Positions 1 to 64,000 of a stretch of 64,000 bases of DNA are shown here, piece by piece; the stretch's first letter is position 1, and each line of letters opens with the position of its first letter. The DNA lies in the IMG/VR virus record IMGVR_UViG_3300029309_000006, positions 31,753-95,752 of that record. The stretch is one strand, 5' to 3'. Position numbers and translations under genes: made by a program. A model generated the notes under the pieces. It was not told the DNA's origin and ran no database searches. It was given only the letters and a program-made list of their open reading frames with translations. Source of the DNA: a virus.

Positions 1-1
1 A

Positions 2-355
2 ATTGGTGTTACTACTGGTGCTACTGCTGTTGGAGTAGATTCAAGTGGTTTTATTAGAAAGTTATCATCATCAAAAAGATATAAAAAAGATATTGAGTCA
101 ATTGATATAGGTTTAGATTTTATAAATTCTTTAAGTCCAGTTAAGTTTAAAATGAAAGAAGATGATGTTGAAAGTGTTGGATTAATTGCTGAAGATATGA
201 TTGACAATAGGTTTGTTACATATTCACAAATTGATATGAAAGATGAATCTAAAGGTTTGCAAGTCGAGGGGGTTAATTATCAAGCACTAATAGCACCATT
301 AATTAAATCAATCCAAGAACTAAAAGCAGAAATAGAATTATTGAAAAGTAAATAA
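2..355 (+). CDS. Tail fibre C-terminus with S74 chaperone domain (5' truncated by window)
   Basis: The open frame enters at the left edge and ends at 355. It encodes the last ~117 residues of a receptor-binding fibre. The segment SSSKRYKKDI matches the start of the Peptidase_S74 intramolecular chaperone, where a Ser-containing motif is the self-cleavage site. The rest has the usual 'GLIAEDM' and 'VNYQALIAPLIKSIQEL' pattern and ends in a coiled coil. In this family the chaperone drives trimerisation of the fibre and is then released. The stop abuts the next fibre gene (TAAATGG). The frame also matches that of the fibre gene leaving the right edge, so the two may be one gene if the sequence is circular. 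Confidence 0.85.
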   Translation: MGVTTGATAVGVDSSGFIRKLSSSKRYKKDIESIDIGLDFINSLSPVKFKMKEDDVESVGLIAEDMIDNRFVTYSQIDMKDESKGLQVEGVNYQALIAPLIKSIQELKAEIELLKSK

Positions 356-2770
356 ATGGCAAATTTATCTAATATTAATGATTTATTTGAGGTTGAAAGT
401 ACTGGTGCTATTAAATTCAGTAATCAATCAGGTACTTCTGGGCAAGTATTAAAATCAAATGGTAATGCAGCTCCAACGTGGGTAAATGCTTCAACTGTTA
501 TAGGTGGACCATATTTACCTTTAACAGGTGGTACGCTTACAGGTAATTTAGCAATAAACGGTTCTAATAGTTTAACAGTTGGTGGAGCTTTATCAGGAAG
601 CACTGCAACCTTTTCAGGTAACGTAGGAATTGGAGTTGCTGCTCATGGTACCGCTTCTTTAAATATTACAAACGCCAATCAACATATACGATTAAATAAT
701 GGCTCAGAACTTGGAGTTATATCTCTTTTATCAACTGGTGAATTAGATATTTGGGGACATGGCACTAATGAAACAATTAATTTTAGAACTGGAACTGGAA
801 GTGGTACTGTTGCTTTAGATATAACTGGAGTTAACTCAACTTTTGCAGGAAACGTAGGAATAGGTCGTTCTCCAGTGGCTTATGGTTCTTTTAAGGTTTT
901 AAATTTAGCAGGTTCTTCAGGTGCAATACAAAAATTAATACACACAGGAAATACTGTTGAATTACAATCTTTTGCATCAGCTTCAGTTGGCGCTATTGGT
1001 ACAGCGACAAATCATTCTTTATTGTTAACAACAGGTGACGTAACTGCTTTAACCATAGATACACATCAACAGATTTCATTAAACGGAGTAGGTGGAAGTG
1101 ATGGATTCACTGTGCCTTTTTACAATGACCCAGGCTACAGTAATATGACAGCAGGTGGGTTTGGCATATTGTTTAGAAATAATTATGATTCTTATGTAAC
1201 CAATAATGCTTATTATGTTGCCGATCCTGGTGGACAATGGAGATCAAAATACACCACTAGAGCTGCAAGTGTTTTATCAATGCTAGATGGTAAATTTGGC
1301 TTTTCTACCGCAGCTGCAAATACAACTTCTCCTTATGGGCTTGCTTTTAGTGAGGTCATGACTATTTTACAAAACGGAAACGTAGGAATTGGAACTACTA
1401 ACCCTATATTATATAGTAGTGGGTGGGGAAAAGCTTTGGGAATAAAAGCAGCAAGCGGATATGCCGTAATACAAGTTGCTGGTAGTAATGGAAATGGAGG
1501 AGAGGTAGACTTAGGAGATGCTTCTATACGTCACGCTGCTATTGCTTCTTTAACTGGCTCTAAATTGGCATTTTATACTAACGGTTCAAATTCTGGGTCT
1601 ACTGTCTTACAAAGAATGACTATTGACGGTTCTGGAAAAGTAGGAATCGGAACGGCTTCGCCTGTGGCTAAATTTCATGTATCAGGTGATACTGGCGGTA
1701 CTGATTCAATAGCAAGATTTCAAAACACAAATTCAGCTAAAGTTACAAAAATACAATTATTAGATAGTTCAGGTACTGTAGGAGATGCTCTTATAGCGTA
1801 CGATCATTCAAATGCAAGTTCAGGTTTACATTATTTAGGAATGGGTGTTAATAATATCACAACTTTAGTTATAAACAATAATGACAATGTAGGAATCGGG
1901 ACGACTTCACCTAATAAAAAATTAACAGTATATGGCGGTAATGATAATGGTATATGGATAGATAGTCAAGGTGCTCAATATACTTCATTAGCTTTTGGTA
2001 ACAATGGAACTGAAAAAGCTAATATAGCGTGGGATAATACCAATGGATATACTAATATAAGCACTTATTCAAATGGTCATTTAGCTATGTCTACAGGTGG
2101 TTCAATAAATGCATTTCTTAACTCTAGTGGTAATTTTGGAATAGGGCTTACAATTCCTAGTGCTAAATTACATGTTCAAGGAAAAGTAAAAATTAATAGT
2201 GCTACAGCACCTGCAGGTAATGCAGAATTAAACATAGGCTACGTAGGTGGCGGAGAAACTAGGTCAATAGATATACATGGTGGCTGGACTGGAAATGAAA
2301 GTAAATCAATAACTTTTACACACGGTACTTCGCTTGCTGACATAGTTGGTCAAATTAATGTTCAACATACTAGTCCAGGTTCTAGAATAAGATGGGGAAA
2401 ATTATTCCATAGTGGTAATTCTAGCACTTATACAATGACATTGACATCAACATCAACAACAACAGCAGATCTAACTGTCGCGGGCAATATAACTGCTTCA
2501 GCCGATGTAGTAGCTTATTCTGATAAACGATTAAAATCAAATATAAAAACACTTGACGGGTCAAAAGTATTAAAAATGCGTGGTGTGTCATTTGATAAAG
2601 AAGGCCAAAAAGGTAGTGGGGTTATAGCTCAAGAGTTAGAAAAAATTGCACCTGAGTTAGTAAATAATGATAATGAATATAAAGGAGTTGCATATGGTAA
2701 TTTAACTGGTTATCTTATTGAAGCTATAAAAGAATTAGAAGCTAGAGTAAAAGAATTAGAAAACAAATAA
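356..2770 (+). CDS. Tail fibre/receptor-binding protein with S74 self-cleaving chaperone
   Basis: The 804-residue protein starts MANLSNINDLF, a presumed virion-attachment end also seen on the fibre at 63561. The body is Gly/Ser/Thr/Asn-rich with spaced GNVGIGTTSP-type turns, typical of trimeric beta-rich phage fibres. The C-terminus from about residue 722 (SDKRLKSNIK) is a Peptidase_S74 domain; the Ser722-Asp and Lys residues are those used for autocleavage in the family. It ends in a short coiled coil (EAIKELEARVKELE). The gene is one of a tandem set with those at 2 and 2772, which suggests several alternative or stacked fibres. The host receptor cannot be told from sequence. Confidence 0.9.
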   Translation: MANLSNINDLFEVESTGAIKFSNQSGTSGQVLKSNGNAAPTWVNASTVIGGPYLPLTGGTLTGNLAINGSNSLTVGGALSGSTATFSGNVGIGVAAHGTASLNITNANQHIRLNNGSELGVISLLSTGELDIWGHGTNETINFRTGTGSGTVALDITGVNSTFAGNVGIGRSPVAYGSFKVLNLAGSSGAIQKLIHTGNTVELQSFASASVGAIGTATNHSLLLTTGDVTALTIDTHQQISLNGVGGSDGFTVPFYNDPGYSNMTAGGFGILFRNNYDSYVTNNAYYVADPGGQWRSKYTTRAASVLSMLDGKFGFSTAAANTTSPYGLAFSEVMTILQNGNVGIGTTNPILYSSGWGKALGIKAASGYAVIQVAGSNGNGGEVDLGDASIRHAAIASLTGSKLAFYTNGSNSGSTVLQRMTIDGSGKVGIGTASPVAKFHVSGDTGGTDSIARFQNTNSAKVTKIQLLDSSGTVGDALIAYDHSNASSGLHYLGMGVNNITTLVINNNDNVGIGTTSPNKKLTVYGGNDNGIWIDSQGAQYTSLAFGNNGTEKANIAWDNTNGYTNISTYSNGHLAMSTGGSINAFLNSSGNFGIGLTIPSAKLHVQGKVKINSATAPAGNAELNIGYVGGGETRSIDIHGGWTGNESKSITFTHGTSLADIVGQINVQHTSPGSRIRWGKLFHSGNSSTYTMTLTSTSTTTADLTVAGNITASADVVAYSDKRLKSNIKTLDGSKVLKMRGVSFDKEGQKGSGVIAQELEKIAPELVNNDNEYKGVAYGNLTGYLIEAIKELEARVKELENK

Positions 2771-2771
2771 T

Positions 2772-5096
2772 ATGGCATTATTACATGAAATAAATAACGG
2801 ATCAGAAAGATTTTCAGTAGACGAAGTAGGAGCAGTAAAAATAAACAATGCTTTTACTTTACCCACTGTAGCAGGTGTAAATGGTTATGTGTTAACATCA
2901 AATGGTTCTGGTGCTTCTGCTTGGCAAGCATCTACAGGAGGAGTTGGTGGCGCTGGTACTGGTCAAAAAGTAGCAAAGTTTGCTGGAACAGGTACTTCAT
3001 CTACTCTAGGAGATGGCCCAATAACTTTTTCAACTAATGATTCAGCTTTTGCAGGTGCAATAGCAACATCTGGTAATATAACAGCTACTGCATCGAACGC
3101 TACAATTTCAGCTGCTGAAAGCGGTGGTGCTACAACAAAAATAATGGGTGCTAGTGTGGGTAGAGTTGGTACATCTAGTAATCATAACCTTGAAATTTTA
3201 TCAAATAACACAGCAGCAATAACCATAGACACTTCACAAAACGCAACTTTTGCAGGGAATATTTCAACAACAGGTGATATAAATATTAACGGGGGAACGA
3301 GTTACAATGATAAAAGTAATCTTTATCTGTCTAATGGTAGGACTTTAATACAATCTGATATTGTAAATGCAACCGCTAACGGTGACACAAGTTTAGATTT
3401 TCAAACAAGAAGCGCAGGTTCATTAGCTTCAGCTATGTTTATTGATGAATTTAGAAAAATAGGAATCGGAACTACTTCGCCTGATTGGGCTTTAGATATT
3501 GAAGCTGTAAGCACTGGAGTTCAATTGCAAATAGGTAGAACTACTACTAGTGCAGGCTCTACTTGGATGGGTTCTGATTCAAATGGCTTTCATTTAGGCG
3601 TTGGGGCGTATGGTGGTGGAAACTCTGTTTCTGATCCTAATGGTTTTACTGTAGATACTTCTGGAAACGTTGGAATTAAAACAACTCCTAGTACTAGGCT
3701 ACATGTGTCTGGAAGTTTTGATCCTGATGATGCACTGGGATATGCTTTAATCGAAAACACTAGTACAGCTGGCGCATCTGCTGAAAACTCAGCTATTAAT
3801 GTTAAAAATTATCGTGGCACTTCTCAATTTATGCAGTGGGAAGGAAATGGATTAAGGATTGGTAGTAGAATTTTAACTAATAGCGGCGTAGGTGATGTTT
3901 ATTTTACAGCTGGAGCAGATAGTGTTAAAATGGTTGTAAAAGCTGGCGGAAACGTAGGAATCGGAACCACAAACCCTAATTTTAAACTTCACTTAGCAAG
4001 TACTGGTGCTGATACTCTTTTACGACTTGAAAATACTACTACTAATAGATACCCTAATCTAAGATTCACAGCGGCAGGTGCAGAATATGACATAGGTGTT
4101 GGAGGTACTGGAACAGCAACAGGGTATGTACATAATTTTTATATTTACGACATAACTAATTCTGCGCCTCGTATTACTTTAACTCAAGCAGGAAACGTAG
4201 GAATAGGAACAACTGTGCCTAACGCTAGGTTAGAAGTTTTAACCTCTACTGCAGGGTTTAGCAGTATTATTAGAAACACAAACGCAAATAATGACTCTAA
4301 TGGGTTATTAGTTAAAGCTGGTACTCAAGGTACTGAATATGCTCTTAAAGTTAGTAACACTAATGATACTCAAAACTTTATGTCTATAAAAGGAAGTGGA
4401 AACGTAGGAATTGGAACAACTTCACCTTCTTCTACTTTTCAAATTGGTGGTGGAACTGCTAATGTTTTACAAAAAATACATGGTAGTGGAACAGCTGGTA
4501 TTCAAATATTTACAAATTCACCCTCTACTGGTACTAAAATAGCCTCTTTAGAACAATATTTTTCAAACGAAGGGTTTTTAGGGTTGTATTATAATGGTAG
4601 TCAAACAGTTAGATTTAGAGCAAATGGCAAATCTTTTATTAATGGAGGGTTTGTAGGAATCGGAACAACAAATCCTTATTATGAGTTAGAAGTTCAAGGG
4701 CAAGGATATTTTAGCTCACATTTATATGCACACTGTTTAGGTGTTGGAGCAGCTACACCAAATTCTTTAGGAGTTATCAGAGCAGCTGGAGATGTTATTG
4801 CATATTATTCATCAGACAAAAGGTTAAAAGATAATATTGTAAAAATAGAAAAGCCTTTAGAAAAGCTTGATAAAATTAACGGATATGAGTTTGATTGGAA
4901 TAACAAACAAGAGCTTTATAAAGGACATGACATAGGAGTTGTTGCTCAAGAAGTAGAACAAGTATATCCAGAACTAGTAGAGACTCGCAAAAGTGGATAT
5001 AAAGCTGTTAAATATGAAAAATTAGTACCTTTACTTGTAGAAAGTATAAAAGAATTAAAAACTGAAATAGAACAACTTAAAAAACAAATTAAATAA
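2772..5096 (+). CDS. Second tail fibre with S74 self-cleaving chaperone
   Basis: The 774-residue fibre has the same design as its upstream neighbour: a beta-rich body carrying at least five GNVGIGTT-type repeats and a C-terminal Peptidase_S74 domain starting near Ser681 (SSDKRLKDNI). A coiled coil follows (VESIKELKTEIEQLKKQ). The N-terminus (MALLHEINNGSERFSVDE) differs from MANLSNIN but has similar length and spacing. It starts one base after the previous stop and its own stop overlaps the next start (TAATG). The GNVGIGT-coding DNA is nearly identical between copies and between the two genes, so recombination between fibres is easy. Confidence 0.9.
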   Translation: MALLHEINNGSERFSVDEVGAVKINNAFTLPTVAGVNGYVLTSNGSGASAWQASTGGVGGAGTGQKVAKFAGTGTSSTLGDGPITFSTNDSAFAGAIATSGNITATASNATISAAESGGATTKIMGASVGRVGTSSNHNLEILSNNTAAITIDTSQNATFAGNISTTGDININGGTSYNDKSNLYLSNGRTLIQSDIVNATANGDTSLDFQTRSAGSLASAMFIDEFRKIGIGTTSPDWALDIEAVSTGVQLQIGRTTTSAGSTWMGSDSNGFHLGVGAYGGGNSVSDPNGFTVDTSGNVGIKTTPSTRLHVSGSFDPDDALGYALIENTSTAGASAENSAINVKNYRGTSQFMQWEGNGLRIGSRILTNSGVGDVYFTAGADSVKMVVKAGGNVGIGTTNPNFKLHLASTGADTLLRLENTTTNRYPNLRFTAAGAEYDIGVGGTGTATGYVHNFYIYDITNSAPRITLTQAGNVGIGTTVPNARLEVLTSTAGFSSIIRNTNANNDSNGLLVKAGTQGTEYALKVSNTNDTQNFMSIKGSGNVGIGTTSPSSTFQIGGGTANVLQKIHGSGTAGIQIFTNSPSTGTKIASLEQYFSNEGFLGLYYNGSQTVRFRANGKSFINGGFVGIGTTNPYYELEVQGQGYFSSHLYAHCLGVGAATPNSLGVIRAAGDVIAYYSSDKRLKDNIVKIEKPLEKLDKINGYEFDWNNKQELYKGHDIGVVAQEVEQVYPELVETRKSGYKAVKYEKLVPLLVESIKELKTEIEQLKKQIK

Positions 5097-5581
5097 TGGC
5101 ATTACCAAGTTCAGGACAAATAAGTGCAAGTCAAATAAACGCAGAGGTACCGGGTAGATCAGCTACAGCTCAAGCTCCTTTGTCTGGAACTAGCTCTACT
5201 CCACAAGCAGGGTCATTAGTAAAGTTATACGCTACAGCTTCACCACCTGTAAATCAATCAGCTCCACACGCGTATTCTGAGTTTTATGGAAGAAGCTTTG
5301 TGTCTTTAACAAGTTTTTTAGTTGGAGCGGGTATAGTAGAAAGTGGTAATACTGCGTGTAGTACACTAGGTTCTTCTTTTACATATTATCATGACGGAAG
5401 TGGAACTTATCCTGCTGTAGGAGATAAAGTGTATACTAATTCTAGTGGAACAACTCCGGCATCAGGAGGCACAGGAACAAACTATGCTGTATTTGCAGCT
5501 GGACCACCAGCACCACCAGTTAGATATTTTAGACTAACAGGAAGTACAGGAACTGTACAAGCAACAAGTACATGTCCTTAA
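5096..5581 (+). CDS. Putative fibre/baseplate-associated protein with Cys-bordered C-terminal domain
   Basis: The 161-residue protein has an N-terminus (ALPSSGQISASQINAE) of a type common in marine phage structural proteins. The second half, from about residue 85, contains an early Cys, a FTYYHDGSGTYPAVGDKVYT block and ends VRYFRLTGSTGTV followed by Cys-Pro. The same arrangement closes the 1341-residue protein at 26612, so this half is a shared domain of unknown function. Its place directly after the fibres suggests a role in the adsorption apparatus. No enzyme motif is seen. Confidence 0.6.
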   Translation: MALPSSGQISASQINAEVPGRSATAQAPLSGTSSTPQAGSLVKLYATASPPVNQSAPHAYSEFYGRSFVSLTSFLVGAGIVESGNTACSTLGSSFTYYHDGSGTYPAVGDKVYTNSSGTTPASGGTGTNYAVFAAGPPAPPVRYFRLTGSTGTVQATSTCP

Positions 5582-5604
5582 TTAATAAATTAAAACAATA
5601 AAAA

Positions 5605-5961
5605 ATGGCAATAACTTATAAATGGATAATTAACCAAATGAACGCACATATCCAAGCCGAAGGCGAAGATAATGTAATATATACAGTACACTGGACTTAT
5701 TTAGGTTCTGAAGAACACGAAGGTAAAACATACAGCGCTTCACAAATAGGTGCGCAAGGTTTTACTTATGTAGCTGGAGAACCTTTTGTACCATATGCTG
5801 ATACAGAAGATTTTGAAAAAGTAGTAATAGGATGGCTTGAAGATGTTTTAGATGTACCAGCAATGGCTAAGTCTCTAGAAGATAATATTAAACTACAAAT
5901 TACACCTGTAAATGAAGATTTATACTTTACATGGCAAAATCCAACACCACCAGCAGAATAG
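5605..5961 (+). CDS. Conserved phage protein, unknown function
   Basis: The 118-residue acidic protein begins MAITYKWIINQMNA and contains YTVHWTYLGSEE. Proteins with this opening are frequent next to fibre and structural genes in marine phages, but I know no function. It has no signal peptide or membrane segment. It follows an A-rich leader with no Shine-Dalgarno sequence. Confidence 0.6.
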   Translation: MAITYKWIINQMNAHIQAEGEDNVIYTVHWTYLGSEEHEGKTYSASQIGAQGFTYVAGEPFVPYADTEDFEKVVIGWLEDVLDVPAMAKSLEDNIKLQITPVNEDLYFTWQNPTPPAE

Positions 5962-6054
5962 TGTAAGTTTTTAAAAAAACAAGTGATACTATAATATAAC
6001 CTATATTGCTTTGCAATATAACCAAAATATGTTTAACCTTTAAAACCAATAAAA

Positions 6055-6363
6055 ATGACTTATTTTTATTATAAAACCAACACTTGGGGTAACTCCGACC
6101 AACAAGTGTCCGAAGATACCAGAAATACCTGGGAATTTTTTGCTAAAAAGAAAAACTGGAGAATTGTACAACTTCCTAATGGTTATTATCAAACAGAGTG
6201 TCAAAGCTTAACTGCTGATAACAAACCTAGTGGTGAATGGACTGATATTACTAGAAGAGAAACTATTGAAGCAGCCGAAGCTGCAATCGACGCTAGTATT
6301 GAACATTATCAAAAACGTTTAGAATACGCTAAAGGTCCTAAAGTTGTAAAAACATTTAAATAA
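6055..6363 (+). CDS. Hypothetical protein
   Basis: The 102-residue soluble protein contains several Tyr/Trp residues (TYFYYKTNTWG) and an alanine-rich helix (AAEAAIDASIEHYQKRLEYA). No family is recognised. The 93 bases upstream contain a weak A/T inverted repeat around 6002-6018 and the first real gap after the fibre block, so transcription of the chaperonin genes may start here. Confidence 0.5.
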   Translation: MTYFYYKTNTWGNSDQQVSEDTRNTWEFFAKKKNWRIVQLPNGYYQTECQSLTADNKPSGEWTDITRRETIEAAEAAIDASIEHYQKRLEYAKGPKVVKTFK

Positions 6364-6385
6364 TCAAATAAAATTAAATCAAATT

Positions 6386-7945
6386 ATGTCAAACGCGATT
6401 GTTAAAAATCTGAACTTTGGTTCGGATGCTAGAGACAAAGTGTTTGCCGGTATTACAAAACTTACACAAGCTGTTAGCTCCACATTAGGAGCTAGCGGTA
6501 AGTGTGTTATGCTTGAAAACAATACTGGTAAACCTATTATAACCAAAGATGGAGTTACTGTAGCTGAGTCAATAACGTTGTTAGATCCTGTAGAAAACAT
6601 GGGCGCAACGTTACTAAAAGAAGCAGCTAGCAAAACAGTAAAAGAAGCTGGAGATGGTACTACAACAGCAACAGTACTAGCTCATGCTATTTTAAAAGAA
6701 GCTTATAGTTTACATGTAGAAGAAGATGTAAGAACAATAAAAGAAGGTATAAAAAAAGCAACTAAAAACGTAATAAAATATTTAGAATCAATATCTATAC
6801 CTGTAGATGGTGATATGATAGATCAAGTTGCAACTATATCAACAAATAATGATGCTAAGCTTGGAAAAATAATAGCTGATGCTTTTAGAGCAGCTGGTAA
6901 TAACGGAGTCGTTATGTTAGAGCCAACTGACTTACCTCAAACCACGTATGAACTGATTGACGGAGTTCCTTATGAAAGAGGTTTAAAAAATATACATTTT
7001 GTAACTAATCAAGATAAAAAAACTTCTGAACTAGATAAACCTTTGGTTTTGTTAGTTGAATCAGAAGTTGAAAATGTAAGAAAAATACAAAGTGTTTTAG
7101 AGTATGCTATAAAGCATAATAGATCTTTGCTTATTATAGCAGATGTAGACAAACAAGTAATGTCTGCTTTAGCTATGAATAAAATAAAAGGTAATATAAA
7201 AGTAAATGTAATTGATGCACCTATTTATGGTGTAAGTAAAAAAGAAACATTAGATGATTTAGCTTTACTTACGGGTGCAACTATTATAAATGAGGATTTA
7301 GGAGACGATATAGATTTAATTGGGCCTGAACATTTAGGTGAGTGTTTAAAAAGTGTTACAGATCAAAACGAAACTATATTACAACTAGAAAAAACCTCAG
7401 ATGCTGTAAAAGAAGTAATCGCTGAGCTAGAAATAAAACTAACTAAAACTAAAGATCCTAATATGGTTATTAAGTTAGAAAAAAGATTAGCTAGGTTATC
7501 GGCAAAAGTAGCCATTGTTAAAGTTGGTGCAAATTCAGAAGTAGAATTAAAAGAAAAACAAGCTAGAGTTGAAGATGCTATATGCGCTACCAAAGCTGCT
7601 ATAAAACAAGGTATTGTTTCAGGCGGTGGTATTGCTCTTTTAAATGCAGTTGAAAATGTGTCAGCTTCTTCACCAGGAGAAGAAATATTATTAAGAGCTA
7701 TAGAAGCTCCATTTAATACTATTTTACAAAATGCAGGTATTCATGAATCAAGAGTTAATGCTGCAGCTGGAGAAGGATTAGACGTGGTTACAGGACAAAA
7801 TGTAAATATGATAGAGCAAGGTATTGTAGATCCTTTGCTTGTTACAAAAAGTGCTTTACAAAATGCTTCATCAGTAGCAACTACAATATTATCTACTGAT
7901 TGTGTTATTAACAATTTAAGAGTTGGTGATGAAAGCAATAGGTAA
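6386..7945 (+). CDS. groEL: Phage-encoded group I chaperonin (GroEL)
   Basis: The 519-residue protein matches Cpn60/GroEL across its length. The equatorial domain has the nucleotide-binding GDGTT motif (residues 89-93). The apical domain starts near VPYERGL and the second equatorial segment contains the catalytic-Asp region RVEDAICATKAA (about residue 396) and the glycine-rich SGGGIALL. ATP-driven folding in a ring with GroES is the family role. It is slightly shorter than bacterial GroEL (about 545) and lacks the GGM-rich tail. The groES gene overlaps its end, so the two are one translational unit. Likely clients are the capsid and large tail proteins. Confidence 0.95.
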   Translation: MSNAIVKNLNFGSDARDKVFAGITKLTQAVSSTLGASGKCVMLENNTGKPIITKDGVTVAESITLLDPVENMGATLLKEAASKTVKEAGDGTTTATVLAHAILKEAYSLHVEEDVRTIKEGIKKATKNVIKYLESISIPVDGDMIDQVATISTNNDAKLGKIIADAFRAAGNNGVVMLEPTDLPQTTYELIDGVPYERGLKNIHFVTNQDKKTSELDKPLVLLVESEVENVRKIQSVLEYAIKHNRSLLIIADVDKQVMSALAMNKIKGNIKVNVIDAPIYGVSKKETLDDLALLTGATIINEDLGDDIDLIGPEHLGECLKSVTDQNETILQLEKTSDAVKEVIAELEIKLTKTKDPNMVIKLEKRLARLSAKVAIVKVGANSEVELKEKQARVEDAICATKAAIKQGIVSGGGIALLNAVENVSASSPGEEILLRAIEAPFNTILQNAGIHESRVNAAAGEGLDVVTGQNVNMIEQGIVDPLLVTKSALQNASSVATTILSTDCVINNLRVGDESNR

Positions 7946-8189
7946 AAACTTAGTAGTTAGTTTAGTAAAACAAGGTATTGCTAAAACTAAAGGTGGTTTG
8001 TTATTAGGAGAAAAACAAAGAGAAGATACAAGATACACAGAAGGTGTTGTAGTGTCTGTAGGTAATGATGTTGTTGGAATAAAAGCAAACGATGTTATTT
8101 ATTTTGATAAAAATAATGCACACCAAATAGAAGTTAAAAAAGAAATATACACTGTTGTTAATATGAGTAGTGTAGTTATTGTGTTGTGA
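7929..8189 (+). CDS. groES: Phage-encoded co-chaperonin (GroES)
   Basis: The 86-residue protein (start ATG 7929; an in-frame TTG six bases earlier is less likely) has the GroES layout: an N-terminal strand, a mobile-loop-like segment GIAKTKGGLLLG, the GVVVSVG strand, and the closing KANDVIYFDK/KKEIYTVV strands. It would cap the phage GroEL ring. The start lies inside the groEL end, which indicates coupled translation. The next gene overlaps its stop by GTGA. Confidence 0.88.
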   Translation: MKAIGKNLVVSLVKQGIAKTKGGLLLGEKQREDTRYTEGVVVSVGNDVVGIKANDVIYFDKNNAHQIEVKKEIYTVVNMSSVVIVL

Positions 8190-8647
8190 GAATAGAGCCA
8201 AGTGACATTAGAAAGTTAAACTTATTAAAACATTATAGGGTTATACGAAAATGGGCTTGTAAAAATCACAACTTAAATGATGCAGATTTAGAACTACTTA
8301 TTTATTTAGACTGTATAGAATTATTTACTAAGCACGATTTTAAAATCGGTACTTATGCTTATAGCTGGGACAACAGGCGCTGGAACAGATTACTTAAAGA
8401 AGGTTGGATAACGGTTTGGAGAATTAGAAACAGGACAACCCAAAAGTATAATATCTATAAAGTTTCATTTAAGTGTAAACAGCTAATAAGTAGAATGTAC
8501 CGTATTATGCTTGGTAAAGAAGATATACCTACAAGCACTCATAGAAATAAAATAATGAAAGGTAAAACTTATATGGACAAGGTTTTGCAAACATCGATTA
8601 AACATGCTAACAAAGATAAAAACAATAATTATGGCAAAAAAATCTAA
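8186..8647 (+). CDS. Hypothetical basic protein, possible winged-helix fold
   Basis: The 153-residue basic protein starts at a GTG overlapping the groES stop (GTGA). The middle (AYSWDNRRWNRLLKEGWI...IYKVSFKCKQLISRMY) reads like a winged helix-turn-helix of the MarR type seen in many marine phage genomes. This is pattern recognition rather than a firm assignment. It could be a DNA-binding or virion-associated protein. Confidence 0.5.
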   Translation: MRIEPSDIRKLNLLKHYRVIRKWACKNHNLNDADLELLIYLDCIELFTKHDFKIGTYAYSWDNRRWNRLLKEGWITVWRIRNRTTQKYNIYKVSFKCKQLISRMYRIMLGKEDIPTSTHRNKIMKGKTYMDKVLQTSIKHANKDKNNNYGKKI

Positions 8648-8735
8648 AAAAGAAGAAGTAAAAGAAGTTTCTTCTATCGACAAAAAAATAGCTAAACTAG
8701 AAGCAGTTATAAAAAAGCTAAAAGCTAAAAAATGA
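8631..8735 (+). CDS. Small Lys-rich protein (34 aa)
   Basis: The short frame begins MAKKSKKEEVKEVSS and is a charged helix or coiled coil. It overlaps the 3' end of the upstream gene and its own stop overlaps the next start (ATGA), the coupling used throughout this block, which supports it as real despite its size. Function unknown. Confidence 0.5.
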   Translation: MAKKSKKEEVKEVSSIDKKIAKLEAVIKKLKAKK

Positions 8736-9232
8736 GCGATAAACAAAAATTAAAAAAAATATCTGCTGAATTAAAAAAAGCTGTTAAAATGCACACTAGT
8801 CAGCACGAAAGACTAGATAAAATGGCAAAAGGGCCAAGTATGATGATACCTAATGTAGCTGGCAGTTTAAAAAACAATATGAAAGTTCAAGAAATAGGTA
8901 ATAATCTTTTTCAAGGTGAACAGCTTGCAGAGCAAATGCAACAACGTAGAACAGATGATCCTGTAATGCCTCCAACGCCAGATCAAATGGCGCCTTTGTA
9001 TATGGATAAAACTAAATACAAAGCTGTTAACGTTCAAGACTTACAAGATATGGGCGCGGTAAAGTCTGATAAAAAAGGCCAATATGTTGTAAACGAAAAT
9101 CCAAAATCAGTAAGAGATACTTTAAGATTTCCAAAAGGTACTAGGCATTATTCAGGTAAGAAATATGTAACAGGTCAGTTAATAGATGAATCTGATTTTG
9201 AAGATATTATAAAAAAAGTAAATAAATCATAA
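8732..9232 (+). CDS. Hypothetical protein of the small-basic-protein cluster
   Basis: The 166-residue hydrophilic protein has a Lys-rich helical start, a Met/Gln-rich centre (LAEQMQQRRTD) and a folded-looking C-terminal half (KGTRHYSGKKYVTGQLIDES). No known domain is recognised. It is translationally coupled to the genes on both sides and is probably virion-associated by context. Confidence 0.5.
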   Translation: MSDKQKLKKISAELKKAVKMHTSQHERLDKMAKGPSMMIPNVAGSLKNNMKVQEIGNNLFQGEQLAEQMQQRRTDDPVMPPTPDQMAPLYMDKTKYKAVNVQDLQDMGAVKSDKKGQYVVNENPKSVRDTLRFPKGTRHYSGKKYVTGQLIDESDFEDIIKKVNKS

Positions 9233-9235
9233 ATT

Positions 9236-9400
9236 ATGGCAAAAAATCCAGGACAAACAGGAGCTGATGCAGTATGGGGTGGACCTCATACACCATCAAA
9301 TTTAAAAAAAGGTAATCCAAGATATGGTATGGATCCTATGCAGGTGTTAAAAGCTGATACACCTTATAAGGCTGGACCTATAACACAGCTGGCTAAGTAA
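9236..9400 (+). CDS. Small Gly/Pro-rich protein (54 aa)
   Basis: The frame begins MAKNPGQTGADAVWGG and ends TPYKAGPITQLAK. It lies three bases after the previous stop, fills the gap up to the endolysin gene, and has the composition of its neighbours. No family is recognised. Confidence 0.5.
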   Translation: MAKNPGQTGADAVWGGPHTPSNLKKGNPRYGMDPMQVLKADTPYKAGPITQLAK

Positions 9401-9412
9401 AAACTCACTATA

Positions 9413-9877
9413 ATGAGTGATAGAATAAGTGAACATATATCGCTTAAGGAAGCTATTAAATCACACACTGCTACTCGGTTAGGTATTGAAAATATTCCCA
9501 GAGAGCAAGATTTAATAAATATGAAAACTATTGCTGAAAAAGTTTTTGAACCTCTACGTAAGTTTGTAGGTGGTCCAATAGCTATAAATAGTTTCTATCG
9601 CTCACCAAAATTAAACTCTGCTATCGGCGGAAGCACATCCTCTCAACATTGCATTGGTTGTGCTATTGATATTGACGATACTTACGGACATGCTTCTAAT
9701 GCTGAAATGTTTAATTGGATTAAAGCTAATTTAGATTACGATCAGATGATATGGGAGTTTGGTACAGAAACAAATCCAAATTGGGTTCATGTAAGCTACG
9801 TTTCTGAAGAAGCAAATAGAAATAGATGTTTAGAAGCTTATAAAGAAAAAGGTAAAACTAAATACAAAGTAATATAA
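9413..9877 (+). CDS. Endolysin, M15-type peptidoglycan peptidase
   Basis: The 154-residue protein is a compact M15 (VanY/T5 endolysin-like) zinc peptidase. It shows SFYRSPKLN, the SSQHCIGCAIDID block with predicted zinc ligands His79 and Asp86, Glu115 in the MIWEFG segment as the catalytic base, and His126 in WVHVSY as the third ligand. This family cuts peptide bonds in the peptidoglycan stem. There is no signal peptide, so release probably needs the holin at 14223. Its stop overlaps the next start (TAATG). Confidence 0.88.
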   Translation: MSDRISEHISLKEAIKSHTATRLGIENIPREQDLINMKTIAEKVFEPLRKFVGGPIAINSFYRSPKLNSAIGGSTSSQHCIGCAIDIDDTYGHASNAEMFNWIKANLDYDQMIWEFGTETNPNWVHVSYVSEEANRNRCLEAYKEKGKTKYKVI

Positions 9878-10047
9878 TGGCAATAAAAGCAAAAGAAACA
9901 CCTTTAGAAGGTAAAATTAGTCCAGCTTGTAAAACTGCTGCAAAGAAAAAATTTAAAGTATGGCCAAGTGCTTATGCTTCTGGTTGGGGAGTAAGATGTA
10001 CTAAAGCTGGTGGACCTGGTAAAATGGGTAAATCAAAAAAGAAGTAA
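9877..10047 (+). CDS. Small basic phage protein, WPSAYASGW type (56 aa)
   Basis: The short protein has the signature KFKVWPSAYASGWGVRC, seen repeatedly in small marine phage proteins (the DUF5872 type, from memory). Two Cys residues and a Lys-rich tail are present. It overlaps both neighbours by one base (TAATG on each side). Function unknown. Confidence 0.6.
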   Translation: MAIKAKETPLEGKISPACKTAAKKKFKVWPSAYASGWGVRCTKAGGPGKMGKSKKK

Positions 10048-10289
10048 TGGCTAAAAAAAGACCAGAGTGGAAAGACAGTAAATATGCTGATGCAAAAGGT
10101 AAGTTTAAAGATTTATCTTGTGATGCTCTTGCTAGTTGGCTTATTAAAAGTAGAAAAGGTAATAAAAAAGCTATTGTAGGTAGTTTAAATCAGCAAATAG
10201 TTTTTAATCGTAAAAAAAATCCTAGCTATGCTAGCAAAATGAAATGTGCTAGAAATAAAGCTATGAAAAAACTAGGCAAAGATGCCTAA
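10047..10289 (+). CDS. Small basic protein (80 aa)
   Basis: The Lys-rich protein contains two Cys residues (DLSCDALASW and KMKCARNKAMKKLG). It resembles its neighbours in charge and Cys spacing. It could bind DNA or zinc, but there is no recognisable motif. It overlaps the next start. Confidence 0.5.
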   Translation: MAKKRPEWKDSKYADAKGKFKDLSCDALASWLIKSRKGNKKAIVGSLNQQIVFNRKKNPSYASKMKCARNKAMKKLGKDA

Positions 10290-10446
10290 AGCTTATAGAG
10301 GAGTTTTAAAAGCCCGAATAAATAAATTATATGGAGGTGATGTGACTTGTGGTAAAGTGAAAAAACTAAAGTCACGACCAGGAGCTACAAAAAGAGACGT
10401 GCAGTTGGCTAACTGGTTTATCAATATGCACGGCTGTAAAAGATGA
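10282..10446 (+). CDS. Small basic protein (54 aa)
   Basis: The frame begins MPKAYRGVLKARINK and carries two Cys residues near VTCGKVKK and MHGCKR. It is coupled to the phosphatase gene by an ATGA overlap at 10443. It has the same style as the other small basic proteins here. Function unknown. Confidence 0.5.
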   Translation: MPKAYRGVLKARINKLYGGDVTCGKVKKLKSRPGATKRDVQLANWFINMHGCKR

Positions 10447-11006
10447 ATATATTTGATGATTTTAATTTAATTAAATTTAAAAATCAAAAACCACCAACTG
10501 ATAATTCTTTAACAACTTTAAAAGAAATAAAAGAAATTGATAACTTAAAAATAGATGTAAGTTTTGTTAAGTATTATGACGAAGTTTATGACGTTTTTAA
10601 AAAGATAATAGAAAAAAATGGTTATGAGTTTCCTTCTGATTTAGTTAAGTATTTAATAAATAACAGTAGAGAAACAATATTAAATTTAAAAAATTATCAT
10701 AAAAGATCAAGACCTAACGAAATAGCTAAAAACTATAATATAAACTTAGATGTTGTAGATTTAAAATCTGCTAAAACAAAAGCTTACCCTTCAGGTCACT
10801 CAGCTCAAGCTGAATTAATAGGATTAGTATTAAGTGATATATATCCTAACTTAAGATCTCAAATAATGAAAGAAGCTAACAATATATCTTTAAGTAGAAA
10901 TATAGGTAGATTACATTACGCTTCTGATAGCCAAAACGGTTTAGATTTAGGTAAAGCAATGTATCAACATTATAAAACAAAAGCAAATGCCTTATATACA
11001 AAATAA
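10443..11006 (+). CDS. PAP2-superfamily (class A acid phosphatase-like) phosphatase
   Basis: The 187-residue protein has all three catalytic signatures of the PAP2/vanadium-haloperoxidase superfamily, correctly spaced: K-x6-RP (Lys83 to Arg90-Pro91), PSGH (116-119) and SR-x5-H-x3-D (Ser151 to Asp162). The two His residues are the general acid and the phospho-acceptor in the family. There are no membrane segments and no signal peptide, so it should be cytosolic, unlike lipid-phosphate PAP2 enzymes. The substrate is unknown; nucleotide or signalling phosphates are possible. Its place among late genes is unusual. Confidence 0.85.
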   Translation: MNIFDDFNLIKFKNQKPPTDNSLTTLKEIKEIDNLKIDVSFVKYYDEVYDVFKKIIEKNGYEFPSDLVKYLINNSRETILNLKNYHKRSRPNEIAKNYNINLDVVDLKSAKTKAYPSGHSAQAELIGLVLSDIYPNLRSQIMKEANNISLSRNIGRLHYASDSQNGLDLGKAMYQHYKTKANALYTK

Positions 11007-11343
11007 TCCACTGTCATGCTGGCAAGGTTATAAAAGAAAACCTGGTACAAAAGAGTTTTCAAAAGGTAGTTGCGTAAAAGTTTCTGATTCACCGGCTACA
11101 AAACAAAAAGGAGGAGGCACAACAAAAACCTGTTTACCTGCTTCTAAAATAAAAAGCATGTCTAAAGAAAAAAGAAAAGAATTAGTAAATGCTAAAAAAT
11201 CTGCCGGTGCTAAAGGTAAATATAAAAGATCATCAAAAACAAATGTAAAAGGTGCTAGAAAAAAAGGTGCTACATTAAGAGACTGGTTTGAAAAAGAAGA
11301 CTGGAGAAGAGTTGATGATCCTAGTAAAAAATGCGGAGAATAA
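10987..11343 (+). CDS. Small basic Cys-containing protein (118 aa)
   Basis: The protein starts inside the phosphatase end and contains CWQGYKRKPGTKEFSKGSC, a Lys/Ser/Gly-rich centre and a C-terminal DWFEKEDWRRVDDPSKKCGE. Similar short Cys-bearing basic proteins recur in marine phages near the head genes. Function unknown; possibly virion or DNA associated. Confidence 0.55.
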   Translation: MPYIQNNPLSCWQGYKRKPGTKEFSKGSCVKVSDSPATKQKGGGTTKTCLPASKIKSMSKEKRKELVNAKKSAGAKGKYKRSSKTNVKGARKKGATLRDWFEKEDWRRVDDPSKKCGE

Positions 11344-11345
11344 TT

Positions 11346-11633
11346 ATGGCTAGTAAATCACCAAACAATATAAAAGAAAAAGCTTACGAAAAGCAAAATC
11401 GCGCAATGCGGGCTAAACATAAAAGAGAAACAGGAAAAACTCTTGGAACTAGACAAACATCTGGGACAGGTAAACGTAGAGTTTCTTTTGCATGTAGGTT
11501 TGCTGGTATGGCTGGAGCATTAAAAGATGCTAAAGGTGAACCAACTAAACTTAAAATGGCTCTTAAAAAATGGGGTTTTGGTAGTAAAGAAGCTGCTAGA
11601 AACTTTTGTAATAAAAACAAAAATAAAAAATAA
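11346..11633 (+). CDS. Small basic protein with TSGTGKRRVSFACRF motif (95 aa)
   Basis: The start is placed at ATG 11346 (MASKSPNN), since the upstream in-frame ATG at 11331 lies inside the previous gene. The motif TSGTGKRRVSFACRFAGMAG followed by a helix KLKMALKKWGFGSKEAA belongs to a small conserved phage family without known function. It has a strong positive charge. Confidence 0.55.
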   Translation: MASKSPNNIKEKAYEKQNRAMRAKHKRETGKTLGTRQTSGTGKRRVSFACRFAGMAGALKDAKGEPTKLKMALKKWGFGSKEAARNFCNKNKNKK

Positions 11634-11639
11634 AAAAAA

Positions 11640-12158
11640 ATGATTAGAAATTATTACACAGAAGCTTATAGTTCTGCAGTGGTGCCATCAGTAAGTGATA
11701 CACTGCTTATAGACGGAAGAACTAAAAGCACTACACCTCAAGGTGCTTGGAAACAATACAATTTATATGTTGGTGACTCCCCAGCTACATTACCTGTAAC
11801 TACAACTACAGATAATACAGCTGTTAACAACTCTACAGCGGTTGGTTTAAAATCACCTAATCCACTTATAAAAGCTGGTATGATAGTAAAAGGTGCAGGT
11901 TTACCAGACGCTGGCTTAACAATTGCAGCTGTTGTAGATGCTAGCAACTATACTTTATCTCAAGCAGATACTATAGCCGCTGATGCTACATTAACATACA
12001 CATACGCTGCTAGTTCAAAATTAAAAGTATTAACTGTAAATAATGAAACTGTAACGTTTCACAATCCAGTTAAAGGAGAAATACTACCAGTAAGCGTAGT
12101 ACAAGTGTTTGCCACAGGCACGGAAGGTGGCGTAGAAAATTTAGTTGCATTAAGTTAA
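11640..12158 (+). CDS. Putative virion structural/decoration protein
   Basis: The 172-residue protein is beta-rich and Thr/Ala/Val-rich (VTTTTDNTAVNNSTAVG, TLSQADTIAADATLTYTY), unlike the basic neighbours, and has no Cys. Composition and context suggest a capsid decoration or similar virion protein. The gene starts after an A8 run and has no Shine-Dalgarno sequence. No family is firmly recognised. Confidence 0.5.
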   Translation: MIRNYYTEAYSSAVVPSVSDTLLIDGRTKSTTPQGAWKQYNLYVGDSPATLPVTTTTDNTAVNNSTAVGLKSPNPLIKAGMIVKGAGLPDAGLTIAAVVDASNYTLSQADTIAADATLTYTYAASSKLKVLTVNNETVTFHNPVKGEILPVSVVQVFATGTEGGVENLVALS

Positions 12159-12168
12159 AAATATAGTT

Positions 12169-12543
12169 ATGCCAAATCCAAAGAAAAAAGCAGCAAAGTA
12201 TTTAAAGTCTATTAAAAAAGATCCTAAAAGAGAACAAAAATTAGATTCAATACAAAAAAGATATTATAAGCAATTTGATCAATTTGACATGGGTAGTAAA
12301 GTTGATGGTGGAGAAAAAGATTTTGATAAAAATTATAATATATTAAAAAAAGCCGGTAAAGATACTATATTCGGTATGAAACAACCATTAAAAAAAGAAA
12401 AAATGGATAAAAATTTAAAAAAAGAAGCAAAATACGATGCTAAAGAAGCATACAATAAAAATCTATCTGGTAAAGCAAGATTACATTATTTAGAAAATAA
12501 TATTGCTGACAGATCATGGATGTCAAAACATTCTAAATCTTAA
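12169..12543 (+). CDS. Lysine-rich hypothetical protein
   Basis: The 124-residue protein is about one-quarter Lys and mostly predicted helix. No domain is recognised. Together with the next gene it could be an internal DNA-binding virion protein; this is inference from charge and position only. Confidence 0.5.
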   Translation: MPNPKKKAAKYLKSIKKDPKREQKLDSIQKRYYKQFDQFDMGSKVDGGEKDFDKNYNILKKAGKDTIFGMKQPLKKEKMDKNLKKEAKYDAKEAYNKNLSGKARLHYLENNIADRSWMSKHSKS

Positions 12544-12547
12544 AATC

Positions 12548-13390
12548 ATGTTGTTTAAAAAAACAAGAGAAGAAAGGATAGCTAAAAGACAAAACAGAAG
12601 AACTTCAAGAATTGATAAAAGAGAAAAATTAAGAGAAACTAGATTTAAAGCAAGAGATCATAATAAAGAAAAAGAGTACAAAGAAAAAAGAGGTACTGAT
12701 GTAGGTAACTTTGTTAGAAGATTAGATAAAGTTTTTTTACAATCTAATCCTAGTAGTTCTGATCACAAACAAAACCTTGTAGATACAGCTGTAGATTCAG
12801 ATTATATTGCAAGGCAGCAGGCGCTTACAGATAATTTCAATCAACAATTAGAAGAATTAAAAAGCTATAAAGTTCCAAAAGTTTTTCAAGATATAGACCA
12901 CACAACAGTAAAATTATCAGATCCAACTTCTAAAACACCAGCATCAAAATTAAAAAACCCAATAAAAAAATATAGTAAAATGGCAGAATCAGCAAAACAA
13001 GAAAAAAAGAACTTAATGAAAGACATGCCTGTCGACGAAAGAGCAGGTATGACTATGAAAAAAGGTATGTTTCAAATGAAAAAAGGACCTTTTCAAATGA
13101 AACCAGGAACTTCAAAAAGAGGTCCCTTAGATAAACAACTAAAAGGTAATCAACACAAATTACCAGATCATTTAAAGAAAGCAATAGAAGCTGCTCCTGA
13201 AATGAAAGATCCAATGAAAATGAAAGAGCCTATGAAAATGAAAGATCCGATGAAGATGAAGGATCCGATGAAGATGAAAGATCCTATGAAGATGAAAGAT
13301 CCAATGCAAATGCAAAATCCTCCTTTAAAAGCTTATGGCAAAAAACCTTTAAAAATGAAGGAGCCAATGAAAATGAAATATAAACAGTAG
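12548..13390 (+). CDS. Highly basic protein with Met-Lys-Asp-Pro repeats
   Basis: The start is taken as ATG 12548 (MLFKKTREERIAKRQ), 280 residues. The N-terminal third is a very basic Arg/Lys helix and the middle has little order. The C-terminus carries six tandem copies of MK(D/E)PMK plus a partial pair at the end. The repeat is Met/Lys-rich and almost certainly unstructured. No homologue is recognised. Confidence 0.55.
   Translation: MLFKKTREERIAKRQNRRTSRIDKREKLRETRFKARDHNKEKEYKEKRGTDVGNFVRRLDKVFLQSNPSSSDHKQNLVDTAVDSDYIARQQALTDNFNQQLEELKSYKVPKVFQDIDHTTVKLSDPTSKTPASKLKNPIKKYSKMAESAKQEKKNLMKDMPVDERAGMTMKKGMFQMKKGPFQMKPGTSKRGPLDKQLKGNQHKLPDHLKKAIEAAPEMKDPMKMKEPMKMKDPMKMKDPMKMKDPMKMKDPMQMQNPPLKAYGKKPLKMKEPMKMKYKQ
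13202..13309 (+). repeat. 18-bp in-frame tandem repeat, six copies
   Basis: Six consecutive 18-base units, each of the form ATGAARGAKCCNATGAAR, encode MK(D/E)PMK. Units differ mainly at third codon positions. A further broken pair lies at about 13357-13377. Copy number is likely to vary between relatives by slippage. Confidence 0.9.
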
Positions 13391-13457
13391 AGTCTGTAAA
13401 AAACTCACCCATAAATACATTAACAACAATCATTAACAAAAATCAAAAATCAAAGTT

Positions 13458-13745
13458 ATGGCAAAATTTATCGAAGTTCATTCATCTGGCTCAGGCCTTA
13501 ATGGTGGGAACGTATTAATCGGAGTAGACAACATCGTAGGTGTTGACGCAGCTCTAGGAACATCAACAATTATTAAATTTAACGGAGGTGTAATTGATGA
13601 GTGTACAATTACTCACACAAGCACAGGTACAACTCCGTCTGTAAGAGATGCTATTAATTATGCATTAACAGCTAATCCAGGAGGAGTAAAAGCAAAAGTA
13701 CAGCTTCCTACAGGAATTACAGTTTCAGACGTTGTTTGGTCGTAA
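13458..13745 (+). CDS. Conserved phage protein, probably virion component
   Basis: The 95-residue protein has no Cys and a beta-rich pattern (KFIEVHSSGSG, GGNVLIGVDNIVGVD, TIIKFNGGVIDECTITH). It is better ordered and less basic than the upstream cluster. It follows a 67-base A/T-rich leader without stops or ribosome-binding site, and its stop overlaps the next start (TAATG). Function unknown. Confidence 0.55.
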   Translation: MAKFIEVHSSGSGLNGGNVLIGVDNIVGVDAALGTSTIIKFNGGVIDECTITHTSTGTTPSVRDAINYALTANPGGVKAKVQLPTGITVSDVVWS

Positions 13746-13903
13746 TGAAATCTAGAGGCTTAGGAGACAGTATTGAAAAAGTAACCAAAGCAACTGGTAT
13801 TAAAAAGTTGGTTGACACAGTATCACAGGGTTTAAATATACCCTGTGGCTGTGAAGGCCGAAAAACTTTTTTAAATAAAATGTTTCCTTATAAACAAAAT
13901 TAA
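13745..13903 (+). CDS. Small conserved protein with CGC...FPYK ending (52 aa)
   Basis: The short protein reads GDSIEKVTKATGIKKLVD then PCGCEGRKTFLNKMFPYK. This arrangement (helix, Cys-Gly-Cys, NKMFPYK) recurs in phages of this kind, always as a very small gene. It overlaps both neighbours by one base (TAATG). Function unknown. Confidence 0.6.
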   Translation: MKSRGLGDSIEKVTKATGIKKLVDTVSQGLNIPCGCEGRKTFLNKMFPYKQN

Positions 13904-14217
13904 TGGCTTTTAAAATAAAACAACCTTTCCCTATAGACAACACTCCAGTTTATAATGTTCCATTAGAAGACGGTGTAGTTGGTAAAGCTGATAAAAATGG
14001 AGCTATTTTAGTTGATAAAGATGTTAATAGCCCTATTGAACGTAAAGAAGTTATCAAACATGAAATGGTACACATAGATCAAATGAAAAGAGGTGATCTT
14101 AGTTATGACGATAAAAATGTGTATTGGAAAGGTAAAGTTTACTCAAGATCTAAAATGAATGAAGGAGCTAAAAGTCTTCCTTGGGAAAAAGAAGCTTGGA
14201 GTGTATATAAAAAATAA
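13903..14217 (+). CDS. Small HExxH putative metallopeptidase-like protein
   Basis: The 104-residue protein has a clear zincin motif HEMVH (residues 53-57) in the helix EVIKHEMVHIDQMKRGDL, followed by an acidic C-terminal segment (PWEKEAW) that could supply the third ligand. It has no signal peptide. It could process virion proteins or act on peptidoglycan next to the holin, or the fold may be retained without activity. The motif is visible; the role is inferred. Confidence 0.6.
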   Translation: MAFKIKQPFPIDNTPVYNVPLEDGVVGKADKNGAILVDKDVNSPIERKEVIKHEMVHIDQMKRGDLSYDDKNVYWKGKVYSRSKMNEGAKSLPWEKEAWSVYKK

Positions 14218-14222
14218 ACAAT

Positions 14223-14675
14223 ATGTCAAAACCTAAAAAAAAATTTAAAGAAACGAAGGTTGGAAAATTCCTTCTAGGTAAATCCGGTATTATAAATGTA
14301 ATAGGAGATATATTGCCTGACAAAGGTGCACTAGGTATGGTTAAAAACTTAATAGACAAAGATCAAGACCTACCACCTCAGGACAAAGAAACAGCTCTTA
14401 AATTATTAGAGCAAGATATAATAGAAATGCAAGAAATATCAAAACGTTGGGACAGCGATATGAAATCAGATAGTTGGCTAAGTAAAAATACAAGGCCTAT
14501 GACTTTAATATTCCTAACAGTATCTCTTGTTGTTTTTATATTACTAGATGGGTTTGATATTTCATTTGGAATTGATTCTGGATGGATAGACCTTTTAAAA
14601 TCCCTTTTGATAACCGTTTATGTTGCCTATTTTGGTTCTCGAGGGGCTGAAAAATTTAAATCAATAGGCAAATAA
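14223..14675 (+). CDS. Putative holin
   Basis: The 150-residue protein has a basic N-terminus, a soluble helical region, then two predicted membrane helices (about residues 92-112, LIFLTVSLVVFILLDGF, and 124-140, LLKSLLITVYVAYFGS) and a short basic tail. This layout fits the phage/GTA-type holins found near endolysin and terminase genes. It would permeabilise the inner membrane to let out the M15 endolysin. Confidence 0.7.
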   Translation: MSKPKKKFKETKVGKFLLGKSGIINVIGDILPDKGALGMVKNLIDKDQDLPPQDKETALKLLEQDIIEMQEISKRWDSDMKSDSWLSKNTRPMTLIFLTVSLVVFILLDGFDISFGIDSGWIDLLKSLLITVYVAYFGSRGAEKFKSIGK

Positions 14676-14690
14676 TTAAATTAAATTAAA

Positions 14691-14948
14691 ATGAGTGAAC
14701 CAAACAAAATCAAAGAAGACCAATTAAAAAAGATTCAAGACTTTCAAAAAGAGTTAAATCAACTTTTAAATGAAACAGGTATCTTAGAAGTCCAAAAAAC
14801 CGCAGTATTAGCGAAATTTCATGAGGTTAATAAATCTACTGAAGAGTTTAAAAAAGAACTTGAAGAAGAGTATGGATCAGTAAATATTAATTTAACTGAT
14901 GGTACATATACACCAATTGAAAAAGAAGAGGATAAAAAAGAAGAATAA
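14691..14948 (+). CDS. Acidic coiled-coil protein
   Basis: The 85-residue, highly charged protein is almost entirely heptad-like helix (KIKEDQLKKIQDFQKELNQL and onward) with an acidic tail. It has no membrane segment. Its stop overlaps the next start (TAATG). Function unknown; it may pair with the neighbouring holin or packaging proteins. Confidence 0.5.
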   Translation: MSEPNKIKEDQLKKIQDFQKELNQLLNETGILEVQKTAVLAKFHEVNKSTEEFKKELEEEYGSVNINLTDGTYTPIEKEEDKKEE

Positions 14949-15175
14949 TGTCGTCAGTTATCAGAAAAATCAGTATCGGTTCTGATTACAAAACCGATGC
15001 AATGCATTATTCTGTTGGTCAGTCTGTTTATGGTGGTCATGTAATATCCCATATAATATCTGAACAAAAAGACAATTCTTATAACATTTTTATCAAAAAA
15101 AACAATGAGGTATTGCCGTGGAAGAAATTTAATTCTAACATGGCAATATCCGTTGAATATGATTTAGAATATTAA
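14948..15175 (+). CDS. Hypothetical protein
   Basis: The 75-residue soluble, beta-predicted protein contains HYSVGQSVYGGHVISHII. It overlaps both neighbours by one base (TAATG). No family is recognised. Position suggests the head-packaging operon. Confidence 0.5.
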   Translation: MSSVIRKISIGSDYKTDAMHYSVGQSVYGGHVISHIISEQKDNSYNIFIKKNNEVLPWKKFNSNMAISVEYDLEY

Positions 15176-15780
15176 TGAACAGCTTGTTTGATTTTATTGT
15201 TGAGCCTTATGGTCAGCGATATAATAATAAAATTAAGTTAGGTGACAAAAGCTTAATAATTAACACAAAGCTAGAAAGTTTTAAATCTGTTAATAATATA
15301 GCAAAAGTAGTTGCTATACCTTTAGCTTATAAAACAGTTGTAAAACAAGGTGATTTAATTATGATTCATCATAATGTTTTTAGAAGGTTTTATGATATTA
15401 GAGGTGACGAAAAAAATAGTAGATCATTTTTTAAAGATAACTTATATTTTGTTCAGCCAGATCAAATATATTTATATAAAAATAATAAAAAATGGAAAGC
15501 TTTTGGTAATAGGTGTTTTATTGCACCCTTAAAAAACAAAGATGAAATAAACGCTTCTTTGGAACAAAGGCTTGTTGGTATACTAAAATACGGTAATAAT
15601 GCGTTAGAAGCGCTAGGAATAACCGAGGGAGACGTTGTAGGTTATACTCCATACGGAGAATATGATTTTATTGTTGATAACAAGCGTCTTTACTGTATGA
15701 AATCTAATGATATTGTAATTAAATATGAACGTCAAGGAAACGAAGAAGAATATAATCCAAGCTGGGCAAAAAGCAGTTGA
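15175..15780 (+). CDS. Duplicated GroES-like fold protein
   Basis: The 201-residue protein reads as two tandem GroES-like beta-barrels. The second (about residues 112-187) shows GNRCFIAPL, LVGILKYG, then TEGDVVGYTPYGEYDF, DNKRLYCM and SNDIVIKYE, which lines up with the final strands of GroES. The first half repeats the theme (AKVVAIPL, KQGDLIMIHHNVF, NLYFVQPDQIYLY). Neither half has a recognisable GroEL-binding mobile loop. It may be a structural or assembly factor rather than a true co-chaperonin. It lies just before the terminase genes. Confidence 0.6.
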   Translation: MNSLFDFIVEPYGQRYNNKIKLGDKSLIINTKLESFKSVNNIAKVVAIPLAYKTVVKQGDLIMIHHNVFRRFYDIRGDEKNSRSFFKDNLYFVQPDQIYLYKNNKKWKAFGNRCFIAPLKNKDEINASLEQRLVGILKYGNNALEALGITEGDVVGYTPYGEYDFIVDNKRLYCMKSNDIVIKYERQGNEEEYNPSWAKSS

Positions 15781-15997
15781 TGAGTTAATTAAGGTTGCAA
15801 AAGAACCTATAGTGGATTCAGAAGATGATATATCTGCTGACAGACTAAAAAATGCAGCTGCTACTAAAAAACTAGCTATATTTGATGCTTTTGAAATATT
15901 GACACGTATTGAAGAAGAAAAAAATATTTTAGAAAACAAACCTACAGAAAAAAAAGAAAACACTTTTAGTGGATTTGCTGAAAGAAGATCTAAGTAA
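15725..15997 (+). CDS. Candidate small terminase subunit
   Basis: The 90-residue helical, charged protein is encoded immediately upstream of and overlapping TerL, the usual position of TerS. The sequence (KNAAATKKLAIFDAFEIL, FSGFAERRSK) has no clear helix-turn-helix, so the assignment rests on position and size. It starts 56 bases inside the previous gene. Confidence 0.45.
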   Translation: MNVKETKKNIIQAGQKAVDELIKVAKEPIVDSEDDISADRLKNAAATKKLAIFDAFEILTRIEEEKNILENKPTEKKENTFSGFAERRSK

Positions 15998-18219
15998 TGT
16001 ATAAACAAACATTATATAAAATAGTAGAACCTATTAAAGACCATTTAATAAAAAGTTTTAATAAAAACAAAAAATGGGAATATGGATATAATAAAGATTA
16101 TGATATTATAGTTATATCTAAAACTGGTAAAATAGGTGAAATATACGAAATACAAAACCTACGAATAGCTTTACCTTTACAAGAAAAAGTATACAAAAGA
16201 TCTAATAAAAAGCTAGAACAATACTGGGAAGTATTTAAACATAGGCCAGAGTTAAAAAAAATAAAAACTATATTTGACTGGAAAGCATATCCCGACACAT
16301 TTAAAAAAGATTTACACGGTTACATAGATGAAGAATTTAGAAGAAGGGAAGAAGGCTTTTGGTTTTACAACAAAGGTGTTCCTACATATATTACTGGTAC
16401 TCACTACATGTATTTGCAGTGGTCAAAGATTGATGTTGGGCAAGCAGAATTTAGGGAAGCAAACAGATTATTCTTTATATTCTGGGAAGCTTGCAAAGCA
16501 GACGCACGATCATACGGGATGTGTTATCTTAAGAATAGACGTTCAGGATTCTCTTTTATGGCGTCAGGCGAAACTGTTAACATGGCCACAATATCAAGCG
16601 ATGCTAGATTCGGTGTCTTATCAAAGTCAGGGGCTGATGCTAAAAAAATGTTTACAGACAAGATCGTACCAATATCGGTCAACTACCCGTTCTTCTTTAA
16701 ACCAATACAAGACGGGATGGATAGGCCGAAAACAGAACTTGCTTATAGAGTACCGGCGTCGAGATTCACTCGTAAAAAAATGGATAACAACGAGAAGCTT
16801 GAGGAAATTATCGGACTCGACACAACGATCGATTGGAAAAACACAGGAGACAATTCGTATGACGGGGAAAAACTCGCGCTATTGGTTCATGATGAAGCGG
16901 GTAAATGGGAAAAGCCAGAAAATATACTCAACAACTGGAGGGTCACAAAAACAACGTTAAGATTAGGTAGTAGAATTATCGGTAAATGCATGATGGGATC
17001 TACCTCTAATGCTTTAGATAAAGGAGGTAGAAACTATAAAAAAATATATTATGACTCAGATGTTACCAAAAGAAACCGCAATGGACAGACTAGCTCAGGA
17101 TTATATTCTTTGTTCATACCTATGGAATGGAACTACGAAGGATACATTGATGCTTATGGACACCCTGTCTTTGAAACTCCAGAACAAGGAGTTAAAGGAA
17201 TCGATGGTCAAAAGATTGAAATCGGTGTCATTGAGCACTGGGATAATGAAGTAGAAGGCCTTAAGAACGATCCAGACGCACTTAATGAATTATATAGACA
17301 GTTTCCACGTACTGAAAAACACGCGTTCAGAGATGAAACTAAAAAATCTTTGTTTAATTTAACTAAAATTTACGAACAAATTGATTATAACGAAGATTTA
17401 AAAAGACAAGGTGTAATAACTCAAGGTAATTTTCAATGGGAAGATGGGATTAAAGATACAAGCGTTAGATTTTTTCCTAATAAAAACGGAAGGTTTTTAA
17501 TTTCATGGGTACCTGATGTACATCAACAAAATAGATATATTGTAAAAAATGGAAAAAAATACCCGGCTAATGAGCATATGGGTGCGTTTGGTTGTGATAG
17601 TTACGATATATCAGGAACGGTAGACGGTAGAGGATCTAAAGGTTCTCTTCATGGTTTAACAAAATTTACTATGGATAATTGTCCACCTAATTTATTTTTT
17701 TTAGAATATGTTGCTAGGCCTCAAACTGCTGAAACTTTTTTTGAAGATGTTTTAATGGCTTTGTATTTTTATGGCATGCCATTATTAGCAGAAAATAATA
17801 AACCTAGATTATTATATTATTTAAAAAGAAGAGGTTATAGAGGTTACTCTATGAATAGGCCAGATAAAACATTATATAAATTATCTGTTGCTGAAAAAGA
17901 AATAGGTGGAATACCTAATTCAAGCGAAGATATAAAACAAGCGCACGCTGCAGCTATTGAATCTTATATTGAAAGTTTTGTAGGTTACAACAACGAACAA
18001 TATGGAACAATGTATTTTCAAAGAACATTAGAAGATTGGGCTGCTTTCGATATAAACAATAGAACAAAACATGATGCTTCAATAAGTTCAGGTTTAGCTA
18101 TTATGGCTTGTAATAAAAATAAATACAGACCAGTTGCTGAAATTATAAAAGAAAAAGTAAATTTAAATTTTTCTAAATATGATAACAGAGGTTATAAATC
18201 AAAAATAATTAATAAATGA
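15997..18219 (+). CDS. terL: Terminase large subunit (packaging ATPase-nuclease)
   Basis: The 740-residue protein has the order of a large terminase. A Walker A-like loop KNRRSGFSF lies near residue 180 (a deviant Arg/Ser form instead of GKT). A Walker B motif ends in Asp-Glu-Ala near residue 300 (LALLVHDEAG). A C-terminal RNase H-like nuclease starts near FGCDSYDISGT. It powers DNA packaging through the portal and cuts the concatemer. It is long for the family. The ATPase part (about 16.44-17.3 kb) has much higher G+C and C/G-ending codons than the flanks. It overlaps the portal start by ATGA. Confidence 0.9.
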   Translation: MYKQTLYKIVEPIKDHLIKSFNKNKKWEYGYNKDYDIIVISKTGKIGEIYEIQNLRIALPLQEKVYKRSNKKLEQYWEVFKHRPELKKIKTIFDWKAYPDTFKKDLHGYIDEEFRRREEGFWFYNKGVPTYITGTHYMYLQWSKIDVGQAEFREANRLFFIFWEACKADARSYGMCYLKNRRSGFSFMASGETVNMATISSDARFGVLSKSGADAKKMFTDKIVPISVNYPFFFKPIQDGMDRPKTELAYRVPASRFTRKKMDNNEKLEEIIGLDTTIDWKNTGDNSYDGEKLALLVHDEAGKWEKPENILNNWRVTKTTLRLGSRIIGKCMMGSTSNALDKGGRNYKKIYYDSDVTKRNRNGQTSSGLYSLFIPMEWNYEGYIDAYGHPVFETPEQGVKGIDGQKIEIGVIEHWDNEVEGLKNDPDALNELYRQFPRTEKHAFRDETKKSLFNLTKIYEQIDYNEDLKRQGVITQGNFQWEDGIKDTSVRFFPNKNGRFLISWVPDVHQQNRYIVKNGKKYPANEHMGAFGCDSYDISGTVDGRGSKGSLHGLTKFTMDNCPPNLFFLEYVARPQTAETFFEDVLMALYFYGMPLLAENNKPRLLYYLKRRGYRGYSMNRPDKTLYKLSVAEKEIGGIPNSSEDIKQAHAAAIESYIESFVGYNNEQYGTMYFQRTLEDWAAFDINNRTKHDASISSGLAIMACNKNKYRPVAEIIKEKVNLNFSKYDNRGYKSKIINK

Positions 18220-20597
18220 TTGAAACAAGTACTTATAGTTCGTTTCCAAGTCAGGTGGTACCTCTCGCGGAAAAGCTTAGTTTAGAGTATGGGCTTAAAG
18301 TTGGACAAGCCATTGAATATGAATGGTTTAGAGGCGGTAAAGTTAATATGGGTAAATGGCAAACTGGCTATCAAAACTTTAATAGACTAAGACTATATGC
18401 TAGAGGAGAACAATCTGTACAAAAATATAAAGATGAATTATCAATAAATGGTGATTTATCTTATTTAAATTTAGACTGGAAACCTGTACCTATTATACCA
18501 AAATTTGTTGACATAGTAGTAAACGGTATATCTTCAAAAGATTATGAAATAAAAGCTTTTGCTCAAGATCCTTTTTCTACTAAACAAAGAACTAATTATG
18601 CAAACTCTTTGATGAGAGATATGATGAGTAAACCTTTGTTAGATAACATACAACAAAATTTAGGAGTAAATATATATAGCTCTCTAGATCCAGATAATTT
18701 ACCACAAAGTAAAGAAGAGCTTGAAGTACATATGCAGCTTAATTATAAACAGTCTATAGAAATAGCTGAAGAAGAAGTAATTAACAATGTTTTAGATTTT
18801 AATAAGTATAATTTAACTAACAAGAGAGTTGTTGAAGATATAGTTACTATAGGTATTGGAGCAGTAAAAACAAGTTTTAATAAATCAGAAGGAGTTGTAA
18901 TTGATTATGTAAACCCAGCAAATTTAGTTTGGTCTTATACAAATGATCCTAATTTTCAAGATATATATTATGTAGGTGAAATAAAATCTATAACAATAGC
19001 TGAGCTTAAAAAAGAGTTTCCTAATCTTACTAACGAAGAACTTAAAATGATACAAAAATATCCTGGTAGAGAAGGATATTTAAGAGGGCCTTATAATAAA
19101 GACTTAGTTCAAGTTTTGTATTTTGAATATAAAACATATATAGATCAAGTATTTAAAATAAAACAAACAGAACAAGGTTTAGAAAAAGCATTAGAAAAGC
19201 CTGACTTTTTTAATCCCCCACCTAGCGATAATTTCGACAGAGTATCAAGATCTATAGAAGTTTTATTTAGTGGTGCTAAAGTTTTAGGAGTACAACAAAT
19301 GTTAAGATGGGAAATGTGTAAAAACATGACTAGACCTAAAAGTGATTTAACAAAGGTTAACATGAATTACAACATGGTAGCTCCTCATATGTATCAAGGT
19401 AGAATTGATTCACTTGTAAACCGTATAACTGGTTTTGCTGACATGATACAATTAACTTCATTAAAATTACAACAAGTAATTGCTAGGATGGTGCCAGATG
19501 GTGTTTTTGTAGATGTAGATGGTTTAGCTGAAGTTGATTTAGGTAATGGAACTAACTACAACCCGCAAGAAGCATTAAACATGTATTTTCAAACGGGTAG
19601 TATAGTTGGTAGATCTTTAACTCAAGATGGTGATCCTAATAGAGGTAAAGTTCCTATTCAAGAACTACAAACTTCTAGTGCTAACGGTAAAATAGGTTCT
19701 TTAATAAATACTTATCAGTATTATTTACAAATGATTAGAGATGTAACCGGGTTAAATGAAGCAAGAGATGGTAGTTTACCAGATAAAAATGCTTTAGTTG
19801 GTTTACAAAAAATGGCTGCAAACGCGTCAAACACGGCAACTAAACATATACTAAACGGAGCTTTATATTTAACACTAAGAACTTGTGAAAATATTTCATT
19901 AAGAATATCTGATATGTTAGACTTTGCTTTAACAAATGATTCACTAAAAGCTAGTATAGGTAAATTTAATGTAGCTACTCTTAATGAAATGGATGATTTA
20001 CATTTGTATGATTTTGGTGTTTTTTTAGAATTAGAACCTGAAGAAGAAGAAAAAGCAATGCTTGAGCAAAATATTCAAATGGCTCTTCAGCAAAATCAAA
20101 TATTTCTTGAAGACGCTATTGACATTAGAGAAATTAAAAACTTACAATTAGCAAATCAAGTATTAAAATATAAACGAGTTAAAAAACAAAAAGCAGATCA
20201 AGAAGCACAAATGGCCAATATACAGGCTCAAACAGAATCTAATAGTAGATCTGCGGAAAATGCAGCTATGGCTGATGTGCAAAAAGCTCAGGCATTATCT
20301 GAAACAGAAGTTCAAATAGAAAAAGCTAAATCAGATTTTGAAATACAAAGAATGCAAACAGAAGCTCAAATACAAAAAGAAATAATGGCTAAAAAATTTG
20401 AGTATGATATGAAGCTTAAAGATGCAGAATTAAAATCTCAAACAACAAAAGAAAAACAAATAGAAGATCGTAAAGACGAAAGAACTAGAATACAAGCTAG
20501 TCAACAGTCTCAATTAATAAATCAAAGACAAAATGATTTACTACCAACTGATTTTGAAATGCAATCAGTTAATAAAGAAATAGAAGAAATTTCTTAA
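18216..20597 (+). CDS. Portal protein
   Basis: The 793-residue protein directly follows TerL with an ATGA overlap. The mid-region (FVDIVVNGISSKDYEI, EVINNVLDFNKYNL, INPAN-like VDYVNPANLVW) and the helical middle match large podovirus-type portal proteins. The last ~150 residues form a long Gln/Ala/Lys coiled coil rich in MQTEAQIQKEIM-like heptads. It would form the dodecameric DNA channel at one capsid vertex. Identification rests on order, size and general pattern. Confidence 0.8.
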   Translation: MIETSTYSSFPSQVVPLAEKLSLEYGLKVGQAIEYEWFRGGKVNMGKWQTGYQNFNRLRLYARGEQSVQKYKDELSINGDLSYLNLDWKPVPIIPKFVDIVVNGISSKDYEIKAFAQDPFSTKQRTNYANSLMRDMMSKPLLDNIQQNLGVNIYSSLDPDNLPQSKEELEVHMQLNYKQSIEIAEEEVINNVLDFNKYNLTNKRVVEDIVTIGIGAVKTSFNKSEGVVIDYVNPANLVWSYTNDPNFQDIYYVGEIKSITIAELKKEFPNLTNEELKMIQKYPGREGYLRGPYNKDLVQVLYFEYKTYIDQVFKIKQTEQGLEKALEKPDFFNPPPSDNFDRVSRSIEVLFSGAKVLGVQQMLRWEMCKNMTRPKSDLTKVNMNYNMVAPHMYQGRIDSLVNRITGFADMIQLTSLKLQQVIARMVPDGVFVDVDGLAEVDLGNGTNYNPQEALNMYFQTGSIVGRSLTQDGDPNRGKVPIQELQTSSANGKIGSLINTYQYYLQMIRDVTGLNEARDGSLPDKNALVGLQKMAANASNTATKHILNGALYLTLRTCENISLRISDMLDFALTNDSLKASIGKFNVATLNEMDDLHLYDFGVFLELEPEEEEKAMLEQNIQMALQQNQIFLEDAIDIREIKNLQLANQVLKYKRVKKQKADQEAQMANIQAQTESNSRSAENAAMADVQKAQALSETEVQIEKAKSDFEIQRMQTEAQIQKEIMAKKFEYDMKLKDAELKSQTTKEKQIEDRKDERTRIQASQQSQLINQRQNDLLPTDFEMQSVNKEIEEIS

Positions 20598-20622
20598 TTA
20601 TTAATTTTTATTATATTATATT

Positions 20623-21822
20623 ATGTCAGAAATACAAGAAAAAGCTGGAAAGCTTAAGGTTAAAAAACCTAAAAAACTAGTTAAAACAGATGAGCCTATA
20701 AAAGTAGATTTATCTAAAAAAGTTGAAACAACAGAAGAATTAAAAGAACAAACAGATGCCGTTCAAACACAAAAGACAGATGATAGCGATGCTATTGTCA
20801 AGAAGCCCGAAGACAGTAGCGACAGCAAAGAAGTGGCTGAAGAAGTACGGCCCGCCGAAGAAGAAGTAAAACCTATTATTGAAGAAATAGTTGAAGAAAA
20901 AGAAAAAGAAGAAGAAATAATAGAAATAGGCGAAAAAATGGAAACACAAGATAAACCAGAAGCGGTTATATCTCAAGATGTTCCAAAAGAAAATATAACT
21001 ACGTTGCCAGAAAACATTGTTAAAGTTGTAGACTTTATGAATGAAACTGGAGGCACATTAGAAGATTATGTAAGATTAAATCATGATTATTCTAACGTAG
21101 ACAATGATACTTTATTAAGAGAGTATTATAAACAAACGAAATCACATTTAAATCAAGAAGAAATTAATTTCTTAATAGAAGATAATTTTGGATGGGATGA
21201 AGATGTAGATGAACCGCGAGCAGTGCGTAAAGCAAAGCTTGCGTATAAAGAAGAAGTTGCAAAAGCTAAACAGCATTTAGAAGGTTTAAAGAGTAAGTAT
21301 TATCAGGAAATCAAGTTGAAGCCCGGTGTTACTCAAGAACAACAAAAAGCTGTAGACTTTTTCAACCGCTACAACGAAGAACAACAAGTAGCTAAACAAC
21401 AACATAAAACATTTATAGACAACACTAAAAGTTATTTTGGTCCCGAGTTCAAAGGTTTTGATTTTTCGGTTGGAGAAAAAAAGTTTAGATATGGAATTAA
21501 AAATGTAAACGATGTTGCTGATAGTCAGTCAAATATTTCTAACACCATTAAGAAGTTCTTAGATAACGAAGGAAATGTTAAAGACGTTAAAGGTTATCAT
21601 AAAGCTATGTATGCCGCTAATAATGCTGACACAATAGCGCAACACTTTTATGAGCAAGGTAAAGCTGATGCTGTAAAAGATATTGCTGCTAAATCTAAAA
21701 ACGTTAGTACAGATTCAAGAGCAACTGCTCCAGAAGATGTATTTGTTGGAGGTTTAAAAGTCAGAGCTGTAAGTGGTATGGATTCTTCAAAATTAAAAAT
21801 CAAAACACGTAAATTTAACTAA
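20623..21822 (+). CDS. Capsid scaffolding/assembly protein
   Basis: The 399-residue protein between portal and major capsid protein has a long acidic, disordered Glu/Lys/Val N-terminal third and a helical C-terminal part ending in a basic segment (KLKIKTRKFN). This is the typical composition and position of a scaffold that shapes the procapsid. No protease motif is seen. Confidence 0.75.
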   Translation: MSEIQEKAGKLKVKKPKKLVKTDEPIKVDLSKKVETTEELKEQTDAVQTQKTDDSDAIVKKPEDSSDSKEVAEEVRPAEEEVKPIIEEIVEEKEKEEEIIEIGEKMETQDKPEAVISQDVPKENITTLPENIVKVVDFMNETGGTLEDYVRLNHDYSNVDNDTLLREYYKQTKSHLNQEEINFLIEDNFGWDEDVDEPRAVRKAKLAYKEEVAKAKQHLEGLKSKYYQEIKLKPGVTQEQQKAVDFFNRYNEEQQVAKQQHKTFIDNTKSYFGPEFKGFDFSVGEKKFRYGIKNVNDVADSQSNISNTIKKFLDNEGNVKDVKGYHKAMYAANNADTIAQHFYEQGKADAVKDIAAKSKNVSTDSRATAPEDVFVGGLKVRAVSGMDSSKLKIKTRKFN

Positions 21823-21838
21823 AAATTTTTAAATTATT

Positions 21839-23293
21839 ATGGGATCAATTAATCCAGTTTTCGGGGCGATCGTACCGTCTCCAAAACAACAAACTTTGCA
21901 AAATAATTATTTGGCTTTCAATGGTGGAGCAAATGATTTCGCTCAACAATATCTTCCTGAGATATATGAGCAAGAAGTTGAAAGATATGGTAATAGAACC
22001 TTATCTGGATTCTTAAGAATGGTTGGCGCTGAAATGCCAATGACATCTGACCAAGTAATTTGGTCTGAACAAAACAGATTACACATATCTTATGATGGTG
22101 TAAACTTAGTCGGCCCAGGTGCTGCTACTGACATTTTCAACGTACCAACAAACGCTGGAACTATACAAAATGCTGTTGCACCTAACGATACTATAGTTGT
22201 TATGAACCCTACTACAGGAGTAACAATTAAAGGTATTGTTGGAGCAGTTGCTGCTGGAGCTGGTAATACTACTAACCTAACTTGTTATCCTTTTTCACAA
22301 AATGACTGGGATGCTTTAGGTATTAATAATAGTGGATTAAAGCTATTTGTTTATGGTTCTTTATTTGCTAAAGGAACTGGAAGTGGAAGTTTTTCTATTG
22401 AGCCACAATTTACTCAATTTTCAAACCAGCCAATCATCATCAAAGATAGATATGCTATCAATGGATCTGATATGGCACAAATTGGTTGGGTAGAAGTTGC
22501 TACAGAAGACGGAACATCTGGTTACTTATGGTATTTAAAATCTGAGTCTGAAACAAGATTAAGATTTGATGACTATTTAGAAATGGCAATGATTGAATCA
22601 GAAAAAGCTGCTGCTGCTGCAGGTAAAAACTTTGCTGCTCAAGCTGCAAACGTTCCAGGCTTCTCTGCTTCTATTAATGCACATGGTTCTGAAGGTTTAT
22701 TTGCTGCTATTGAAGCAAGAGGTAACGTATTTAGCGGATTCGCTGGAGCAACAGGTATCTCTGACTTTGACTCAGTACTTAAAAACCTTGACACACAAGG
22801 AGCTATTGAAGAAAACATGTTATTCTTGAATAGAGATATGGATTTAGAATTTGATGACATGCTAGCACAAATTTCATCTGGATTATCAGGTGGAGTTGCT
22901 TATGGTTTGTTTGAAAACTCTGAAGATATGGCTTTAAATTTAGGTTTCTCTGGATTTAGAAGAGGTTCTTATGACTTCTATAAAACTAGCTGGAAATACT
23001 TAAATGATGCTTCAACAAGAGGTGCTGTTGCTGTAAATAACATCGACGGTGTCTTAATACCTGCTGGAACTTCAACTGTTTATGACCAAATTTTAGGTAC
23101 AAACATTAGAAGACCTTTCTTGCACGTAAGATATAGAGCTTCACAATCTGACGATAGAAGATATAAAAACTGGGTTACTGGTACTGCTGGTGGCGCGTTT
23201 ACATCTGAAATCGATGAGATGGTTGTTAACTTCTTATCTGAAAGATGTCTTGTTGTACAAGCTGCGAATAATTTCGTATTATTCAAAAACTAA
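21839..23293 (+). CDS. Major capsid protein
   Basis: The 484-residue protein begins GSINPVFGAIVPSPKQQ and contains VERYGNRTLSGFLRMVGAEMPMTSDQV, the opening of a large marine-phage capsid family with a presumed HK97-like fold. Position after the scaffold and before a strong terminator supports the role. Codon use is richer in C-ending codons than in neighbours, as expected for a very highly expressed gene. The preceding leader (AAATTTTTAAATTATT) has no Shine-Dalgarno sequence. Confidence 0.85.
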   Translation: MGSINPVFGAIVPSPKQQTLQNNYLAFNGGANDFAQQYLPEIYEQEVERYGNRTLSGFLRMVGAEMPMTSDQVIWSEQNRLHISYDGVNLVGPGAATDIFNVPTNAGTIQNAVAPNDTIVVMNPTTGVTIKGIVGAVAAGAGNTTNLTCYPFSQNDWDALGINNSGLKLFVYGSLFAKGTGSGSFSIEPQFTQFSNQPIIIKDRYAINGSDMAQIGWVEVATEDGTSGYLWYLKSESETRLRFDDYLEMAMIESEKAAAAAGKNFAAQAANVPGFSASINAHGSEGLFAAIEARGNVFSGFAGATGISDFDSVLKNLDTQGAIEENMLFLNRDMDLEFDDMLAQISSGLSGGVAYGLFENSEDMALNLGFSGFRRGSYDFYKTSWKYLNDASTRGAVAVNNIDGVLIPAGTSTVYDQILGTNIRRPFLHVRYRASQSDDRRYKNWVTGTAGGAFTSEIDEMVVNFLSERCLVVQAANNFVLFKN

Positions 23294-23304
23294 GATTACT
23301 TATT

Positions 23305-23347
23305 AAAAGCACAGGGGCCTTCGGGTCCCTAGGCTTTTATTTTTTAT
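23305..23347 (+). terminator. Rho-independent terminator with UUCG tetraloop after the capsid gene
   Basis: Outer stem AAAAGC (23305-23310) pairs with GCTTTT (23333-23338). Inner stem AGGGGCC (23313-23319) pairs with GGTCCCT (23324-23330), closed by a cTTCGg tetraloop, the most stable RNA loop. A T-rich run follows to 23347. It lies 12 bases after the capsid stop in an otherwise continuous operon, so it probably sets high capsid output relative to downstream genes and protects the mRNA 3' end. Confidence 0.9.
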
Positions 23348-23363
23348 TAAATTATATTATATC

Positions 23364-24137
23364 ATGGCAAAATTAAAAACAAAAGAAGCTCCAGCTAAAA
23401 CAGGCTGGGAAATCAAGGATAGAACTTATTTTTTATTACATAATGAGTCTCCTTTAACATACAGACTATCATCAAGACATTCAACAAGGTATCCTTTACT
23501 ATGGTTTGATGAAGTAAAAAATGAACAAAGAGAATTAAGATATGCAACTAATCAAAACTCACCATTTGTAGATGAACAAAAAGGTGAGGCTACAATGGGG
23601 CATATAGTCTTTGAAAACGGGGTTTTAAACGTACCCAAAGAACAACAAAACTTACAAAAGCTTTTATCATTATATCACCCAAGAAAAGAAGCTACATATA
23701 CAGAGTTTGAACCTACAGTTCAAGCAGAAACTGAAGTTGATAAATTAGAAGCTGAAATAAACGCTTTAATGGTAGCTAAAGAAATAGATATAGATCATGC
23801 TGAAGCTATATTACGAGTTGAAAAAGGATCATCTGTTTCTTCTATGACTTCAAAAGAAATAAAAAGAGATTTACTTTTGATGGCTAAGAAAAACCCATCA
23901 AGCTTTATGTCTATTGTAAATGATGAAAATGTAGGTTTAAGAAATACTGCTATCAGAGCAACTGAACAAAACATAATTAAGCTTTCTCAAGATCAAAGAA
24001 GTTTCCATTGGGGATCAAATGATAGAAAACTTATGACTGTTCCTTTTGATGAAAATCCATATTCAGCTTTAGCTGCTTGGTTTAAAACCGATGAAGGTGT
24101 TCAAGTTTTTAAAACGATAGAGAAAAAGTTACAATAA
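23364..24137 (+). CDS. Putative virion protein after the capsid gene
   Basis: The 257-residue soluble protein opens KLKTKEAPAKTGWEIKDRTYFLL and has a helical centre with KEIDIDHAEAILRVE. It sits between two hairpins and behaves as its own transcription segment. Proteins of this position in related phages are unassigned structural or head-completion proteins. No enzymatic motif is seen. Confidence 0.5.
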   Translation: MAKLKTKEAPAKTGWEIKDRTYFLLHNESPLTYRLSSRHSTRYPLLWFDEVKNEQRELRYATNQNSPFVDEQKGEATMGHIVFENGVLNVPKEQQNLQKLLSLYHPRKEATYTEFEPTVQAETEVDKLEAEINALMVAKEIDIDHAEAILRVEKGSSVSSMTSKEIKRDLLLMAKKNPSSFMSIVNDENVGLRNTAIRATEQNIIKLSQDQRSFHWGSNDRKLMTVPFDENPYSALAAWFKTDEGVQVFKTIEKKLQ

Positions 24138-24153
24138 CGTGTAACTATAATTA

Positions 24154-24186
24154 TAGTGAAGGGTCACTACGTGGCCCTAATCACTA
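24154..24186. other. Imperfect hairpin between structural genes
   Basis: TAGTGA (24154-24159) pairs with TCACTA (24181-24186), with an inner AGGG...CCCT helix broken by one or two bases. There is no long T run after it on the plus strand, so it may be a processing or attenuation site rather than a full terminator. Confidence 0.55.
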
Positions 24187-24203
24187 CAACTTAAAATATT
24201 AAA

Positions 24204-25178
24204 ATGGCAATAAACGTAAACACTGTATATCAAACCGTTTTATTAATACTAAACAAAGAACAAAGAGGTTATATGACGCCTTTAGAGTTTAATAAAATAG
24301 GTGGACAATCTCAATTAGAAATATTTGAAACATATTTCGATACTTTAAACCAACAGTTACGTGTGCCTCAACCTAGCGCTGATTACGCTGATAGAGTTAT
24401 AAATCTTGACGAAAAAATATCTATATTTAAAGATCACGGAAACGCTACATCAATATCTTCAAGTAACGTTTTTAACTTACCCGAACAATTAGGACATAAC
24501 AGCGGTAAAGCTTCTGTTATAGGGATGGTAACTGCTCCAACTGCTACAGCTGGCGGCACAACTCAATATGCTATTGGAAATAATGCTAATGGTATAACTG
24601 TTACTTCTGCTCAAATTCAAGATGGTGTTGTTGAAGTGTTTGGTGATGGTAGACTTATAAGCCCATCAGAATATAATATAAGTGGTTTAAATATAAATTT
24701 TCATTCACAACCTATAACTGGTTTAACATTATTAGTAAATTATTATCCTAAACAATTTTACAGATTAGGACAGGTTTTATTTCAAGTAGGTGCTTTACCT
24801 ACAGAAGAGCTACAAAGAGTTGATAGAGGCGAGCTATATCACTTATTAAGCTCTAATTTAACTAAACCTACAACTACTAATCCAATTTACACTTACGAAA
24901 ACAACCAAATAACAGTTTATCCAGCTAGTATTACTAATGGATTATCTGTAAGCTATATAAGAAAACCTATACCTCCAGTATGGAATTACAGCTCTGGATC
25001 TAACAATTCATATGTTTTCAACGCAAGCACTTCTTTTAATTTTGAATTACACCCAGCAGAACAAACAGAGTTAATATTAAAAATATTATTATATGCTGGA
25101 GTTGTTGTAAAAAATCCTGAAATAATTCAAGTTGCTGCATCACAGATACAACAAGAAAATATAAATCAAAAAAGTTAA
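24204..25178 (+). CDS. Putative head-tail connector/neck protein
   Basis: The 324-residue protein begins AINVNTVYQTVLLILNKEQRGYMTPLEF and has a beta-rich middle and a helical end (ELILKILLYAGVVVKNPEIIQ). It lies between the head genes and the large tail proteins. The role is inferred from gene order only. Confidence 0.5.
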   Translation: MAINVNTVYQTVLLILNKEQRGYMTPLEFNKIGGQSQLEIFETYFDTLNQQLRVPQPSADYADRVINLDEKISIFKDHGNATSISSSNVFNLPEQLGHNSGKASVIGMVTAPTATAGGTTQYAIGNNANGITVTSAQIQDGVVEVFGDGRLISPSEYNISGLNINFHSQPITGLTLLVNYYPKQFYRLGQVLFQVGALPTEELQRVDRGELYHLLSSNLTKPTTTNPIYTYENNQITVYPASITNGLSVSYIRKPIPPVWNYSSGSNNSYVFNASTSFNFELHPAEQTELILKILLYAGVVVKNPEIIQVAASQIQQENINQKS

Positions 25179-25184
25179 TAAACT

Positions 25185-26609
25185 ATGCCTATACCTAATG
25201 GTGGTTTAATCACCGAAACTAATAGACAGTATTACGCTGGTGCTCAGCAGTTTACAATAACATCAACAGGTGTTGGACAGACTTTTACTAGTACATTTGA
25301 TACAAGTTTAGTTTTTGGTAATTCTGATCCTGCTACTAATGATTATAATTTAAACAATTTTAAAATATTTACTAGTCCTGACGCTAATAATTGGACAGAG
25401 TTAAACCCAACTTCTGCTATAGCTTCTACAACTGGTACAAATACAGCTGCACCTGTTAACGTAGGTAATCCAACAAGTATTCCTTTAACTGTTACTAATG
25501 CAAACATTTTAAAAGACATGGTTGTTGTAGATGCTAACACAGGTGTATTATACGGAACAGTATTAGTAGATCTTCCTGTTGGAAACACTAACGTAAGCTG
25601 TAGTATAACAACTCAAATACCACCTTCTACATCATTAAGGTTTCAATTTGCAAGCCCTTGGACAGAAGCAAATAATATAGTAACTGTTAATGCAAAATTA
25701 ACATCTGGTAATTATTTAAAAATACAATTAAACGAAGATACTGTTTGGGATTCACATGGTAGTTATGAGTATGTTAAAATTGAAGATATAGTTAATAACT
25801 TTTTAATAGCTTATGTTGGCCAAGGTAAACTTATTCCAAGTGTAAATAGAAATGATGTTATATTTCACGTTAAAAGAGGTTTACAAGAGTTTAGTTATGA
25901 TACTTTAAAAAGTGTTAGATCACAAGAATTAACAGTTCCGCCTAATTTATCTATAATAATGCCACAAGACTACGTTAACTACGTTAGACTTTCGTTTATA
26001 GATACTCAAGGAGTACAACACACGATTTACCCTGCAAATAAGTTAACATTAAGACCTTATGCAACCCCGCTGCAAGACAGCGAAGGTGTTCCAACACAAG
26101 ACAGTGTTAACACTAATTTACAAGGCACTTCAAGAACAACTAAAGCTTGGGACGAAAATAATCCTAAAAATATTAGTGGCGCTTATATAAATGATTACGA
26201 AATAGCAGATGTATATTGGAAAACTTATTATGATGGTGCTTTAGGTCAAAGATATGGTTTAAACCCTGAAACAAGCCAAAGAAACGGTTGGTTTATAATA
26301 GATGATAGAAAAGGTGTTTTTGCTTTTTCAAATGATTTAAAAGAAAAACTAATAATATTAGAATATATATCAGACGGTAATGCTTATGGTTTAGATCAAA
26401 GAATACCAAAAATGGCTGAAGAAGCTTTATATGCACATGTTTTATATTCTATATTGTCAACAAGCGTTGGTGTACAAGAATATATAGTTCAAAGGTTTAA
26501 AAAAGAAAAAAGTGCTAAATTAAGAAATGCTAAAATTAGATTATCAAACATTAAACTTGACCAAATAGTTCAGGTTATGAGAAATAAATCTAAATGGATT
26601 AAATATTAA
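25185..26609 (+). CDS. Putative tail/neck structural protein
   Basis: The 474-residue protein has a beta-rich N-terminal half (TFTSTFDTSLVFGNSD) and a C-terminal half with helices, including MAEEALYAHVLYSILST and a basic tail KLRNAKIRLSNIKLDQIV. It could be a tubular or adaptor protein of a short tail. There is no clear family match from sequence alone. Confidence 0.5.
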   Translation: MPIPNGGLITETNRQYYAGAQQFTITSTGVGQTFTSTFDTSLVFGNSDPATNDYNLNNFKIFTSPDANNWTELNPTSAIASTTGTNTAAPVNVGNPTSIPLTVTNANILKDMVVVDANTGVLYGTVLVDLPVGNTNVSCSITTQIPPSTSLRFQFASPWTEANNIVTVNAKLTSGNYLKIQLNEDTVWDSHGSYEYVKIEDIVNNFLIAYVGQGKLIPSVNRNDVIFHVKRGLQEFSYDTLKSVRSQELTVPPNLSIIMPQDYVNYVRLSFIDTQGVQHTIYPANKLTLRPYATPLQDSEGVPTQDSVNTNLQGTSRTTKAWDENNPKNISGAYINDYEIADVYWKTYYDGALGQRYGLNPETSQRNGWFIIDDRKGVFAFSNDLKEKLIILEYISDGNAYGLDQRIPKMAEEALYAHVLYSILSTSVGVQEYIVQRFKKEKSAKLRNAKIRLSNIKLDQIVQVMRNKSKWIKY

Positions 26610-26611
26610 AT

Positions 26612-29600
26612 ATGGCTGAAATAAAAAATAGTTTCTTAAAGTCCAAGATGAATAAAGACTTGGACGATAGGTTAATACCTAACGGTGAATATCGCGATGC
26701 GCAGAATATATCTGTAGGTAAATCAGAAGCCGATGATATAGGTGCTCTTGAAACTATTAGAGGTAATGAATTAGTTTTAGATTTTGGATTAAGTCATACC
26801 GATGTAGAAGTTATAGGCTACAAAAGTATTGATTCAAGAAATATTATAGTAGTTTATTTAACTAATAATACAGATCATTACATATATAGTTATACACCTG
26901 GCCAAAATAATGCAACGCTTTTAGTTACAGGATCTTTTTTAAATTTTTCAAAAGATAGTCCTATAACAGGTATAAATATTATAGAAAGCTTATTGTTTTG
27001 GACAGACAACAGAAATCAACCTAGAAAAATTAATTTAGATTTAACGGCAAACGGAACATATTATACTGAAGAAAACCACATTTCAGTAGCTAAATATAAT
27101 CCTTATCAACCAATAAGCTTATTAAAAAAAATAAGTAAAACAACAACTTCAACAAGTCCTACATCTACATTATTAATAGCTGATACTAGTGGAATAGAAA
27201 AAGGTATGGCTGTTGTAGAATATGGAAACGCTGCTATAGAACCTCAAGACTATATATATGTAACAAATATAGTTGCAAACACTTCTGTTACTTTAAGCTC
27301 ATCAGTTACAGGTGTAGCTAGCGGAGATACAATACACTTCTTGTCTACGACTATGACTGGAGAAGAAATAACTTTTAATTTTAACAATGGAAGCCCTGCT
27401 ACATGGCCTGGAGATCCTGATTTTTTAGAAACAAAATTTGTAAGATTAAGCTATAGGTTTGAGTTTGATGATGGAGAATATTCTTTAATGGCTCCGTTTA
27501 CTCAAATAGCATTTATACCTAAACAAAAAGGTTATTTTTTAGAAGGTCAAGAAAAAGATTCATTTAGAAGTACTGTAGTTGATTTTATGGAAAATGGTGT
27601 ACAAAATATAGAACTACTTATTCCTTTTCCAGACACATTAAATAAAGTTCAACCATCAGTAGGAGCTTCTTACAAAATAAAAGCATTAGATATACTTTAT
27701 AAAGAGTCAGATTCTACAGCTGTAAAAGTGGTAGATACTATTGATTATGATGATGCAGATGAAGCTGGTAATAATTGGACAGCTACTAGCACTACAAATA
27801 TTTACACTTACAATTATCAATCAAGAAAACCATTTAGAACTTTACCTTCTGCTCAAACAACTAGAGTTTATGACAAAGTACCTGTTAAAGCTTTAGCTCA
27901 AGAAAGTTCAGGTAATAGAATTATATATGGTAATTTTTTAGATAAATATAGTCCACCTGCTTTTTTAAACTATATAGTAGGCGTTGGTCCTAAATCTCAA
28001 ACTATAGATTATTATAACTGGGTTGAATATCCTAATCACTCTGTTAAGCAAAACAGAAACTATCAAGTTGGTTTTGTTTTAATAGATAAGTTTGGTAGAC
28101 AATCAGATGTTGTGTTATCACAAGTTAAAACAGCAACAACCACTACAGATGGTGTTGTGTATGGTGGTGATACAATATATAGCCCTTATAATACTAGTGC
28201 AAATCAAGGATCTATAAGAAACTGGTTTGGAGATGCTTTAAAAATAGATTTACGCGAACCAATAACTTCAGTTGTTAATTCTTCACAAGGAACTCCTGGT
28301 TTATATGCTGTACAAATAGGAGACGGGTATAATACTTTTCAATCATCAGCAAGTGACCAACCAACTATTTCAGGAAATACTTACGTTTTTAAGTTAGCTG
28401 CTAACCAAACAGATATTCCAGCTTTAAACTCAAGCTTAGAAGGAGAATTTACAGACTATGTAAAAGTAACAAACGTACAGGTAAACACTCCTACTGCTGG
28501 AAAATATACAATTACAACAGATGGACAAGTAAGCTCTAATTATTTACAACAATTACCTTCAGGTCCTGATGTAAAATATTCTTACAATATAAACTCTAAA
28601 GGCTGGTATTCTTATAAAATAGTAGTAAAACAAACAGAGCAAGATTACTATAATGTTTATTTACCTGGTATTTTAGCTGGTTATCCTGGCCAACCATTAC
28701 CTACAACAACAACTGAAAACCAAGCCTCAAATAGTTTTTATTTAAATTTAGGTGGAGGAACAAAAGACAATGATTTAATACAAGTAGGCATGGTTGCCAC
28801 GAGTGATGATCCTGCTGAAATAGTAGATAACCCAACAATTGTTACAAAAAAAGATGCCTCTAACTATACATTTAGCACAACGCAAAGCATAGGCGTAGAT
28901 GAGTTATTTTTTTACAGGATGCCAGGAGATTTAGCTTTATTTCCAAGCGATGAAGTAGGTAAAACAGCTAATATAGTACTTTTAAATGACAATATAAATA
29001 AAGTTCCGAGAGATTTAGTTGAAATAGGCCCTGAACAAAGACAATTTAGAAGTTCTGTTAAGCTTTACGGTAGAGTGTCTAACGATTTTATTGAAAGCAA
29101 TAGACAATATTATCCAGGAATTAATAATCATTTAGCTATTAGTATTTCTACAGCTAGTGATTCAAACTTTAAACAAGAAACTATTTTAGATCAAAACTAT
29201 CAAAGTTTATATCAATTTGATACTAACCCTTTAATAGCTAGATTAGAAGTAAACACAGAGCTTTCAACAATAGCAACATCTTCTAACTCACCAGCAGCAG
29301 GCGCAGCACAAAACTTAACTATATCAAGCGCTCCAACAGTTCCAGTTGAAGTTGGTATGATAGTAACCTGTAACGGAGGAGACTCAACAGGTATAGCAGT
29401 AGGTACTGTTTATGGAGTAGTAACAGCTATAATAAGTGATACTTCTTTTACATGTGATTTGTCTGTAGGTCCTAATGGTAACCCTAGTTTAAAGTTTATT
29501 AAAACAATAGGTTCTCCTAATGGTAGATCTAGAGTACAAGATTTTACTTTAATGAAACCAACTTTAGCTATATATGAAACAGAAGCTACAGAATCTTTGT

Positions 29601-30637
29601 TAGATATATTTTGGGAAACAACTAGTGTAGGCTTAATATCTACATTAAACGATGCTGTAAACACAAGTTATGAAGGCGCTACAGGTTGGTCATCTCATAA
29701 TTCTTCAGCTTTTACTGAAGCAATGTCTGGTAATTTTTTAACTGGATTATCGCCTGTAGATCAGCTAGGTAATAACTTAACTAACACTTCTTCTTCTGCT
29801 TTAACAGCATTAGATGGTGCTGGAAATGATGTTTCAAATCAGTTTTCAATAACAAGAATAGGTGGTTCGCCTCCATATACATATAACATAGCAAAAGTAG
29901 GTGATAATTTTGTTTACAACGAAAATGCTAGCTTAAGAACTTATACGCTTTCTGCTTCAATAACAAACTTAGCTAACAATGTTGTATCAGGAGCTTTAAA
30001 CATAAACGTTTCTTTACAAAATGTTCAACCTGTTATAAATGGTGGTGTTGCTTTATCACCAATAACAAATGTAAACCAAGCTTTTACAGGAGCTTTAACT
30101 ACTATAACTGGTGTAAACGGTGCTGCTAATGCCACATTAAAATTACAAGAATTAAAGTTTAGTATATCTGCAGGTAACTCAGGTAATTATTTTAGTATAA
30201 ATGAAACAACAGGTGTTTTATCAAAAATAAATGGAACATCAAACTCAGTAGGAACACATAATTTAACTATAAAACTAGAAGATGCTAATGGTAATACTTC
30301 TAGTGGTTCGTTAAGTGCTACAGCTACTCAACAAATTGTTGTAAACTCCAGTATTATTGGTAATGCTTTTACTGCTTCTGATCCAGGTGTTTTTAATCAA
30401 ACTTGTAATATTAATGGAGCTGTAAATGCTACATGTGGAACTGTTACATATTATAACCAAACTAGTTTATCTCCTAGCCTTAATGATATAATAAGAACTG
30501 GCCCTAATGGTGCTAGCTCACCTTTAGCATCTGCAGGATATTATTCATATGCTTGTGGTCAAACAGGTGTTGGAAACAGAAGGTTCTTTAGAATAGCTGG
30601 AAATGATGGTAAAATAACACAGGTAAGTACTTGTTAA
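26612..30637 (+). CDS. Large tail structural protein with cadherin-like and Cys-bordered C-terminal domains
   Basis: The 1341-residue protein starts with KNSFLKSKMNKDLDDRLIPNGEYRDAQNISVGK, which is common in large tail or stabilisation proteins of marine podoviruses. Around residues 1170-1240 is a cadherin/Ig-like segment (YFSINETTGVLSKING, HNLTIKLEDANGN). The last ~80 residues hold spaced Cys residues and FFRIAGNDGKITQVSTC, matching the end of the protein at 5096. It probably forms part of the tail hub or side appendages. Confidence 0.65.
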   Translation: MAEIKNSFLKSKMNKDLDDRLIPNGEYRDAQNISVGKSEADDIGALETIRGNELVLDFGLSHTDVEVIGYKSIDSRNIIVVYLTNNTDHYIYSYTPGQNNATLLVTGSFLNFSKDSPITGINIIESLLFWTDNRNQPRKINLDLTANGTYYTEENHISVAKYNPYQPISLLKKISKTTTSTSPTSTLLIADTSGIEKGMAVVEYGNAAIEPQDYIYVTNIVANTSVTLSSSVTGVASGDTIHFLSTTMTGEEITFNFNNGSPATWPGDPDFLETKFVRLSYRFEFDDGEYSLMAPFTQIAFIPKQKGYFLEGQEKDSFRSTVVDFMENGVQNIELLIPFPDTLNKVQPSVGASYKIKALDILYKESDSTAVKVVDTIDYDDADEAGNNWTATSTTNIYTYNYQSRKPFRTLPSAQTTRVYDKVPVKALAQESSGNRIIYGNFLDKYSPPAFLNYIVGVGPKSQTIDYYNWVEYPNHSVKQNRNYQVGFVLIDKFGRQSDVVLSQVKTATTTTDGVVYGGDTIYSPYNTSANQGSIRNWFGDALKIDLREPITSVVNSSQGTPGLYAVQIGDGYNTFQSSASDQPTISGNTYVFKLAANQTDIPALNSSLEGEFTDYVKVTNVQVNTPTAGKYTITTDGQVSSNYLQQLPSGPDVKYSYNINSKGWYSYKIVVKQTEQDYYNVYLPGILAGYPGQPLPTTTTENQASNSFYLNLGGGTKDNDLIQVGMVATSDDPAEIVDNPTIVTKKDASNYTFSTTQSIGVDELFFYRMPGDLALFPSDEVGKTANIVLLNDNINKVPRDLVEIGPEQRQFRSSVKLYGRVSNDFIESNRQYYPGINNHLAISISTASDSNFKQETILDQNYQSLYQFDTNPLIARLEVNTELSTIATSSNSPAAGAAQNLTISSAPTVPVEVGMIVTCNGGDSTGIAVGTVYGVVTAIISDTSFTCDLSVGPNGNPSLKFIKTIGSPNGRSRVQDFTLMKPTLAIYETEATESLLDIFWETTSVGLISTLNDAVNTSYEGATGWSSHNSSAFTEAMSGNFLTGLSPVDQLGNNLTNTSSSALTALDGAGNDVSNQFSITRIGGSPPYTYNIAKVGDNFVYNENASLRTYTLSASITNLANNVVSGALNINVSLQNVQPVINGGVALSPITNVNQAFTGALTTITGVNGAANATLKLQELKFSISAGNSGNYFSINETTGVLSKINGTSNSVGTHNLTIKLEDANGNTSSGSLSATATQQIVVNSSIIGNAFTASDPGVFNQTCNINGAVNATCGTVTYYNQTSLSPSLNDIIRTGPNGASSPLASAGYYSYACGQTGVGNRRFFRIAGNDGKITQVSTC

Positions 30638-30655
30638 AATAAGTGATAATAAAAT

Positions 30656-32236
30656 ATGGCTGTAATAGAAGTAAAATACTTTAATACTTTTTTAATTAAA
30701 AAGATAGCTAATGTTGTTGCTGCAAGCCCGCAGCCTACAGCACCGTTTGCTGATGTTCCAGGCTCTTATAGTGCTAATACTGTTGAAGACTGGTATGTAG
30801 AAGAATCAAGGATAAAAGGTGGTTATAATAACACTACTGTTGACTTTGGTGTTAAGGCTTATTTAGATGAAGAACATCCTCTTCAACAACATAGATTTAA
30901 CACGTTAATATATTCTGGAATATATAATTCAAGAACAGGTGTAAACAATACTAATCAATTTTCTGTAGCAGAAGACATTACAAGATCTGTAGATCCTGTA
31001 AACGGAAGTATTCAAAAGCTATATGCAGAAGATACTAACTTAATAATTTTTCAAGAAGATAAAGTAAGTAGAGCTTTAATAGATAAAGATGCTATTTATT
31101 CAGCAGAAGGCAACGCAACAGTTACTTCAGCTAGATTAGTAATAGGTCAAATAGTTCCTTACGCTGGAGAATATGGTATAAGTACTGATCCATTTAGTTT
31201 TGCTGTTTATGGTTATAGAAAATATTTTACAGACAAAAAAAGAGGATGCGTACTAAGGCTTTCTAGTGGAGGAGATATTATAGAAATATCTGGTTATGGT
31301 ATGCATGATTTTTTTAGAGATGAATTAAAAGATGCTACAAGAATAGTTGGTGGTTGGGATTCATATACTAAAAACTACGTTTTATCTTTACAGAACACAC
31401 AATATAGAACTGGAACTGGTCAAGTTGCTCAAACAAACAATGATGTAACTAATACTGGCAATAACGTGCCTTTAATACTTAACGCTGGTAACACTAATAT
31501 AGTTCCAGGTATGCGTATATATTCTTATACACCGAGTGGTCAAGTAACTGGAACTTTATACGGAGAAGTTGTTTCTGTAATACAAACAACCAACCCTGCT
31601 AAATTTACTTGTAATATAGGTACTGAAATACCTGGTAATCAACCAGTTATATTTTGGACTCAAACAGGTGGTTTTAAAACATTATCATTTGATGAAAGTG
31701 TTTTAGGTTGGACTAGCTTTTATAGCTATGAACCTGTTTTTATAACTAGCCTAGTAAGTGATTTTTACAGTTTTTATAACACTAGAATATACAAGCAAAA
31801 TACCGGTAATTATGGCCAATATTATGGTATTTGTTATGACTCAGATGTTACTGTAGTTTTAAACAGTGATCCATCTTTAGTAAAAAACTTTAAAACTCTT
31901 AATTATGAAGGTGATGATGGTTGGCAAGTTGAATCTATGGTCGCTAGTTCAGGTGATACTATATTCCCTATACCTAGATATACTTTTCAACAAACACTAA
32001 TAGATTTAGAAAATAGTATGTTTTCTACATCATTTAAGAAAAAAGAAAACAAATACTTTGCAAATTTAATAAATAATTCAACTGTAACAGAAGGTGAAAT
32101 TATATTTGGCCAAGACTCTTCTGGTATTAAAGGGTTTTTCTCTACAGTGGTACTAAAATTAAACAATGTGAATTACAAAACAATAAAAAAAGAATTATTT
32201 GCGGTGTCTAGTGATGTCGTAGAATCATCGTATTAA
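30656..32236 (+). CDS. Putative tail structural protein
   Basis: The 526-residue beta-rich protein contains VAEDITRSVDPVNGSIQKLYAED and DTNLIIFQEDKVSRALIDKD, a repeating pattern seen in phage tail stabilisation/hub proteins. It follows the 1341-residue protein after an 18-base gap and has a similar composition, so the two probably assemble together. Confidence 0.55.
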   Translation: MAVIEVKYFNTFLIKKIANVVAASPQPTAPFADVPGSYSANTVEDWYVEESRIKGGYNNTTVDFGVKAYLDEEHPLQQHRFNTLIYSGIYNSRTGVNNTNQFSVAEDITRSVDPVNGSIQKLYAEDTNLIIFQEDKVSRALIDKDAIYSAEGNATVTSARLVIGQIVPYAGEYGISTDPFSFAVYGYRKYFTDKKRGCVLRLSSGGDIIEISGYGMHDFFRDELKDATRIVGGWDSYTKNYVLSLQNTQYRTGTGQVAQTNNDVTNTGNNVPLILNAGNTNIVPGMRIYSYTPSGQVTGTLYGEVVSVIQTTNPAKFTCNIGTEIPGNQPVIFWTQTGGFKTLSFDESVLGWTSFYSYEPVFITSLVSDFYSFYNTRIYKQNTGNYGQYYGICYDSDVTVVLNSDPSLVKNFKTLNYEGDDGWQVESMVASSGDTIFPIPRYTFQQTLIDLENSMFSTSFKKKENKYFANLINNSTVTEGEIIFGQDSSGIKGFFSTVVLKLNNVNYKTIKKELFAVSSDVVESSY

Positions 32237-32246
32237 TAAATTAATT

Positions 32247-32990
32247 ATGGGATTATTTAGTGGAATAACAGGTATATTTGCTGGATTTGCACAAAAAGCA
32301 GCTGCAAAACGAGCTCAAAGAAGAGCTGCCGAAGACAAAAAGAAAGCTACAGCTGAATTAAAATCTTTAGAAAGTAGTCGTCAGGCAATAATAAACCCTT
32401 ATGAAAATACTGCTGATTTAAGCGCTTTAGCGCAAGATTTATCAGGTAAACTTAGTAATCCTTTTGCAAGTTTAGGTGTTTCTACTGCTTCTGCCGATAT
32501 ACAAGCAGAGCAAACCGATATAGCTTTAGCAAATACTTTAGACACGTTAAGAGCTACTGGTGCTAGCGCAGGAGGTGCTACCGCTTTAGCTCAAGCTGCT
32601 TTACAAAGTAAAAAAGGTATATCTGCTAGTATAGAACAGCAAGAAGCAAGAAATGAACAGTTAAGAGCTCAAGGACAACAGCAATTAGAAAGGATGGAAC
32701 TAGCTGAAGGTCAAAGAATACAAGGTATACAAATAGCTGAAGGTAGAAGAATTCAAACAGCAGATGCTGCAGGTAGAGCTTTTGAGTTTAACGCTTTAGA
32801 AAGAAGAGAAACAGATAAAATAGATTATGTAAGAGAGCAAAAAGAGTCAGCAAAAAGAAGAGAACTAGGCGCAGCACAACGAAAATCTAACGCTATAGCC
32901 GCTACTTGGAGTGCTGTTGGTGAGGGTCTTGATGGAGCCGCGGCTTTAGGTGCTTTTGGTGATGACTTAAACCCAAACTCTGACAGTTAA
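32247..32990 (+). CDS. Internal virion/ejection-type protein
   Basis: The 247-residue protein opens GLFSGITGIFAGFAQKAAAK, a short hydrophobic Gly-rich helix, then long Ala/Gln/Glu helices (GGATALAQAALQSKKGI, QLRAQGQQQLERMELAEGQR). This resembles T7 gp14-type and similar internal proteins that form the DNA-ejection channel in podoviruses. It heads the cluster with the two following large genes. Confidence 0.6.
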   Translation: MGLFSGITGIFAGFAQKAAAKRAQRRAAEDKKKATAELKSLESSRQAIINPYENTADLSALAQDLSGKLSNPFASLGVSTASADIQAEQTDIALANTLDTLRATGASAGGATALAQAALQSKKGISASIEQQEARNEQLRAQGQQQLERMELAEGQRIQGIQIAEGRRIQTADAAGRAFEFNALERRETDKIDYVREQKESAKRRELGAAQRKSNAIAATWSAVGEGLDGAAALGAFGDDLNPNSDS

Positions 32991-33003
32991 TAAAATTTAA
33001 AAC

Positions 33004-34068
33004 ATGGGATTAAAAGAAAAACTATTAGAAAACAAACGCCTTAACGAAGAAAATCAATTTAAAGTAGCGCAACAATATTCACAAGCTAGTTATGAACTTG
33101 GGTATAATGATAGCAAAGATATAGAAGTTGATTATTCTAAGTTATATGATCCTTTTATAAAAATATATTCTGATATTCAAATAAAGCTACAAAACAACAC
33201 TAGCAAAAATCCTGTTGTTGATAGAAAATATGCAGAAGATATTGTAAAAAGCGTAGAAGTTATAAAAAACGCTTTAGAAAATATATTGTCAAATGTTCAA
33301 GTTTGGACACCAGCTGTTCAGAAAGCAGGTATGATGGGCGGTGTAGATTTAATGGGAACACCTCATAGTAGATATAAAGCTATGAATATATTTGCAGATG
33401 ATTTAAAAGGTATTATAAATATAGTAGCAGATCAAGGAAACATAAACATGCTTGCTTATGATTTATATGATAGTGAAGGATTTGTAGAAAGAATATACTT
33501 AAACAAGTTAAACAAGCTTTCAGAGTCTCAAGAAATGTTTGTTTCTATACCTGACACTACAAAAGAAAATAATGATTTTAAATTATTAAGTACTGAAATT
33601 TTTGAACAACAAAAAATTGGTAATAACCCTGTTTTAACAGGCGGAGTAACAGAACCTTATAGAAAAAAAGATTCTAAGGGAGAAGTTGAAATAAAACAAG
33701 AATCAATAAACCAAAATACAGTTCAAGATTTTTATATTGTAGATAAAGAAGCTATAAAAAGAAGTTTACAGTTTAATACTGAAATGAACAAGATAACAGC
33801 AGGTTTATTAGAACAACAAGAAGGTTACGATCAAGCAATAGCTTTTAATAATAATATATTATCTACAGTTACAGATAATTATTTACAACCAGCAAAAGCT
33901 TTAACAAAAGAACAAGAAAAAAAATTTACTGAAGATTATAAGGTATGGTTTTTAGAAAAAGAAGTTGGTAATAAATTTCCAATAGGAGAGCCAAGAGCTA
34001 AAGAACAGCCACAAGAAGAAGTTACAGAACAAGTTACAGAAGAAGTTACAGAAGAAGTAATATCATAA
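33004..34068 (+). CDS. Putative internal virion protein with acidic VTEE-repeat tail
   Basis: The 354-residue helical, charged protein contains TPAVQKAGMMGGVDLMGTPHSR and KITAGLLEQQEGYDQAIAF. The last ~20 residues are Glu/Val/Thr repeats encoded by an imperfect 15-base DNA repeat near 34013-34060. It is placed between an ejection-type protein and the giant protein, so an internal virion role is likely. Family not recognised. Confidence 0.5.
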   Translation: MGLKEKLLENKRLNEENQFKVAQQYSQASYELGYNDSKDIEVDYSKLYDPFIKIYSDIQIKLQNNTSKNPVVDRKYAEDIVKSVEVIKNALENILSNVQVWTPAVQKAGMMGGVDLMGTPHSRYKAMNIFADDLKGIINIVADQGNINMLAYDLYDSEGFVERIYLNKLNKLSESQEMFVSIPDTTKENNDFKLLSTEIFEQQKIGNNPVLTGGVTEPYRKKDSKGEVEIKQESINQNTVQDFYIVDKEAIKRSLQFNTEMNKITAGLLEQQEGYDQAIAFNNNILSTVTDNYLQPAKALTKEQEKKFTEDYKVWFLEKEVGNKFPIGEPRAKEQPQEEVTEQVTEEVTEEVIS

Positions 34069-34069
34069 T

Positions 34070-37000
34070 ATGAGTTGCGAAGAACTAAAACAGATATACG
34101 GTGAAAATTCTACACAATACAGACAGTGTATTAATAACACCGAGGCTTTAAAAAATGCTGAGTTTACAGAAGAAGAACAAGGAATTTTAGACAACTATAA
34201 TGCTATATCTTTATCTGATGAAGATCAACAGGATATAATAGATGATTTAAAAAAATCAAAAGAAAAAATATTTAAAGAAGCTAGATATTATAAGCCTTTT
34301 GGCATTCCTTCAAGAGGTTATCAACCTTCTCTTAAGTCAAGAAGTGAATCACAATTAAAAAAGTTTTTTGAAAGCTCTGACTTAACTTATGAAGATTATT
34401 TAAAGTATCAAGACGACGGAACAATACCTAATCCTACAGAAGAAGATATATTAAAAGAGCAAAATATAAGAATAGAAAACAAACAAAGAGATTTTCTTGA
34501 AAATGTAGATAATAGTTCTAGAGAGATTATTTCACAAAAACAAAAAGCCCAACAAAAAATATTTGAAGAACAACAGTTAAAATTAGAAAAAGAAAAAAAT
34601 AATATAGCTGATGTAGATGAAAAAGGAAAATTAGTAGGTGGTGAAGTTTTTGAAATAGACAAAAAACTAAAAAACATGCAAGGCTTTATTGGTAATCAGT
34701 TTGATTCAAATAAAGTAGAGCCTACTGCTGTTTTTTATGAAAATTTTAATTCGTTAGTTAAACAAAGAAATGTTTTAGTTAATGAATATGAAAAAATAAG
34801 TAATAAACAAATACTAGATTTAGACGAAAACGCTTCAGCTAAACAAGCTATAGACGTTTGGCAAAGAAGCTACTCAAATGCTGACCAACTTATTCAAGCT
34901 GGGAAAGAAGCATTAAACAATATAAAGTTAGCCGGTATTGAGCTTGGAGAACTAATAACTCAAGCGTATAGAGGTGTGCCTGGCATAGTTGAATATTCTA
35001 CTAGATCAATAAACCCTGACGCTAAAAGTAGTAGTGGTGCTGTTAACTGGCTTAGAAGTCAACGAAACCAAACATTAGATACAGCAGAATATCTAAACAA
35101 TATAAGAGAAACAAAGCTGCCTAAAACTATAAAACTTGAAAATATAAATAATACAGATGATTTTATAAACTATAGTTTAGACGCTGTAATGAATAATATT
35201 CCAAATAGTGCTATGGCTTTTGCTGGGCCTGGTGTTGCTACAGCTTGGTTTACTTTATCAGGATTAGGAGATAAATCTAGTGATTTTGGTTTAGAAGAAA
35301 GAAAAATACAAACATTAAAAGAAAAAATACAAAAAGAATCTGATCCTTTTGAAAAAATGTATTTAGAAAAAGAATTAGAAGCTTATAATGATGCTATTAA
35401 CACTAATCAAATAACAAAGTTTTTAGCAGCGGTTGTTCATGGCGCGGCAGAGTCTATACCTGCTAGGATGTTTGGTACTATTAAAATAGCACAAGGAATT
35501 AAAGATGTATATAGGTATATTCCAAAACAACAGTTTAAAAAAGCTGGATTTGCGGTTGCTAATGCTTTTGGCAAAACACCTGTTTTAGAATCTGTAGAAG
35601 AAGGTTTTACTAACACGCTTCAAAATCTTAACGACATATATGTATTGAACAAAGATATAAGTATATTTGACAATTTAGATGAGTCTATGGTTCAAGGTCT
35701 TATAATAGGTAACGGTTTTTCTTTAATGCAGTCAGCTCCTAATGTTTACGGAGCTTTATTAAACGTAGCACAAACAAGACAAAACAAAAAAGAAATAAGA
35801 GCTAAAGTAAATGAATTAAATACTATTTTAGAAGATTACCAAACTGTTACAAGTCCTGATGGAAGAAAAGAATTAAGACTACAAGGTAATAGATTAGTTA
35901 AAGAAATAGTTTCCGATACAAATATAACATTGGAAAAGTTAACTAAACTAGATTATAACCAGTTAATTACTTTAGGAAATCTTGATAGACAATTAAGAGC
36001 TATAAACAAACAATATATAAAAGCTGTAAACTCTGGAATAAGTGATTCTTCTTTAAAAATAATAAAAAATAATTTAAAGACTGAGTTTGATAATATACAA
36101 AATCAAAAAGCTGAAATACTAGGTAAACAAACTAGAACAGATCAAAAACTTGAAAACTTAGACTATGCTTCTTCTCTAGTAAAAGGTAAACAAATATTAG
36201 GAGAAAATTTAGTTATAATAGATGATAATACTGATATAGATAAATTAGGTATAACTAAAGAACAAGCCGACTCACCAGGTTTTGTAAACGAAATAGATGG
36301 TAAAGTATATATTAATGAAAAAATAGCTTTAGACGAAGGAGGTAATATAAATGTTATTGCTCATGAAATATTACACAAGGTTTTAACAGACTATGTGTCA
36401 ACTGATCAAGGTGAGCAAGCAATAATAGATTTTTACAACAATTTAGATGAAGAAACTAAAGCTGCAATAGACAATGAATTAAAGTCTAGAGACTATATTG
36501 ATGAAAACACTCAAGACGTAATACAAGGATTAAAAAGTAAAAACGTTAGAATTGATGAAATACTAACTCAATATTTAGATTTAGTAGAAAATACAGACAA
36601 CAATATAGATATTAATGAAGGAACTTTAAGTAAAATTAAAGATTTTATAGCAAAATTTTTACAAGATTTAGGTTTCAAAGGTAAATTTTCTACTGCCGGT
36701 GACGTAAAAAGATTTTTAGTTGATTATAGAAAAAAATTTAAAAGTGGCGATTTACAAGTAAAAGGTAACAAAAGCGGTGAAGCTTTTTCAAGATCTGTTA
36801 AAAAAGGTGATATAAACACCCTAGCAACAGACATGGCAAGTAAAGGTTATGATAATTTAACTCAAGCTGAACAAACAAGTTTAAAAAATCAATACACAAG
36901 TGTTGCGTTAGCAGCTATTAAATTTGATGCGGGTAAAGGTACTGTAAACACACAAGATGCACAATCATTTGTAGATTCACAATTTGCTACAATAGCAAGA

Positions 37001-40000
37001 AACTACAGGCCTAGAGATCCTAGAACAAATAAAAAGCAAGATTTTACAACATACATATATAACACCGTAGGTAGAAGAGGTGCAGATTTATATGGTAAAC
37101 AAGAAGCTTTAGCTGAAGCAGGCCAAACTACAAGCTTAGATGATGAAAGAGCTAGACAAATTGCTGATCCTGGTTTAGATACAGAAACAACAAGTAAACA
37201 AGATGTTACGCCAACAATCGAAGTATTTGATTTTATAAAAAAATCAGATCCAAGTTTTGATAGTAAAAAGTTTGAAAAAGATTTTACGGATGGTGTGAAC
37301 GCTTTAGCTGCAGAAAAAAATATTGATTTATCTAATCCAGATTTAACACCTAAACAACGGATGGATGTTGTACCTTATAAAGTTTTAGCAGACGCAATAG
37401 GTATACCTGTAAATAAAATTACTAATCCTAAAGCTAATTTAAGCACTGCTGAAGCTAGGAAAGCTCAAAAAATATTATCAGCTGCAAAACCTTTTATTAA
37501 AAATGTGGTTTTAACAAAAGCTAATACAGACGTAACAAGTGTAGAATCAAAAACAAAAAGAGGTAAATCTGTAAAAATAGGTGGAGAAACATTAGGTTTA
37601 GGAACAAAAATATTAAATACATTTTTTAATCCACCTAAAAGATTAGGTAGTGGTAAAAAAGTTAGAACGCCTAAGCAGTTCGACAACAAATTGTTTAATG
37701 AAGCAATTGGTATAAAAAATGGCAAAGTAAGTCCTGATTTTAACGTTAGAAACTCTCAAATAATAAAAGGTTTATTAAAAGCTGTTGCTGAACAAATGAG
37801 CGGTAGAGCAACTAGTAGAACATTAGACGCTGGTCCTCAAGCTCAAGAAGTAAAACTTACTCAAGCACAATTAGACTCTATGAAAAGTCCATTAGTGTTT
37901 AGTAAAGCTCGATCAAATATAAAAACTAAAATACCTAAGTTTAAAAAAGATGCTGAAGGTAAAAAACAATATAAAGATTTTTTACAACAAAAGTTGTTTC
38001 CATTATTTCCAAAAAGCTTTTTCTTACAAGGAGGAGATAGTGCGTTGCAATTTTTAGAAAGTAAAGGACAATATTTTAGCAAAACAGAAATTGATAATAT
38101 TATAAAAGAACAAGGTAATAATTTTGGTAAACCTTTTCCTAAAGGCGTAAATCTTAAATATATTAATAAAAGATATAATCAAGTATTTCCACAAGGTTGG
38201 GATTCAATGGTAGAAATGCATAATTCAGGTGAATTAGCAAAAATGAATGATAGTAATGCTTTGTTAGGTAAGGCAATGTGGGATAGAATTTACAAATCAA
38301 TTAGAAACGCGGTTAATTCTGGTGATCAAAATTTTTTACAAGGATTACAAACTTATATGGCTGGTGTTGGAAGTATAGACAACCACCCATTAAAAATGAT
38401 AGCTCCAGTAGTAGGTGGAACATTTGGTTATCAAAAAGGAAAAGAAAACGTAACGTACGAACACGCTAGACCAGCGAGTGATACATATAATTTATTAATA
38501 AACGCAGCAATAGGTTATAAAAGTAAACAAAGTTTTGATAAAGTCTATGCTGAAGCAATTAAAAATTATAAAGTTATAGCTTTAGCGGAAGTTGATGGAG
38601 CTAAAGTTGATAAATTTTATAAAACAAAAATGCCTGATGGAGTTACTGAGTGGTTTAGAAGATATGCTAATCCAAAAGTAGCTACTGAAAATGGAGGTAT
38701 AGATGTAAATAATTTATATTTATTTAGTCAAGGTAAAGTTTTTTCTGATGCTTTTGGAATTGATTCTGCTGGTAAACCCTTAACTAATGAGGGTAAAGTA
38801 ATAGCTAAAGCTGCAACAAAAAAATATCAAACATTAGATAACGGAATAGTATTTTCTAAAAGTGTAAAAGGTAAAAAGGCTATAGAAAAAAGAAAACAAA
38901 ATGAACCTAAAGATTTAAGCAAAGACTTTAATAGTATAATACAAGAAAATAAAGGTATAAAAGCTGAAGCGGTATATTCTGAAATAGTAGCAAGAAGACA
39001 AGGTAGAGACAAAGGCAGATTTAAGTTTTTCTTACCACCAGGTGCTGAAGATTTTAAAGGATTAATATATACATTTTTAGGTAAAGGTAAAAAAGGTGAA
39101 AAACAATTTGAGTTTTTTGATAATAATTTAATTAAACCTTATTTACAAGGAGTTTCTCAAATAGAAACATTTAGAAGAACTTTAAAAGCTGATTATACAG
39201 CTTTGCTTAAACTAAGCCCAGAAGCTGCAGGAAAATTAAACACTAAAATAGCTAATACAGAATATAGCTTTGACCAAGCTGTTAGAGCTTATTTAATGAA
39301 TGAGTCAGGTTATAATTTAAAAGAGGCAGGTTTATCAGCAAGAGATGCTAAACTGTTGATAGATGCTATTAAAAACGATCCTACAATGGTTTCTTTTGCT
39401 CAAGGGCTGCAGCTAATAACAAAACAAGACACTTGGTTGTCGCCTAACGGAGGTTTTGACGTACAAACTATACAATCAGATCTACATCGTTTAACACAAG
39501 GTGCAGGTAGAAAAAAGTTTTTTGAAAACTCAGGCTTTATACCTAACTCTGAACAGATATTTAATAGAGATAATTTAAATAAAGTAGAAGCAGCTTACGG
39601 TTATAATGTAAAAGAAGCTATACAAGATATATTGTATCGTATGAAAAATGGTACAAACAGACCTTCTGGTTCTAGCAGGTTAACAAACTCTTTTAACAAC
39701 TGGGTAAATAGATCTATTGGAGCAATAATGTTTTTTAACAGAAAATCTGCATTATTACAAACAATATCAAGTATAAACTTTATAAACTGGAGTGACAACA
39801 ACCCTTTAAAAGCTGCTATAGCTTTTGGTAATCAGCCTCAATATTGGAAAGACTTTGCTACAATTTTTAATTCTGATAAATTAAAAGAAAGAAGAGCTGG
39901 TTTAAAAGGTGATATAAATGAAGCTGAGCTTGCTAGTGCTGTTAAAAATGCTACAAACAAAGCAGAAGCAGCACTATCTTGGTTGCTTAAAAAAGGTTTT

Positions 40001-41203
40001 TTACCAACACAAATGGCTGACAGTTTTGCTATAGCATCAGGTGGAGCTACTTTTTATAGAAACAGAATAAACACTTATAAAAAACAAGGGTTATCAGATG
40101 TTGAAGCAGAGAAAAAAGCTTTTGAAGATTTTTCAAGAATATCAGAAGAATCTCAGCAATCAGCAGATCCTTCAATGATTTCACCTCAACAAGCAAGTCC
40201 ACTTGGTAGATTAATATTAGCTTTTCAAAACACTCCAATGCAGTATACTAGACTTATGAAGCGTGCTGCGCAAGATTTAATAGCTGGAAGAGGTGATGCA
40301 AAAACCCATATAAGTAAAATAATTTATTATGGAGCTGTACAAAACTTTATGTTCTCTGCTTTACAAAATGCTTTATTTGCTTTAATACCAGGTTTTTCAG
40401 AAGAAAATCCAGAAGAAGAAGAAACAGATAAAGAAAAAGCAGCTCAAATAAAAAACGTAAGAATAATAAATAATATGGTTGACACTATATTAAGAGGTTC
40501 TGGGGTTTATGGAGCAATAGCGGCTACAGCAAAAAATACTATAGTTAAATATTATCAAAACGAACAAAAAGATCCTTTTGCAAAAGACAATGCTGATATA
40601 ATAATTGAAGCTATAAACTTGTCTCCTCCTATAGGTTCTAAAGTTAGAAAATTAAACAACGCTTTAAGAGCTAAAGAATTTGAAAAAGATGTAATAGAAG
40701 AAAGGGGATGGGAAATAACTAGAGATGGTAGAGTTAATTTAAGTCCTTCATATAGAGTTATAGGTTCTGCAGCAGAGGCTTTGCTTAACATACCTTTAGA
40801 AAGAACTATAGCAGAAATAGATGCTTTGACAGAAGTTACAGATTCAAGAAATAGTAATATGCAAAGAATAGCTTTAGCTTTAGGTTGGAGAACTTGGGAT
40901 CTTGGTGTAAGAAACGAAGAGTCAGATCAAATAAAACTTGAAGCAAAAGAAAGAAGAAAAACTGAAAGAGCAGAAGAAACAAAAAGAAAAAGAGAAGAAA
41001 AGAAAAGATTAGAAGAAGAAAAAAAGTTTGAAGGTTTATCTGATGCTCAAATAAATGCTTTAAAAAGAAGAGATCAAATAGAAAAGCTAACTAAAGCTCA
41101 GCAAGTTGATAGTTTAATAAAACTAGGTTTAAGCAAAAAAGATATTAGAGCTTTGCGTTTAGAAGAAGATAGAATAAATAAAATAATCGAACTTAACAAA
41201 TAA
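34070..41203 (+). CDS. Giant internal virion/DNA-ejection protein with zinc-peptidase motif
   Basis: The 2377-residue protein takes 7.1 kb. It has a helical charged N-terminus, a zincin motif HEILH (residues 765-769) within NVIAHEILHKVLTDY, and a long central region (TFGYQKGKENVTYEHARPAS). The C-terminal part includes FNRKSALLQTISSINFINW, then LILAFQNTPMQYTRLMKRAA followed by a hydrophobic stretch (FMFSALQNALFALIPGF). Similar giant proteins in marine podoviruses are thought to be ejected with DNA and to breach the cell wall. I see no RNA polymerase signature. The Lys/Glu-rich tail is coiled coil. Confidence 0.7.
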   Translation: MSCEELKQIYGENSTQYRQCINNTEALKNAEFTEEEQGILDNYNAISLSDEDQQDIIDDLKKSKEKIFKEARYYKPFGIPSRGYQPSLKSRSESQLKKFFESSDLTYEDYLKYQDDGTIPNPTEEDILKEQNIRIENKQRDFLENVDNSSREIISQKQKAQQKIFEEQQLKLEKEKNNIADVDEKGKLVGGEVFEIDKKLKNMQGFIGNQFDSNKVEPTAVFYENFNSLVKQRNVLVNEYEKISNKQILDLDENASAKQAIDVWQRSYSNADQLIQAGKEALNNIKLAGIELGELITQAYRGVPGIVEYSTRSINPDAKSSSGAVNWLRSQRNQTLDTAEYLNNIRETKLPKTIKLENINNTDDFINYSLDAVMNNIPNSAMAFAGPGVATAWFTLSGLGDKSSDFGLEERKIQTLKEKIQKESDPFEKMYLEKELEAYNDAINTNQITKFLAAVVHGAAESIPARMFGTIKIAQGIKDVYRYIPKQQFKKAGFAVANAFGKTPVLESVEEGFTNTLQNLNDIYVLNKDISIFDNLDESMVQGLIIGNGFSLMQSAPNVYGALLNVAQTRQNKKEIRAKVNELNTILEDYQTVTSPDGRKELRLQGNRLVKEIVSDTNITLEKLTKLDYNQLITLGNLDRQLRAINKQYIKAVNSGISDSSLKIIKNNLKTEFDNIQNQKAEILGKQTRTDQKLENLDYASSLVKGKQILGENLVIIDDNTDIDKLGITKEQADSPGFVNEIDGKVYINEKIALDEGGNINVIAHEILHKVLTDYVSTDQGEQAIIDFYNNLDEETKAAIDNELKSRDYIDENTQDVIQGLKSKNVRIDEILTQYLDLVENTDNNIDINEGTLSKIKDFIAKFLQDLGFKGKFSTAGDVKRFLVDYRKKFKSGDLQVKGNKSGEAFSRSVKKGDINTLATDMASKGYDNLTQAEQTSLKNQYTSVALAAIKFDAGKGTVNTQDAQSFVDSQFATIARNYRPRDPRTNKKQDFTTYIYNTVGRRGADLYGKQEALAEAGQTTSLDDERARQIADPGLDTETTSKQDVTPTIEVFDFIKKSDPSFDSKKFEKDFTDGVNALAAEKNIDLSNPDLTPKQRMDVVPYKVLADAIGIPVNKITNPKANLSTAEARKAQKILSAAKPFIKNVVLTKANTDVTSVESKTKRGKSVKIGGETLGLGTKILNTFFNPPKRLGSGKKVRTPKQFDNKLFNEAIGIKNGKVSPDFNVRNSQIIKGLLKAVAEQMSGRATSRTLDAGPQAQEVKLTQAQLDSMKSPLVFSKARSNIKTKIPKFKKDAEGKKQYKDFLQQKLFPLFPKSFFLQGGDSALQFLESKGQYFSKTEIDNIIKEQGNNFGKPFPKGVNLKYINKRYNQVFPQGWDSMVEMHNSGELAKMNDSNALLGKAMWDRIYKSIRNAVNSGDQNFLQGLQTYMAGVGSIDNHPLKMIAPVVGGTFGYQKGKENVTYEHARPASDTYNLLINAAIGYKSKQSFDKVYAEAIKNYKVIALAEVDGAKVDKFYKTKMPDGVTEWFRRYANPKVATENGGIDVNNLYLFSQGKVFSDAFGIDSAGKPLTNEGKVIAKAATKKYQTLDNGIVFSKSVKGKKAIEKRKQNEPKDLSKDFNSIIQENKGIKAEAVYSEIVARRQGRDKGRFKFFLPPGAEDFKGLIYTFLGKGKKGEKQFEFFDNNLIKPYLQGVSQIETFRRTLKADYTALLKLSPEAAGKLNTKIANTEYSFDQAVRAYLMNESGYNLKEAGLSARDAKLLIDAIKNDPTMVSFAQGLQLITKQDTWLSPNGGFDVQTIQSDLHRLTQGAGRKKFFENSGFIPNSEQIFNRDNLNKVEAAYGYNVKEAIQDILYRMKNGTNRPSGSSRLTNSFNNWVNRSIGAIMFFNRKSALLQTISSINFINWSDNNPLKAAIAFGNQPQYWKDFATIFNSDKLKERRAGLKGDINEAELASAVKNATNKAEAALSWLLKKGFLPTQMADSFAIASGGATFYRNRINTYKKQGLSDVEAEKKAFEDFSRISEESQQSADPSMISPQQASPLGRLILAFQNTPMQYTRLMKRAAQDLIAGRGDAKTHISKIIYYGAVQNFMFSALQNALFALIPGFSEENPEEEETDKEKAAQIKNVRIINNMVDTILRGSGVYGAIAATAKNTIVKYYQNEQKDPFAKDNADIIIEAINLSPPIGSKVRKLNNALRAKEFEKDVIEERGWEITRDGRVNLSPSYRVIGSAAEALLNIPLERTIAEIDALTEVTDSRNSNMQRIALALGWRTWDLGVRNEESDQIKLEAKERRKTERAEETKRKREEKKRLEEEKKFEGLSDAQINALKRRDQIEKLTKAQQVDSLIKLGLSKKDIRALRLEEDRINKIIELNK

Positions 41204-41577
41204 TGAAAACATGGAAAATTGTCCTTTTTGTACTCACTGCGGTTGCCACTAGTTGTGGAACATATCAACAGCAACCAAAAATTAAAATAACTCATGTATT
41301 GGCGGTTACAGAACAAAACGATACTCTAAGGCTGCCGATAGATATGATAAAACCTAATGTTTATTATAATATAATATCTTATCCGCATAGATACTACAAC
41401 AATTGGTCTTATGGAAGTTATTATCCAGGCTATTACAATTATAAACCTATATATGTACCTAGTAATAAAGGTACTAGAGGTAGTAGTGGTAGTAAATCTT
41501 TTAATAAGCCAAAATCTGTACCATCTTCTAATGCAAACAGGCCATCAGGCAAAACACTTTTAAAAACTAAAAACTAG
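41203..41577 (+). CDS. Small secreted lipoprotein
   Basis: The 124-residue protein has a signal peptide (KTWKIVLFVLTAVATSC) with a lipobox-like ATSC at Cys18, then a Tyr/Gly/Ser-rich low-complexity mature part (YNNWSYGSYYPGYYNY). It should be lipid-anchored in the host envelope. Phage lipoproteins commonly act as outer-membrane spanins or block superinfection; either is possible here. It overlaps the stop of the giant protein (TAATG). Confidence 0.7.
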   Translation: MKTWKIVLFVLTAVATSCGTYQQQPKIKITHVLAVTEQNDTLRLPIDMIKPNVYYNIISYPHRYYNNWSYGSYYPGYYNYKPIYVPSNKGTRGSSGSKSFNKPKSVPSSNANRPSGKTLLKTKN

Positions 41578-41578
41578 T

Positions 41579-41878
41579 ATGCAAGAAAAAATTGGAATTG
41601 ATATTGATAGCGACGGGAAGCCAGATTTAAATTTAGATTTAAAAACTATTATTGTAGTTATTAGTGGAATAATATCATTAACTATGACTTACTCTGCTTT
41701 AACTTCTCAAATTGAAGAAAATAAAATTCAAATTGAAGAAGCTAAAAAATTACCACCACAAGAATCTCACGAGATAATGGATCAAAAACTTATATATCTG
41801 GAAAAAATGATAAAAGACGTACACGAAAATCACGATAAAAGATTAGATAAAATAGAAGATAAAATATATAAAAGATAA
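41579..41878 (+). CDS. Membrane-anchored coiled-coil protein with Asp-rich calcium-loop-like N-terminus
   Basis: The 99-residue protein begins with DIDSDGKPDLNLDLKTI, an EF-hand-like DxDxDGxxD loop, followed by one membrane helix (IIVVISGIISLTMTYSAL) and a long charged coiled coil. The layout LDLKTI-helix-coil is repeated in the next gene. It may be a lysis (spanin or pinholin-like) or envelope-exclusion protein. Confidence 0.55.
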   Translation: MQEKIGIDIDSDGKPDLNLDLKTIIVVISGIISLTMTYSALTSQIEENKIQIEEAKKLPPQESHEIMDQKLIYLEKMIKDVHENHDKRLDKIEDKIYKR

Positions 41879-41881
41879 TAA

Positions 41882-42187
41882 ATGGCAACACAAATAGGAG
41901 AAGATACTCAAGTACAACTTGACCTTAAAACGATAGGTATGATCGTTGGAGGAGCTATTGCTTTGGCAAGTATGTGGTTTACTTTACAAAACGATATTGA
42001 TAGTCTTAAAAATCAAGTAGCGCCTGAAGAGTTTGTTAAAAGGATGGAGTTTCAACTTAAAGACGAGTTGATACGTTCGACTATTATACAAATAGAAGAT
42101 GCTACAAAAGATTTAAAGGAAGATATAGAAGAAAACAAAGAACAAATAGAAAAGAACACTGATAAATTATATGAAATAACAAGATGA
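41882..42187 (+). CDS. Membrane-anchored coiled-coil protein, paralogue-like to its neighbour
   Basis: The 101-residue protein has a short acidic N-terminus, VQLDLKTI, one membrane helix (GMIVGGAIALASMWFTL) and a charged coiled coil (IEDATKDLKEDIEENKEQ). It shares architecture with the upstream gene, suggesting duplication or a two-protein complex. It overlaps the next start by ATGA. Confidence 0.55.
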   Translation: MATQIGEDTQVQLDLKTIGMIVGGAIALASMWFTLQNDIDSLKNQVAPEEFVKRMEFQLKDELIRSTIIQIEDATKDLKEDIEENKEQIEKNTDKLYEITR

Positions 42188-42510
42188 AAAATTTAATTAA
42201 AATTATATTGATAATGTTTGCTTTTACAGCAAATGCACAAAACTTAACATTGCTACATATTAACGCTAAATGGAATCAGTCAAATGATTTTGAGTTAAGA
42301 GGTTTAAAAAATGTTAAAGTTCAAAAAGCTTTTTTAGAAGATCAAAAACAAGCTATTAAAGATGGTATAAAATCTGTACCAACTATTATATTATTAGACC
42401 AGTACGGAAAACCAAGAGGTCAATGGACTGGAGGTTTAAACTTTAAAATATCTGCAACTAAAGAAGAGATACAAAGTAGAATAAATACTGTGTTATTTCA
42501 GACAAAATAG
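42184..42510 (+). CDS. Secreted thioredoxin-fold protein lacking CxxC
   Basis: The 108-residue protein has a signal peptide (NLIKIILIMFAFTANA, cleavage likely after Ala18). The mature part has thioredoxin-fold marks: LLHINAKWNQSN at the usual active-site position but without Cys, and SVPTIILLDQYGKPRGQWTGG with the cis-Pro. It should be periplasmic and not redox-active. It closes the plus-strand late block, 44 bases before the terminator. The role may be structural or in modulating host thioredoxin-like proteins. Confidence 0.65.
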   Translation: MKNLIKIILIMFAFTANAQNLTLLHINAKWNQSNDFELRGLKNVKVQKAFLEDQKQAIKDGIKSVPTIILLDQYGKPRGQWTGGLNFKISATKEEIQSRINTVLFQTK

Positions 42511-42554
42511 GAATAAAAAAAAATGGGCACCATACCCAAAATTCCTGTAACCAA

Positions 42555-42580
42555 GGGGATCGTAATGATCCCCTTTTTTA
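42555..42580 (+). terminator. Rho-independent terminator of the late plus-strand block
   Basis: GGGGATC (42555-42561) pairs perfectly with GATCCCC (42567-42573) around a five-base loop, followed by six T residues. It ends the ~42 kb plus-strand block just before the convergent minus-strand genes. Confidence 0.93.
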
Positions 42581-42582
42581 TT

Positions 42583-42646
42583 ATAACTAACTCCCACCAA
42601 CCACTCATTTCCTCCGCTGGTGATCAACCCAGCGAACGTTAGTTAT
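42583..42646 (-). terminator. Extended hairpin at the end of the minus-strand block
   Basis: ATAACTAAC (42583-42591) pairs with GTTAGTTAT (42638-42646), and an inner CGCTGG (42615-42620) pairs with CCAGCG (42629-42634). The outer arm overlaps the nrdA stop codon. It is placed to end or stabilise minus-strand transcripts, although it has no classic U tract of its own. Confidence 0.65.
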
Positions 42647-44373
42647 CCGTCACAGCTTAAACACGACTCATCCATTGCTTGTTCAGCAATATCTCCACGT
42701 AATACAGATTCAGTTCTAGTGTAGTATAAGGTTTTAATACCTTTTTTCCAAGCTTCAAAATGAACTTTATTAATCCATTTAGGTGTAGCAACACTAGGAA
42801 AAGCTAAATTTAAACTTACGCTTTGATCTATATATTGTTGTCTTATACCTGCTTGATTAACTAATTCTAATTGATTAATTTCTTTGAAAGTTTTGAAGAT
42901 TTCTTTGACGGGTATGTCGTGAGGCCCGTATGTAATTTTGTCTAATGCTTTTATGCCCTGTATTGAGCCTCCGTCTTTTAGTATTTGATTCCATATAATT
43001 TCATTATCTATTTTATTTTTACGTAATATTTTTTTAAGCGTAGGGTTTTTTCTTATGAAAGTACCTTTAGCACTTTGCTCAGTAAAGACGTTCGCAGCCC
43101 ACGGTTCAATACCGGCAGAAACATTTCCACTAAGCTTACTGTTACTAACGGTAGGAGCAATAGCGCGTAAATGGGTATTACGTAAACCAGTACCAACACA
43201 CCAAAGAGGTTCTCCAAAAGTTTCAGCAAGAGCCATTGAAGCTCTTTCAGACTCAATTTTAATTTGACTAAATATTTTTCTTGTTTCATATTGTGATAAT
43301 AATCCTTCAAAAGGTAAACCTTTTTCTTGCAGATAAGTATGCCAACCTAAAACACCTAGGCCTAAAGCTCTACCTTTTTCTGCTGATCTAACTGAATTAT
43401 GAAATCCAACTTTACCTTTTGATTTTTGTATAAATTCTTCTAGTACGCCATCTAAAAACCATATAGCGTCATATATTAAATTAGTTCCTTTCCACTCATC
43501 GTATTTAGCTAGGTTTAACGATGACAAGCAGCAAACAAAACTATGAGACTCATCTGTATGTAATGTTATTTCACTACATATGTTTGTCATATGTACCTTA
43601 AGTCCGTTTTTTTTGTAAGCTCTTGGGTTACTTTTGTTTGTATTTCCCTTAAATAAGATATAAGGTTCTCCAGTTGCTTTACGCTTTTGTAATAACTTTC
43701 CCCATAACCTTCTAGATGTTTTATCTCCTCCTTCAACTCTTCGCATGAACTTATCACCGACCACAGCGCACTGGTGGAGGTTGAGCGATTGACGATTAAC
43801 GTCTCCTTTAGGTTCTCGTATTTCGAGCCATTCTTCAAAATCGGGGTGTTCAATGTTAATGTTAACGCTAGCAGCTCCTCTTCTGACAGATCCTTGATTA
43901 GTGGCAAGTATTGTTGAATCATATATCTTACAAAAAGGCACAGTTCCATCAGATGTTCCATTTCCTTTTATTTTAGCTCCGGCGGGTCTTATTTGATTAA
44001 TACCGATACCAACTCCACCGCCGTGTTTAGCGAGTAGCATCATTTCTAAATTTTTCTGGCCAATGTCCCATATACTATCTGCAACATCAATACCAAAACA
44101 AGATATAGGTAAACCTCTGTCTGTACCTGTATTAGAAAGCACTGGTGAAGCTAAGCATAACCAACCTTTCCATATATAATCAAAAAATACATCAGCTAAT
44201 TCAGGACGTTCTAAACGTCTTGCTACATTATAACAAACTCTTTCATAAGCTTGTTTAGGTGTTTCTCCATTATATAAATAACCACCACCAATAGTTTTTT
44301 TATATACATCAGTGTCTCCCCAACTTGGGTAATCAACACCTTTTTTCCAGTCTTTATTCCACATCTGTTTCAA
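42643..44373 (-). CDS. nrdA: Class I ribonucleotide reductase, large subunit
   Basis: The 576-residue protein keeps the catalytic set: Cys in LPISCFG, the NICSE triad (Asn/Cys/Glu), Cys in CCLSSLN, the paired Tyr in TLYYTRTE for radical transfer, and the C-terminal redox pair ESCLSC. It reduces ribonucleotides to deoxyribonucleotides with NrdB. It is shorter than E. coli NrdA and has no N-terminal ATP-cone, so overall activity control by dATP is probably absent. A high-G+C patch lies near residues 175-220. It is the last gene of the minus block. Confidence 0.95.
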   Translation of the reverse strand: MKQMWNKDWKKGVDYPSWGDTDVYKKTIGGGYLYNGETPKQAYERVCYNVARRLERPELADVFFDYIWKGWLCLASPVLSNTGTDRGLPISCFGIDVADSIWDIGQKNLEMMLLAKHGGGVGIGINQIRPAGAKIKGNGTSDGTVPFCKIYDSTILATNQGSVRRGAASVNINIEHPDFEEWLEIREPKGDVNRQSLNLHQCAVVGDKFMRRVEGGDKTSRRLWGKLLQKRKATGEPYILFKGNTNKSNPRAYKKNGLKVHMTNICSEITLHTDESHSFVCCLSSLNLAKYDEWKGTNLIYDAIWFLDGVLEEFIQKSKGKVGFHNSVRSAEKGRALGLGVLGWHTYLQEKGLPFEGLLSQYETRKIFSQIKIESERASMALAETFGEPLWCVGTGLRNTHLRAIAPTVSNSKLSGNVSAGIEPWAANVFTEQSAKGTFIRKNPTLKKILRKNKIDNEIIWNQILKDGGSIQGIKALDKITYGPHDIPVKEIFKTFKEINQLELVNQAGIRQQYIDQSVSLNLAFPSVATPKWINKVHFEAWKKGIKTLYYTRTESVLRGDIAEQAMDESCLSCDG

Positions 44374-44581
44374 ACTTTTTTTCTGGTTGAGCTCTTTTTT
44401 CTACATCTTGTAGTTCTTCAACTAATTTTTTCCACGTGTCTTCACCTATATGTAATTGAAAAGCAGTTAAAGTACCTTTACACATTACATCTACTTGTTG
44501 AAGTTTTTTTATCAGGCCATTAGCAACATTTGTTAATTGATCTATTTTTTTTTGCATTAAAATTAATTTATTTTCTTTCAT
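44354..44581 (-). CDS. Small coiled-coil protein
   Basis: The 75-residue helical protein (QKKIDQLTNVANGLIKKLQQ) lies between nrdB and nrdA and overlaps nrdA by 20 bases and the upstream gene by 4 bases. It may be a small regulatory partner, but nothing identifies it. Confidence 0.55.
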   Translation of the reverse strand: MKENKLILMQKKIDQLTNVANGLIKKLQQVDVMCKGTLTAFQLHIGEDTWKKLVEELQDVEKRAQPEKKFETDVE

Positions 44582-44829
44582 GATATTAAATGTTTTGTCC
44601 AGGCAAACAAGCCGTTAATATTTAAAGCAACTAAGTTCCATTGTTTTCTAGCTGCAGTTTGTATCATAACACATATAAAACCTAGTATATACAACTTAGG
44701 TTCTATAGTCCATTGAGCTGCAACTAAAAAACCAGCACCCATATAACCTATTCTGCTTGACATTTTCTGTAAAGGTGTAAGCCTTTTAGTTGTTGCTATT
44801 ATTCTTAGTATTTTTCTTTTTGTTACCAT
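44578..44829 (-). CDS. Small membrane protein in the nrd operon
   Basis: The 83-residue protein has two to three predicted hydrophobic segments (MGAGFLVAAQWTI, KLYILGFICVMIQTAA, LVALNINGLFAW) and a basic N-terminus. Proteins of this kind often accompany phage nrd genes in marine phages, without known function. It overlaps the nrdB end. Confidence 0.55.
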   Translation of the reverse strand: MVTKRKILRIIATTKRLTPLQKMSSRIGYMGAGFLVAAQWTIEPKLYILGFICVMIQTAARKQWNLVALNINGLFAWTKHLIS

Positions 44830-45809
44830 ATGTCTTCAAAATCTTCTCCTTCATTTGCTTTGCTATAGTCAGTCGGCCTAATAGCAAAAAAATCAGTATG
44901 GGTATGGCCCCCGGTAAGATGGTCAAACCAAGCCATTTTATTAATTGATTTTTCATCATAAAAAGTAAAGTCCCATTGTTTGTATTTTTTATCTGTATAA
45001 CCAAGTTCAGCAAGTTTATCACCAACTCTTTTCTTAATAAAATGTTTAAGATCGTATTGTGTTATACCTTCTATATCACCCATTTCAAATATCTTACTTA
45101 TGTAATCCATTTCAGCATTATGCATTGTTAACGCTGCTTCAAATATATGTGGCTTACATTGTTCTTTTAATTTTGGTATTTGTGAACACATATGTCTAAA
45201 CAACTTACAACCCATTTTGCTATGTAACGATTCATCTCTTACAGACCATTTCATTTGTTGACCTATACCTTTTAATAAGTTTCTCATTTGAAAACTATAT
45301 AATACAGCAAAGGCAGAATATAAGCTAACCCCTTCAGCAAAAGCAGAAAAAGTAGCAATAGACTTACCAATACCGACAGGATCGGACCCGTCATAACTAA
45401 CCAAGTTATCAAACCTTGCAGCGGTCGCAGGCTCGTGTAAAAAAGCTTCGTAATCTTCGAGGCCAAGTGTTTCATTTAAATAACTATAAGCTACAGCGTG
45501 TATTGTTTCTTGTGAGCCGAACATCATAGCCATTTGCTGTATCTCATGTTTAGGAAACCATGATACGACTTTTTGTGTCCAGTAATCAGATACTGCACAC
45601 TCTGTTTGAGCAAAACCTAATAGTATATTACCTACTAAGTTTTTTTCTTCTTTAGTTAGTTTTTCGTTCCAGTCTTTAACATCACCAGACATAGGTATTT
45701 CTGTATGTAACCAAAACGCCTGAGCTTGTTTTAACCAACCTTCTGTATAATACTCAGGATATTCAAAAGGTTTATAAGGTATTCTTTTTGTAAATATTGG
45801 TGCTGCCAT
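44823..45809 (-). CDS. nrdB: Class I ribonucleotide reductase, small (radical) subunit
   Basis: The 328-residue protein has the metal-binding helices of NrdB: ETIHAVAYSY with Glu101, His104 and the radical Tyr108, and further Glu/His ligands (FAEGVSLYS, RDESLHSKMG). The first ligand, 31 residues before Glu101, is Glu70 rather than the usual Asp. The C-terminus (NEGEDFEDIW) is the acidic tail that docks on NrdA. It forms the active enzyme with the nrdA product three genes downstream. Confidence 0.93.
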   Translation of the reverse strand: MAAPIFTKRIPYKPFEYPEYYTEGWLKQAQAFWLHTEIPMSGDVKDWNEKLTKEEKNLVGNILLGFAQTECAVSDYWTQKVVSWFPKHEIQQMAMMFGSQETIHAVAYSYLNETLGLEDYEAFLHEPATAARFDNLVSYDGSDPVGIGKSIATFSAFAEGVSLYSAFAVLYSFQMRNLLKGIGQQMKWSVRDESLHSKMGCKLFRHMCSQIPKLKEQCKPHIFEAALTMHNAEMDYISKIFEMGDIEGITQYDLKHFIKKRVGDKLAELGYTDKKYKQWDFTFYDEKSINKMAWFDHLTGGHTHTDFFAIRPTDYSKANEGEDFEDIW

Positions 45810-45937
45810 TATCTTCCTTGGCCTCTGTATTGTTTTTTATAACCTGACTGTCCTTTAGAGGCATTTTTTGAATGAACGCCAGGTCTTCTTTTCTTGTGTT
45901 TAGTTATATAAGTTGATATTGCTATTCTTTTTGCCAT
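45809..45937 (-). CDS. Small basic protein (42 aa)
   Basis: The short Lys/Arg-rich protein (MAKRIAISTYITKHKKRRPG ... KQYRGQGR) overlaps the nrdB start and the upstream stop by a few bases. Small proteins of this composition next to nrd genes are common in marine phages. Possible nucleic-acid binding; function unknown. Confidence 0.6.
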   Translation of the reverse strand: MAKRIAISTYITKHKKRRPGVHSKNASKGQSGYKKQYRGQGR

Positions 45938-46092
45938 TATTCTTCGTAAAAAAAAGTTAAACAAATATCTATAAAGCATAGATATAAAACGTGATCTACT
46001 CTAAAATCACCATCTTCATATGTTCTTATGCCAAATAAAATACCTGGAAATATTCCAGCAGACATTTCCCAACCTGTATATTTTTTAGCCAT
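45937..46092 (-). CDS. Small hydrophobic protein (51 aa)
   Basis: The start is taken at ATG 46092 (MAKKYTGWEMSAGIFPG). It contains a short loop GIRTYEDGDFRVDH followed by a hydrophobic C-terminus (VLYLCFIDICLTFFYEE). The ends overlap both neighbours. It is probably membrane-associated; function unknown. Confidence 0.5.
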   Translation of the reverse strand: MAKKYTGWEMSAGIFPGILFGIRTYEDGDFRVDHVLYLCFIDICLTFFYEE

Positions 46093-46249
46093 AACATTTA
46101 ATATTATATTTATTGTGTATATTAACAAGGTCTTTCCATTTTAAAAAACCTCTTTTAGTTATAGACCATTTTATATAATGATCTATTTTTCTCTCTTTAT
46201 ATTTAATTCTAGCTATATTTTTAGAGACTTGTTTGTTTTTTCTTAGCAT
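46085..46249 (-). CDS. Small basic protein (54 aa)
   Basis: The frame MLRKNKQVSKNIARIKYKER ... WSITKRGFLKWKDLVN fits exactly between its neighbours with short overlaps. It is basic and hydrophilic. No family is recognised. Confidence 0.45.
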   Translation of the reverse strand: MLRKNKQVSKNIARIKYKERKIDHYIKWSITKRGFLKWKDLVNIHNKYNIKCYG

Positions 46250-46706
46250 TATTTCTTTTGTTTTTTCTCATACTTTTAATGTGTCTAATAGTAAGATCAC
46301 ATTCAGAGTTATTTTGAGGTTTAAATAAAATTATTTTTGGTGCATTTAATGAAAGCCAAGATTTAAATAACTTCCAACGTAAAGGAAAAGACTCGTTAGC
46401 TCTTCCTTTACATTCAATTACAAAATCTCTACCTACAAAATCTGGTTTATAGGTTATTGGTAGTATTTTTTTACAACCTCTATTTTTAAAATCACCTTTA
46501 CCATTACCACATCTTTCAAAAGAATTTGCTTCAAAATCAAAACCTTCCATTAAAGTATAACTTACAGGTTCATATTCAGCAACTATATTAGCTTCTTTCA
46601 AAGCTTTATACATATAAACTTCTAGACCTGAAGCAAACTTAATACCGTCATGTTTAATTTTTTTGCTTCTAACAGGACCTCGTTTTTTAGAGTATTTCTT
46701 CTTCAT
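46221..46706 (-). CDS. PD-(D/E)xK endonuclease (T7 endonuclease I / Holliday-junction resolvase-like)
   Basis: Start chosen at ATG 46706 (MKKKYSKKRGP); 161 residues. Catalytic pattern: Glu in FASGLEVYMY, PDFVG with the key Asp, then IECKGR with Glu-x-Lys, as in T7 endonuclease I and related DUF1064-type nucleases. A short Cys-bearing insert (NSFERCGNGKGD) precedes PDF. A role in resolving branched replication intermediates fits the recombination genes in the same block. Confidence 0.75.
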   Translation of the reverse strand: MKKKYSKKRGPVRSKKIKHDGIKFASGLEVYMYKALKEANIVAEYEPVSYTLMEGFDFEANSFERCGNGKGDFKNRGCKKILPITYKPDFVGRDFVIECKGRANESFPLRWKLFKSWLSLNAPKIILFKPQNNSECDLTIRHIKSMRKNKRNNAKKKQTSL

Positions 46707-46971
46707 AAACATTAATATTTGAAACATCATTAGCTTGTTTCAACATACACTCTTCTACTTCATTTTGTAGACAAGCTCTTGCTGATTCTAAATATAACAA
46801 TGAATCCATTAGTTCTTCTTGAACATCAATAAGAAATCTATTGAGATCTTTTTTCTGGCCTTTAATTTCTTCCATCATTGTAGCTCCATATTTCTTTTGG
46901 CCTATTAAACTGCGCTCATCCATCTTTCTTAAGACAGTTTGAACTATTTTATCTTTAGTTTTAATTTTCAT
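46687..46971 (-). CDS. Putative all-alpha NTP pyrophosphohydrolase-like protein
   Basis: The 94-residue protein has VLRKMDERSLIGQKKYGATM and DLNRFLIDVQEELMDSLLYLESA. The pattern of Glu-rich helices is that of MazG-like/dUTPase-like all-alpha enzymes, often annotated as phage dATP/dGTP or dCTP diphosphohydrolases. The exact substrate cannot be read. It overlaps the GIY-YIG/MazG gene upstream and the nuclease downstream. Confidence 0.6.
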   Translation of the reverse strand: MKIKTKDKIVQTVLRKMDERSLIGQKKYGATMMEEIKGQKKDLNRFLIDVQEELMDSLLYLESARACLQNEVEECMLKQANDVSNINVYEEEIL

Positions 46972-47731
46972 CTTTTACAAATGTACCGTTAATCATTTTA
47001 CCTTTTCTTTGACATATTTCAACATAAGCAGTTTCAATACAGTCTTCTATTTGGAATCCTTCTAAATAAGCTAAGTTTGTTAATACTACTATTATATCTC
47101 CTATAGCATCTTTTATTTCTGGTTTATCATTAGATAATAATGCTTTAGCAAGTTCTCCAGCTTCTTCTTGCAATTTAACATATTGAGTTTTACTATCGCC
47201 ACTTTCATATATACCTCTAACAGCAGCCCAATTACGTATTAAATCATATATTTCATTGCTTGATGTTTTTACATCAGGATTATGAACAGGATTAAAATAA
47301 GCTTCGTAAAAAGCTTTATTATAAATATAACATCTGTTAGGATTATACATTGATGTTTTAACATTAGCTAATATCCAAGGTATATTTTCATCTGTTATTT
47401 CAAATTTACCAAACTCTTCATGAGTCCAGCTTAAACCTACGTTTTTAAATAAATAATTTTCTAAATCATCTACATTATAAGGAAACGTAGTTGTTTGTTG
47501 TGTTACGTTTATTTTCATTTTTTTAAATAAATTTTTATATAATTTTCTATCAACTTTATAGCCATAAGACTTTTGAAGTTCTATCTCTTTGTTTGATATA
47601 TAATTTATATCATCACTGCGATCAAGAACTTCATATTCACTAGGGCTGTAGCCCTGAATTAATGTAACACGTTTATTAAGATCACGCGTAACACCAATCT
47701 TTTTACCCGGTATGTGGTATAAATAATACAT
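46961..47731 (-). CDS. Fusion of a GIY-YIG-like domain and a MazG-type NTP pyrophosphohydrolase
   Basis: 256 residues. N-terminal ~65 residues (YYLYHIPGKKIGVTRDLNKR ... SNKEIELQKSYG) follow a GIY-YIG nuclease pattern: YLY/IGVT, a conserved Arg and a Glu in EIELQ. C-terminal ~90 residues carry the MazG signature, LQEEAGELAKALL followed by EIKDAIGDIIVVL, the EExxE...ExxD metal site. MazG enzymes hydrolyse dNTPs to dNMP. The pairing in one protein and its place next to the dCMP-type synthase hint at nucleotide-pool control. The nuclease half looks degenerate. Confidence 0.75.
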   Translation of the reverse strand: MYYLYHIPGKKIGVTRDLNKRVTLIQGYSPSEYEVLDRSDDINYISNKEIELQKSYGYKVDRKLYKNLFKKMKINVTQQTTTFPYNVDDLENYLFKNVGLSWTHEEFGKFEITDENIPWILANVKTSMYNPNRCYIYNKAFYEAYFNPVHNPDVKTSSNEIYDLIRNWAAVRGIYESGDSKTQYVKLQEEAGELAKALLSNDKPEIKDAIGDIIVVLTNLAYLEGFQIEDCIETAYVEICQRKGKMINGTFVKDEN

Positions 47732-47732
47732 A

Positions 47733-48401
47733 TTATTTTATTTTATCGTTATACAAATGTAAGTTGTGTGCAAAATGATAATATGTACCTATTTCATATC
47801 CTGTTCTCTCTGCAACTAATTCTTGTAACTTTGAAAAACAGTATTGATCGTTACAGAAACCGTACCAGAGATCATTAGAACGCATTACAACTGACATATT
47901 AAGCTTATTGTTTAATACTGTAAACTGAACCGCATAAGTACAAGGTGTATCTTTACGGTATATTTTAAATTCTTTACAGTCATATATACTTATAGCCGCG
48001 TGTCTAGTGTTAGAATTATCTTTTAATTTAGCAACAACATAATCTAGTTGATGATTACGTTGCCATTGATAACCATAGTTACTATTAACGTTGCCATCAC
48101 TGTCAGCCATACGTTCCCATATTAAAGGTATTTTACCGTATATTTCACCTAGCTTTTTAATATTAGGGTTGCCAGATAAATACCATTGCCACTCTGCTTC
48201 TGCATAATCATAATTCCATTTTCTATGTTTAGCTAAAATTTTATTGTCCATAGGCTTTTCAATATAAAAACCTATATTAAATAAAGCTTTTGTGTTATCA
48301 AAATCTACACCATTAAACATTATCAATGGAAAGAAATAATTAAAAGCATCGCTTGCTGTTTTAAACTTTGTTTTTGTCATAATAAAATCTATATAATTCA
48401 A
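47733..48401 (-). CDS. Thymidylate-synthase-family enzyme, predicted dCMP-specific (hydroxymethylase-like)
   Basis: 222 residues (start 48401, or 48380 at MTKTKFKTASD). Family marks: Glu70 in AEWQWYLSG, YGYQWQR, catalytic Cys154 in DTPCTY, RSNDLWYG, and His215/Tyr217 in LHLY. In an ungapped match of the 44-residue segment from RSND to LHLY with E. coli ThyA, the residue at the ThyA Asn177 position is Asp185. Asp here is the mark of dCMP-acting enzymes such as T4 dCMP hydroxymethylase. It may make 5-hydroxymethyl-dCMP for the phage genome. Not proven. Confidence 0.75.
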   Translation of the reverse strand: MNYIDFIMTKTKFKTASDAFNYFFPLIMFNGVDFDNTKALFNIGFYIEKPMDNKILAKHRKWNYDYAEAEWQWYLSGNPNIKKLGEIYGKIPLIWERMADSDGNVNSNYGYQWQRNHQLDYVVAKLKDNSNTRHAAISIYDCKEFKIYRKDTPCTYAVQFTVLNNKLNMSVVMRSNDLWYGFCNDQYCFSKLQELVAERTGYEIGTYYHFAHNLHLYNDKIK

Positions 48402-48624
48402 ATATTTTATCCATAACTTGTTTTCCGTTATATTTATAAGGTGATCTTACTTTTTTACCATTTACATTTACATCAATCCACCAGTAATAATTATCTCTAT
48501 CACTTGAACAAGCCCATGGCCCTATTTTTATACCATTGTTTATACACCAATTATAAGCTATCTTATCTTCCTTAGTCCATTTAGGAGCAGCCATTAATGT
48601 TTTACGTTTTCTAGCTGGTGCCAT
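48361..48624 (-). CDS. Hypothetical protein
   Basis: Start chosen at ATG 48624 (MAPARKRKTLMAAPKW), which overlaps the helicase stop; 87 residues. Trp/Tyr-rich with DRDNYYWWIDVNVNGKKV. No domain is recognised. It is coupled to the helicase gene upstream. Confidence 0.5.
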   Translation of the reverse strand: MAPARKRKTLMAAPKWTKEDKIAYNWCINNGIKIGPWACSSDRDNYYWWIDVNVNGKKVRSPYKYNGKQVMDKIFELYRFYYDKNKV

Positions 48625-50348
48625 TATTCCCAAGGCATAGCCTCTTCTTCTAGTTTAGCCATTTCATGAGGTATAAAACAACCAGATCTTCTTTCCCATT
48701 TAAAATGAGCTTCAGCTCCGTTTTCACCTAAGTTTTGAAACTTAACTTTAAGTACTTTAGCTTTTACTGTTTTAGCTTCATAATCTCTATGTACTAATAA
48801 ACCATGGTAACTAGCATCATACCATTCACCACCGCCTTTTATATTATACATTGTAGGCTCTTCTATTTTACCTTCTTTATCTTTATACATTTTAGTTGGA
48901 TGAGCTACTATAAAAACTAAAACATCAAACTTTTTTGCAAACGTTTCTATTTTAGTTAAGTACTCCATTGTATATCTGTTTACATCTTCAGTTTTACAAT
49001 CAACATCTCTAATCTTATTAAAAGGGTCTATAACTAAACACTTTATACCTTTACGTTTTACAAGCTCAGCACCTTTTCGCAGTACAGATTCAAGAGTATA
49101 TCTTTCCATATCAATGAAAAAGAAATTATCATTAACGTGTTCTGCGACTTGTTTCCATTTGTTTGTTCCAATATCCTGTTGTGTAGGCATATCTTCCCAA
49201 ACTTTCCTCATTAATTTATGAGCATGTAAATACGTTGGCGCATTTTCTGGTGATGCAAAAGCCGTCTTCCAATTATAGTTACGGTTATATCCGACAACCA
49301 TTTGGTCAACGAAGTCGGATTTGCCCGAACTAGGTATGCCAGTAACAGTAATAAATTGACCGGTATAAGTAGAAAAAATGTTATCAAAATTCTGTAAGCC
49401 AACCTGAAATCCTTTCTTAAAGCCATTACGAACAAAGTCAGTAACTTCATCTTCAATATCTTTGAACGTTGTAACATTTTCAAGTGGTACAGGTCTTGCT
49501 TGGTTGATTCTTTGTATAAGTTCTTCTTTTCCATATTTTATTAAATATTCGTTAGCATCTTTACAGTCATCAAAGCTAGATAAAAAACAAACTTCAGCAC
49601 CTAGTCTTCTTATTAGCTCTTGTTGTAAAGCTAAACCTGGCTCATCATCATCAACAGCTAGTATTATTCTTTCTTTGTCTTCAAAATAATCTATACAATT
49701 ATCTAAATAATCTAAGTTGTTGCTATTTAATGTAGCGCCGTTAGGAACTGATATAGCGTTTGTAATACCAGCTTCATGTAAAGCTAATACATCCATTTCA
49801 CCTTCGGTTATAACACAATTGTCATAACCAACTATACTGTTTATATTATAAAATATTTTTTCAGCTCCTTTATAAAGTTTAAAGTTTTTTCTACCGTCTC
49901 TATATTTTATATTAATAAGTTCATCACCCATTATATAGTTAAACTGTATAGTGTTTTCAGACTTACCTGTCTGTGGCATAAACTCTTTACCTTCTGTTAT
50001 ATTTAATTCATTTAAGGTTTTATTAGATATGCCTCGTGACACAAACCAATTATATACTTTTTTGCTGAGCTGTTTAGGGTCAACACAATTCAACGCATCA
50101 GGCCTAGAATAATTTTTATTCGCTGACCCTTTGCGTTGATATGTATGTAATTGAAATGATGAATCACAGTGATGACAAGTACCAAGTCCTCTTTCCCAAT
50201 CATAACTAGCACATTTTGCTTTTTGATTTTTAGGTTTCCTACCAGACGAACACAGGGGACAAATCCCCTGCGTTGCACCAACCTTTAGGTTGTGTTGGTT
50301 AAACTGGTCGATCAAAAATCCGTTAATCTCCGTGTTGTTTACTTGCAT
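48624..50348 (-). CDS. Replicative primase-helicase (T7 gp4-like)
   Basis: 574 residues with three parts. First, an N-terminal zinc-binding domain with two CxxC pairs (CPLCSSGRK, TCHHCDSS). Second, a TOPRIM primase core (VITEGEMDVLALHEAG, ILAVDDDEPG). Third, a RecA-like DnaB-family helicase with Walker A GIPSSGKSD near residues 336-344 and Walker B KCLVIDPFNK. It unwinds DNA and makes primers at the fork. The DNA around Walker A (49.24-49.34 kb) is unusually G+C-rich. Next upstream is the SSB gene. Confidence 0.93.
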   Translation of the reverse strand: MQVNNTEINGFLIDQFNQHNLKVGATQGICPLCSSGRKPKNQKAKCASYDWERGLGTCHHCDSSFQLHTYQRKGSANKNYSRPDALNCVDPKQLSKKVYNWFVSRGISNKTLNELNITEGKEFMPQTGKSENTIQFNYIMGDELINIKYRDGRKNFKLYKGAEKIFYNINSIVGYDNCVITEGEMDVLALHEAGITNAISVPNGATLNSNNLDYLDNCIDYFEDKERIILAVDDDEPGLALQQELIRRLGAEVCFLSSFDDCKDANEYLIKYGKEELIQRINQARPVPLENVTTFKDIEDEVTDFVRNGFKKGFQVGLQNFDNIFSTYTGQFITVTGIPSSGKSDFVDQMVVGYNRNYNWKTAFASPENAPTYLHAHKLMRKVWEDMPTQQDIGTNKWKQVAEHVNDNFFFIDMERYTLESVLRKGAELVKRKGIKCLVIDPFNKIRDVDCKTEDVNRYTMEYLTKIETFAKKFDVLVFIVAHPTKMYKDKEGKIEEPTMYNIKGGGEWYDASYHGLLVHRDYEAKTVKAKVLKVKFQNLGENGAEAHFKWERRSGCFIPHEMAKLEEEAMPWE

Positions 50349-50357
50349 CTATATAAT

Positions 50358-50660
50358 TTAAAATGGTAAATCATCTACCGGTTCTTTCACCGGATTTATT
50401 GTAGGTTGTGTTTTAGGAGCTGTACCAACGTTTTGGTCATTTGTCCATACAACCTTTACATTACCTAAATAAACTTTTTCAGTTTTAGCATCTCTTTCGT
50501 CTTTTGTTTGTTGTACACAAACAGGACCGTTGTTACCAAACTGGTCAAGCTCATCGTTTAATGTAATTGTTATTGGTAAGTATTTACCTTTTTTACCTTC
50601 AACAATTTTGTCTTTAGGTATTTTTGTAAGGTCAATACTTGTAGCTATTATACTTGCCAT
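50358..50660 (-). CDS. ssb: Single-stranded DNA-binding protein
   Basis: The 100-residue protein has a beta-rich core (KYLPITITLNDELDQFG, VYLGNVKVVW) and a flexible Pro-rich tail ending in acidic DDLPF, the SSB C-terminal tip that recruits partner proteins. It lies directly upstream of the primase-helicase gene. The core is short and divergent, so the call rests mainly on the tail and context. Confidence 0.75.
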   Translation of the reverse strand: MASIIATSIDLTKIPKDKIVEGKKGKYLPITITLNDELDQFGNNGPVCVQQTKDERDAKTEKVYLGNVKVVWTNDQNVGTAPKTQPTINPVKEPVDDLPF

Positions 50661-50863
50661 TATACAGTTGTTTGAAATAAGTTATTAAACATAGTTCTAA
50701 GATCTGACGCATTCATGCCAGTTCTTCTTCTGAAGTTATCTGCTTTTTTAGAGTAAGGATGTAAGCCATCATTAGTACTATTATTAACATAAAATTCAGT
50801 TACAGGAAAATTCATTCCAGTCATTGCACATTGCTTTGTTGTTATTTTTCTTTTTCTACCCAT
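50660..50863 (-). CDS. Hypothetical small basic protein
   Basis: The 67-residue protein reads KITTKQCAMTGMNFPVTEFYVNN ... GLHPYSKKADNFRRRTGMN. The Cys and the His/Tyr spacing are reminiscent of a small zinc or recombination-endonuclease-type fold, but no motif is complete. It overlaps the SSB start by one base. Confidence 0.5.
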   Translation of the reverse strand: MGRKRKITTKQCAMTGMNFPVTEFYVNNSTNDGLHPYSKKADNFRRRTGMNASDLRTMFNNLFQTTV

Positions 50864-50875
50864 AATAAAATATAA

Positions 50876-51607
50876 TTAAAGTGTTTTAGCGATAAAATAT
50901 TGCTTCGGGTCAAATGATTCTGTTTTATAAAATAAATCATATGCTTCAGCAGCTCTTTTTACTTTATCCTGACCTGATTCATAAAAATCAGTAGAACAAT
51001 CAAATAATCCTATTTGGTGGCTTGTTTTGTCTATCGCTATAAATAAAAATTCATAACCAAATAGTTTACTATAAATATAGGCTTGACTATCGTAATTATA
51101 ACGATAAGCCGAGCTTTTAAATTTAGAAAGATCAGCTGTAGTTTTAAGATCGATAATAAGCTTTTCATCGTGATTAACTATGTCAGCTTTACCTTTCCAC
51201 ATTTGTCCTTCTATTTCTGCAATGTTAGGTTGTTCGTAGTCTATATTACCTACACGTATTAAGCTTTTACAAACTTTATTGTTTAACACGCTTTCTGTTA
51301 GTTTCTCTATAAGATCTACTTCGTGTTGTAATAAGCATAATTCGCCACCTGACATCTCTTTATAAACTTTAGTATTTCTAGTTGACGAAGGTATTACCTT
51401 AAATTTCTTAAGCTTGTCTGGCTCAAGAATAGAGGTATGAAAATATCCGCCGACTAGAAACGCAGGTCGTTGTTCTGACGCTGCTCCTAAAGCTAAAGGG
51501 TTATGTAATAAAGCTCTAATGTCACTATTACTTAGATATTGTTTACCAAAATCACCGTAATAATGCTCATCAATTTTAAGCTTTTCAATAACCTCTTGTT
51601 TTGTCAT
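50876..51607 (-). CDS. PD-(D/E)xK exonuclease (RecE/YqaJ-like)
   Basis: The 243-residue protein has MWKGKADIV and LIIDLKTTADLSKF, the Asp...Asp-x-Lys metal site of RecE/lambda-exonuclease-like nucleases (DUF3799 type), followed by the helical YDSQAYIYSKL. Such exonucleases resect double-strand ends for the annealing protein; the ERF gene lies four bases downstream, a standard pair. Confidence 0.82.
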   Translation of the reverse strand: MTKQEVIEKLKIDEHYYGDFGKQYLSNSDIRALLHNPLALGAASEQRPAFLVGGYFHTSILEPDKLKKFKVIPSSTRNTKVYKEMSGGELCLLQHEVDLIEKLTESVLNNKVCKSLIRVGNIDYEQPNIAEIEGQMWKGKADIVNHDEKLIIDLKTTADLSKFKSSAYRYNYDSQAYIYSKLFGYEFLFIAIDKTSHQIGLFDCSTDFYESGQDKVKRAAEAYDLFYKTESFDPKQYFIAKTL

Positions 51608-51611
51608 ATGT

Positions 51612-52127
51612 TTAGACTGTTTCAGCTTTTAATGCTGCCTCTTGTTGAGGTGTTAATTGATACTTCTTTTTTATTTGATCTATTTTACCACCAGACTTTA
51701 CATATCTTTTAGCTTCTGATATATCTTTTAAGTTTTCTTTGTGGTTATTGGTAGCATCACTGTCTTGAGTATCATCAATTAGGAATAAATTTCCTAGTGC
51801 ATACTTCTTACCATAGCTCGAGGCTGTACCGAACTGTTGTGGTGTTTGCATACCTTTTTGGTTAAGATCAACACCAACTAAAGCTGTAGCAGGTATTTTA
51901 TCTTTACCATCAGATATAACAGCACAACTCTCTATAATAGGCATAGGTTCAGGTGAAATTAATTTTTCACTTATTGTTACTGATACTCCTAATTCTAATA
52001 AATAGGGTTTTGTTGCTTCGAGAATGTCTTCGGCTGATCTGAAGTAATATTTGCCGAATGAATTAAATCTACTCTTCTTCGATTTAAATTTTGTTTGAAT
52101 TGTGGCTAACTTTTGGTTTATGGTCAT
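51612..52127 (-). CDS. erf: ERF-family single-strand annealing protein
   Basis: The 171-residue protein has an N-terminal helical region with FGKYYFRSAEDILEATKPYL and the ERF core QFGTASSYGKKYALGNLFLI ending in acidic DDTQDSDA. It promotes annealing of resected strands together with the exonuclease. It is shorter than P22 Erf (~204) but keeps the core. The C-terminus has a lysine-rich helix. Confidence 0.85.
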   Translation of the reverse strand: MTINQKLATIQTKFKSKKSRFNSFGKYYFRSAEDILEATKPYLLELGVSVTISEKLISPEPMPIIESCAVISDGKDKIPATALVGVDLNQKGMQTPQQFGTASSYGKKYALGNLFLIDDTQDSDATNNHKENLKDISEAKRYVKSGGKIDQIKKKYQLTPQQEAALKAETV

Positions 52128-52170
52128 AATAATATAATTACATGTTTAAATTAAGTTTTACAAAGGTAAA

Positions 52171-52932
52171 CTACAGATAGTCAAGCACTTGCGAGTGATC
52201 AACACTATCAATTAGTTTATCTACAGCTTGTTTTTTAAGCTCTGAAACACGTACATAAGCACTGCTTCCCTCTATGTTTAAGATTTCTGCTATTCTGTTT
52301 GCTGAATGTTTTTCACAGTCTAAACCATAGCTTAATCTTAAAACTTGATATTCTCGTTCATTAAGATGTTTCTTTAATAAACCAGTTAAATAAATATTTA
52401 ATAACGCAATATTATATGGCTCAGATTTATCTGCTATTTGATATATCATATTCTCTTCATCATCATTGTTTTTAGGTTTATCATCAATAGATAAAAACAT
52501 ACTATTAAAAAACATTGCAACCATCTTTTGATCTTTACCATTGTTCTTACGTATTTCGTTTAGCTTATGCTCTGGTATTCTCATATCACCTCTATTAATA
52601 TCAATACCTCTTCTAATACCTCCTTTAATTCGTTTTGATAAGAAAGATTTTAATGTTTTTTCTTTGTCGTCTGAGTTGTTTAATTTAATCCAATCAATTC
52701 GATCTATAGCTTTAACAAGACTTAAATTACCTTCTTGCATTAAATCCATTATAGACATAACGCCTGAAGCCTGTTGACTTGTTGAAAATTTTCTAGCTAT
52801 ATTTTCTACTAAAGGCAAAAACTTATAAGTAAGCTCTTTGTTACTATACTCTGCTAAAGGTTTTTCCTTAGGTTGATTAGCTATTACGTCATTTTTATAA
52901 CGTACATAGTTTTTAATATTATATTTCTTCAT
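52171..52932 (-). CDS. Phage-encoded sigma-70-family RNA polymerase sigma factor
   Basis: 253 residues. Region 2: MDLMQEGNLSLVKAIDRIDW and FLSKRIKGGIRRGID, which bind core polymerase and the -10 element. Region 4: LNEREYQVLRLSYGLD and NRIAEILNIEGSSAYVRV with a helix-turn-helix for the upstream element. No region 1.1. It likely redirects host RNA polymerase to phage promoters. The targets are unknown; the late plus-strand genes or the six early motifs are candidates. Confidence 0.88.
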   Translation of the reverse strand: MKKYNIKNYVRYKNDVIANQPKEKPLAEYSNKELTYKFLPLVENIARKFSTSQQASGVMSIMDLMQEGNLSLVKAIDRIDWIKLNNSDDKEKTLKSFLSKRIKGGIRRGIDINRGDMRIPEHKLNEIRKNNGKDQKMVAMFFNSMFLSIDDKPKNNDDEENMIYQIADKSEPYNIALLNIYLTGLLKKHLNEREYQVLRLSYGLDCEKHSANRIAEILNIEGSSAYVRVSELKKQAVDKLIDSVDHSQVLDYL

Positions 52933-53554
52933 TTAATATTTGTTTTTCTTGTTTTAAAGCGTCGCACATATGTCTATGTATAGTTCTTGTAGAGCAATTA
53001 AGCAAGCTAGCAATTGATTTAATTGTTATTTTTTTGTTATAATAATTTAAGTCAATCATAGCATTATATATGTCTGATTTACCCATGCTAGATCTTCCTA
53101 TTAGCTTACCTACAATACTTAGTTTTTCATTTAAGCTTAATCCACAATATGGTTTAAATACTACTTTACGTAGCTTGTTTGCAGGTGGGTCACCACCTTG
53201 ATTAAACACATCTTCTATCATATCATTTAATGTTTTTTGTTGTATAAAGAAAGTTACAAAACCATTTTCTTTATTTGCTATAAACTTAAAAACACTTCTC
53301 ATGTCATCTTTTATTGAAACATAATCATACTCAACACCATCCCTGTTTAAATAATATAAAACAAGCATGTGCCACTTTAAAGATTTATATGTAGTTATCT
53401 TAGCTTTGCTATTAAACAAATGATAACATTGATACGTACCTTTTTCGTAGTATTTGTATTGTTCTGTTTCAACAGTAGGTTTGTCAGTGTCTGGGTCTTG
53501 CCTGTACACAACTCGCCTGTCGTTTAACCATTTTATATTTCTTTCATATGACAT
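52919..53554 (-). CDS. Putative DNA-binding regulator with C-terminal helix-turn-helix
   Basis: 211 residues. The C-terminus (KKITIKSIASLLNCSTRTIH RHM, about residues 170-200) is a clear helix-turn-helix of the type used in replication initiators and transcription factors. The rest is Tyr-rich and basic with no known domain. It overlaps the start of the sigma gene, so the two are co-expressed. It may control the early-to-middle switch. Confidence 0.65.
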   Translation of the reverse strand: MSYERNIKWLNDRRVVYRQDPDTDKPTVETEQYKYYEKGTYQCYHLFNSKAKITTYKSLKWHMLVLYYLNRDGVEYDYVSIKDDMRSVFKFIANKENGFVTFFIQQKTLNDMIEDVFNQGGDPPANKLRKVVFKPYCGLSLNEKLSIVGKLIGRSSMGKSDIYNAMIDLNYYNKKITIKSIASLLNCSTRTIHRHMCDALKQEKQILNEEI

Positions 53555-53623
53555 TAGCTAGTTACTTATTTATTCTTAAAAGCTTTTGTCCTAGTTTTTC
53601 TAGGTTTTCTAAAATTTTTAATT

Positions 53624-53926
53624 TTATCTTGTAAACCGAATAAGTTTACTTTGTATTGATGCAATATATGTTTTCTCATTTTGCTCATAATTACTTAAAT
53701 ATTTTTGGCCCGGAGGACCTTCGATTAATAATTCAATATTTTCTTTTGTATAACATTCTTTTTCAGGCCAATTTAACCACCTGTTTTCTAAAGAAGTATA
53801 TCTATCAGGAGGTAAATCTACCGCCCAAATCATAGTAGCAAGGCAACTAACCTGTGCCACAAATACCGTTATAATAACGATCAAGAACATCGATTGGAAC
53901 CGTGTTGAATTCGTAGGGTGTTTCAT
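53624..53926 (-). CDS. Small membrane protein, Trp/Pro-rich
   Basis: Start chosen at ATG 53926 (MKHPTNSTRFQSMF), 100 residues, because a longer upstream start would lie deep inside the next gene. One membrane helix (FLIVIITVFVAQVSCLATMIW) is followed by a soluble part with WLNWPEKECYTKENIELLIE. It overlaps the upstream gene by 80 bases in another frame. Function unknown. Confidence 0.5.
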   Translation of the reverse strand: MKHPTNSTRFQSMFLIVIITVFVAQVSCLATMIWAVDLPPDRYTSLENRWLNWPEKECYTKENIELLIEGPPGQKYLSNYEQNEKTYIASIQSKLIRFTR

Positions 53927-54365
53927 TTTTATTACAAATTTTTCGTTTATCAATAATATAATATCGCCAGTAACCGTGTATAGCATTTTGGCGTTTATGT
54001 TCTTCCGGCATACACTGCGGAGGTTGTTTAAATTTTTTGGTCGGCATACCAGATGGTGGTCTGAGTAATGGTTCAGCACATTTAGTTATAGATAAATGAT
54101 GCTTTCCATAACGTTTAGTATACTCATCGCCTAAAGCTAGCATATGTAAGTATAACCAGTAGTAATGATGAGTATTCTCACGCACCCATATTGTAGACGG
54201 ATGGTTTAAATGCGCCTGTTTATAAGGTACATTATGACCGTTGTCATACGCATGGTGTGCTGTACACAACATCTGGGCCGACTCTAATATCATTTTTACC
54301 TTGTGCTTGTCATATACATAACTTGCAGCAAGATAAGGGTCTTCATGTAAATAAAATATATTCAT
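53847..54365 (-). CDS. Conserved phage protein of the DEDPYLAAxY type
   Basis: 172 residues starting MNIFYLHEDPYLAASYVYDKH, with VKMILESAQMLCTAHHAYD, HPSTIWVRENTHHYYWLY and a C-terminal YWRYYIIDKRK. This conserved family is widespread in tailed phages and is sometimes annotated as a DNA-repair glycosylase; I cannot confirm that. The abundance of His, Tyr and Trp suggests a ligand- or metal-binding fold. It is next to DNA ligase. Confidence 0.6.
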   Translation of the reverse strand: MNIFYLHEDPYLAASYVYDKHKVKMILESAQMLCTAHHAYDNGHNVPYKQAHLNHPSTIWVRENTHHYYWLYLHMLALGDEYTKRYGKHHLSITKCAEPLLRPPSGMPTKKFKQPPQCMPEEHKRQNAIHGYWRYYIIDKRKICNKNETPYEFNTVPIDVLDRYYNGICGTG

Positions 54366-55198
54366 TATTCGTAATTTCTAATACATTTAAACAATGGGTG
54401 TCTGTAACTACCTGCATTTGTTCTTTGAAAATAAGTAAACGTAGCTCGTTGACCCATATATTTATTAATGTTTTTAAGCATATTAGCTAGATCTTTGTAG
54501 TTGTAACCTTTACCAGGTGGACAACCAAACTTGTTACCGTCGTCGTCTTGCATTAAGAACTTACCGAGAGTACCTAGACGTTTACCTTTACCTAGTTCAT
54601 AACCAACTATTGTAGCTTCAGAATCAGAAAAGTCTTTAAACTTCATAAGATCATAAGATCTACCGTGTTTGTATAAACCATCTAGCCTTATAATAGAACC
54701 TTCATAACCTTTTTTTAAGTTTATATTATGTAATGCTCTAGCTTCGTCGTAAAATCTAACTTTATTTGTTTTAACATATTTTATATAAGTACCATATATA
54801 TCAGAACAAGCTAGTTGATCTTGTCTTGTACCATAAGAGTCATACATTACTCCATCGAAGTAATCATAACAATGAAATTGTACAAGATGTTGAGCATCTA
54901 TTCTATCAGTATCAGTAGGCTTTTGCTTACGAACTAATGATATAATTTTTTCAAAGTCATTTTTAAGTTTGTGATTATATAATTCACCATCTAATATAAC
55001 GTCAGGTTGTTGATCGAAAAATGGTTTAAGAGCCATTTCAATATGTCTTAAGTTCATAAATTGTTTACCGGAACGAGAATACGCGCCATTTTTAGTAAAC
55101 AGACAGCGAACGCCATCTAATTTAGGTTGTATGTATACAGGTTGAGACCAGTCTACACGGCTATCGTCATACTTGTGAGCTAACATTGGTTTATTCAT
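54365..55198 (-). CDS. ATP-dependent DNA ligase
   Basis: 277 residues with nucleotidyltransferase motifs in order: motif I QPKLDGVR with nucleophile Lys26, motif III HCYDYFDG, motif IV EGSIIRLDG, and motif V DLMKFKDF. A short OB-type C-terminal domain follows. It is similar in size to T7 ligase (~359) but shorter. It seals nicks after replication and recombination. Its stop touches the next gene. Confidence 0.9.
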   Translation of the reverse strand: MNKPMLAHKYDDSRVDWSQPVYIQPKLDGVRCLFTKNGAYSRSGKQFMNLRHIEMALKPFFDQQPDVILDGELYNHKLKNDFEKIISLVRKQKPTDTDRIDAQHLVQFHCYDYFDGVMYDSYGTRQDQLACSDIYGTYIKYVKTNKVRFYDEARALHNINLKKGYEGSIIRLDGLYKHGRSYDLMKFKDFSDSEATIVGYELGKGKRLGTLGKFLMQDDDGNKFGCPPGKGYNYKDLANMLKNINKYMGQRATFTYFQRTNAGSYRHPLFKCIRNYE

Positions 55199-55430
55199 TT
55201 TCTAATCTTTTTTCTATTCGTTTAATTTTTTTTAATATTATAGCAGCTTTACGATACTCTTCTTGATCTTCGAGCATTAGTAATACTGTATTTAATCTTG
55301 CTAGTTCAGATATTAATATTTCTTCTTGATTAGCAAGAAAGTTTAAAGGACTAATGTCACCGTATTTTTCTATTATTCTAGCTATTACTAAATCTACTAG
55401 CTTGTCTATACGCGGGTCTTTTTCTCTCAT
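55191..55430 (-). CDS. Small helical protein
   Basis: The 79-residue charged helical protein (DKLVDLVIARIIEKYG, VLLMLEDQEEYRKAAIILKK) overlaps the ligase start by 8 bases. It is coiled-coil-like. No family is recognised. Confidence 0.5.
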   Translation of the reverse strand: MREKDPRIDKLVDLVIARIIEKYGDISPLNFLANQEEILISELARLNTVLLMLEDQEEYRKAAIILKKIKRIEKRLENE

Positions 55431-55582
55431 AAATATTCATTTAGTTTTTTAGGATTTTGTAAGAAGTATTTAATTTCCCATTGTTTATCTTCTAGCTCTT
55501 CAATCCTAACTAATAATTCTTTAAGTGTATAAGACTCACCATCTCTGTGAGATTTAACTTTTATTTCATTTATATTATCCAT
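55427..55582 (-). CDS. Small coiled-coil protein (51 aa)
   Basis: The frame runs MDNINEIKVKSHRDGESYTL ... FLQNPKKLNEYL and its stop overlaps the next start (ATGA). Helical, with heptads in LLVRIEELEDKQW. The gene is preceded by a copy of the early three-block motif. Function unknown. Confidence 0.55.
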   Translation of the reverse strand: MDNINEIKVKSHRDGESYTLKELLVRIEELEDKQWEIKYFLQNPKKLNEYL

Positions 55583-55606
55583 TTGTTATCGTATTTAGTC
55601 TGTATA
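55572..55606 (-). promoter_or_regulatory. Early three-block motif, copy F
   Basis: TATACAGAC, AATACGA, GATAATAT with 23-base spacing. The first block holds the end of the gene at 55595 and the last block falls inside the first codons of the gene at 55427-55582. Confidence 0.65.
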
Positions 55607-56071
55607 ACTTTGTGTACTTCTTAAACCGCTATATTCACATCTAGTTTCACCTTTAGCAAAATCAGTATAATCCATATCATCTTTATATCTTTGAATTACT
55701 TTATAAGGTTCTAATACAAATACATTTCTATTTCTGTAATTATCCCAACAGCTAATCCATATATCAGGTTTACCTGTCCATATAATATAAGCATAATCAT
55801 GTTCAATATTTTTTATATTTGAATATAAGTAGCAACTGTCATAGTACATATCACGCACTAACTTTGCTGCCAATGCACTACCATCTTGTCTAGCATTAAC
55901 TTTACACCAGTTTGCTAACTGTACACCTTGCCACTGTGGATAACCATCATGATGTAAATACATATTTACATAGCTTTTGTCACTTACACATCTGGGTTCT
56001 GCAGCAAAACCTAACTGGTTTTTTTCTGCATATTTTCGGTCTACGACCATTGTTATGTTTCTTGTTGCCAT
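55595..56071 (-). CDS. Conserved phage protein, HHDGYPxWxG type
   Basis: 158 residues, Tyr/Trp/Asp-rich, with NMYLHHDGYPQWQGVQLANW and DYAYIIWTGKPDIWISCW. A similar HxDGYP pattern occurs in other phage proteins of unknown role. Soluble, no catalytic motif. Its last codons overlap the early motif copy at 55572-55606. Confidence 0.55.
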   Translation of the reverse strand: MATRNITMVVDRKYAEKNQLGFAAEPRCVSDKSYVNMYLHHDGYPQWQGVQLANWCKVNARQDGSALAAKLVRDMYYDSCYLYSNIKNIEHDYAYIIWTGKPDIWISCWDNYRNRNVFVLEPYKVIQRYKDDMDYTDFAKGETRCEYSGLRSTQSYTD

Positions 56072-56072
56072 T

Positions 56073-56303
56073 TTAAAAATATTTAGTAAATCCGTTATCT
56101 GTCTCTATCAGTTTAGCTATGTAATTCCATATCTTTAATTCTTTTTTAGCTCTATCAAGAACACCTTGATGTTGTTCTATTGTTATGAAAGGCGACAGTG
56201 TGCCTGTTTTTAATTCTTGCTTTAATCTGCTAATGTCATTATTGCACGACATTATATTAGCAAAAGCTTTATCGTGTGCGCTGTTTTTTATTTCTGTTTC
56301 CAT
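56073..56303 (-). CDS. Small helical protein
   Basis: The 76-residue soluble protein (DISRLKQELKTGTLSPFITI) is followed after one base by the next gene. Typical of small early phage proteins. No family is recognised. Confidence 0.5.
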   Translation of the reverse strand: METEIKNSAHDKAFANIMSCNNDISRLKQELKTGTLSPFITIEQHQGVLDRAKKELKIWNYIAKLIETDNGFTKYF

Positions 56304-56304
56304 A

Positions 56305-56562
56305 TTAATCTATTAAATAAGCATTACCGTATAGTACTTCACTAGCTGACATATTGTTTATATGATGCGCACCGCCTGGCCATGTGCTTATATTACAATA
56401 AATGTTAACTTTTTGAACATCATCTACTTTAAGATCAGACCATGAAGTTTTAGACATAAGAGTATATTTAAGTCTTTTAGCACTTGAATAATCTTTAGCA
56501 GATTTGTTTAATATTTTTTTAAGTTCTGGCTTTAGCCTTTCGTAAACTGTTTTTATTTTCAT
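56305..56562 (-). CDS. Small early protein
   Basis: The 85-residue protein contains RLKPELKKILNKSAKDYSSA and a C-terminal STWPGGAHHINNMSASEVLY. It is preceded by an early motif copy and the TAATAATAATATG leader. Function unknown. Confidence 0.5.
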   Translation of the reverse strand: MKIKTVYERLKPELKKILNKSAKDYSSAKRLKYTLMSKTSWSDLKVDDVQKVNIYCNISTWPGGAHHINNMSASEVLYGNAYLID

Positions 56563-56566
56563 ATTA

Positions 56567-56602
56567 TTATTATCTTATAATTATTGTATTAAGTCTGTAA
56601 TT
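56567..56602 (-). promoter_or_regulatory. Early three-block motif, copy E, adjoining the tmRNA-like RNA
   Basis: ATTACAGAC, AATACAA, GATAATAA with 24-base spacing. It begins directly after the tRNA-like 3' end and leads into the gene at 56305-56562. Confidence 0.72.
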
Positions 56603-56924
56603 AGTGGACGTGGCAGGAATCGAACCTGCGTCCAAGTTAGTGTGACGCAATATGTAATACACTTCCGTACGCTCGCTTATATCCGTCGATAGTCGGCACC
56701 ACATACATATATTGTCTCCTATTTCTTGTCTACCCTATTTCACGCCCTTATGAGAGGTAGAAGTTGTGGACTGGTAGTTAACTAGTATTGTCATTTATCC
56801 ACACTTTCTGTTTTGTAAGCACTAGCTCAATCGCCCGACATCTTACTAACGTGACCAGTATGCCGCCACCTCTCTGTCAGCTATTCACTTATGTAGTGGA
56901 CTTACGCAATTTAAATGCCACCCT
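56603..56924 (-). ncRNA. tmRNA-like structured RNA with a tRNA T arm
   Basis: No open frame fills this stretch of 346 bases. Read on the minus strand, its 3' end has GGAC before a perfect T arm (stem GCAGG/CCTGC, loop TTCGATT, 56614-56630) and then CACGTCC-A, as in tmRNA. A unique perfect 7-bp partner for that acceptor strand, GGGCGTG, lies at 56742-56748, followed by AGGGTAGAC resembling the tmRNA D-loop. Upstream, nested helices pair 56869-56875 with 56753-56759, 56855-56860 with 56771-56776, and 56843-56847 with 56816-56820. No convincing tag peptide ending in Ala-Ala is found and the 5' end is unclear. CCA is not encoded. Confidence 0.5.
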
Positions 56925-56948
56925 AATTAAGCTACTCGTCTGACTCTG

Positions 56949-57137
56949 TTACTTTCTACGCCAAGATTTGTGAACTGCTTCACTTAGTTCTTGACTTACT
57001 ATTTGTACTTCTAAAACCTGTTTATTTGCTATGATAGGTATATAACTGTATTGTTTAGTTGTGCTACATTTTACACAGGTTCTATAACCTAGTTTTATTC
57101 TACCATCAGGTATTATATTGTTACATTTACATCTCAT
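56949..57137 (-). CDS. Small zinc-ribbon-like protein
   Basis: Start chosen at ATG 57137 (MRCKCNNIIPDG), 62 residues; it follows the early motif copy at 57142-57176. CxC near the start and CVKC later make a plausible four-Cys zinc site. The remaining part is beta then helical. Small phage zinc ribbons often inhibit or redirect host polymerase, but nothing proves that here. Confidence 0.6.
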   Translation of the reverse strand: MRCKCNNIIPDGRIKLGYRTCVKCSTTKQYSYIPIIANKQVLEVQIVSQELSEAVHKSWRRK

Positions 57138-57141
57138 ATAT

Positions 57142-57176
57142 ATATTATCGATTCTTATTTGTATTTTGTCTGTAAA
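57142..57176 (-). promoter_or_regulatory. Early three-block motif, copy D
   Basis: TTTACAGAC, AATACAA, GATAATAT with 23-base spacing. It lies within the last codons of the gene at 57145 and immediately before the zinc-ribbon gene. Confidence 0.75.
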
Positions 57177-57339
57177 GTATTTCAATTGCTTTATCCATTA
57201 CGTGACTGTGTAATGCGTTGTAGTTATCGCCTTCAACTGGTTGATCTGCTATCTGCCACTCTACTGAGTCATACATTATTTCTTTTACGTGATCTGCTAC
57301 ACCTTGTGCTATTAGATCTATTTCCTTCATTTTACTCAT
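57145..57339 (-). CDS. Small early protein
   Basis: The 64-residue helical protein contains IDLIAQGVADHVKEIM. Its last ten residues (LYRQNTNKNR) are encoded by the early motif copy that precedes the next gene. Function unknown. Confidence 0.5.
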   Translation of the reverse strand: MSKMKEIDLIAQGVADHVKEIMYDSVEWQIADQPVEGDNYNALHSHVMDKAIEILYRQNTNKNR

Positions 57340-57523
57340 AACTTTTATCTATTTCTAATCCTAATTCGTTTGCTACATAGTTTATATGTGTTTGAGTTGT
57401 TACACTCCACCAACCATGCTGTATTAGCTTGTCTTGGTGTATCGTTGCGACTTTAGTACTATATGAGTATATATCATCGCCAATTTGTCTTAAATTTACT
57501 TTATATTTATCAAATGTTCTCAT
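57332..57523 (-). CDS. Small conserved early protein
   Basis: The 63-residue protein contains IYSYSTKVATIHQDKLIQHG and WSVTTQTHINYVANELGL, a short pattern common in marine phages. Function unknown. It overlaps both neighbours. Confidence 0.55.
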   Translation of the reverse strand: MRTFDKYKVNLRQIGDDIYSYSTKVATIHQDKLIQHGWWSVTTQTHINYVANELGLEIDKSYE

Positions 57524-57638
57524 TATCTTTATATTTTTCGTATTCTTTTTGTGTTACCCACTTATCTATGTCTGATATAAATACCATTCCATCTCTAAAT
57601 ATTAATCCGTTAAAATTGCCTTCTTGTAAAAATCTCAT
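57510..57638 (-). CDS. Small early protein (42 aa)
   Basis: The frame MRFLQEGNFNGLIFRDGMVF ... EYEKYKDNENI overlaps the next gene by 14 bases. Beta then helix; no family is recognised. The tight packing supports it as a gene. Confidence 0.45.
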   Translation of the reverse strand: MRFLQEGNFNGLIFRDGMVFISDIDKWVTQKEYEKYKDNENI

Positions 57639-57865
57639 AGTTTCATTGTTTTTAAGTCATATTTCTCGTCATATCCTCGCCACATTTTATTGTATGTGAA
57701 CTTTTTAAACTTAGCAAATGTTGCTTTTTGAGATACTTTGTACCTTGTGTTACCCATACCTTTACACTCACCGTATATTTTTGCTACCTCATAATGCTGG
57801 TGAGCTTGTTTTTTCCTTTTATTTGCTACATACTCTAGCAATTCTTTCATATTATTTACTTTCAT
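57635..57865 (-). CDS. Small basic early protein
   Basis: The 76-residue Lys-rich protein (LEYVANKRKKQAHQHYEVAK, FAKFKKFTYNKMWRG) is coupled to the upstream gene by an ATGA overlap. Possible nucleic-acid binder; function unknown. Confidence 0.5.
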   Translation of the reverse strand: MKVNNMKELLEYVANKRKKQAHQHYEVAKIYGECKGMGNTRYKVSQKATFAKFKKFTYNKMWRGYDEKYDLKTMKL

Positions 57866-58092
57866 AAGTCAAATAGTCTTAATATTGATTCACCTAACTT
57901 TAAATCTTCATACTTTAGGTCATCACCGTATTCACATAAGAAATCATCTAGTGATACAATACTTAAACCTCCGTATTTTATATTCATTGAGATTACATAG
58001 TTTTTAGCAATTTCTTGGTATATATCTTCAGTGTTTACTAAAGAATCTTCAAATCTTTTTAATTGTTCTTTATTCATATTACTACATTTCAT
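57862..58092 (-). CDS. Small acidic early protein
   Basis: The 76-residue acidic protein (FEDSLVNTEDIYQEIAKNYV) is preceded by an early motif copy at 58099-58133. The start may be the second Met (MNKEQ). Function unknown. Confidence 0.5.
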   Translation of the reverse strand: MKCSNMNKEQLKRFEDSLVNTEDIYQEIAKNYVISMNIKYGGLSIVSLDDFLCEYGDDLKYEDLKLGESILRLFDL

Positions 58093-58098
58093 ATATTA

Positions 58099-58133
58099 TT
58101 ATTATCTTACTTTTGTTGTATTTTGTCTGTATT
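58099..58133 (-). promoter_or_regulatory. Early three-block motif, copy C
   Basis: AATACAGAC, AATACAA, GATAATAA with 23-base spacing, just before the gene at 57862-58092. Confidence 0.75.
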
Positions 58134-58428
58134 AATCTGCATGTAAAGTACCATACTTTTCCATAAATTCTTGCTCTGCTTTATCATACATCGCTTGATC
58201 TTTAAGTTTCTGTGTTTTATTATCTATATAGTCATCTATTTTATAACACATTTCAGTAATATTTTGTGCACCAAATGACACTGTGTTTAAACCTTTTAGT
58301 AATGTAGTATCATTACACTGATAACCGTTTGCTTGTTTACCATCGTAAGTAATCCACTCTTTGTAGTAGAATTTTATACCTCTGTAGTCGATAGTGTTCT
58401 CGTCGATTGGATTTATTTTGTTTTTCAT
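58132..58428 (-). CDS. Hypothetical early protein
   Basis: The 98-residue soluble protein (IKFYYKEWITYDGKQANGYQ, KDQAMYDKAEQEFMEKYG) is preceded by an early motif copy and the TAATAATAATATG leader. No family is recognised. Confidence 0.5.
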   Translation of the reverse strand: MKNKINPIDENTIDYRGIKFYYKEWITYDGKQANGYQCNDTTLLKGLNTVSFGAQNITEMCYKIDDYIDNKTQKLKDQAMYDKAEQEFMEKYGTLHAD

Positions 58429-58432
58429 ATTA

Positions 58433-58467
58433 TTATTATCTTTACTTATTTGTATTTAGTTTGTAAA
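58433..58467 (-). promoter_or_regulatory. Early three-block motif, copy B
   Basis: TTTACAAAC, AATACAA, GATAATAA with the same 23-base spacing. It leads directly into the start codon of the gene at 58132-58428 (TAATAATAATATG). Confidence 0.75.
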
Positions 58468-58624
58468 TTATGTACATTAGCGCAAGAGTGTTTACAATTC
58501 CGAGTGCTAATGGTAGAATATCTTGTGCTATATTATGCCAGTAAAGTTCATGGTGATGTACTGCATCGATTGCTTCTTGTATTTTTAATTTAAGTTGTAT
58601 TTCTTCCATAGTAAATGTTTCCAT
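58442..58624 (-). CDS. Small membrane early protein
   Basis: The 60-residue protein has an amphipathic N-terminal helix rich in Glu and His (IDAVHHHELYWHNI) and a C-terminal membrane helix (ILPLALGIVNTLALMYIIY). It could act at the host membrane early in infection. Its end abuts an early motif copy. Confidence 0.5.
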   Translation of the reverse strand: METFTMEEIQLKLKIQEAIDAVHHHELYWHNIAQDILPLALGIVNTLALMYIIYKLNTNK

Positions 58625-58709
58625 ATTGTAGGTGTATATTAGTTTATGTGTTTTAAAGTGTTTAAAGGTACTGCGCGAATGAGCGCAATATGAAATAAAA
58701 AGTTAGTTA

Positions 58710-58937
58710 TTACACCAACTCTTTATCTCGTAATATTACTGGTATGTTATTAGTAGCAGTATATGACTTGTATTTTAAGAAACACGCCATGTTTTCTAGT
58801 GTATTCTTCATAATGTTATACGCTTTGTCATGATTATATACATGTTTGATACCTTTTTTATTTGTAAATTCTATTGTTATATTTTTACCGATTAGTGATT
58901 TTCTTATTACAAATCTTTTTGAAATTAAATTACTCAT
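58710..58937 (-). CDS. Small early protein, first gene of the minus-strand block
   Basis: The 75-residue basic protein (LISKRFVIRKSLIGKNITIE) is expected to be among the first genes expressed, since it lies next to the divergent intergenic region and behind the outermost motif copy. Function unknown. Between it and the next gene is a GC-rich hairpin, TGCGC/GCGCA, near 58671-58686. Confidence 0.5.
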   Translation of the reverse strand: MSNLISKRFVIRKSLIGKNITIEFTNKKGIKHVYNHDKAYNIMKNTLENMACFLKYKSYTATNNIPVILRDKELV

Positions 58938-59304
58938 ATTATTATTATTTTATTATTAGTTATACTTACATTTATATTATCTACATGTAATTGTATTATG
59001 TCTGTAAAAAAGTCAAAAGTTTTATATAAAATTTATAAAAAAAGGGCCCCGTAGTGTAAAAATAATTGATTTTTTGTAACTGGCTGATAGTCAAATAGTT
59101 ATGTACAGTACTTTAATTCCCTATAATCAACAGTAAAACTGTGACATTAGCTATTAATAGTATATAAGTAAGGGGCTTTTGTCACACTATTGTAAATATA
59201 CTTATTTTTACGTAAGTAAACCTTAGCAAAAACGTGTAATATTAACTAGCATAGCGCGCTTCACAAGAGTCCGCAAAAGAATAATGCAAAAATAAAAAGA
59301 AAAA
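58938..59304. other. Divergent intergenic region (367 bases), candidate control region/origin
   Basis: No gene is seen. It separates the minus-strand early genes from plus-strand fibre genes. It holds motif copy A, a palindrome TTACGTAA near 59208, a small inverted repeat ACAGT/ACTGT near 59130, a GGGCCCC run near 59044 and long A/T tracts. Promoters for both directions must lie here; an origin of replication is possible but not shown. Confidence 0.5.
58974..59008 (-). promoter_or_regulatory. Early three-block motif, copy A
   Basis: On the minus strand TTTACAGAC, then AATACAA, then GATAATAT, with 23 bases between TTTACA and TAATAT. It is the outermost copy, upstream of the gene at 58710-58937. 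Confidence 0.75.
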
Positions 59305-59973
59305 ATGGCAATAATCTATTCCTACACTACATTAACACCTCAGTTCGGTGATAAGGTACTAGGTTCAAACTTAGTAGACGCTTCAGGAAACAAAGTATCT
59401 GGCAACCCAACAGTCCAATACACTTTCACTGACATAAAAACCTTAGTAGATCAACAATACACTGAACAATTATCATCTTCATCATCATTAGCATCACAAG
59501 CATCGGCACTAAATAGCTCATATAGCGTGCGTTTTGGAGCTCCAGCGGGCACAAATAGCAGCAATGTACAGTTATTGCAGGGTACAGGCACAATTAGTGA
59601 GGGTGATTTGTTTAAATTTAACACAACTGGGACATATCAGATAACACTTACATATTCTGTCGGTGTAACTCAGTCTTCAAGCAACATTCCACTGTTAGTT
59701 TTTAGAACTTTAAAGGATTCAACCACTCAACTTGGCCCAACTGTAGTATTTAACGAGCAATTACCTGCTGTAAACAAGCCTGTGCCACTTATTATACCAA
59801 TTACAGTGCAAATAACGCAAGGCGGAACTCAATTAAGCTTCCAAATGGCAAGAAGTGGTGTAAATGACGGTGGTTTAATAGATCTTTCTACGCAAGGAGG
59901 TATAAACGCAGGTATAACACCTTTAGTTACTCCAGTGAAAACTGCTCATATACAAATTTTAAAACTAATATAA
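59305..59973 (+). CDS. Short fibre/appendage protein sharing its N-terminus with the next gene
   Basis: 222 residues. The first ~50 (MAIIYSYTTLTPQFGDKVLG ... FTDIKTLV) match the start of the next protein, suggesting a common anchor to the virion. The rest is beta-rich with Ser/Thr runs and looks like a C1q/TNF-type jelly-roll (GTGTISEGDLFKFNTTGTYQ). Probably a receptor-binding or decorating appendage. Confidence 0.6.
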   Translation: MAIIYSYTTLTPQFGDKVLGSNLVDASGNKVSGNPTVQYTFTDIKTLVDQQYTEQLSSSSSLASQASALNSSYSVRFGAPAGTNSSNVQLLQGTGTISEGDLFKFNTTGTYQITLTYSVGVTQSSSNIPLLVFRTLKDSTTQLGPTVVFNEQLPAVNKPVPLIIPITVQITQGGTQLSFQMARSGVNDGGLIDLSTQGGINAGITPLVTPVKTAHIQILKLI

Positions 59974-59974
59974 C

Positions 59975-62900
59975 ATGGCAATAATATACTCATACCCTAC
60001 GGTTACGCCTACAGCTAATGATTTAGTGTTAGGTACCGATGTTGACCAGGCCGACAAACCCACAAAGAACTTTACAGTACAGAGTATTATTGATCTTGTT
60101 ACTGTATCTGGAAATGATCTTCAAGCTGTACTTGATAATGGTAATGTAGCTACTGGAAAAGACGTTAATATAACAAACAACGCATTTAGAGGCGGTTCCT
60201 TCGTAACATCATTAAACGCTTTGATAAGTGGAACTCAAGCTGCTGGCTTTTCTTTGGTTACATCAACAGATTTTGCAGGTAACTTAACAGGTGTAATAAA
60301 AAACGGATCTAGCATACAAAGTCTTGTAACTGGTGTAACTCAAAACCAAGGTGATAACAGTACTAAATTAGCAACTACCGCATATGTTGATAATAAGGTT
60401 GATCCATCAGTGCTTCAATACCTAGGTGATTCAACTGGGCCTTTTAGTTTAAACTTAATAAACGATGATTTTAAAATAGCAGGTACTAATAACCAAATAG
60501 AAACTACAGCAACAACAGTAGCTGGTAACGTAGGTACTATAACTTTAAAATTTCCTACAGCTGGTGTAGTTCTACCAAACGGTTCAACTGCTACAACACA
60601 AGCTGCTTCTGATAATACAACAAAAGTAGCTACAACTCAATTCGTGCATAACCACGGTGCAAATCAAGATTTAGATTTTGAAGGAGATACTGGTAGTGGT
60701 TCAGTATTACTAGACAGTCAAACACTCGACCTGGAAGGAACAGCTAATCAAATAACAACCCAGGCGAGCGGGCAAAAAGTTACTTTTAGTTTACCAAGCA
60801 GCGTTACTATAGCTGGAACTTATACAGGTGCTACATTTGCAGGTGATTTATTAGGTACGGTTAATACAGCTACAACAGGTGTAACTCAAAACGCCGGCGA
60901 TAATTCAACTAAAATTGCTACAACAGCTTATGTAGACACAGCGGCCGGTGCTAAAACGTTAGATTATGCTGGAGATGCAACAGGACCTTTTCCTTTAAAT
61001 TTATCAACTGATGATTTAGAGTTAAACGGAGATTCAAATATAACAGTTACCGCTGCTGCAGTAGCTGCTAACAAAGGTATTATAACTATTGATTTAAATA
61101 ATAATGTAGATATATCAGGCACAATGACAGCTGGTACATTTACAGATGGTACGTTTACAGGATCAAGCGGTACGTATACAGGTTATACAAGTATTACTTC
61201 TACTGCTTTTGTGGGAGCTTTAACCGGTAACGCAAGTACAGCAACAGCTTTACAAACATCAGGAGCTATAGCACTTACAGGTGATACCGTATCTACAGGT
61301 GGTCCATATACATATACTTCAGGTGGTGCTCTTAGCATAGCTACGACTATTGCTGATACCACAGTAACTGGTAAAGTATTAACAAACTTACCAACACCAA
61401 CTTCTTCGGCTATTGCTGCTTCTGATACTATACTAGCTGCAATGGCTAAATTACAAGGACAAATAACATCGACAACAGGTTTAGCTTATGAAGGAACTTG
61501 GGATGCTAGTGGAACTGGTGGTGGTAATCCTGATTTAACACAAGCTTCAAGAAAAGTAAATGGACATTTTTATATAGTATCTGTTGCTGGTAATGCAGAG
61601 CCAAACGGAGGGAGTGGTACTCAATTATCTCCTTGGGCTGTTGGTGACTGGTGTATATACGTTGCTAATGGTTCTGCTACAGATGAGTGGCAAAAATTAG
61701 ATCAATCAAACGAAGTATTAGGTTCTGGTACGGCTAATAAGCTTGCTAAATGGACAGCTACAAATACTTTAGGTACAGGACTTATAGAAGATAATGGTAC
61801 TACTGTAACTGTTGGTAACTCAGGTAATTTAGTTGTACAGGGAAATACAACGCTTGGTGATGCCGATACAGATACTACAACAGTAAAAGGTCCAGCTGAG
61901 TTTGAAGAAACATTAAGAGCTAACGTAGGTATAAGTTTAGGTAATAACAATTACGGTAATGCTGGCCAGGTATTAACATCAGGTGGTGGTGCTGCTTCAG
62001 TTAACACGTGGACTACACCAACAGTAGGTACAGTTACAAGTGTAACAGGTCTTTATGGTATAACCGTAGGAGGTACAAGTGCTGTTCCAACTGTAGCTAT
62101 TACAGAAGACGCTAATAACTTAATAAACCAAGCAACGGCAAAAGCTACTCCGGTAGGTAACGACTCTATATTAATAAATGATAGCGCAGCTACTAATGTT
62201 CTTAAAAAATCAACTATATCAAGTTTGCCTTTTGATGAATATACAAGTTGGACTTTAGCTGGTGATTCAGGATCTAGTCAAACTATAAGTTCTGGAAATA
62301 CAGCAACAATAGCTGGTGGAACAGGTATTAATACTGCTGCTAGCGCAACAGATACAGTAACAGTAAGTATAGATTACGCAGGTAACGATAATGCTATTGA
62401 AGCTGCTGCTGATGGTACAAGTATAACAATAGCTGGTACAGATAAACTATGGGTTAGCGATGCAACTGATAATACTATTAAACAAATAAATGCTAGTCAA
62501 ATAAAAACTTTTTCAGATCAAGATTTATCTAGTGTTTTAGCAGTTGGAAATACAACTGGTTCAACTAATATAGTTGTACAAAAAAGTATACAATTACCAA
62601 AAACAACTACAAATACTGGTACACCTACAGATCAAGGTGTTTTGTCTTTTGGTGGTAATTTTCAAAACGGTAATAGAATTTTTAATGATGCTTCTGGTGG
62701 AACTCTTAGAATTCAAGCTAGTAGTAATCTTAATATAGATGCACAAAACTTTTTATTCCAAAATACTAATGGAAGTTTATTAGCTGGGGGTGATACTGGT
62801 GTAAGATTATATTATCAAAATTCAGAAAAACTTACAACAACAACTTCAGGCGTTACTGTTACAGGAAATACGCTAACAAATTCAGCTGCAAGTTCTGACA

Positions 62901-63550
62901 CTTATCAAGGTTTGTCAACAGGAACAAGCAGTTTTATTATATTAGCTAACTCAGGTGGTAATGCTTTTGCAGGATCAACAAACGGAAGTTATTTAATTTA
63001 TTCAGGTGGTAATGCAAGTTCAACTACAGGTGCAGGCTCTACTGTAGCTTTAACAATAGACGCAAATCAAAATATTAAATTTGATGATTACGGATCTGGA
63101 AGTAATACTGGAACTCCAACTTTTAACTTAGAAGTTGATTCATCAGGTAATATTATAGAAACACCATCTTTAAATCCAGGTGGTAAAGGAGGAGTATATA
63201 CTGGTAACAAAAGTTTTACTGGTGGTGCTACAGCTGCAACATTATTTAGATTAACAAGAGGAACAACTGGAGCTTTAGTTTTTGATGTTTATTTAACATC
63301 CGGAACATCTCAATATTCTGTAAAAAAATTCACAGTAGCTCACATATTAAATACAGACCCTACGTTTAATAAAATAATAGATAGTGGGTTTACAACTAAT
63401 GGTGATTATACAGTAGCTTTTGTAAATGATGGTCAAGGCGTAAGTGGTGATACAGTTAAATGTACAATAGCGGCAACTACAACTCAAGATATATACTATA
63501 CTATAGTGGTTGGTCATGGAGCTACAGCAGTTACTAGACATACTTCATAA
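59975..63550 (+). CDS. Large tail fibre/tailspike-type protein
   Basis: 1191 residues starting MAIIYSYPTVTPTANDLVLG. Repeats such as GVTQNQGDNSTKLATTAYVD and DNTTKVATTQFV recur at least four times; these collagen-like or beta-helical spacer repeats are typical of phage tail fibres. The C-terminal ~120 residues form a distinct beta domain (GGVYTGNKSFTGGATAATLF). The gene is followed by another fibre with an S74-type start. Confidence 0.75.
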   Translation: MAIIYSYPTVTPTANDLVLGTDVDQADKPTKNFTVQSIIDLVTVSGNDLQAVLDNGNVATGKDVNITNNAFRGGSFVTSLNALISGTQAAGFSLVTSTDFAGNLTGVIKNGSSIQSLVTGVTQNQGDNSTKLATTAYVDNKVDPSVLQYLGDSTGPFSLNLINDDFKIAGTNNQIETTATTVAGNVGTITLKFPTAGVVLPNGSTATTQAASDNTTKVATTQFVHNHGANQDLDFEGDTGSGSVLLDSQTLDLEGTANQITTQASGQKVTFSLPSSVTIAGTYTGATFAGDLLGTVNTATTGVTQNAGDNSTKIATTAYVDTAAGAKTLDYAGDATGPFPLNLSTDDLELNGDSNITVTAAAVAANKGIITIDLNNNVDISGTMTAGTFTDGTFTGSSGTYTGYTSITSTAFVGALTGNASTATALQTSGAIALTGDTVSTGGPYTYTSGGALSIATTIADTTVTGKVLTNLPTPTSSAIAASDTILAAMAKLQGQITSTTGLAYEGTWDASGTGGGNPDLTQASRKVNGHFYIVSVAGNAEPNGGSGTQLSPWAVGDWCIYVANGSATDEWQKLDQSNEVLGSGTANKLAKWTATNTLGTGLIEDNGTTVTVGNSGNLVVQGNTTLGDADTDTTTVKGPAEFEETLRANVGISLGNNNYGNAGQVLTSGGGAASVNTWTTPTVGTVTSVTGLYGITVGGTSAVPTVAITEDANNLINQATAKATPVGNDSILINDSAATNVLKKSTISSLPFDEYTSWTLAGDSGSSQTISSGNTATIAGGTGINTAASATDTVTVSIDYAGNDNAIEAAADGTSITIAGTDKLWVSDATDNTIKQINASQIKTFSDQDLSSVLAVGNTTGSTNIVVQKSIQLPKTTTNTGTPTDQGVLSFGGNFQNGNRIFNDASGGTLRIQASSNLNIDAQNFLFQNTNGSLLAGGDTGVRLYYQNSEKLTTTTSGVTVTGNTLTNSAASSDTYQGLSTGTSSFIILANSGGNAFAGSTNGSYLIYSGGNASSTTGAGSTVALTIDANQNIKFDDYGSGSNTGTPTFNLEVDSSGNIIETPSLNPGGKGGVYTGNKSFTGGATAATLFRLTRGTTGALVFDVYLTSGTSQYSVKKFTVAHILNTDPTFNKIIDSGFTTNGDYTVAFVNDGQGVSGDTVKCTIAATTTQDIYYTIVVGHGATAVTRHTS

Positions 63551-63560
63551 AAAATAATAT

Positions 63561-64000
63561 ATGGCTAATTTATCTAATATAAATAATAAATTCCTAGTAA
63601 CCACTGGAGGTAGGGTTGGTATTAATATCACCTCACCTACAACTAAACTTCATGTAGGAGGGGTAATTAAAGCTGAAAATACAGCAACTAACGCTGAGTT
63701 ATTACAGTTAAAATACGGTAGTTCAGGAGATGCAATTTTTATAAATAAATTAAGTAGTGGTAATGGAATTGTATTTGATGGTTTCAATGGAACTTCTTGG
63801 ACTGAGGATATTTTATCAATAGAAGATACTGGAAATGTAGGAATTAATACAAATTCGCCTGGTCAAAAATTAGATGTAAGAGGTGGTAATATAATGGTTG
63901 GCGGATTTGGCGGAGGTACTGATTATGGATTAATATTAACACCAGATGACGGAAGTGGTTATTGGAATATAGCTAATGTTACCGGTGGTGCTTTAACTTT
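63561..64000 (+). CDS. Tail fibre N-terminus (truncated by the window)
   Basis: The first 146 residues are visible. It starts MANLSNINNKF, nearly the same as the S74 fibre at 356, then GGRVGINITSPTTKLHVGG and GNVGINTNSPGQKL repeats. It leaves the right edge in the frame that would join the partial gene at position 2 if the sequence is circular. Confidence 0.75.
   Translation, partial: MANLSNINNKFLVTTGGRVGINITSPTTKLHVGGVIKAENTATNAELLQLKYGSSGDAIFINKLSSGNGIVFDGFNGTSWTEDILSIEDTGNVGINTNSPGQKLDVRGGNIMVGGFGGGTDYGLILTPDDGSGYWNIANVTGGALT

What the first reader, a model, noticed from the sequence alone, without database searches (positions are those of the whole stretch)
55572..59008. Three-block motif repeated six times before early minus-strand genes with fixed 23-24 base spacing
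Six sites, all in the direction of the genes they precede, share TTTACAGAC, then AATACAA at a fixed distance, then GATAATA(A/T), with 23 bases (24 in one) between block 1 and block 3. In several the last block runs straight into the start codon, so any transcript would be leaderless or nearly so. It matches neither the Bacteroidetes TTTG/TAnnTTTG promoter nor a standard -35/-10 pair (spacer too long). It is either a new promoter or operator type, or an RNA-level start signal, and two copies overlap the coding ends of the upstream genes.
Basis: partly seen in the sequence, partly recalled or inferred. Interest (0 to 1): 0.8.

Follow-up and report, generated by a model that had tools for sequence, protein, structure and literature searches.

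The report
Early promoter family of uncultured phages
The six repeated motifs are start sites for copying DNA into RNA, placed in front of a phage's first genes and found at the same fixed spacing in about a hundred related, mostly uncultured phage contigs; they do not resemble the known promoters of the presumed host bacteria and are probably read by a sigma factor that the phage itself encodes.

Summary
Six minus-strand sites fit T(A)CARAC-NN-AATACRA-N9-GATAATA with identical spacing in all six (0.01 expected by chance). The gap between TTTACAGAC and GATAATA is 18 nt in every site, not 23-24.

The motif is family-wide. Relatives found through the phage's sigma-factor and ligase genes gave 612 distinct sites in 112 loci. 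A search with blocks 1+2 alone found 251 distinct sites on the gene strand and 2 on the other; GATAAT lies exactly 25 nt on in 245 of 251. Twelve nt after the G of GATAAT the base is a purine in 98% of 437 non-redundant sites. That fixes a predicted +1: block 3 is a -10 element (-12 to -7), block 1 sits at -37 to -31, block 2 at -28 to -22. At about 16% of sites, three of the six here, the A of ATG is the predicted +1 (leaderless). Otherwise the distance to the start codon varies, against an RNA-level signal.

The motif fits no flavobacterial sigma motif; no virion RNA polymerase was found; every motif-bearing contig covering the region encodes a conserved 253-aa sigma factor. One complete relative has the sigma but no detectable motif.

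The parts
58975..59008 (-). Site 1: block 1 59000-59008 (TTTACAGAC), block 2 58991-58998, block 3 GATAATA 58975-58981; predicted +1 at 58969; first promoter of the early cluster, 32-nt leader before ATG 58937
58434..58467 (-). Site 2: TTTACAAAC...AAATACAA...GATAATA; predicted +1 58428 is the A of the ATG (leaderless) of the 98-aa ORF 58132-58428; overlaps the end of ORF 58442-58624
58100..58133 (-). Site 3: AATACAGAC...AAATACAA...GATAATA; predicted +1 58094, ATG at 58092 (2-nt leader) of the 76-aa ORF 57862-58092; overlaps the stop of ORF 58132-58428 by 2 bases
57143..57176 (-). Site 4: TTTACAGAC...AAATACAA...GATAATA; predicted +1 57137 is the A of the ATG (leaderless) of a 62-aa ORF ending at 56949; overlaps the end of ORF 57145-57339
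56568..56601 (-). Site 5: ATTACAGAC...TAATACAA...GATAATA; predicted +1 56562 is the A of the ATG (leaderless) of the 85-aa ORF 56305-56562; begins directly after a tmRNA-like RNA
55573..55606 (-). Site 6: TATACAGAC...AAATACGA...GATAATA; predicted +1 55567; no ATG-, GTG- or TTG-started ORF of 40 aa or more begins within 140 nt of block 3; the next long ORF starts at 55430 (79 aa), followed by DNA ligase; overlaps the end of ORF 55595-56071
52171..52932 (-). Phage sigma factor, 253 aa: sigma-70 regions 2 to 3.0 (residues about 27-138) and region 4 (about 168-240); candidate reader of the sites
52919..53554 (-). Conserved 211-aa protein with C-terminal helix-turn-helix, beside the sigma gene; missing from several motif-bearing relatives, so not needed for the motif
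54365..55198 (-). ATP-dependent DNA ligase; used to fetch relatives; marks the end of the site-bearing early region (422 of 435 sites lie upstream of it)

Best explanation
The six sites are promoters of the phage's early genes: small unknown ORFs that precede ligase, sigma factor, exonuclease, primase-helicase and ribonucleotide reductase. Block 3 (GATAAT, -12 to -7) is the melted -10 element. Block 1 (TACARAC, -37 to -31) stands where a -35 element stands. Block 2 (AATACRA, -28 to -22) is a third contact in a 19-bp spacer, one DNA turn from block 1, and the two share a TACA/TACR core 11 bp apart. Transcription starts at a purine 12 nt after the G of GATAAT, leaderless at some sites and with a 5' leader of up to about 60 nt at most others. 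Shown by sequence statistics: the element, its strand, its spacing, the +1 signature and the early location. Inferred: host core RNA polymerase initiates there carrying the phage-encoded sigma factor (region 2 on block 3, region 4 on block 1). How the first sigma molecules arise (carried in the virion, or from a weak host-read start) is open.
For: Promoter: six sites against 0.01 expected. Blocks 1+2 alone: 251 against 2 by strand, GATAAT exactly +25 in 245 of 251. Purine at +1 in 428 of 437 non-redundant sites, against 30-77% at nearby non-core positions, and still 97.6% when leaderless sites are removed. Start-codon distance peaks at exactly 12 nt (97 of 594) with a broad tail. 422 of 435 sites lie upstream of the ligase gene. 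Phage sigma as reader: all ligase relatives (50% identity or more) whose contig covers the region encode it; ligase relatives at about 40% have neither sigma nor motif; six sequenced relatives lack both. The most divergent sigma (51%) accompanies a drifted motif of the same shape, TGCAGAT-ATAACGA-TATAATA. Blocks 1/2 drift between phages while the architecture stays. Sigma columns covary with variable positions of blocks 1/2 more than ligase columns do at most positions (clade-confounded). Flavobacterial promoter maps show TAnnTTTG, sigma-54, TAnnTTGY and ECF-type CGT motifs, not this one (PMC9723704, PMC6847099). No DxDxD or T7-type polymerase found.
Against: A complete 64.6-kb relative (L186/G023) has the sigma and the same terminase but no detectable motif; a 47-kb fragment (L215/G024) likewise. 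Two very different region-4 recognition helices (GSSxYVRVS and VSTAHVRIS types) go with the same TACAAAC block. Invariant R107 (at the -12-reading position of sigma-70) does not track the -12 base: L309 keeps R107 but has T at -12. The sigma gene lies downstream of the sites it would read, so something must start the cascade. No transcript data exist.
Confidence: 0.62

Rival explanations
1. The sites are early promoters read by host RNA polymerase with a host sigma factor (an unmapped alternative sigma, or sigma-A with relaxed recognition); the phage sigma serves middle or late genes, as in phiEco32-like phages.
For: They precede the first genes, which the sigma-encoding phages phiEco32 and 7-11 leave to host promoters (PMC4331800). 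The sigma gene lies downstream of the sites. At least one complete relative has the sigma without the motif.
Against: GATAATAW lacks four of the six near-invariant bases of the flavobacterial -7 box (T-12, T-8, T-6, G-5; PMC6847099). None of six mapped F. psychrophilum motifs resembles it (PMC9723704). Sequenced Bacteroidota phages of related families lack the motif.
Confidence: 0.22
2. [quoted passage not shown]
For: The phage shares a muzzle domain with Crassvirales and has a giant protein of 2377 aa in its structural region. P23-45 shows that a virion polymerase can read an AT-rich motif before pre-early genes (PMC10770324).
Against: No conserved DxDxD motif in long ORFs of ten related records. 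The giant proteins share HExxH- and HAD-like motifs but no polymerase hit in the PDB search. No PF00940 match (a weak negative). Block 3, spacing and +1 look like a sigma-70-type promoter.
Confidence: 0.09
3. Blocks 1 and 2 are an operator or activator site (11-bp direct repeat) placed at the -35 position, bound by a phage DNA-binding protein such as the 211-aa helix-turn-helix protein; only block 3 is contacted by sigma.
For: TACA/TACR repeat with 11-bp period; block 3 is more constant than blocks 1/2. Block 1 is TCGAAA in six contigs that lack the helix-turn-helix gene.
Against: Two other contigs without that gene keep TACAAAC (L225, L244). Its predicted fold has no significant PDB match. 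No other candidate protein was found.
Confidence: 0.15
4. An RNA-level start or processing signal, or a translation-start-associated sequence.
For: In about 16% of sites the ATG follows the G of block 3 at a fixed 12 nt.
Against: In the rest the distance to the start codon varies widely while the motif is unchanged. The +1 purine signature is present in sites without an ATG there. The conserved part lies upstream of the predicted transcript.
Confidence: 0.03

Closest known systems
Phage-sigma promoters of phiEco32 and phage 7-11
   Same: A phage encodes its own sigma-70-family factor and carries several copies of a phage-specific promoter; structural and functional genes lie on opposite strands (PMC4331800).
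   Different: Theirs are short extended -10 motifs (such as TAATGTATA) before middle and late genes, with early genes on host promoters. Here the motif has three blocks with a -35-position element and lies almost only before the earliest genes; reading by the sigma is untested.
AT-rich pre-early promoters of Thermus phage P23-45
   Same: A strongly conserved AT-rich motif before the first phage genes, conserved in relatives.
   Different: Read by a virion RNA polymerase fused to the tape measure protein (PMC10770324); no such polymerase was found here.
Early genes of crAss-like phage phi14:2 (virion RNA polymerase gp66)
   Same: Related phage group infecting flavobacteria, with early functional genes transcribed first (PMC10136315).
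   Different: No DxDxD polymerase found in this phage family. The original phi14:2 paper was not available here, so any promoter motif it reports could not be compared.
Flavobacterial sigma-A promoters (TTTG / TAnnTTTG)
   Same: Same probable host group; -10-type box at -12 to -5.
   Different: Four of six near-invariant box bases differ; no TTTG at -33; three-block structure.
T4 middle promoters and pho-box promoters (from memory, not tested)
   Same: A -10 element combined with an activator site at or overlapping the -35 position; the pho box also has an 11-bp direct repeat.
   Different: No activator identified here that is always present.

Membership tests
Bacteroidota sigma-A promoter | -7 box TAnnTTTG at -12 to -5 | tested here: not met
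   GATAATAW at -12 to -5; T-12, T-8, T-6 and G-5 all differ
Bacteroidota sigma-A promoter | TTTG at -33 with TAnnTTTG 18-22 nt on | tested here: not met
   0 pairs in 500 nt upstream of 59 first sites, either strand; none in the early minus-strand region of the window
Standard sigma-70 promoter | -10 hexamer TATAAT 6-7 nt before a purine +1 | tested here: met
   GATAAT, 5 of 6 bases, purine at +1 in 98% of non-redundant sites; -12 is G instead of T
Standard sigma-70 promoter | -35 TTGACA with a 16-18 bp spacer | tested here: not met
   TACARA at the -35 position, 19-bp spacer, extra conserved block in the spacer
Promoter of a phage-encoded sigma factor (phiEco32 type) | Phage genome encodes a sigma-70-family protein | tested here: met
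   Window 52171-52932; regions 2 and 4 matched
Promoter of a phage-encoded sigma factor (phiEco32 type) | Motif and sigma gene occur together | tested here: inconclusive
   No motif without sigma where the region is covered; six related genomes lack both; but G023 (complete) and G024 (47-kb fragment) have the sigma without a detectable motif
Promoter of a phage-encoded sigma factor (phiEco32 type) | Sigma directs initiation at the motif | not testable with these tools
   Needs in vitro transcription; covariation is only suggestive
Promoter of a phage-encoded sigma factor (phiEco32 type) | Promoters lie before middle and late genes | tested here: not met
   422 of 435 sites lie upstream of ligase in the early cluster
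crAss-like virion RNA polymerase early promoter | Genome encodes a DxDxD double-barrel RNA polymerase | tested here: not met
   No conserved DxDxD in long ORFs of the window phage and nine related records; pattern search only, records may be incomplete
T7-like or N4-like RNA polymerase promoter | Genome encodes a single-subunit RNA polymerase (PF00940) | tested here: inconclusive
   No match in ten records, but the search rang in no control either
Leaderless mRNA start | 5' end at the A of AUG | tested here: inconclusive
   Predicted for 3 of 6 sites here and about 16% family-wide; 5' ends not mapped

The most novel reading that the evidence does not exclude
The phage delivers its own sigma factor with its DNA, so that even its first genes are expressed only from phage-specific three-block promoters, several with leaderless mRNAs. 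Block 2 would then be a third sigma or co-factor contact inside the spacer.
Probability: 0.18. Interest if true: 0.8.

Novelty: new variant of a known kind. Interest (0 to 1): 0.6.

Why it matters
It gives a ready-made map of predicted early transcription starts for a large, almost uncultured aquatic phage family, from sequence alone. It suggests that these phages do not use the unusual host promoter code for their first genes. The set of naturally drifted motif variants with matching sigma sequences makes the reader of the motif directly testable, and could supply a promoter and sigma pair independent of the host for flavobacterial genetics. It also offers a set of candidate leaderless mRNAs in a phylum where these are reported to be a minority (5.5% in F. 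psychrophilum, PMC9723704).

Tried and rejected
- First pattern used 10 instead of 9 Ns and found nothing; corrected.
- crAss-type virion polymerase: no DxDxD; giant proteins align to no polymerase in the PDB.
- T7-like polymerase: no match, weak negative.
- Helix-turn-helix neighbour as the necessary reader: rejected, absent in motif-bearing contigs including two with the standard TACAAAC block.
- R107 reads -12 G: attractive from the sigma-70 alignment (R107 at the T440 position, invariant in 111 sigmas) but L309 keeps R107 with T at -12; dropped.
- Simple one-to-one match of the region-4 recognition helix with block 1: not seen.
- Host-like TTTG/TAnnTTTG in divergent or early regions: not enriched.
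- L188 first looked like an exception; it carries a drifted copy, CACAACC-NN-GTAACGA-N9-GATAATA.
- Literature: no paper on this motif found; the phi14:2 polymerase paper is not in the library.
Full report
WHERE IT IS. The window is the last 64,000 bases of a 95,752-base IMG/VR virus record. From about 0.4 kb on, the window carries one phage of roughly 64 kb: terminase, portal and structural proteins on the plus strand; small unknown genes, ligase, sigma factor, exonuclease, primase-helicase, MazG and ribonucleotide reductase on the minus strand. By terminase its nearest named relatives are MW202828 (64%), the Flavobacterium elemo phages (45%), Maribacter phage Panino, Cellulophaga phages and Tenacibaculum phage Gundel_1. 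A muzzle-protein domain links it to crAss-like phages. Bacterial-genome hits for its sigma factor fall in uncultured bins, among them Lewinella, Saprospiraceae and Flavobacteriaceae but also Aliivibrio, Halieaceae and Ilumatobacteraceae bins; a Bacteroidota host is likely but not shown.

THE OBSERVATION. The corrected pattern TACAGACNNAATACAA-N9-GATAATA finds exactly six sites in the window with at most one mismatch, all on the minus strand, against 0.01 expected. Spacing is the same in all six. They lie in the first 3.5 kb of the minus-strand cluster. Four overlap the end of the preceding ORF. In three the ATG begins exactly 12 nt after the G of GATAATA; in a fourth, 2 nt later.

FAMILY-WIDE CONSERVATION. 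Nine other viral contigs contain exact matches, and each contig's sites lie on one strand. Fetching relatives through the sigma factor (73 loci) and the ligase (80 loci) and scanning them with a weight matrix gave typically five to thirteen sites in loci that reach far enough upstream, all but one on the gene strand. Together these give 612 distinct sites in 112 loci. To avoid circularity I searched with blocks 1 and 2 alone: 251 distinct sites on the gene strand, 2 on the other, and GATAAT exactly 25 nt from the start of block 1 in 245 of the 251. Of 435 sites in loci where position can be judged, 422 lie upstream of the ligase gene, 8 between ligase and sigma, 5 after sigma. A 5.2-Mb bacterial bin gave seven matches at 2-3 mismatches and none at 0-1, while single phage contigs of 43-61 kb gave 7 and 13, most at 0-1.

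WHY IT IS A PROMOTER. Counting the first base of TACA as 0, position 37 is a purine in 428 of 437 non-redundant sites (A 59%, G 39%); nearby positions outside the core are 30-77% purine. Leaving out leaderless sites, it is still 97.6% purine with 45% G in a region that otherwise has few G. If 37 is +1, GATAAT covers -12 to -7, the usual place of a -10 element, and TACARAC covers -37 to -31, the usual place of a -35 element. The start codon is at +1 in 97 of 594 sites and otherwise spread out, mostly up to about 60 nt. A translation or RNA-processing signal would not behave so. The middle block lies one helical turn from block 1 and repeats its TACA core (from the sequence).

WHO READS IT. Every ligase-bearing relative (50% identity or more) whose contig covers the region encodes the 253-aa sigma factor; ligase relatives at about 40% have neither sigma nor motif. 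Six sequenced relatives lack both. The protein is a sigma-70-family factor by Pfam, by profile search of the PDB and by fold (the fold model is of moderate confidence, pLDDT 75, pTM 0.46). The most divergent sigma-bearing contig, L309 (51% identity), has its own repeated three-block motif at the same spacing, TGCAGAT-N3-TAACGA-N9-TATAATA. Other lineages show TCGAAA, TGCAGA, CACGGA or ATATAAGTTT in place of TACAAAC with block 3 unchanged. Sigma columns covary with variable positions of blocks 1/2 more strongly than ligase columns do at most positions, but few independent changes underlie this. Flavobacterial promoter maps contain no such motif (PMC9723704, PMC6847099).

WHAT SPEAKS AGAINST. One complete relative (G023) and one 47-kb fragment (G024) have sigma and terminase but no detectable motif, so the sigma must have other work or the motif has drifted beyond recognition there. 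Different region-4 helices accompany the same block 1. The idea that invariant R107 explains G at -12 fails on L309. The helix-turn-helix neighbour is dispensable. If the sigma reads these sites, its first supply must come from the virion or from an unseen start. I therefore put about 0.93 on 'early promoter with +1 as predicted' and about 0.6 on 'read by the phage sigma'. These two figures are judgements, not computed.

COMPARISON. The nearest described kind is the promoter of a phage-encoded sigma factor (phiEco32, phage 7-11; PMC4331800). It works like that but is not shown to be a member: the sigma dependence is untested and the position before the earliest genes differs. P23-45 pre-early promoters look similar in layout but are read by a virion polymerase (PMC10770324), for which I found no counterpart here. 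Novelty: new variant of a known kind.

Noticed in passing
window 56602-56747 (-): A tmRNA-like RNA (Rfam RF00023, 45.2 bits, E 9e-17, just under the gathering score of 47), only 146 nt long, directly upstream of site 5. At least one relative (L046) has an ordinary tRNA directly before a motif site in its early region.
   Followed up: partly
G000 bases 1 to about 31,900 (L010, L011): The first third of the record carries a second, unrelated terminase and portal and a tape-measure-like protein, with few matches to the relatives: probably two phages joined in one assembly.
   Followed up: partly
L144 (MW202828 43000-60850): The nearest named relative lacks sigma and three-block motif but has about 16 copies of the 16-bp palindrome GTGTCGTTAACGACAC (most of them exact), several of them shortly before start codons of its early genes: another gene-start-linked repeat of unknown function.
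   Followed up: no
window 59139-59187: Inverted repeat TGTGACA...TGTCACA upstream of site 1. Similar TGTGACATTAG...CTAATGTC elements occur in L184/L186, and TGACAT repeats lie before the first site in L212, L229, L237 and L238.
   Followed up: no
G004 (L048 2276-3025 and L051): One relative encodes two sigma-factor paralogues (54% and 57% identical to the window's).
   Followed up: no
window 34070-41203 (+): Giant 2377-aa protein with HEFLH (metalloprotease-like) and, in relatives, FDFDxTL (HAD-like) motifs; no family match; possibly a multi-domain protein injected with the DNA.
   Followed up: partly
L197, L237, L238, L243, L257, L258: In these contigs the helix-turn-helix gene next to sigma is missing and block 1 reads TCGAA or TCGAAA instead of TACAAA.
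   Followed up: partly
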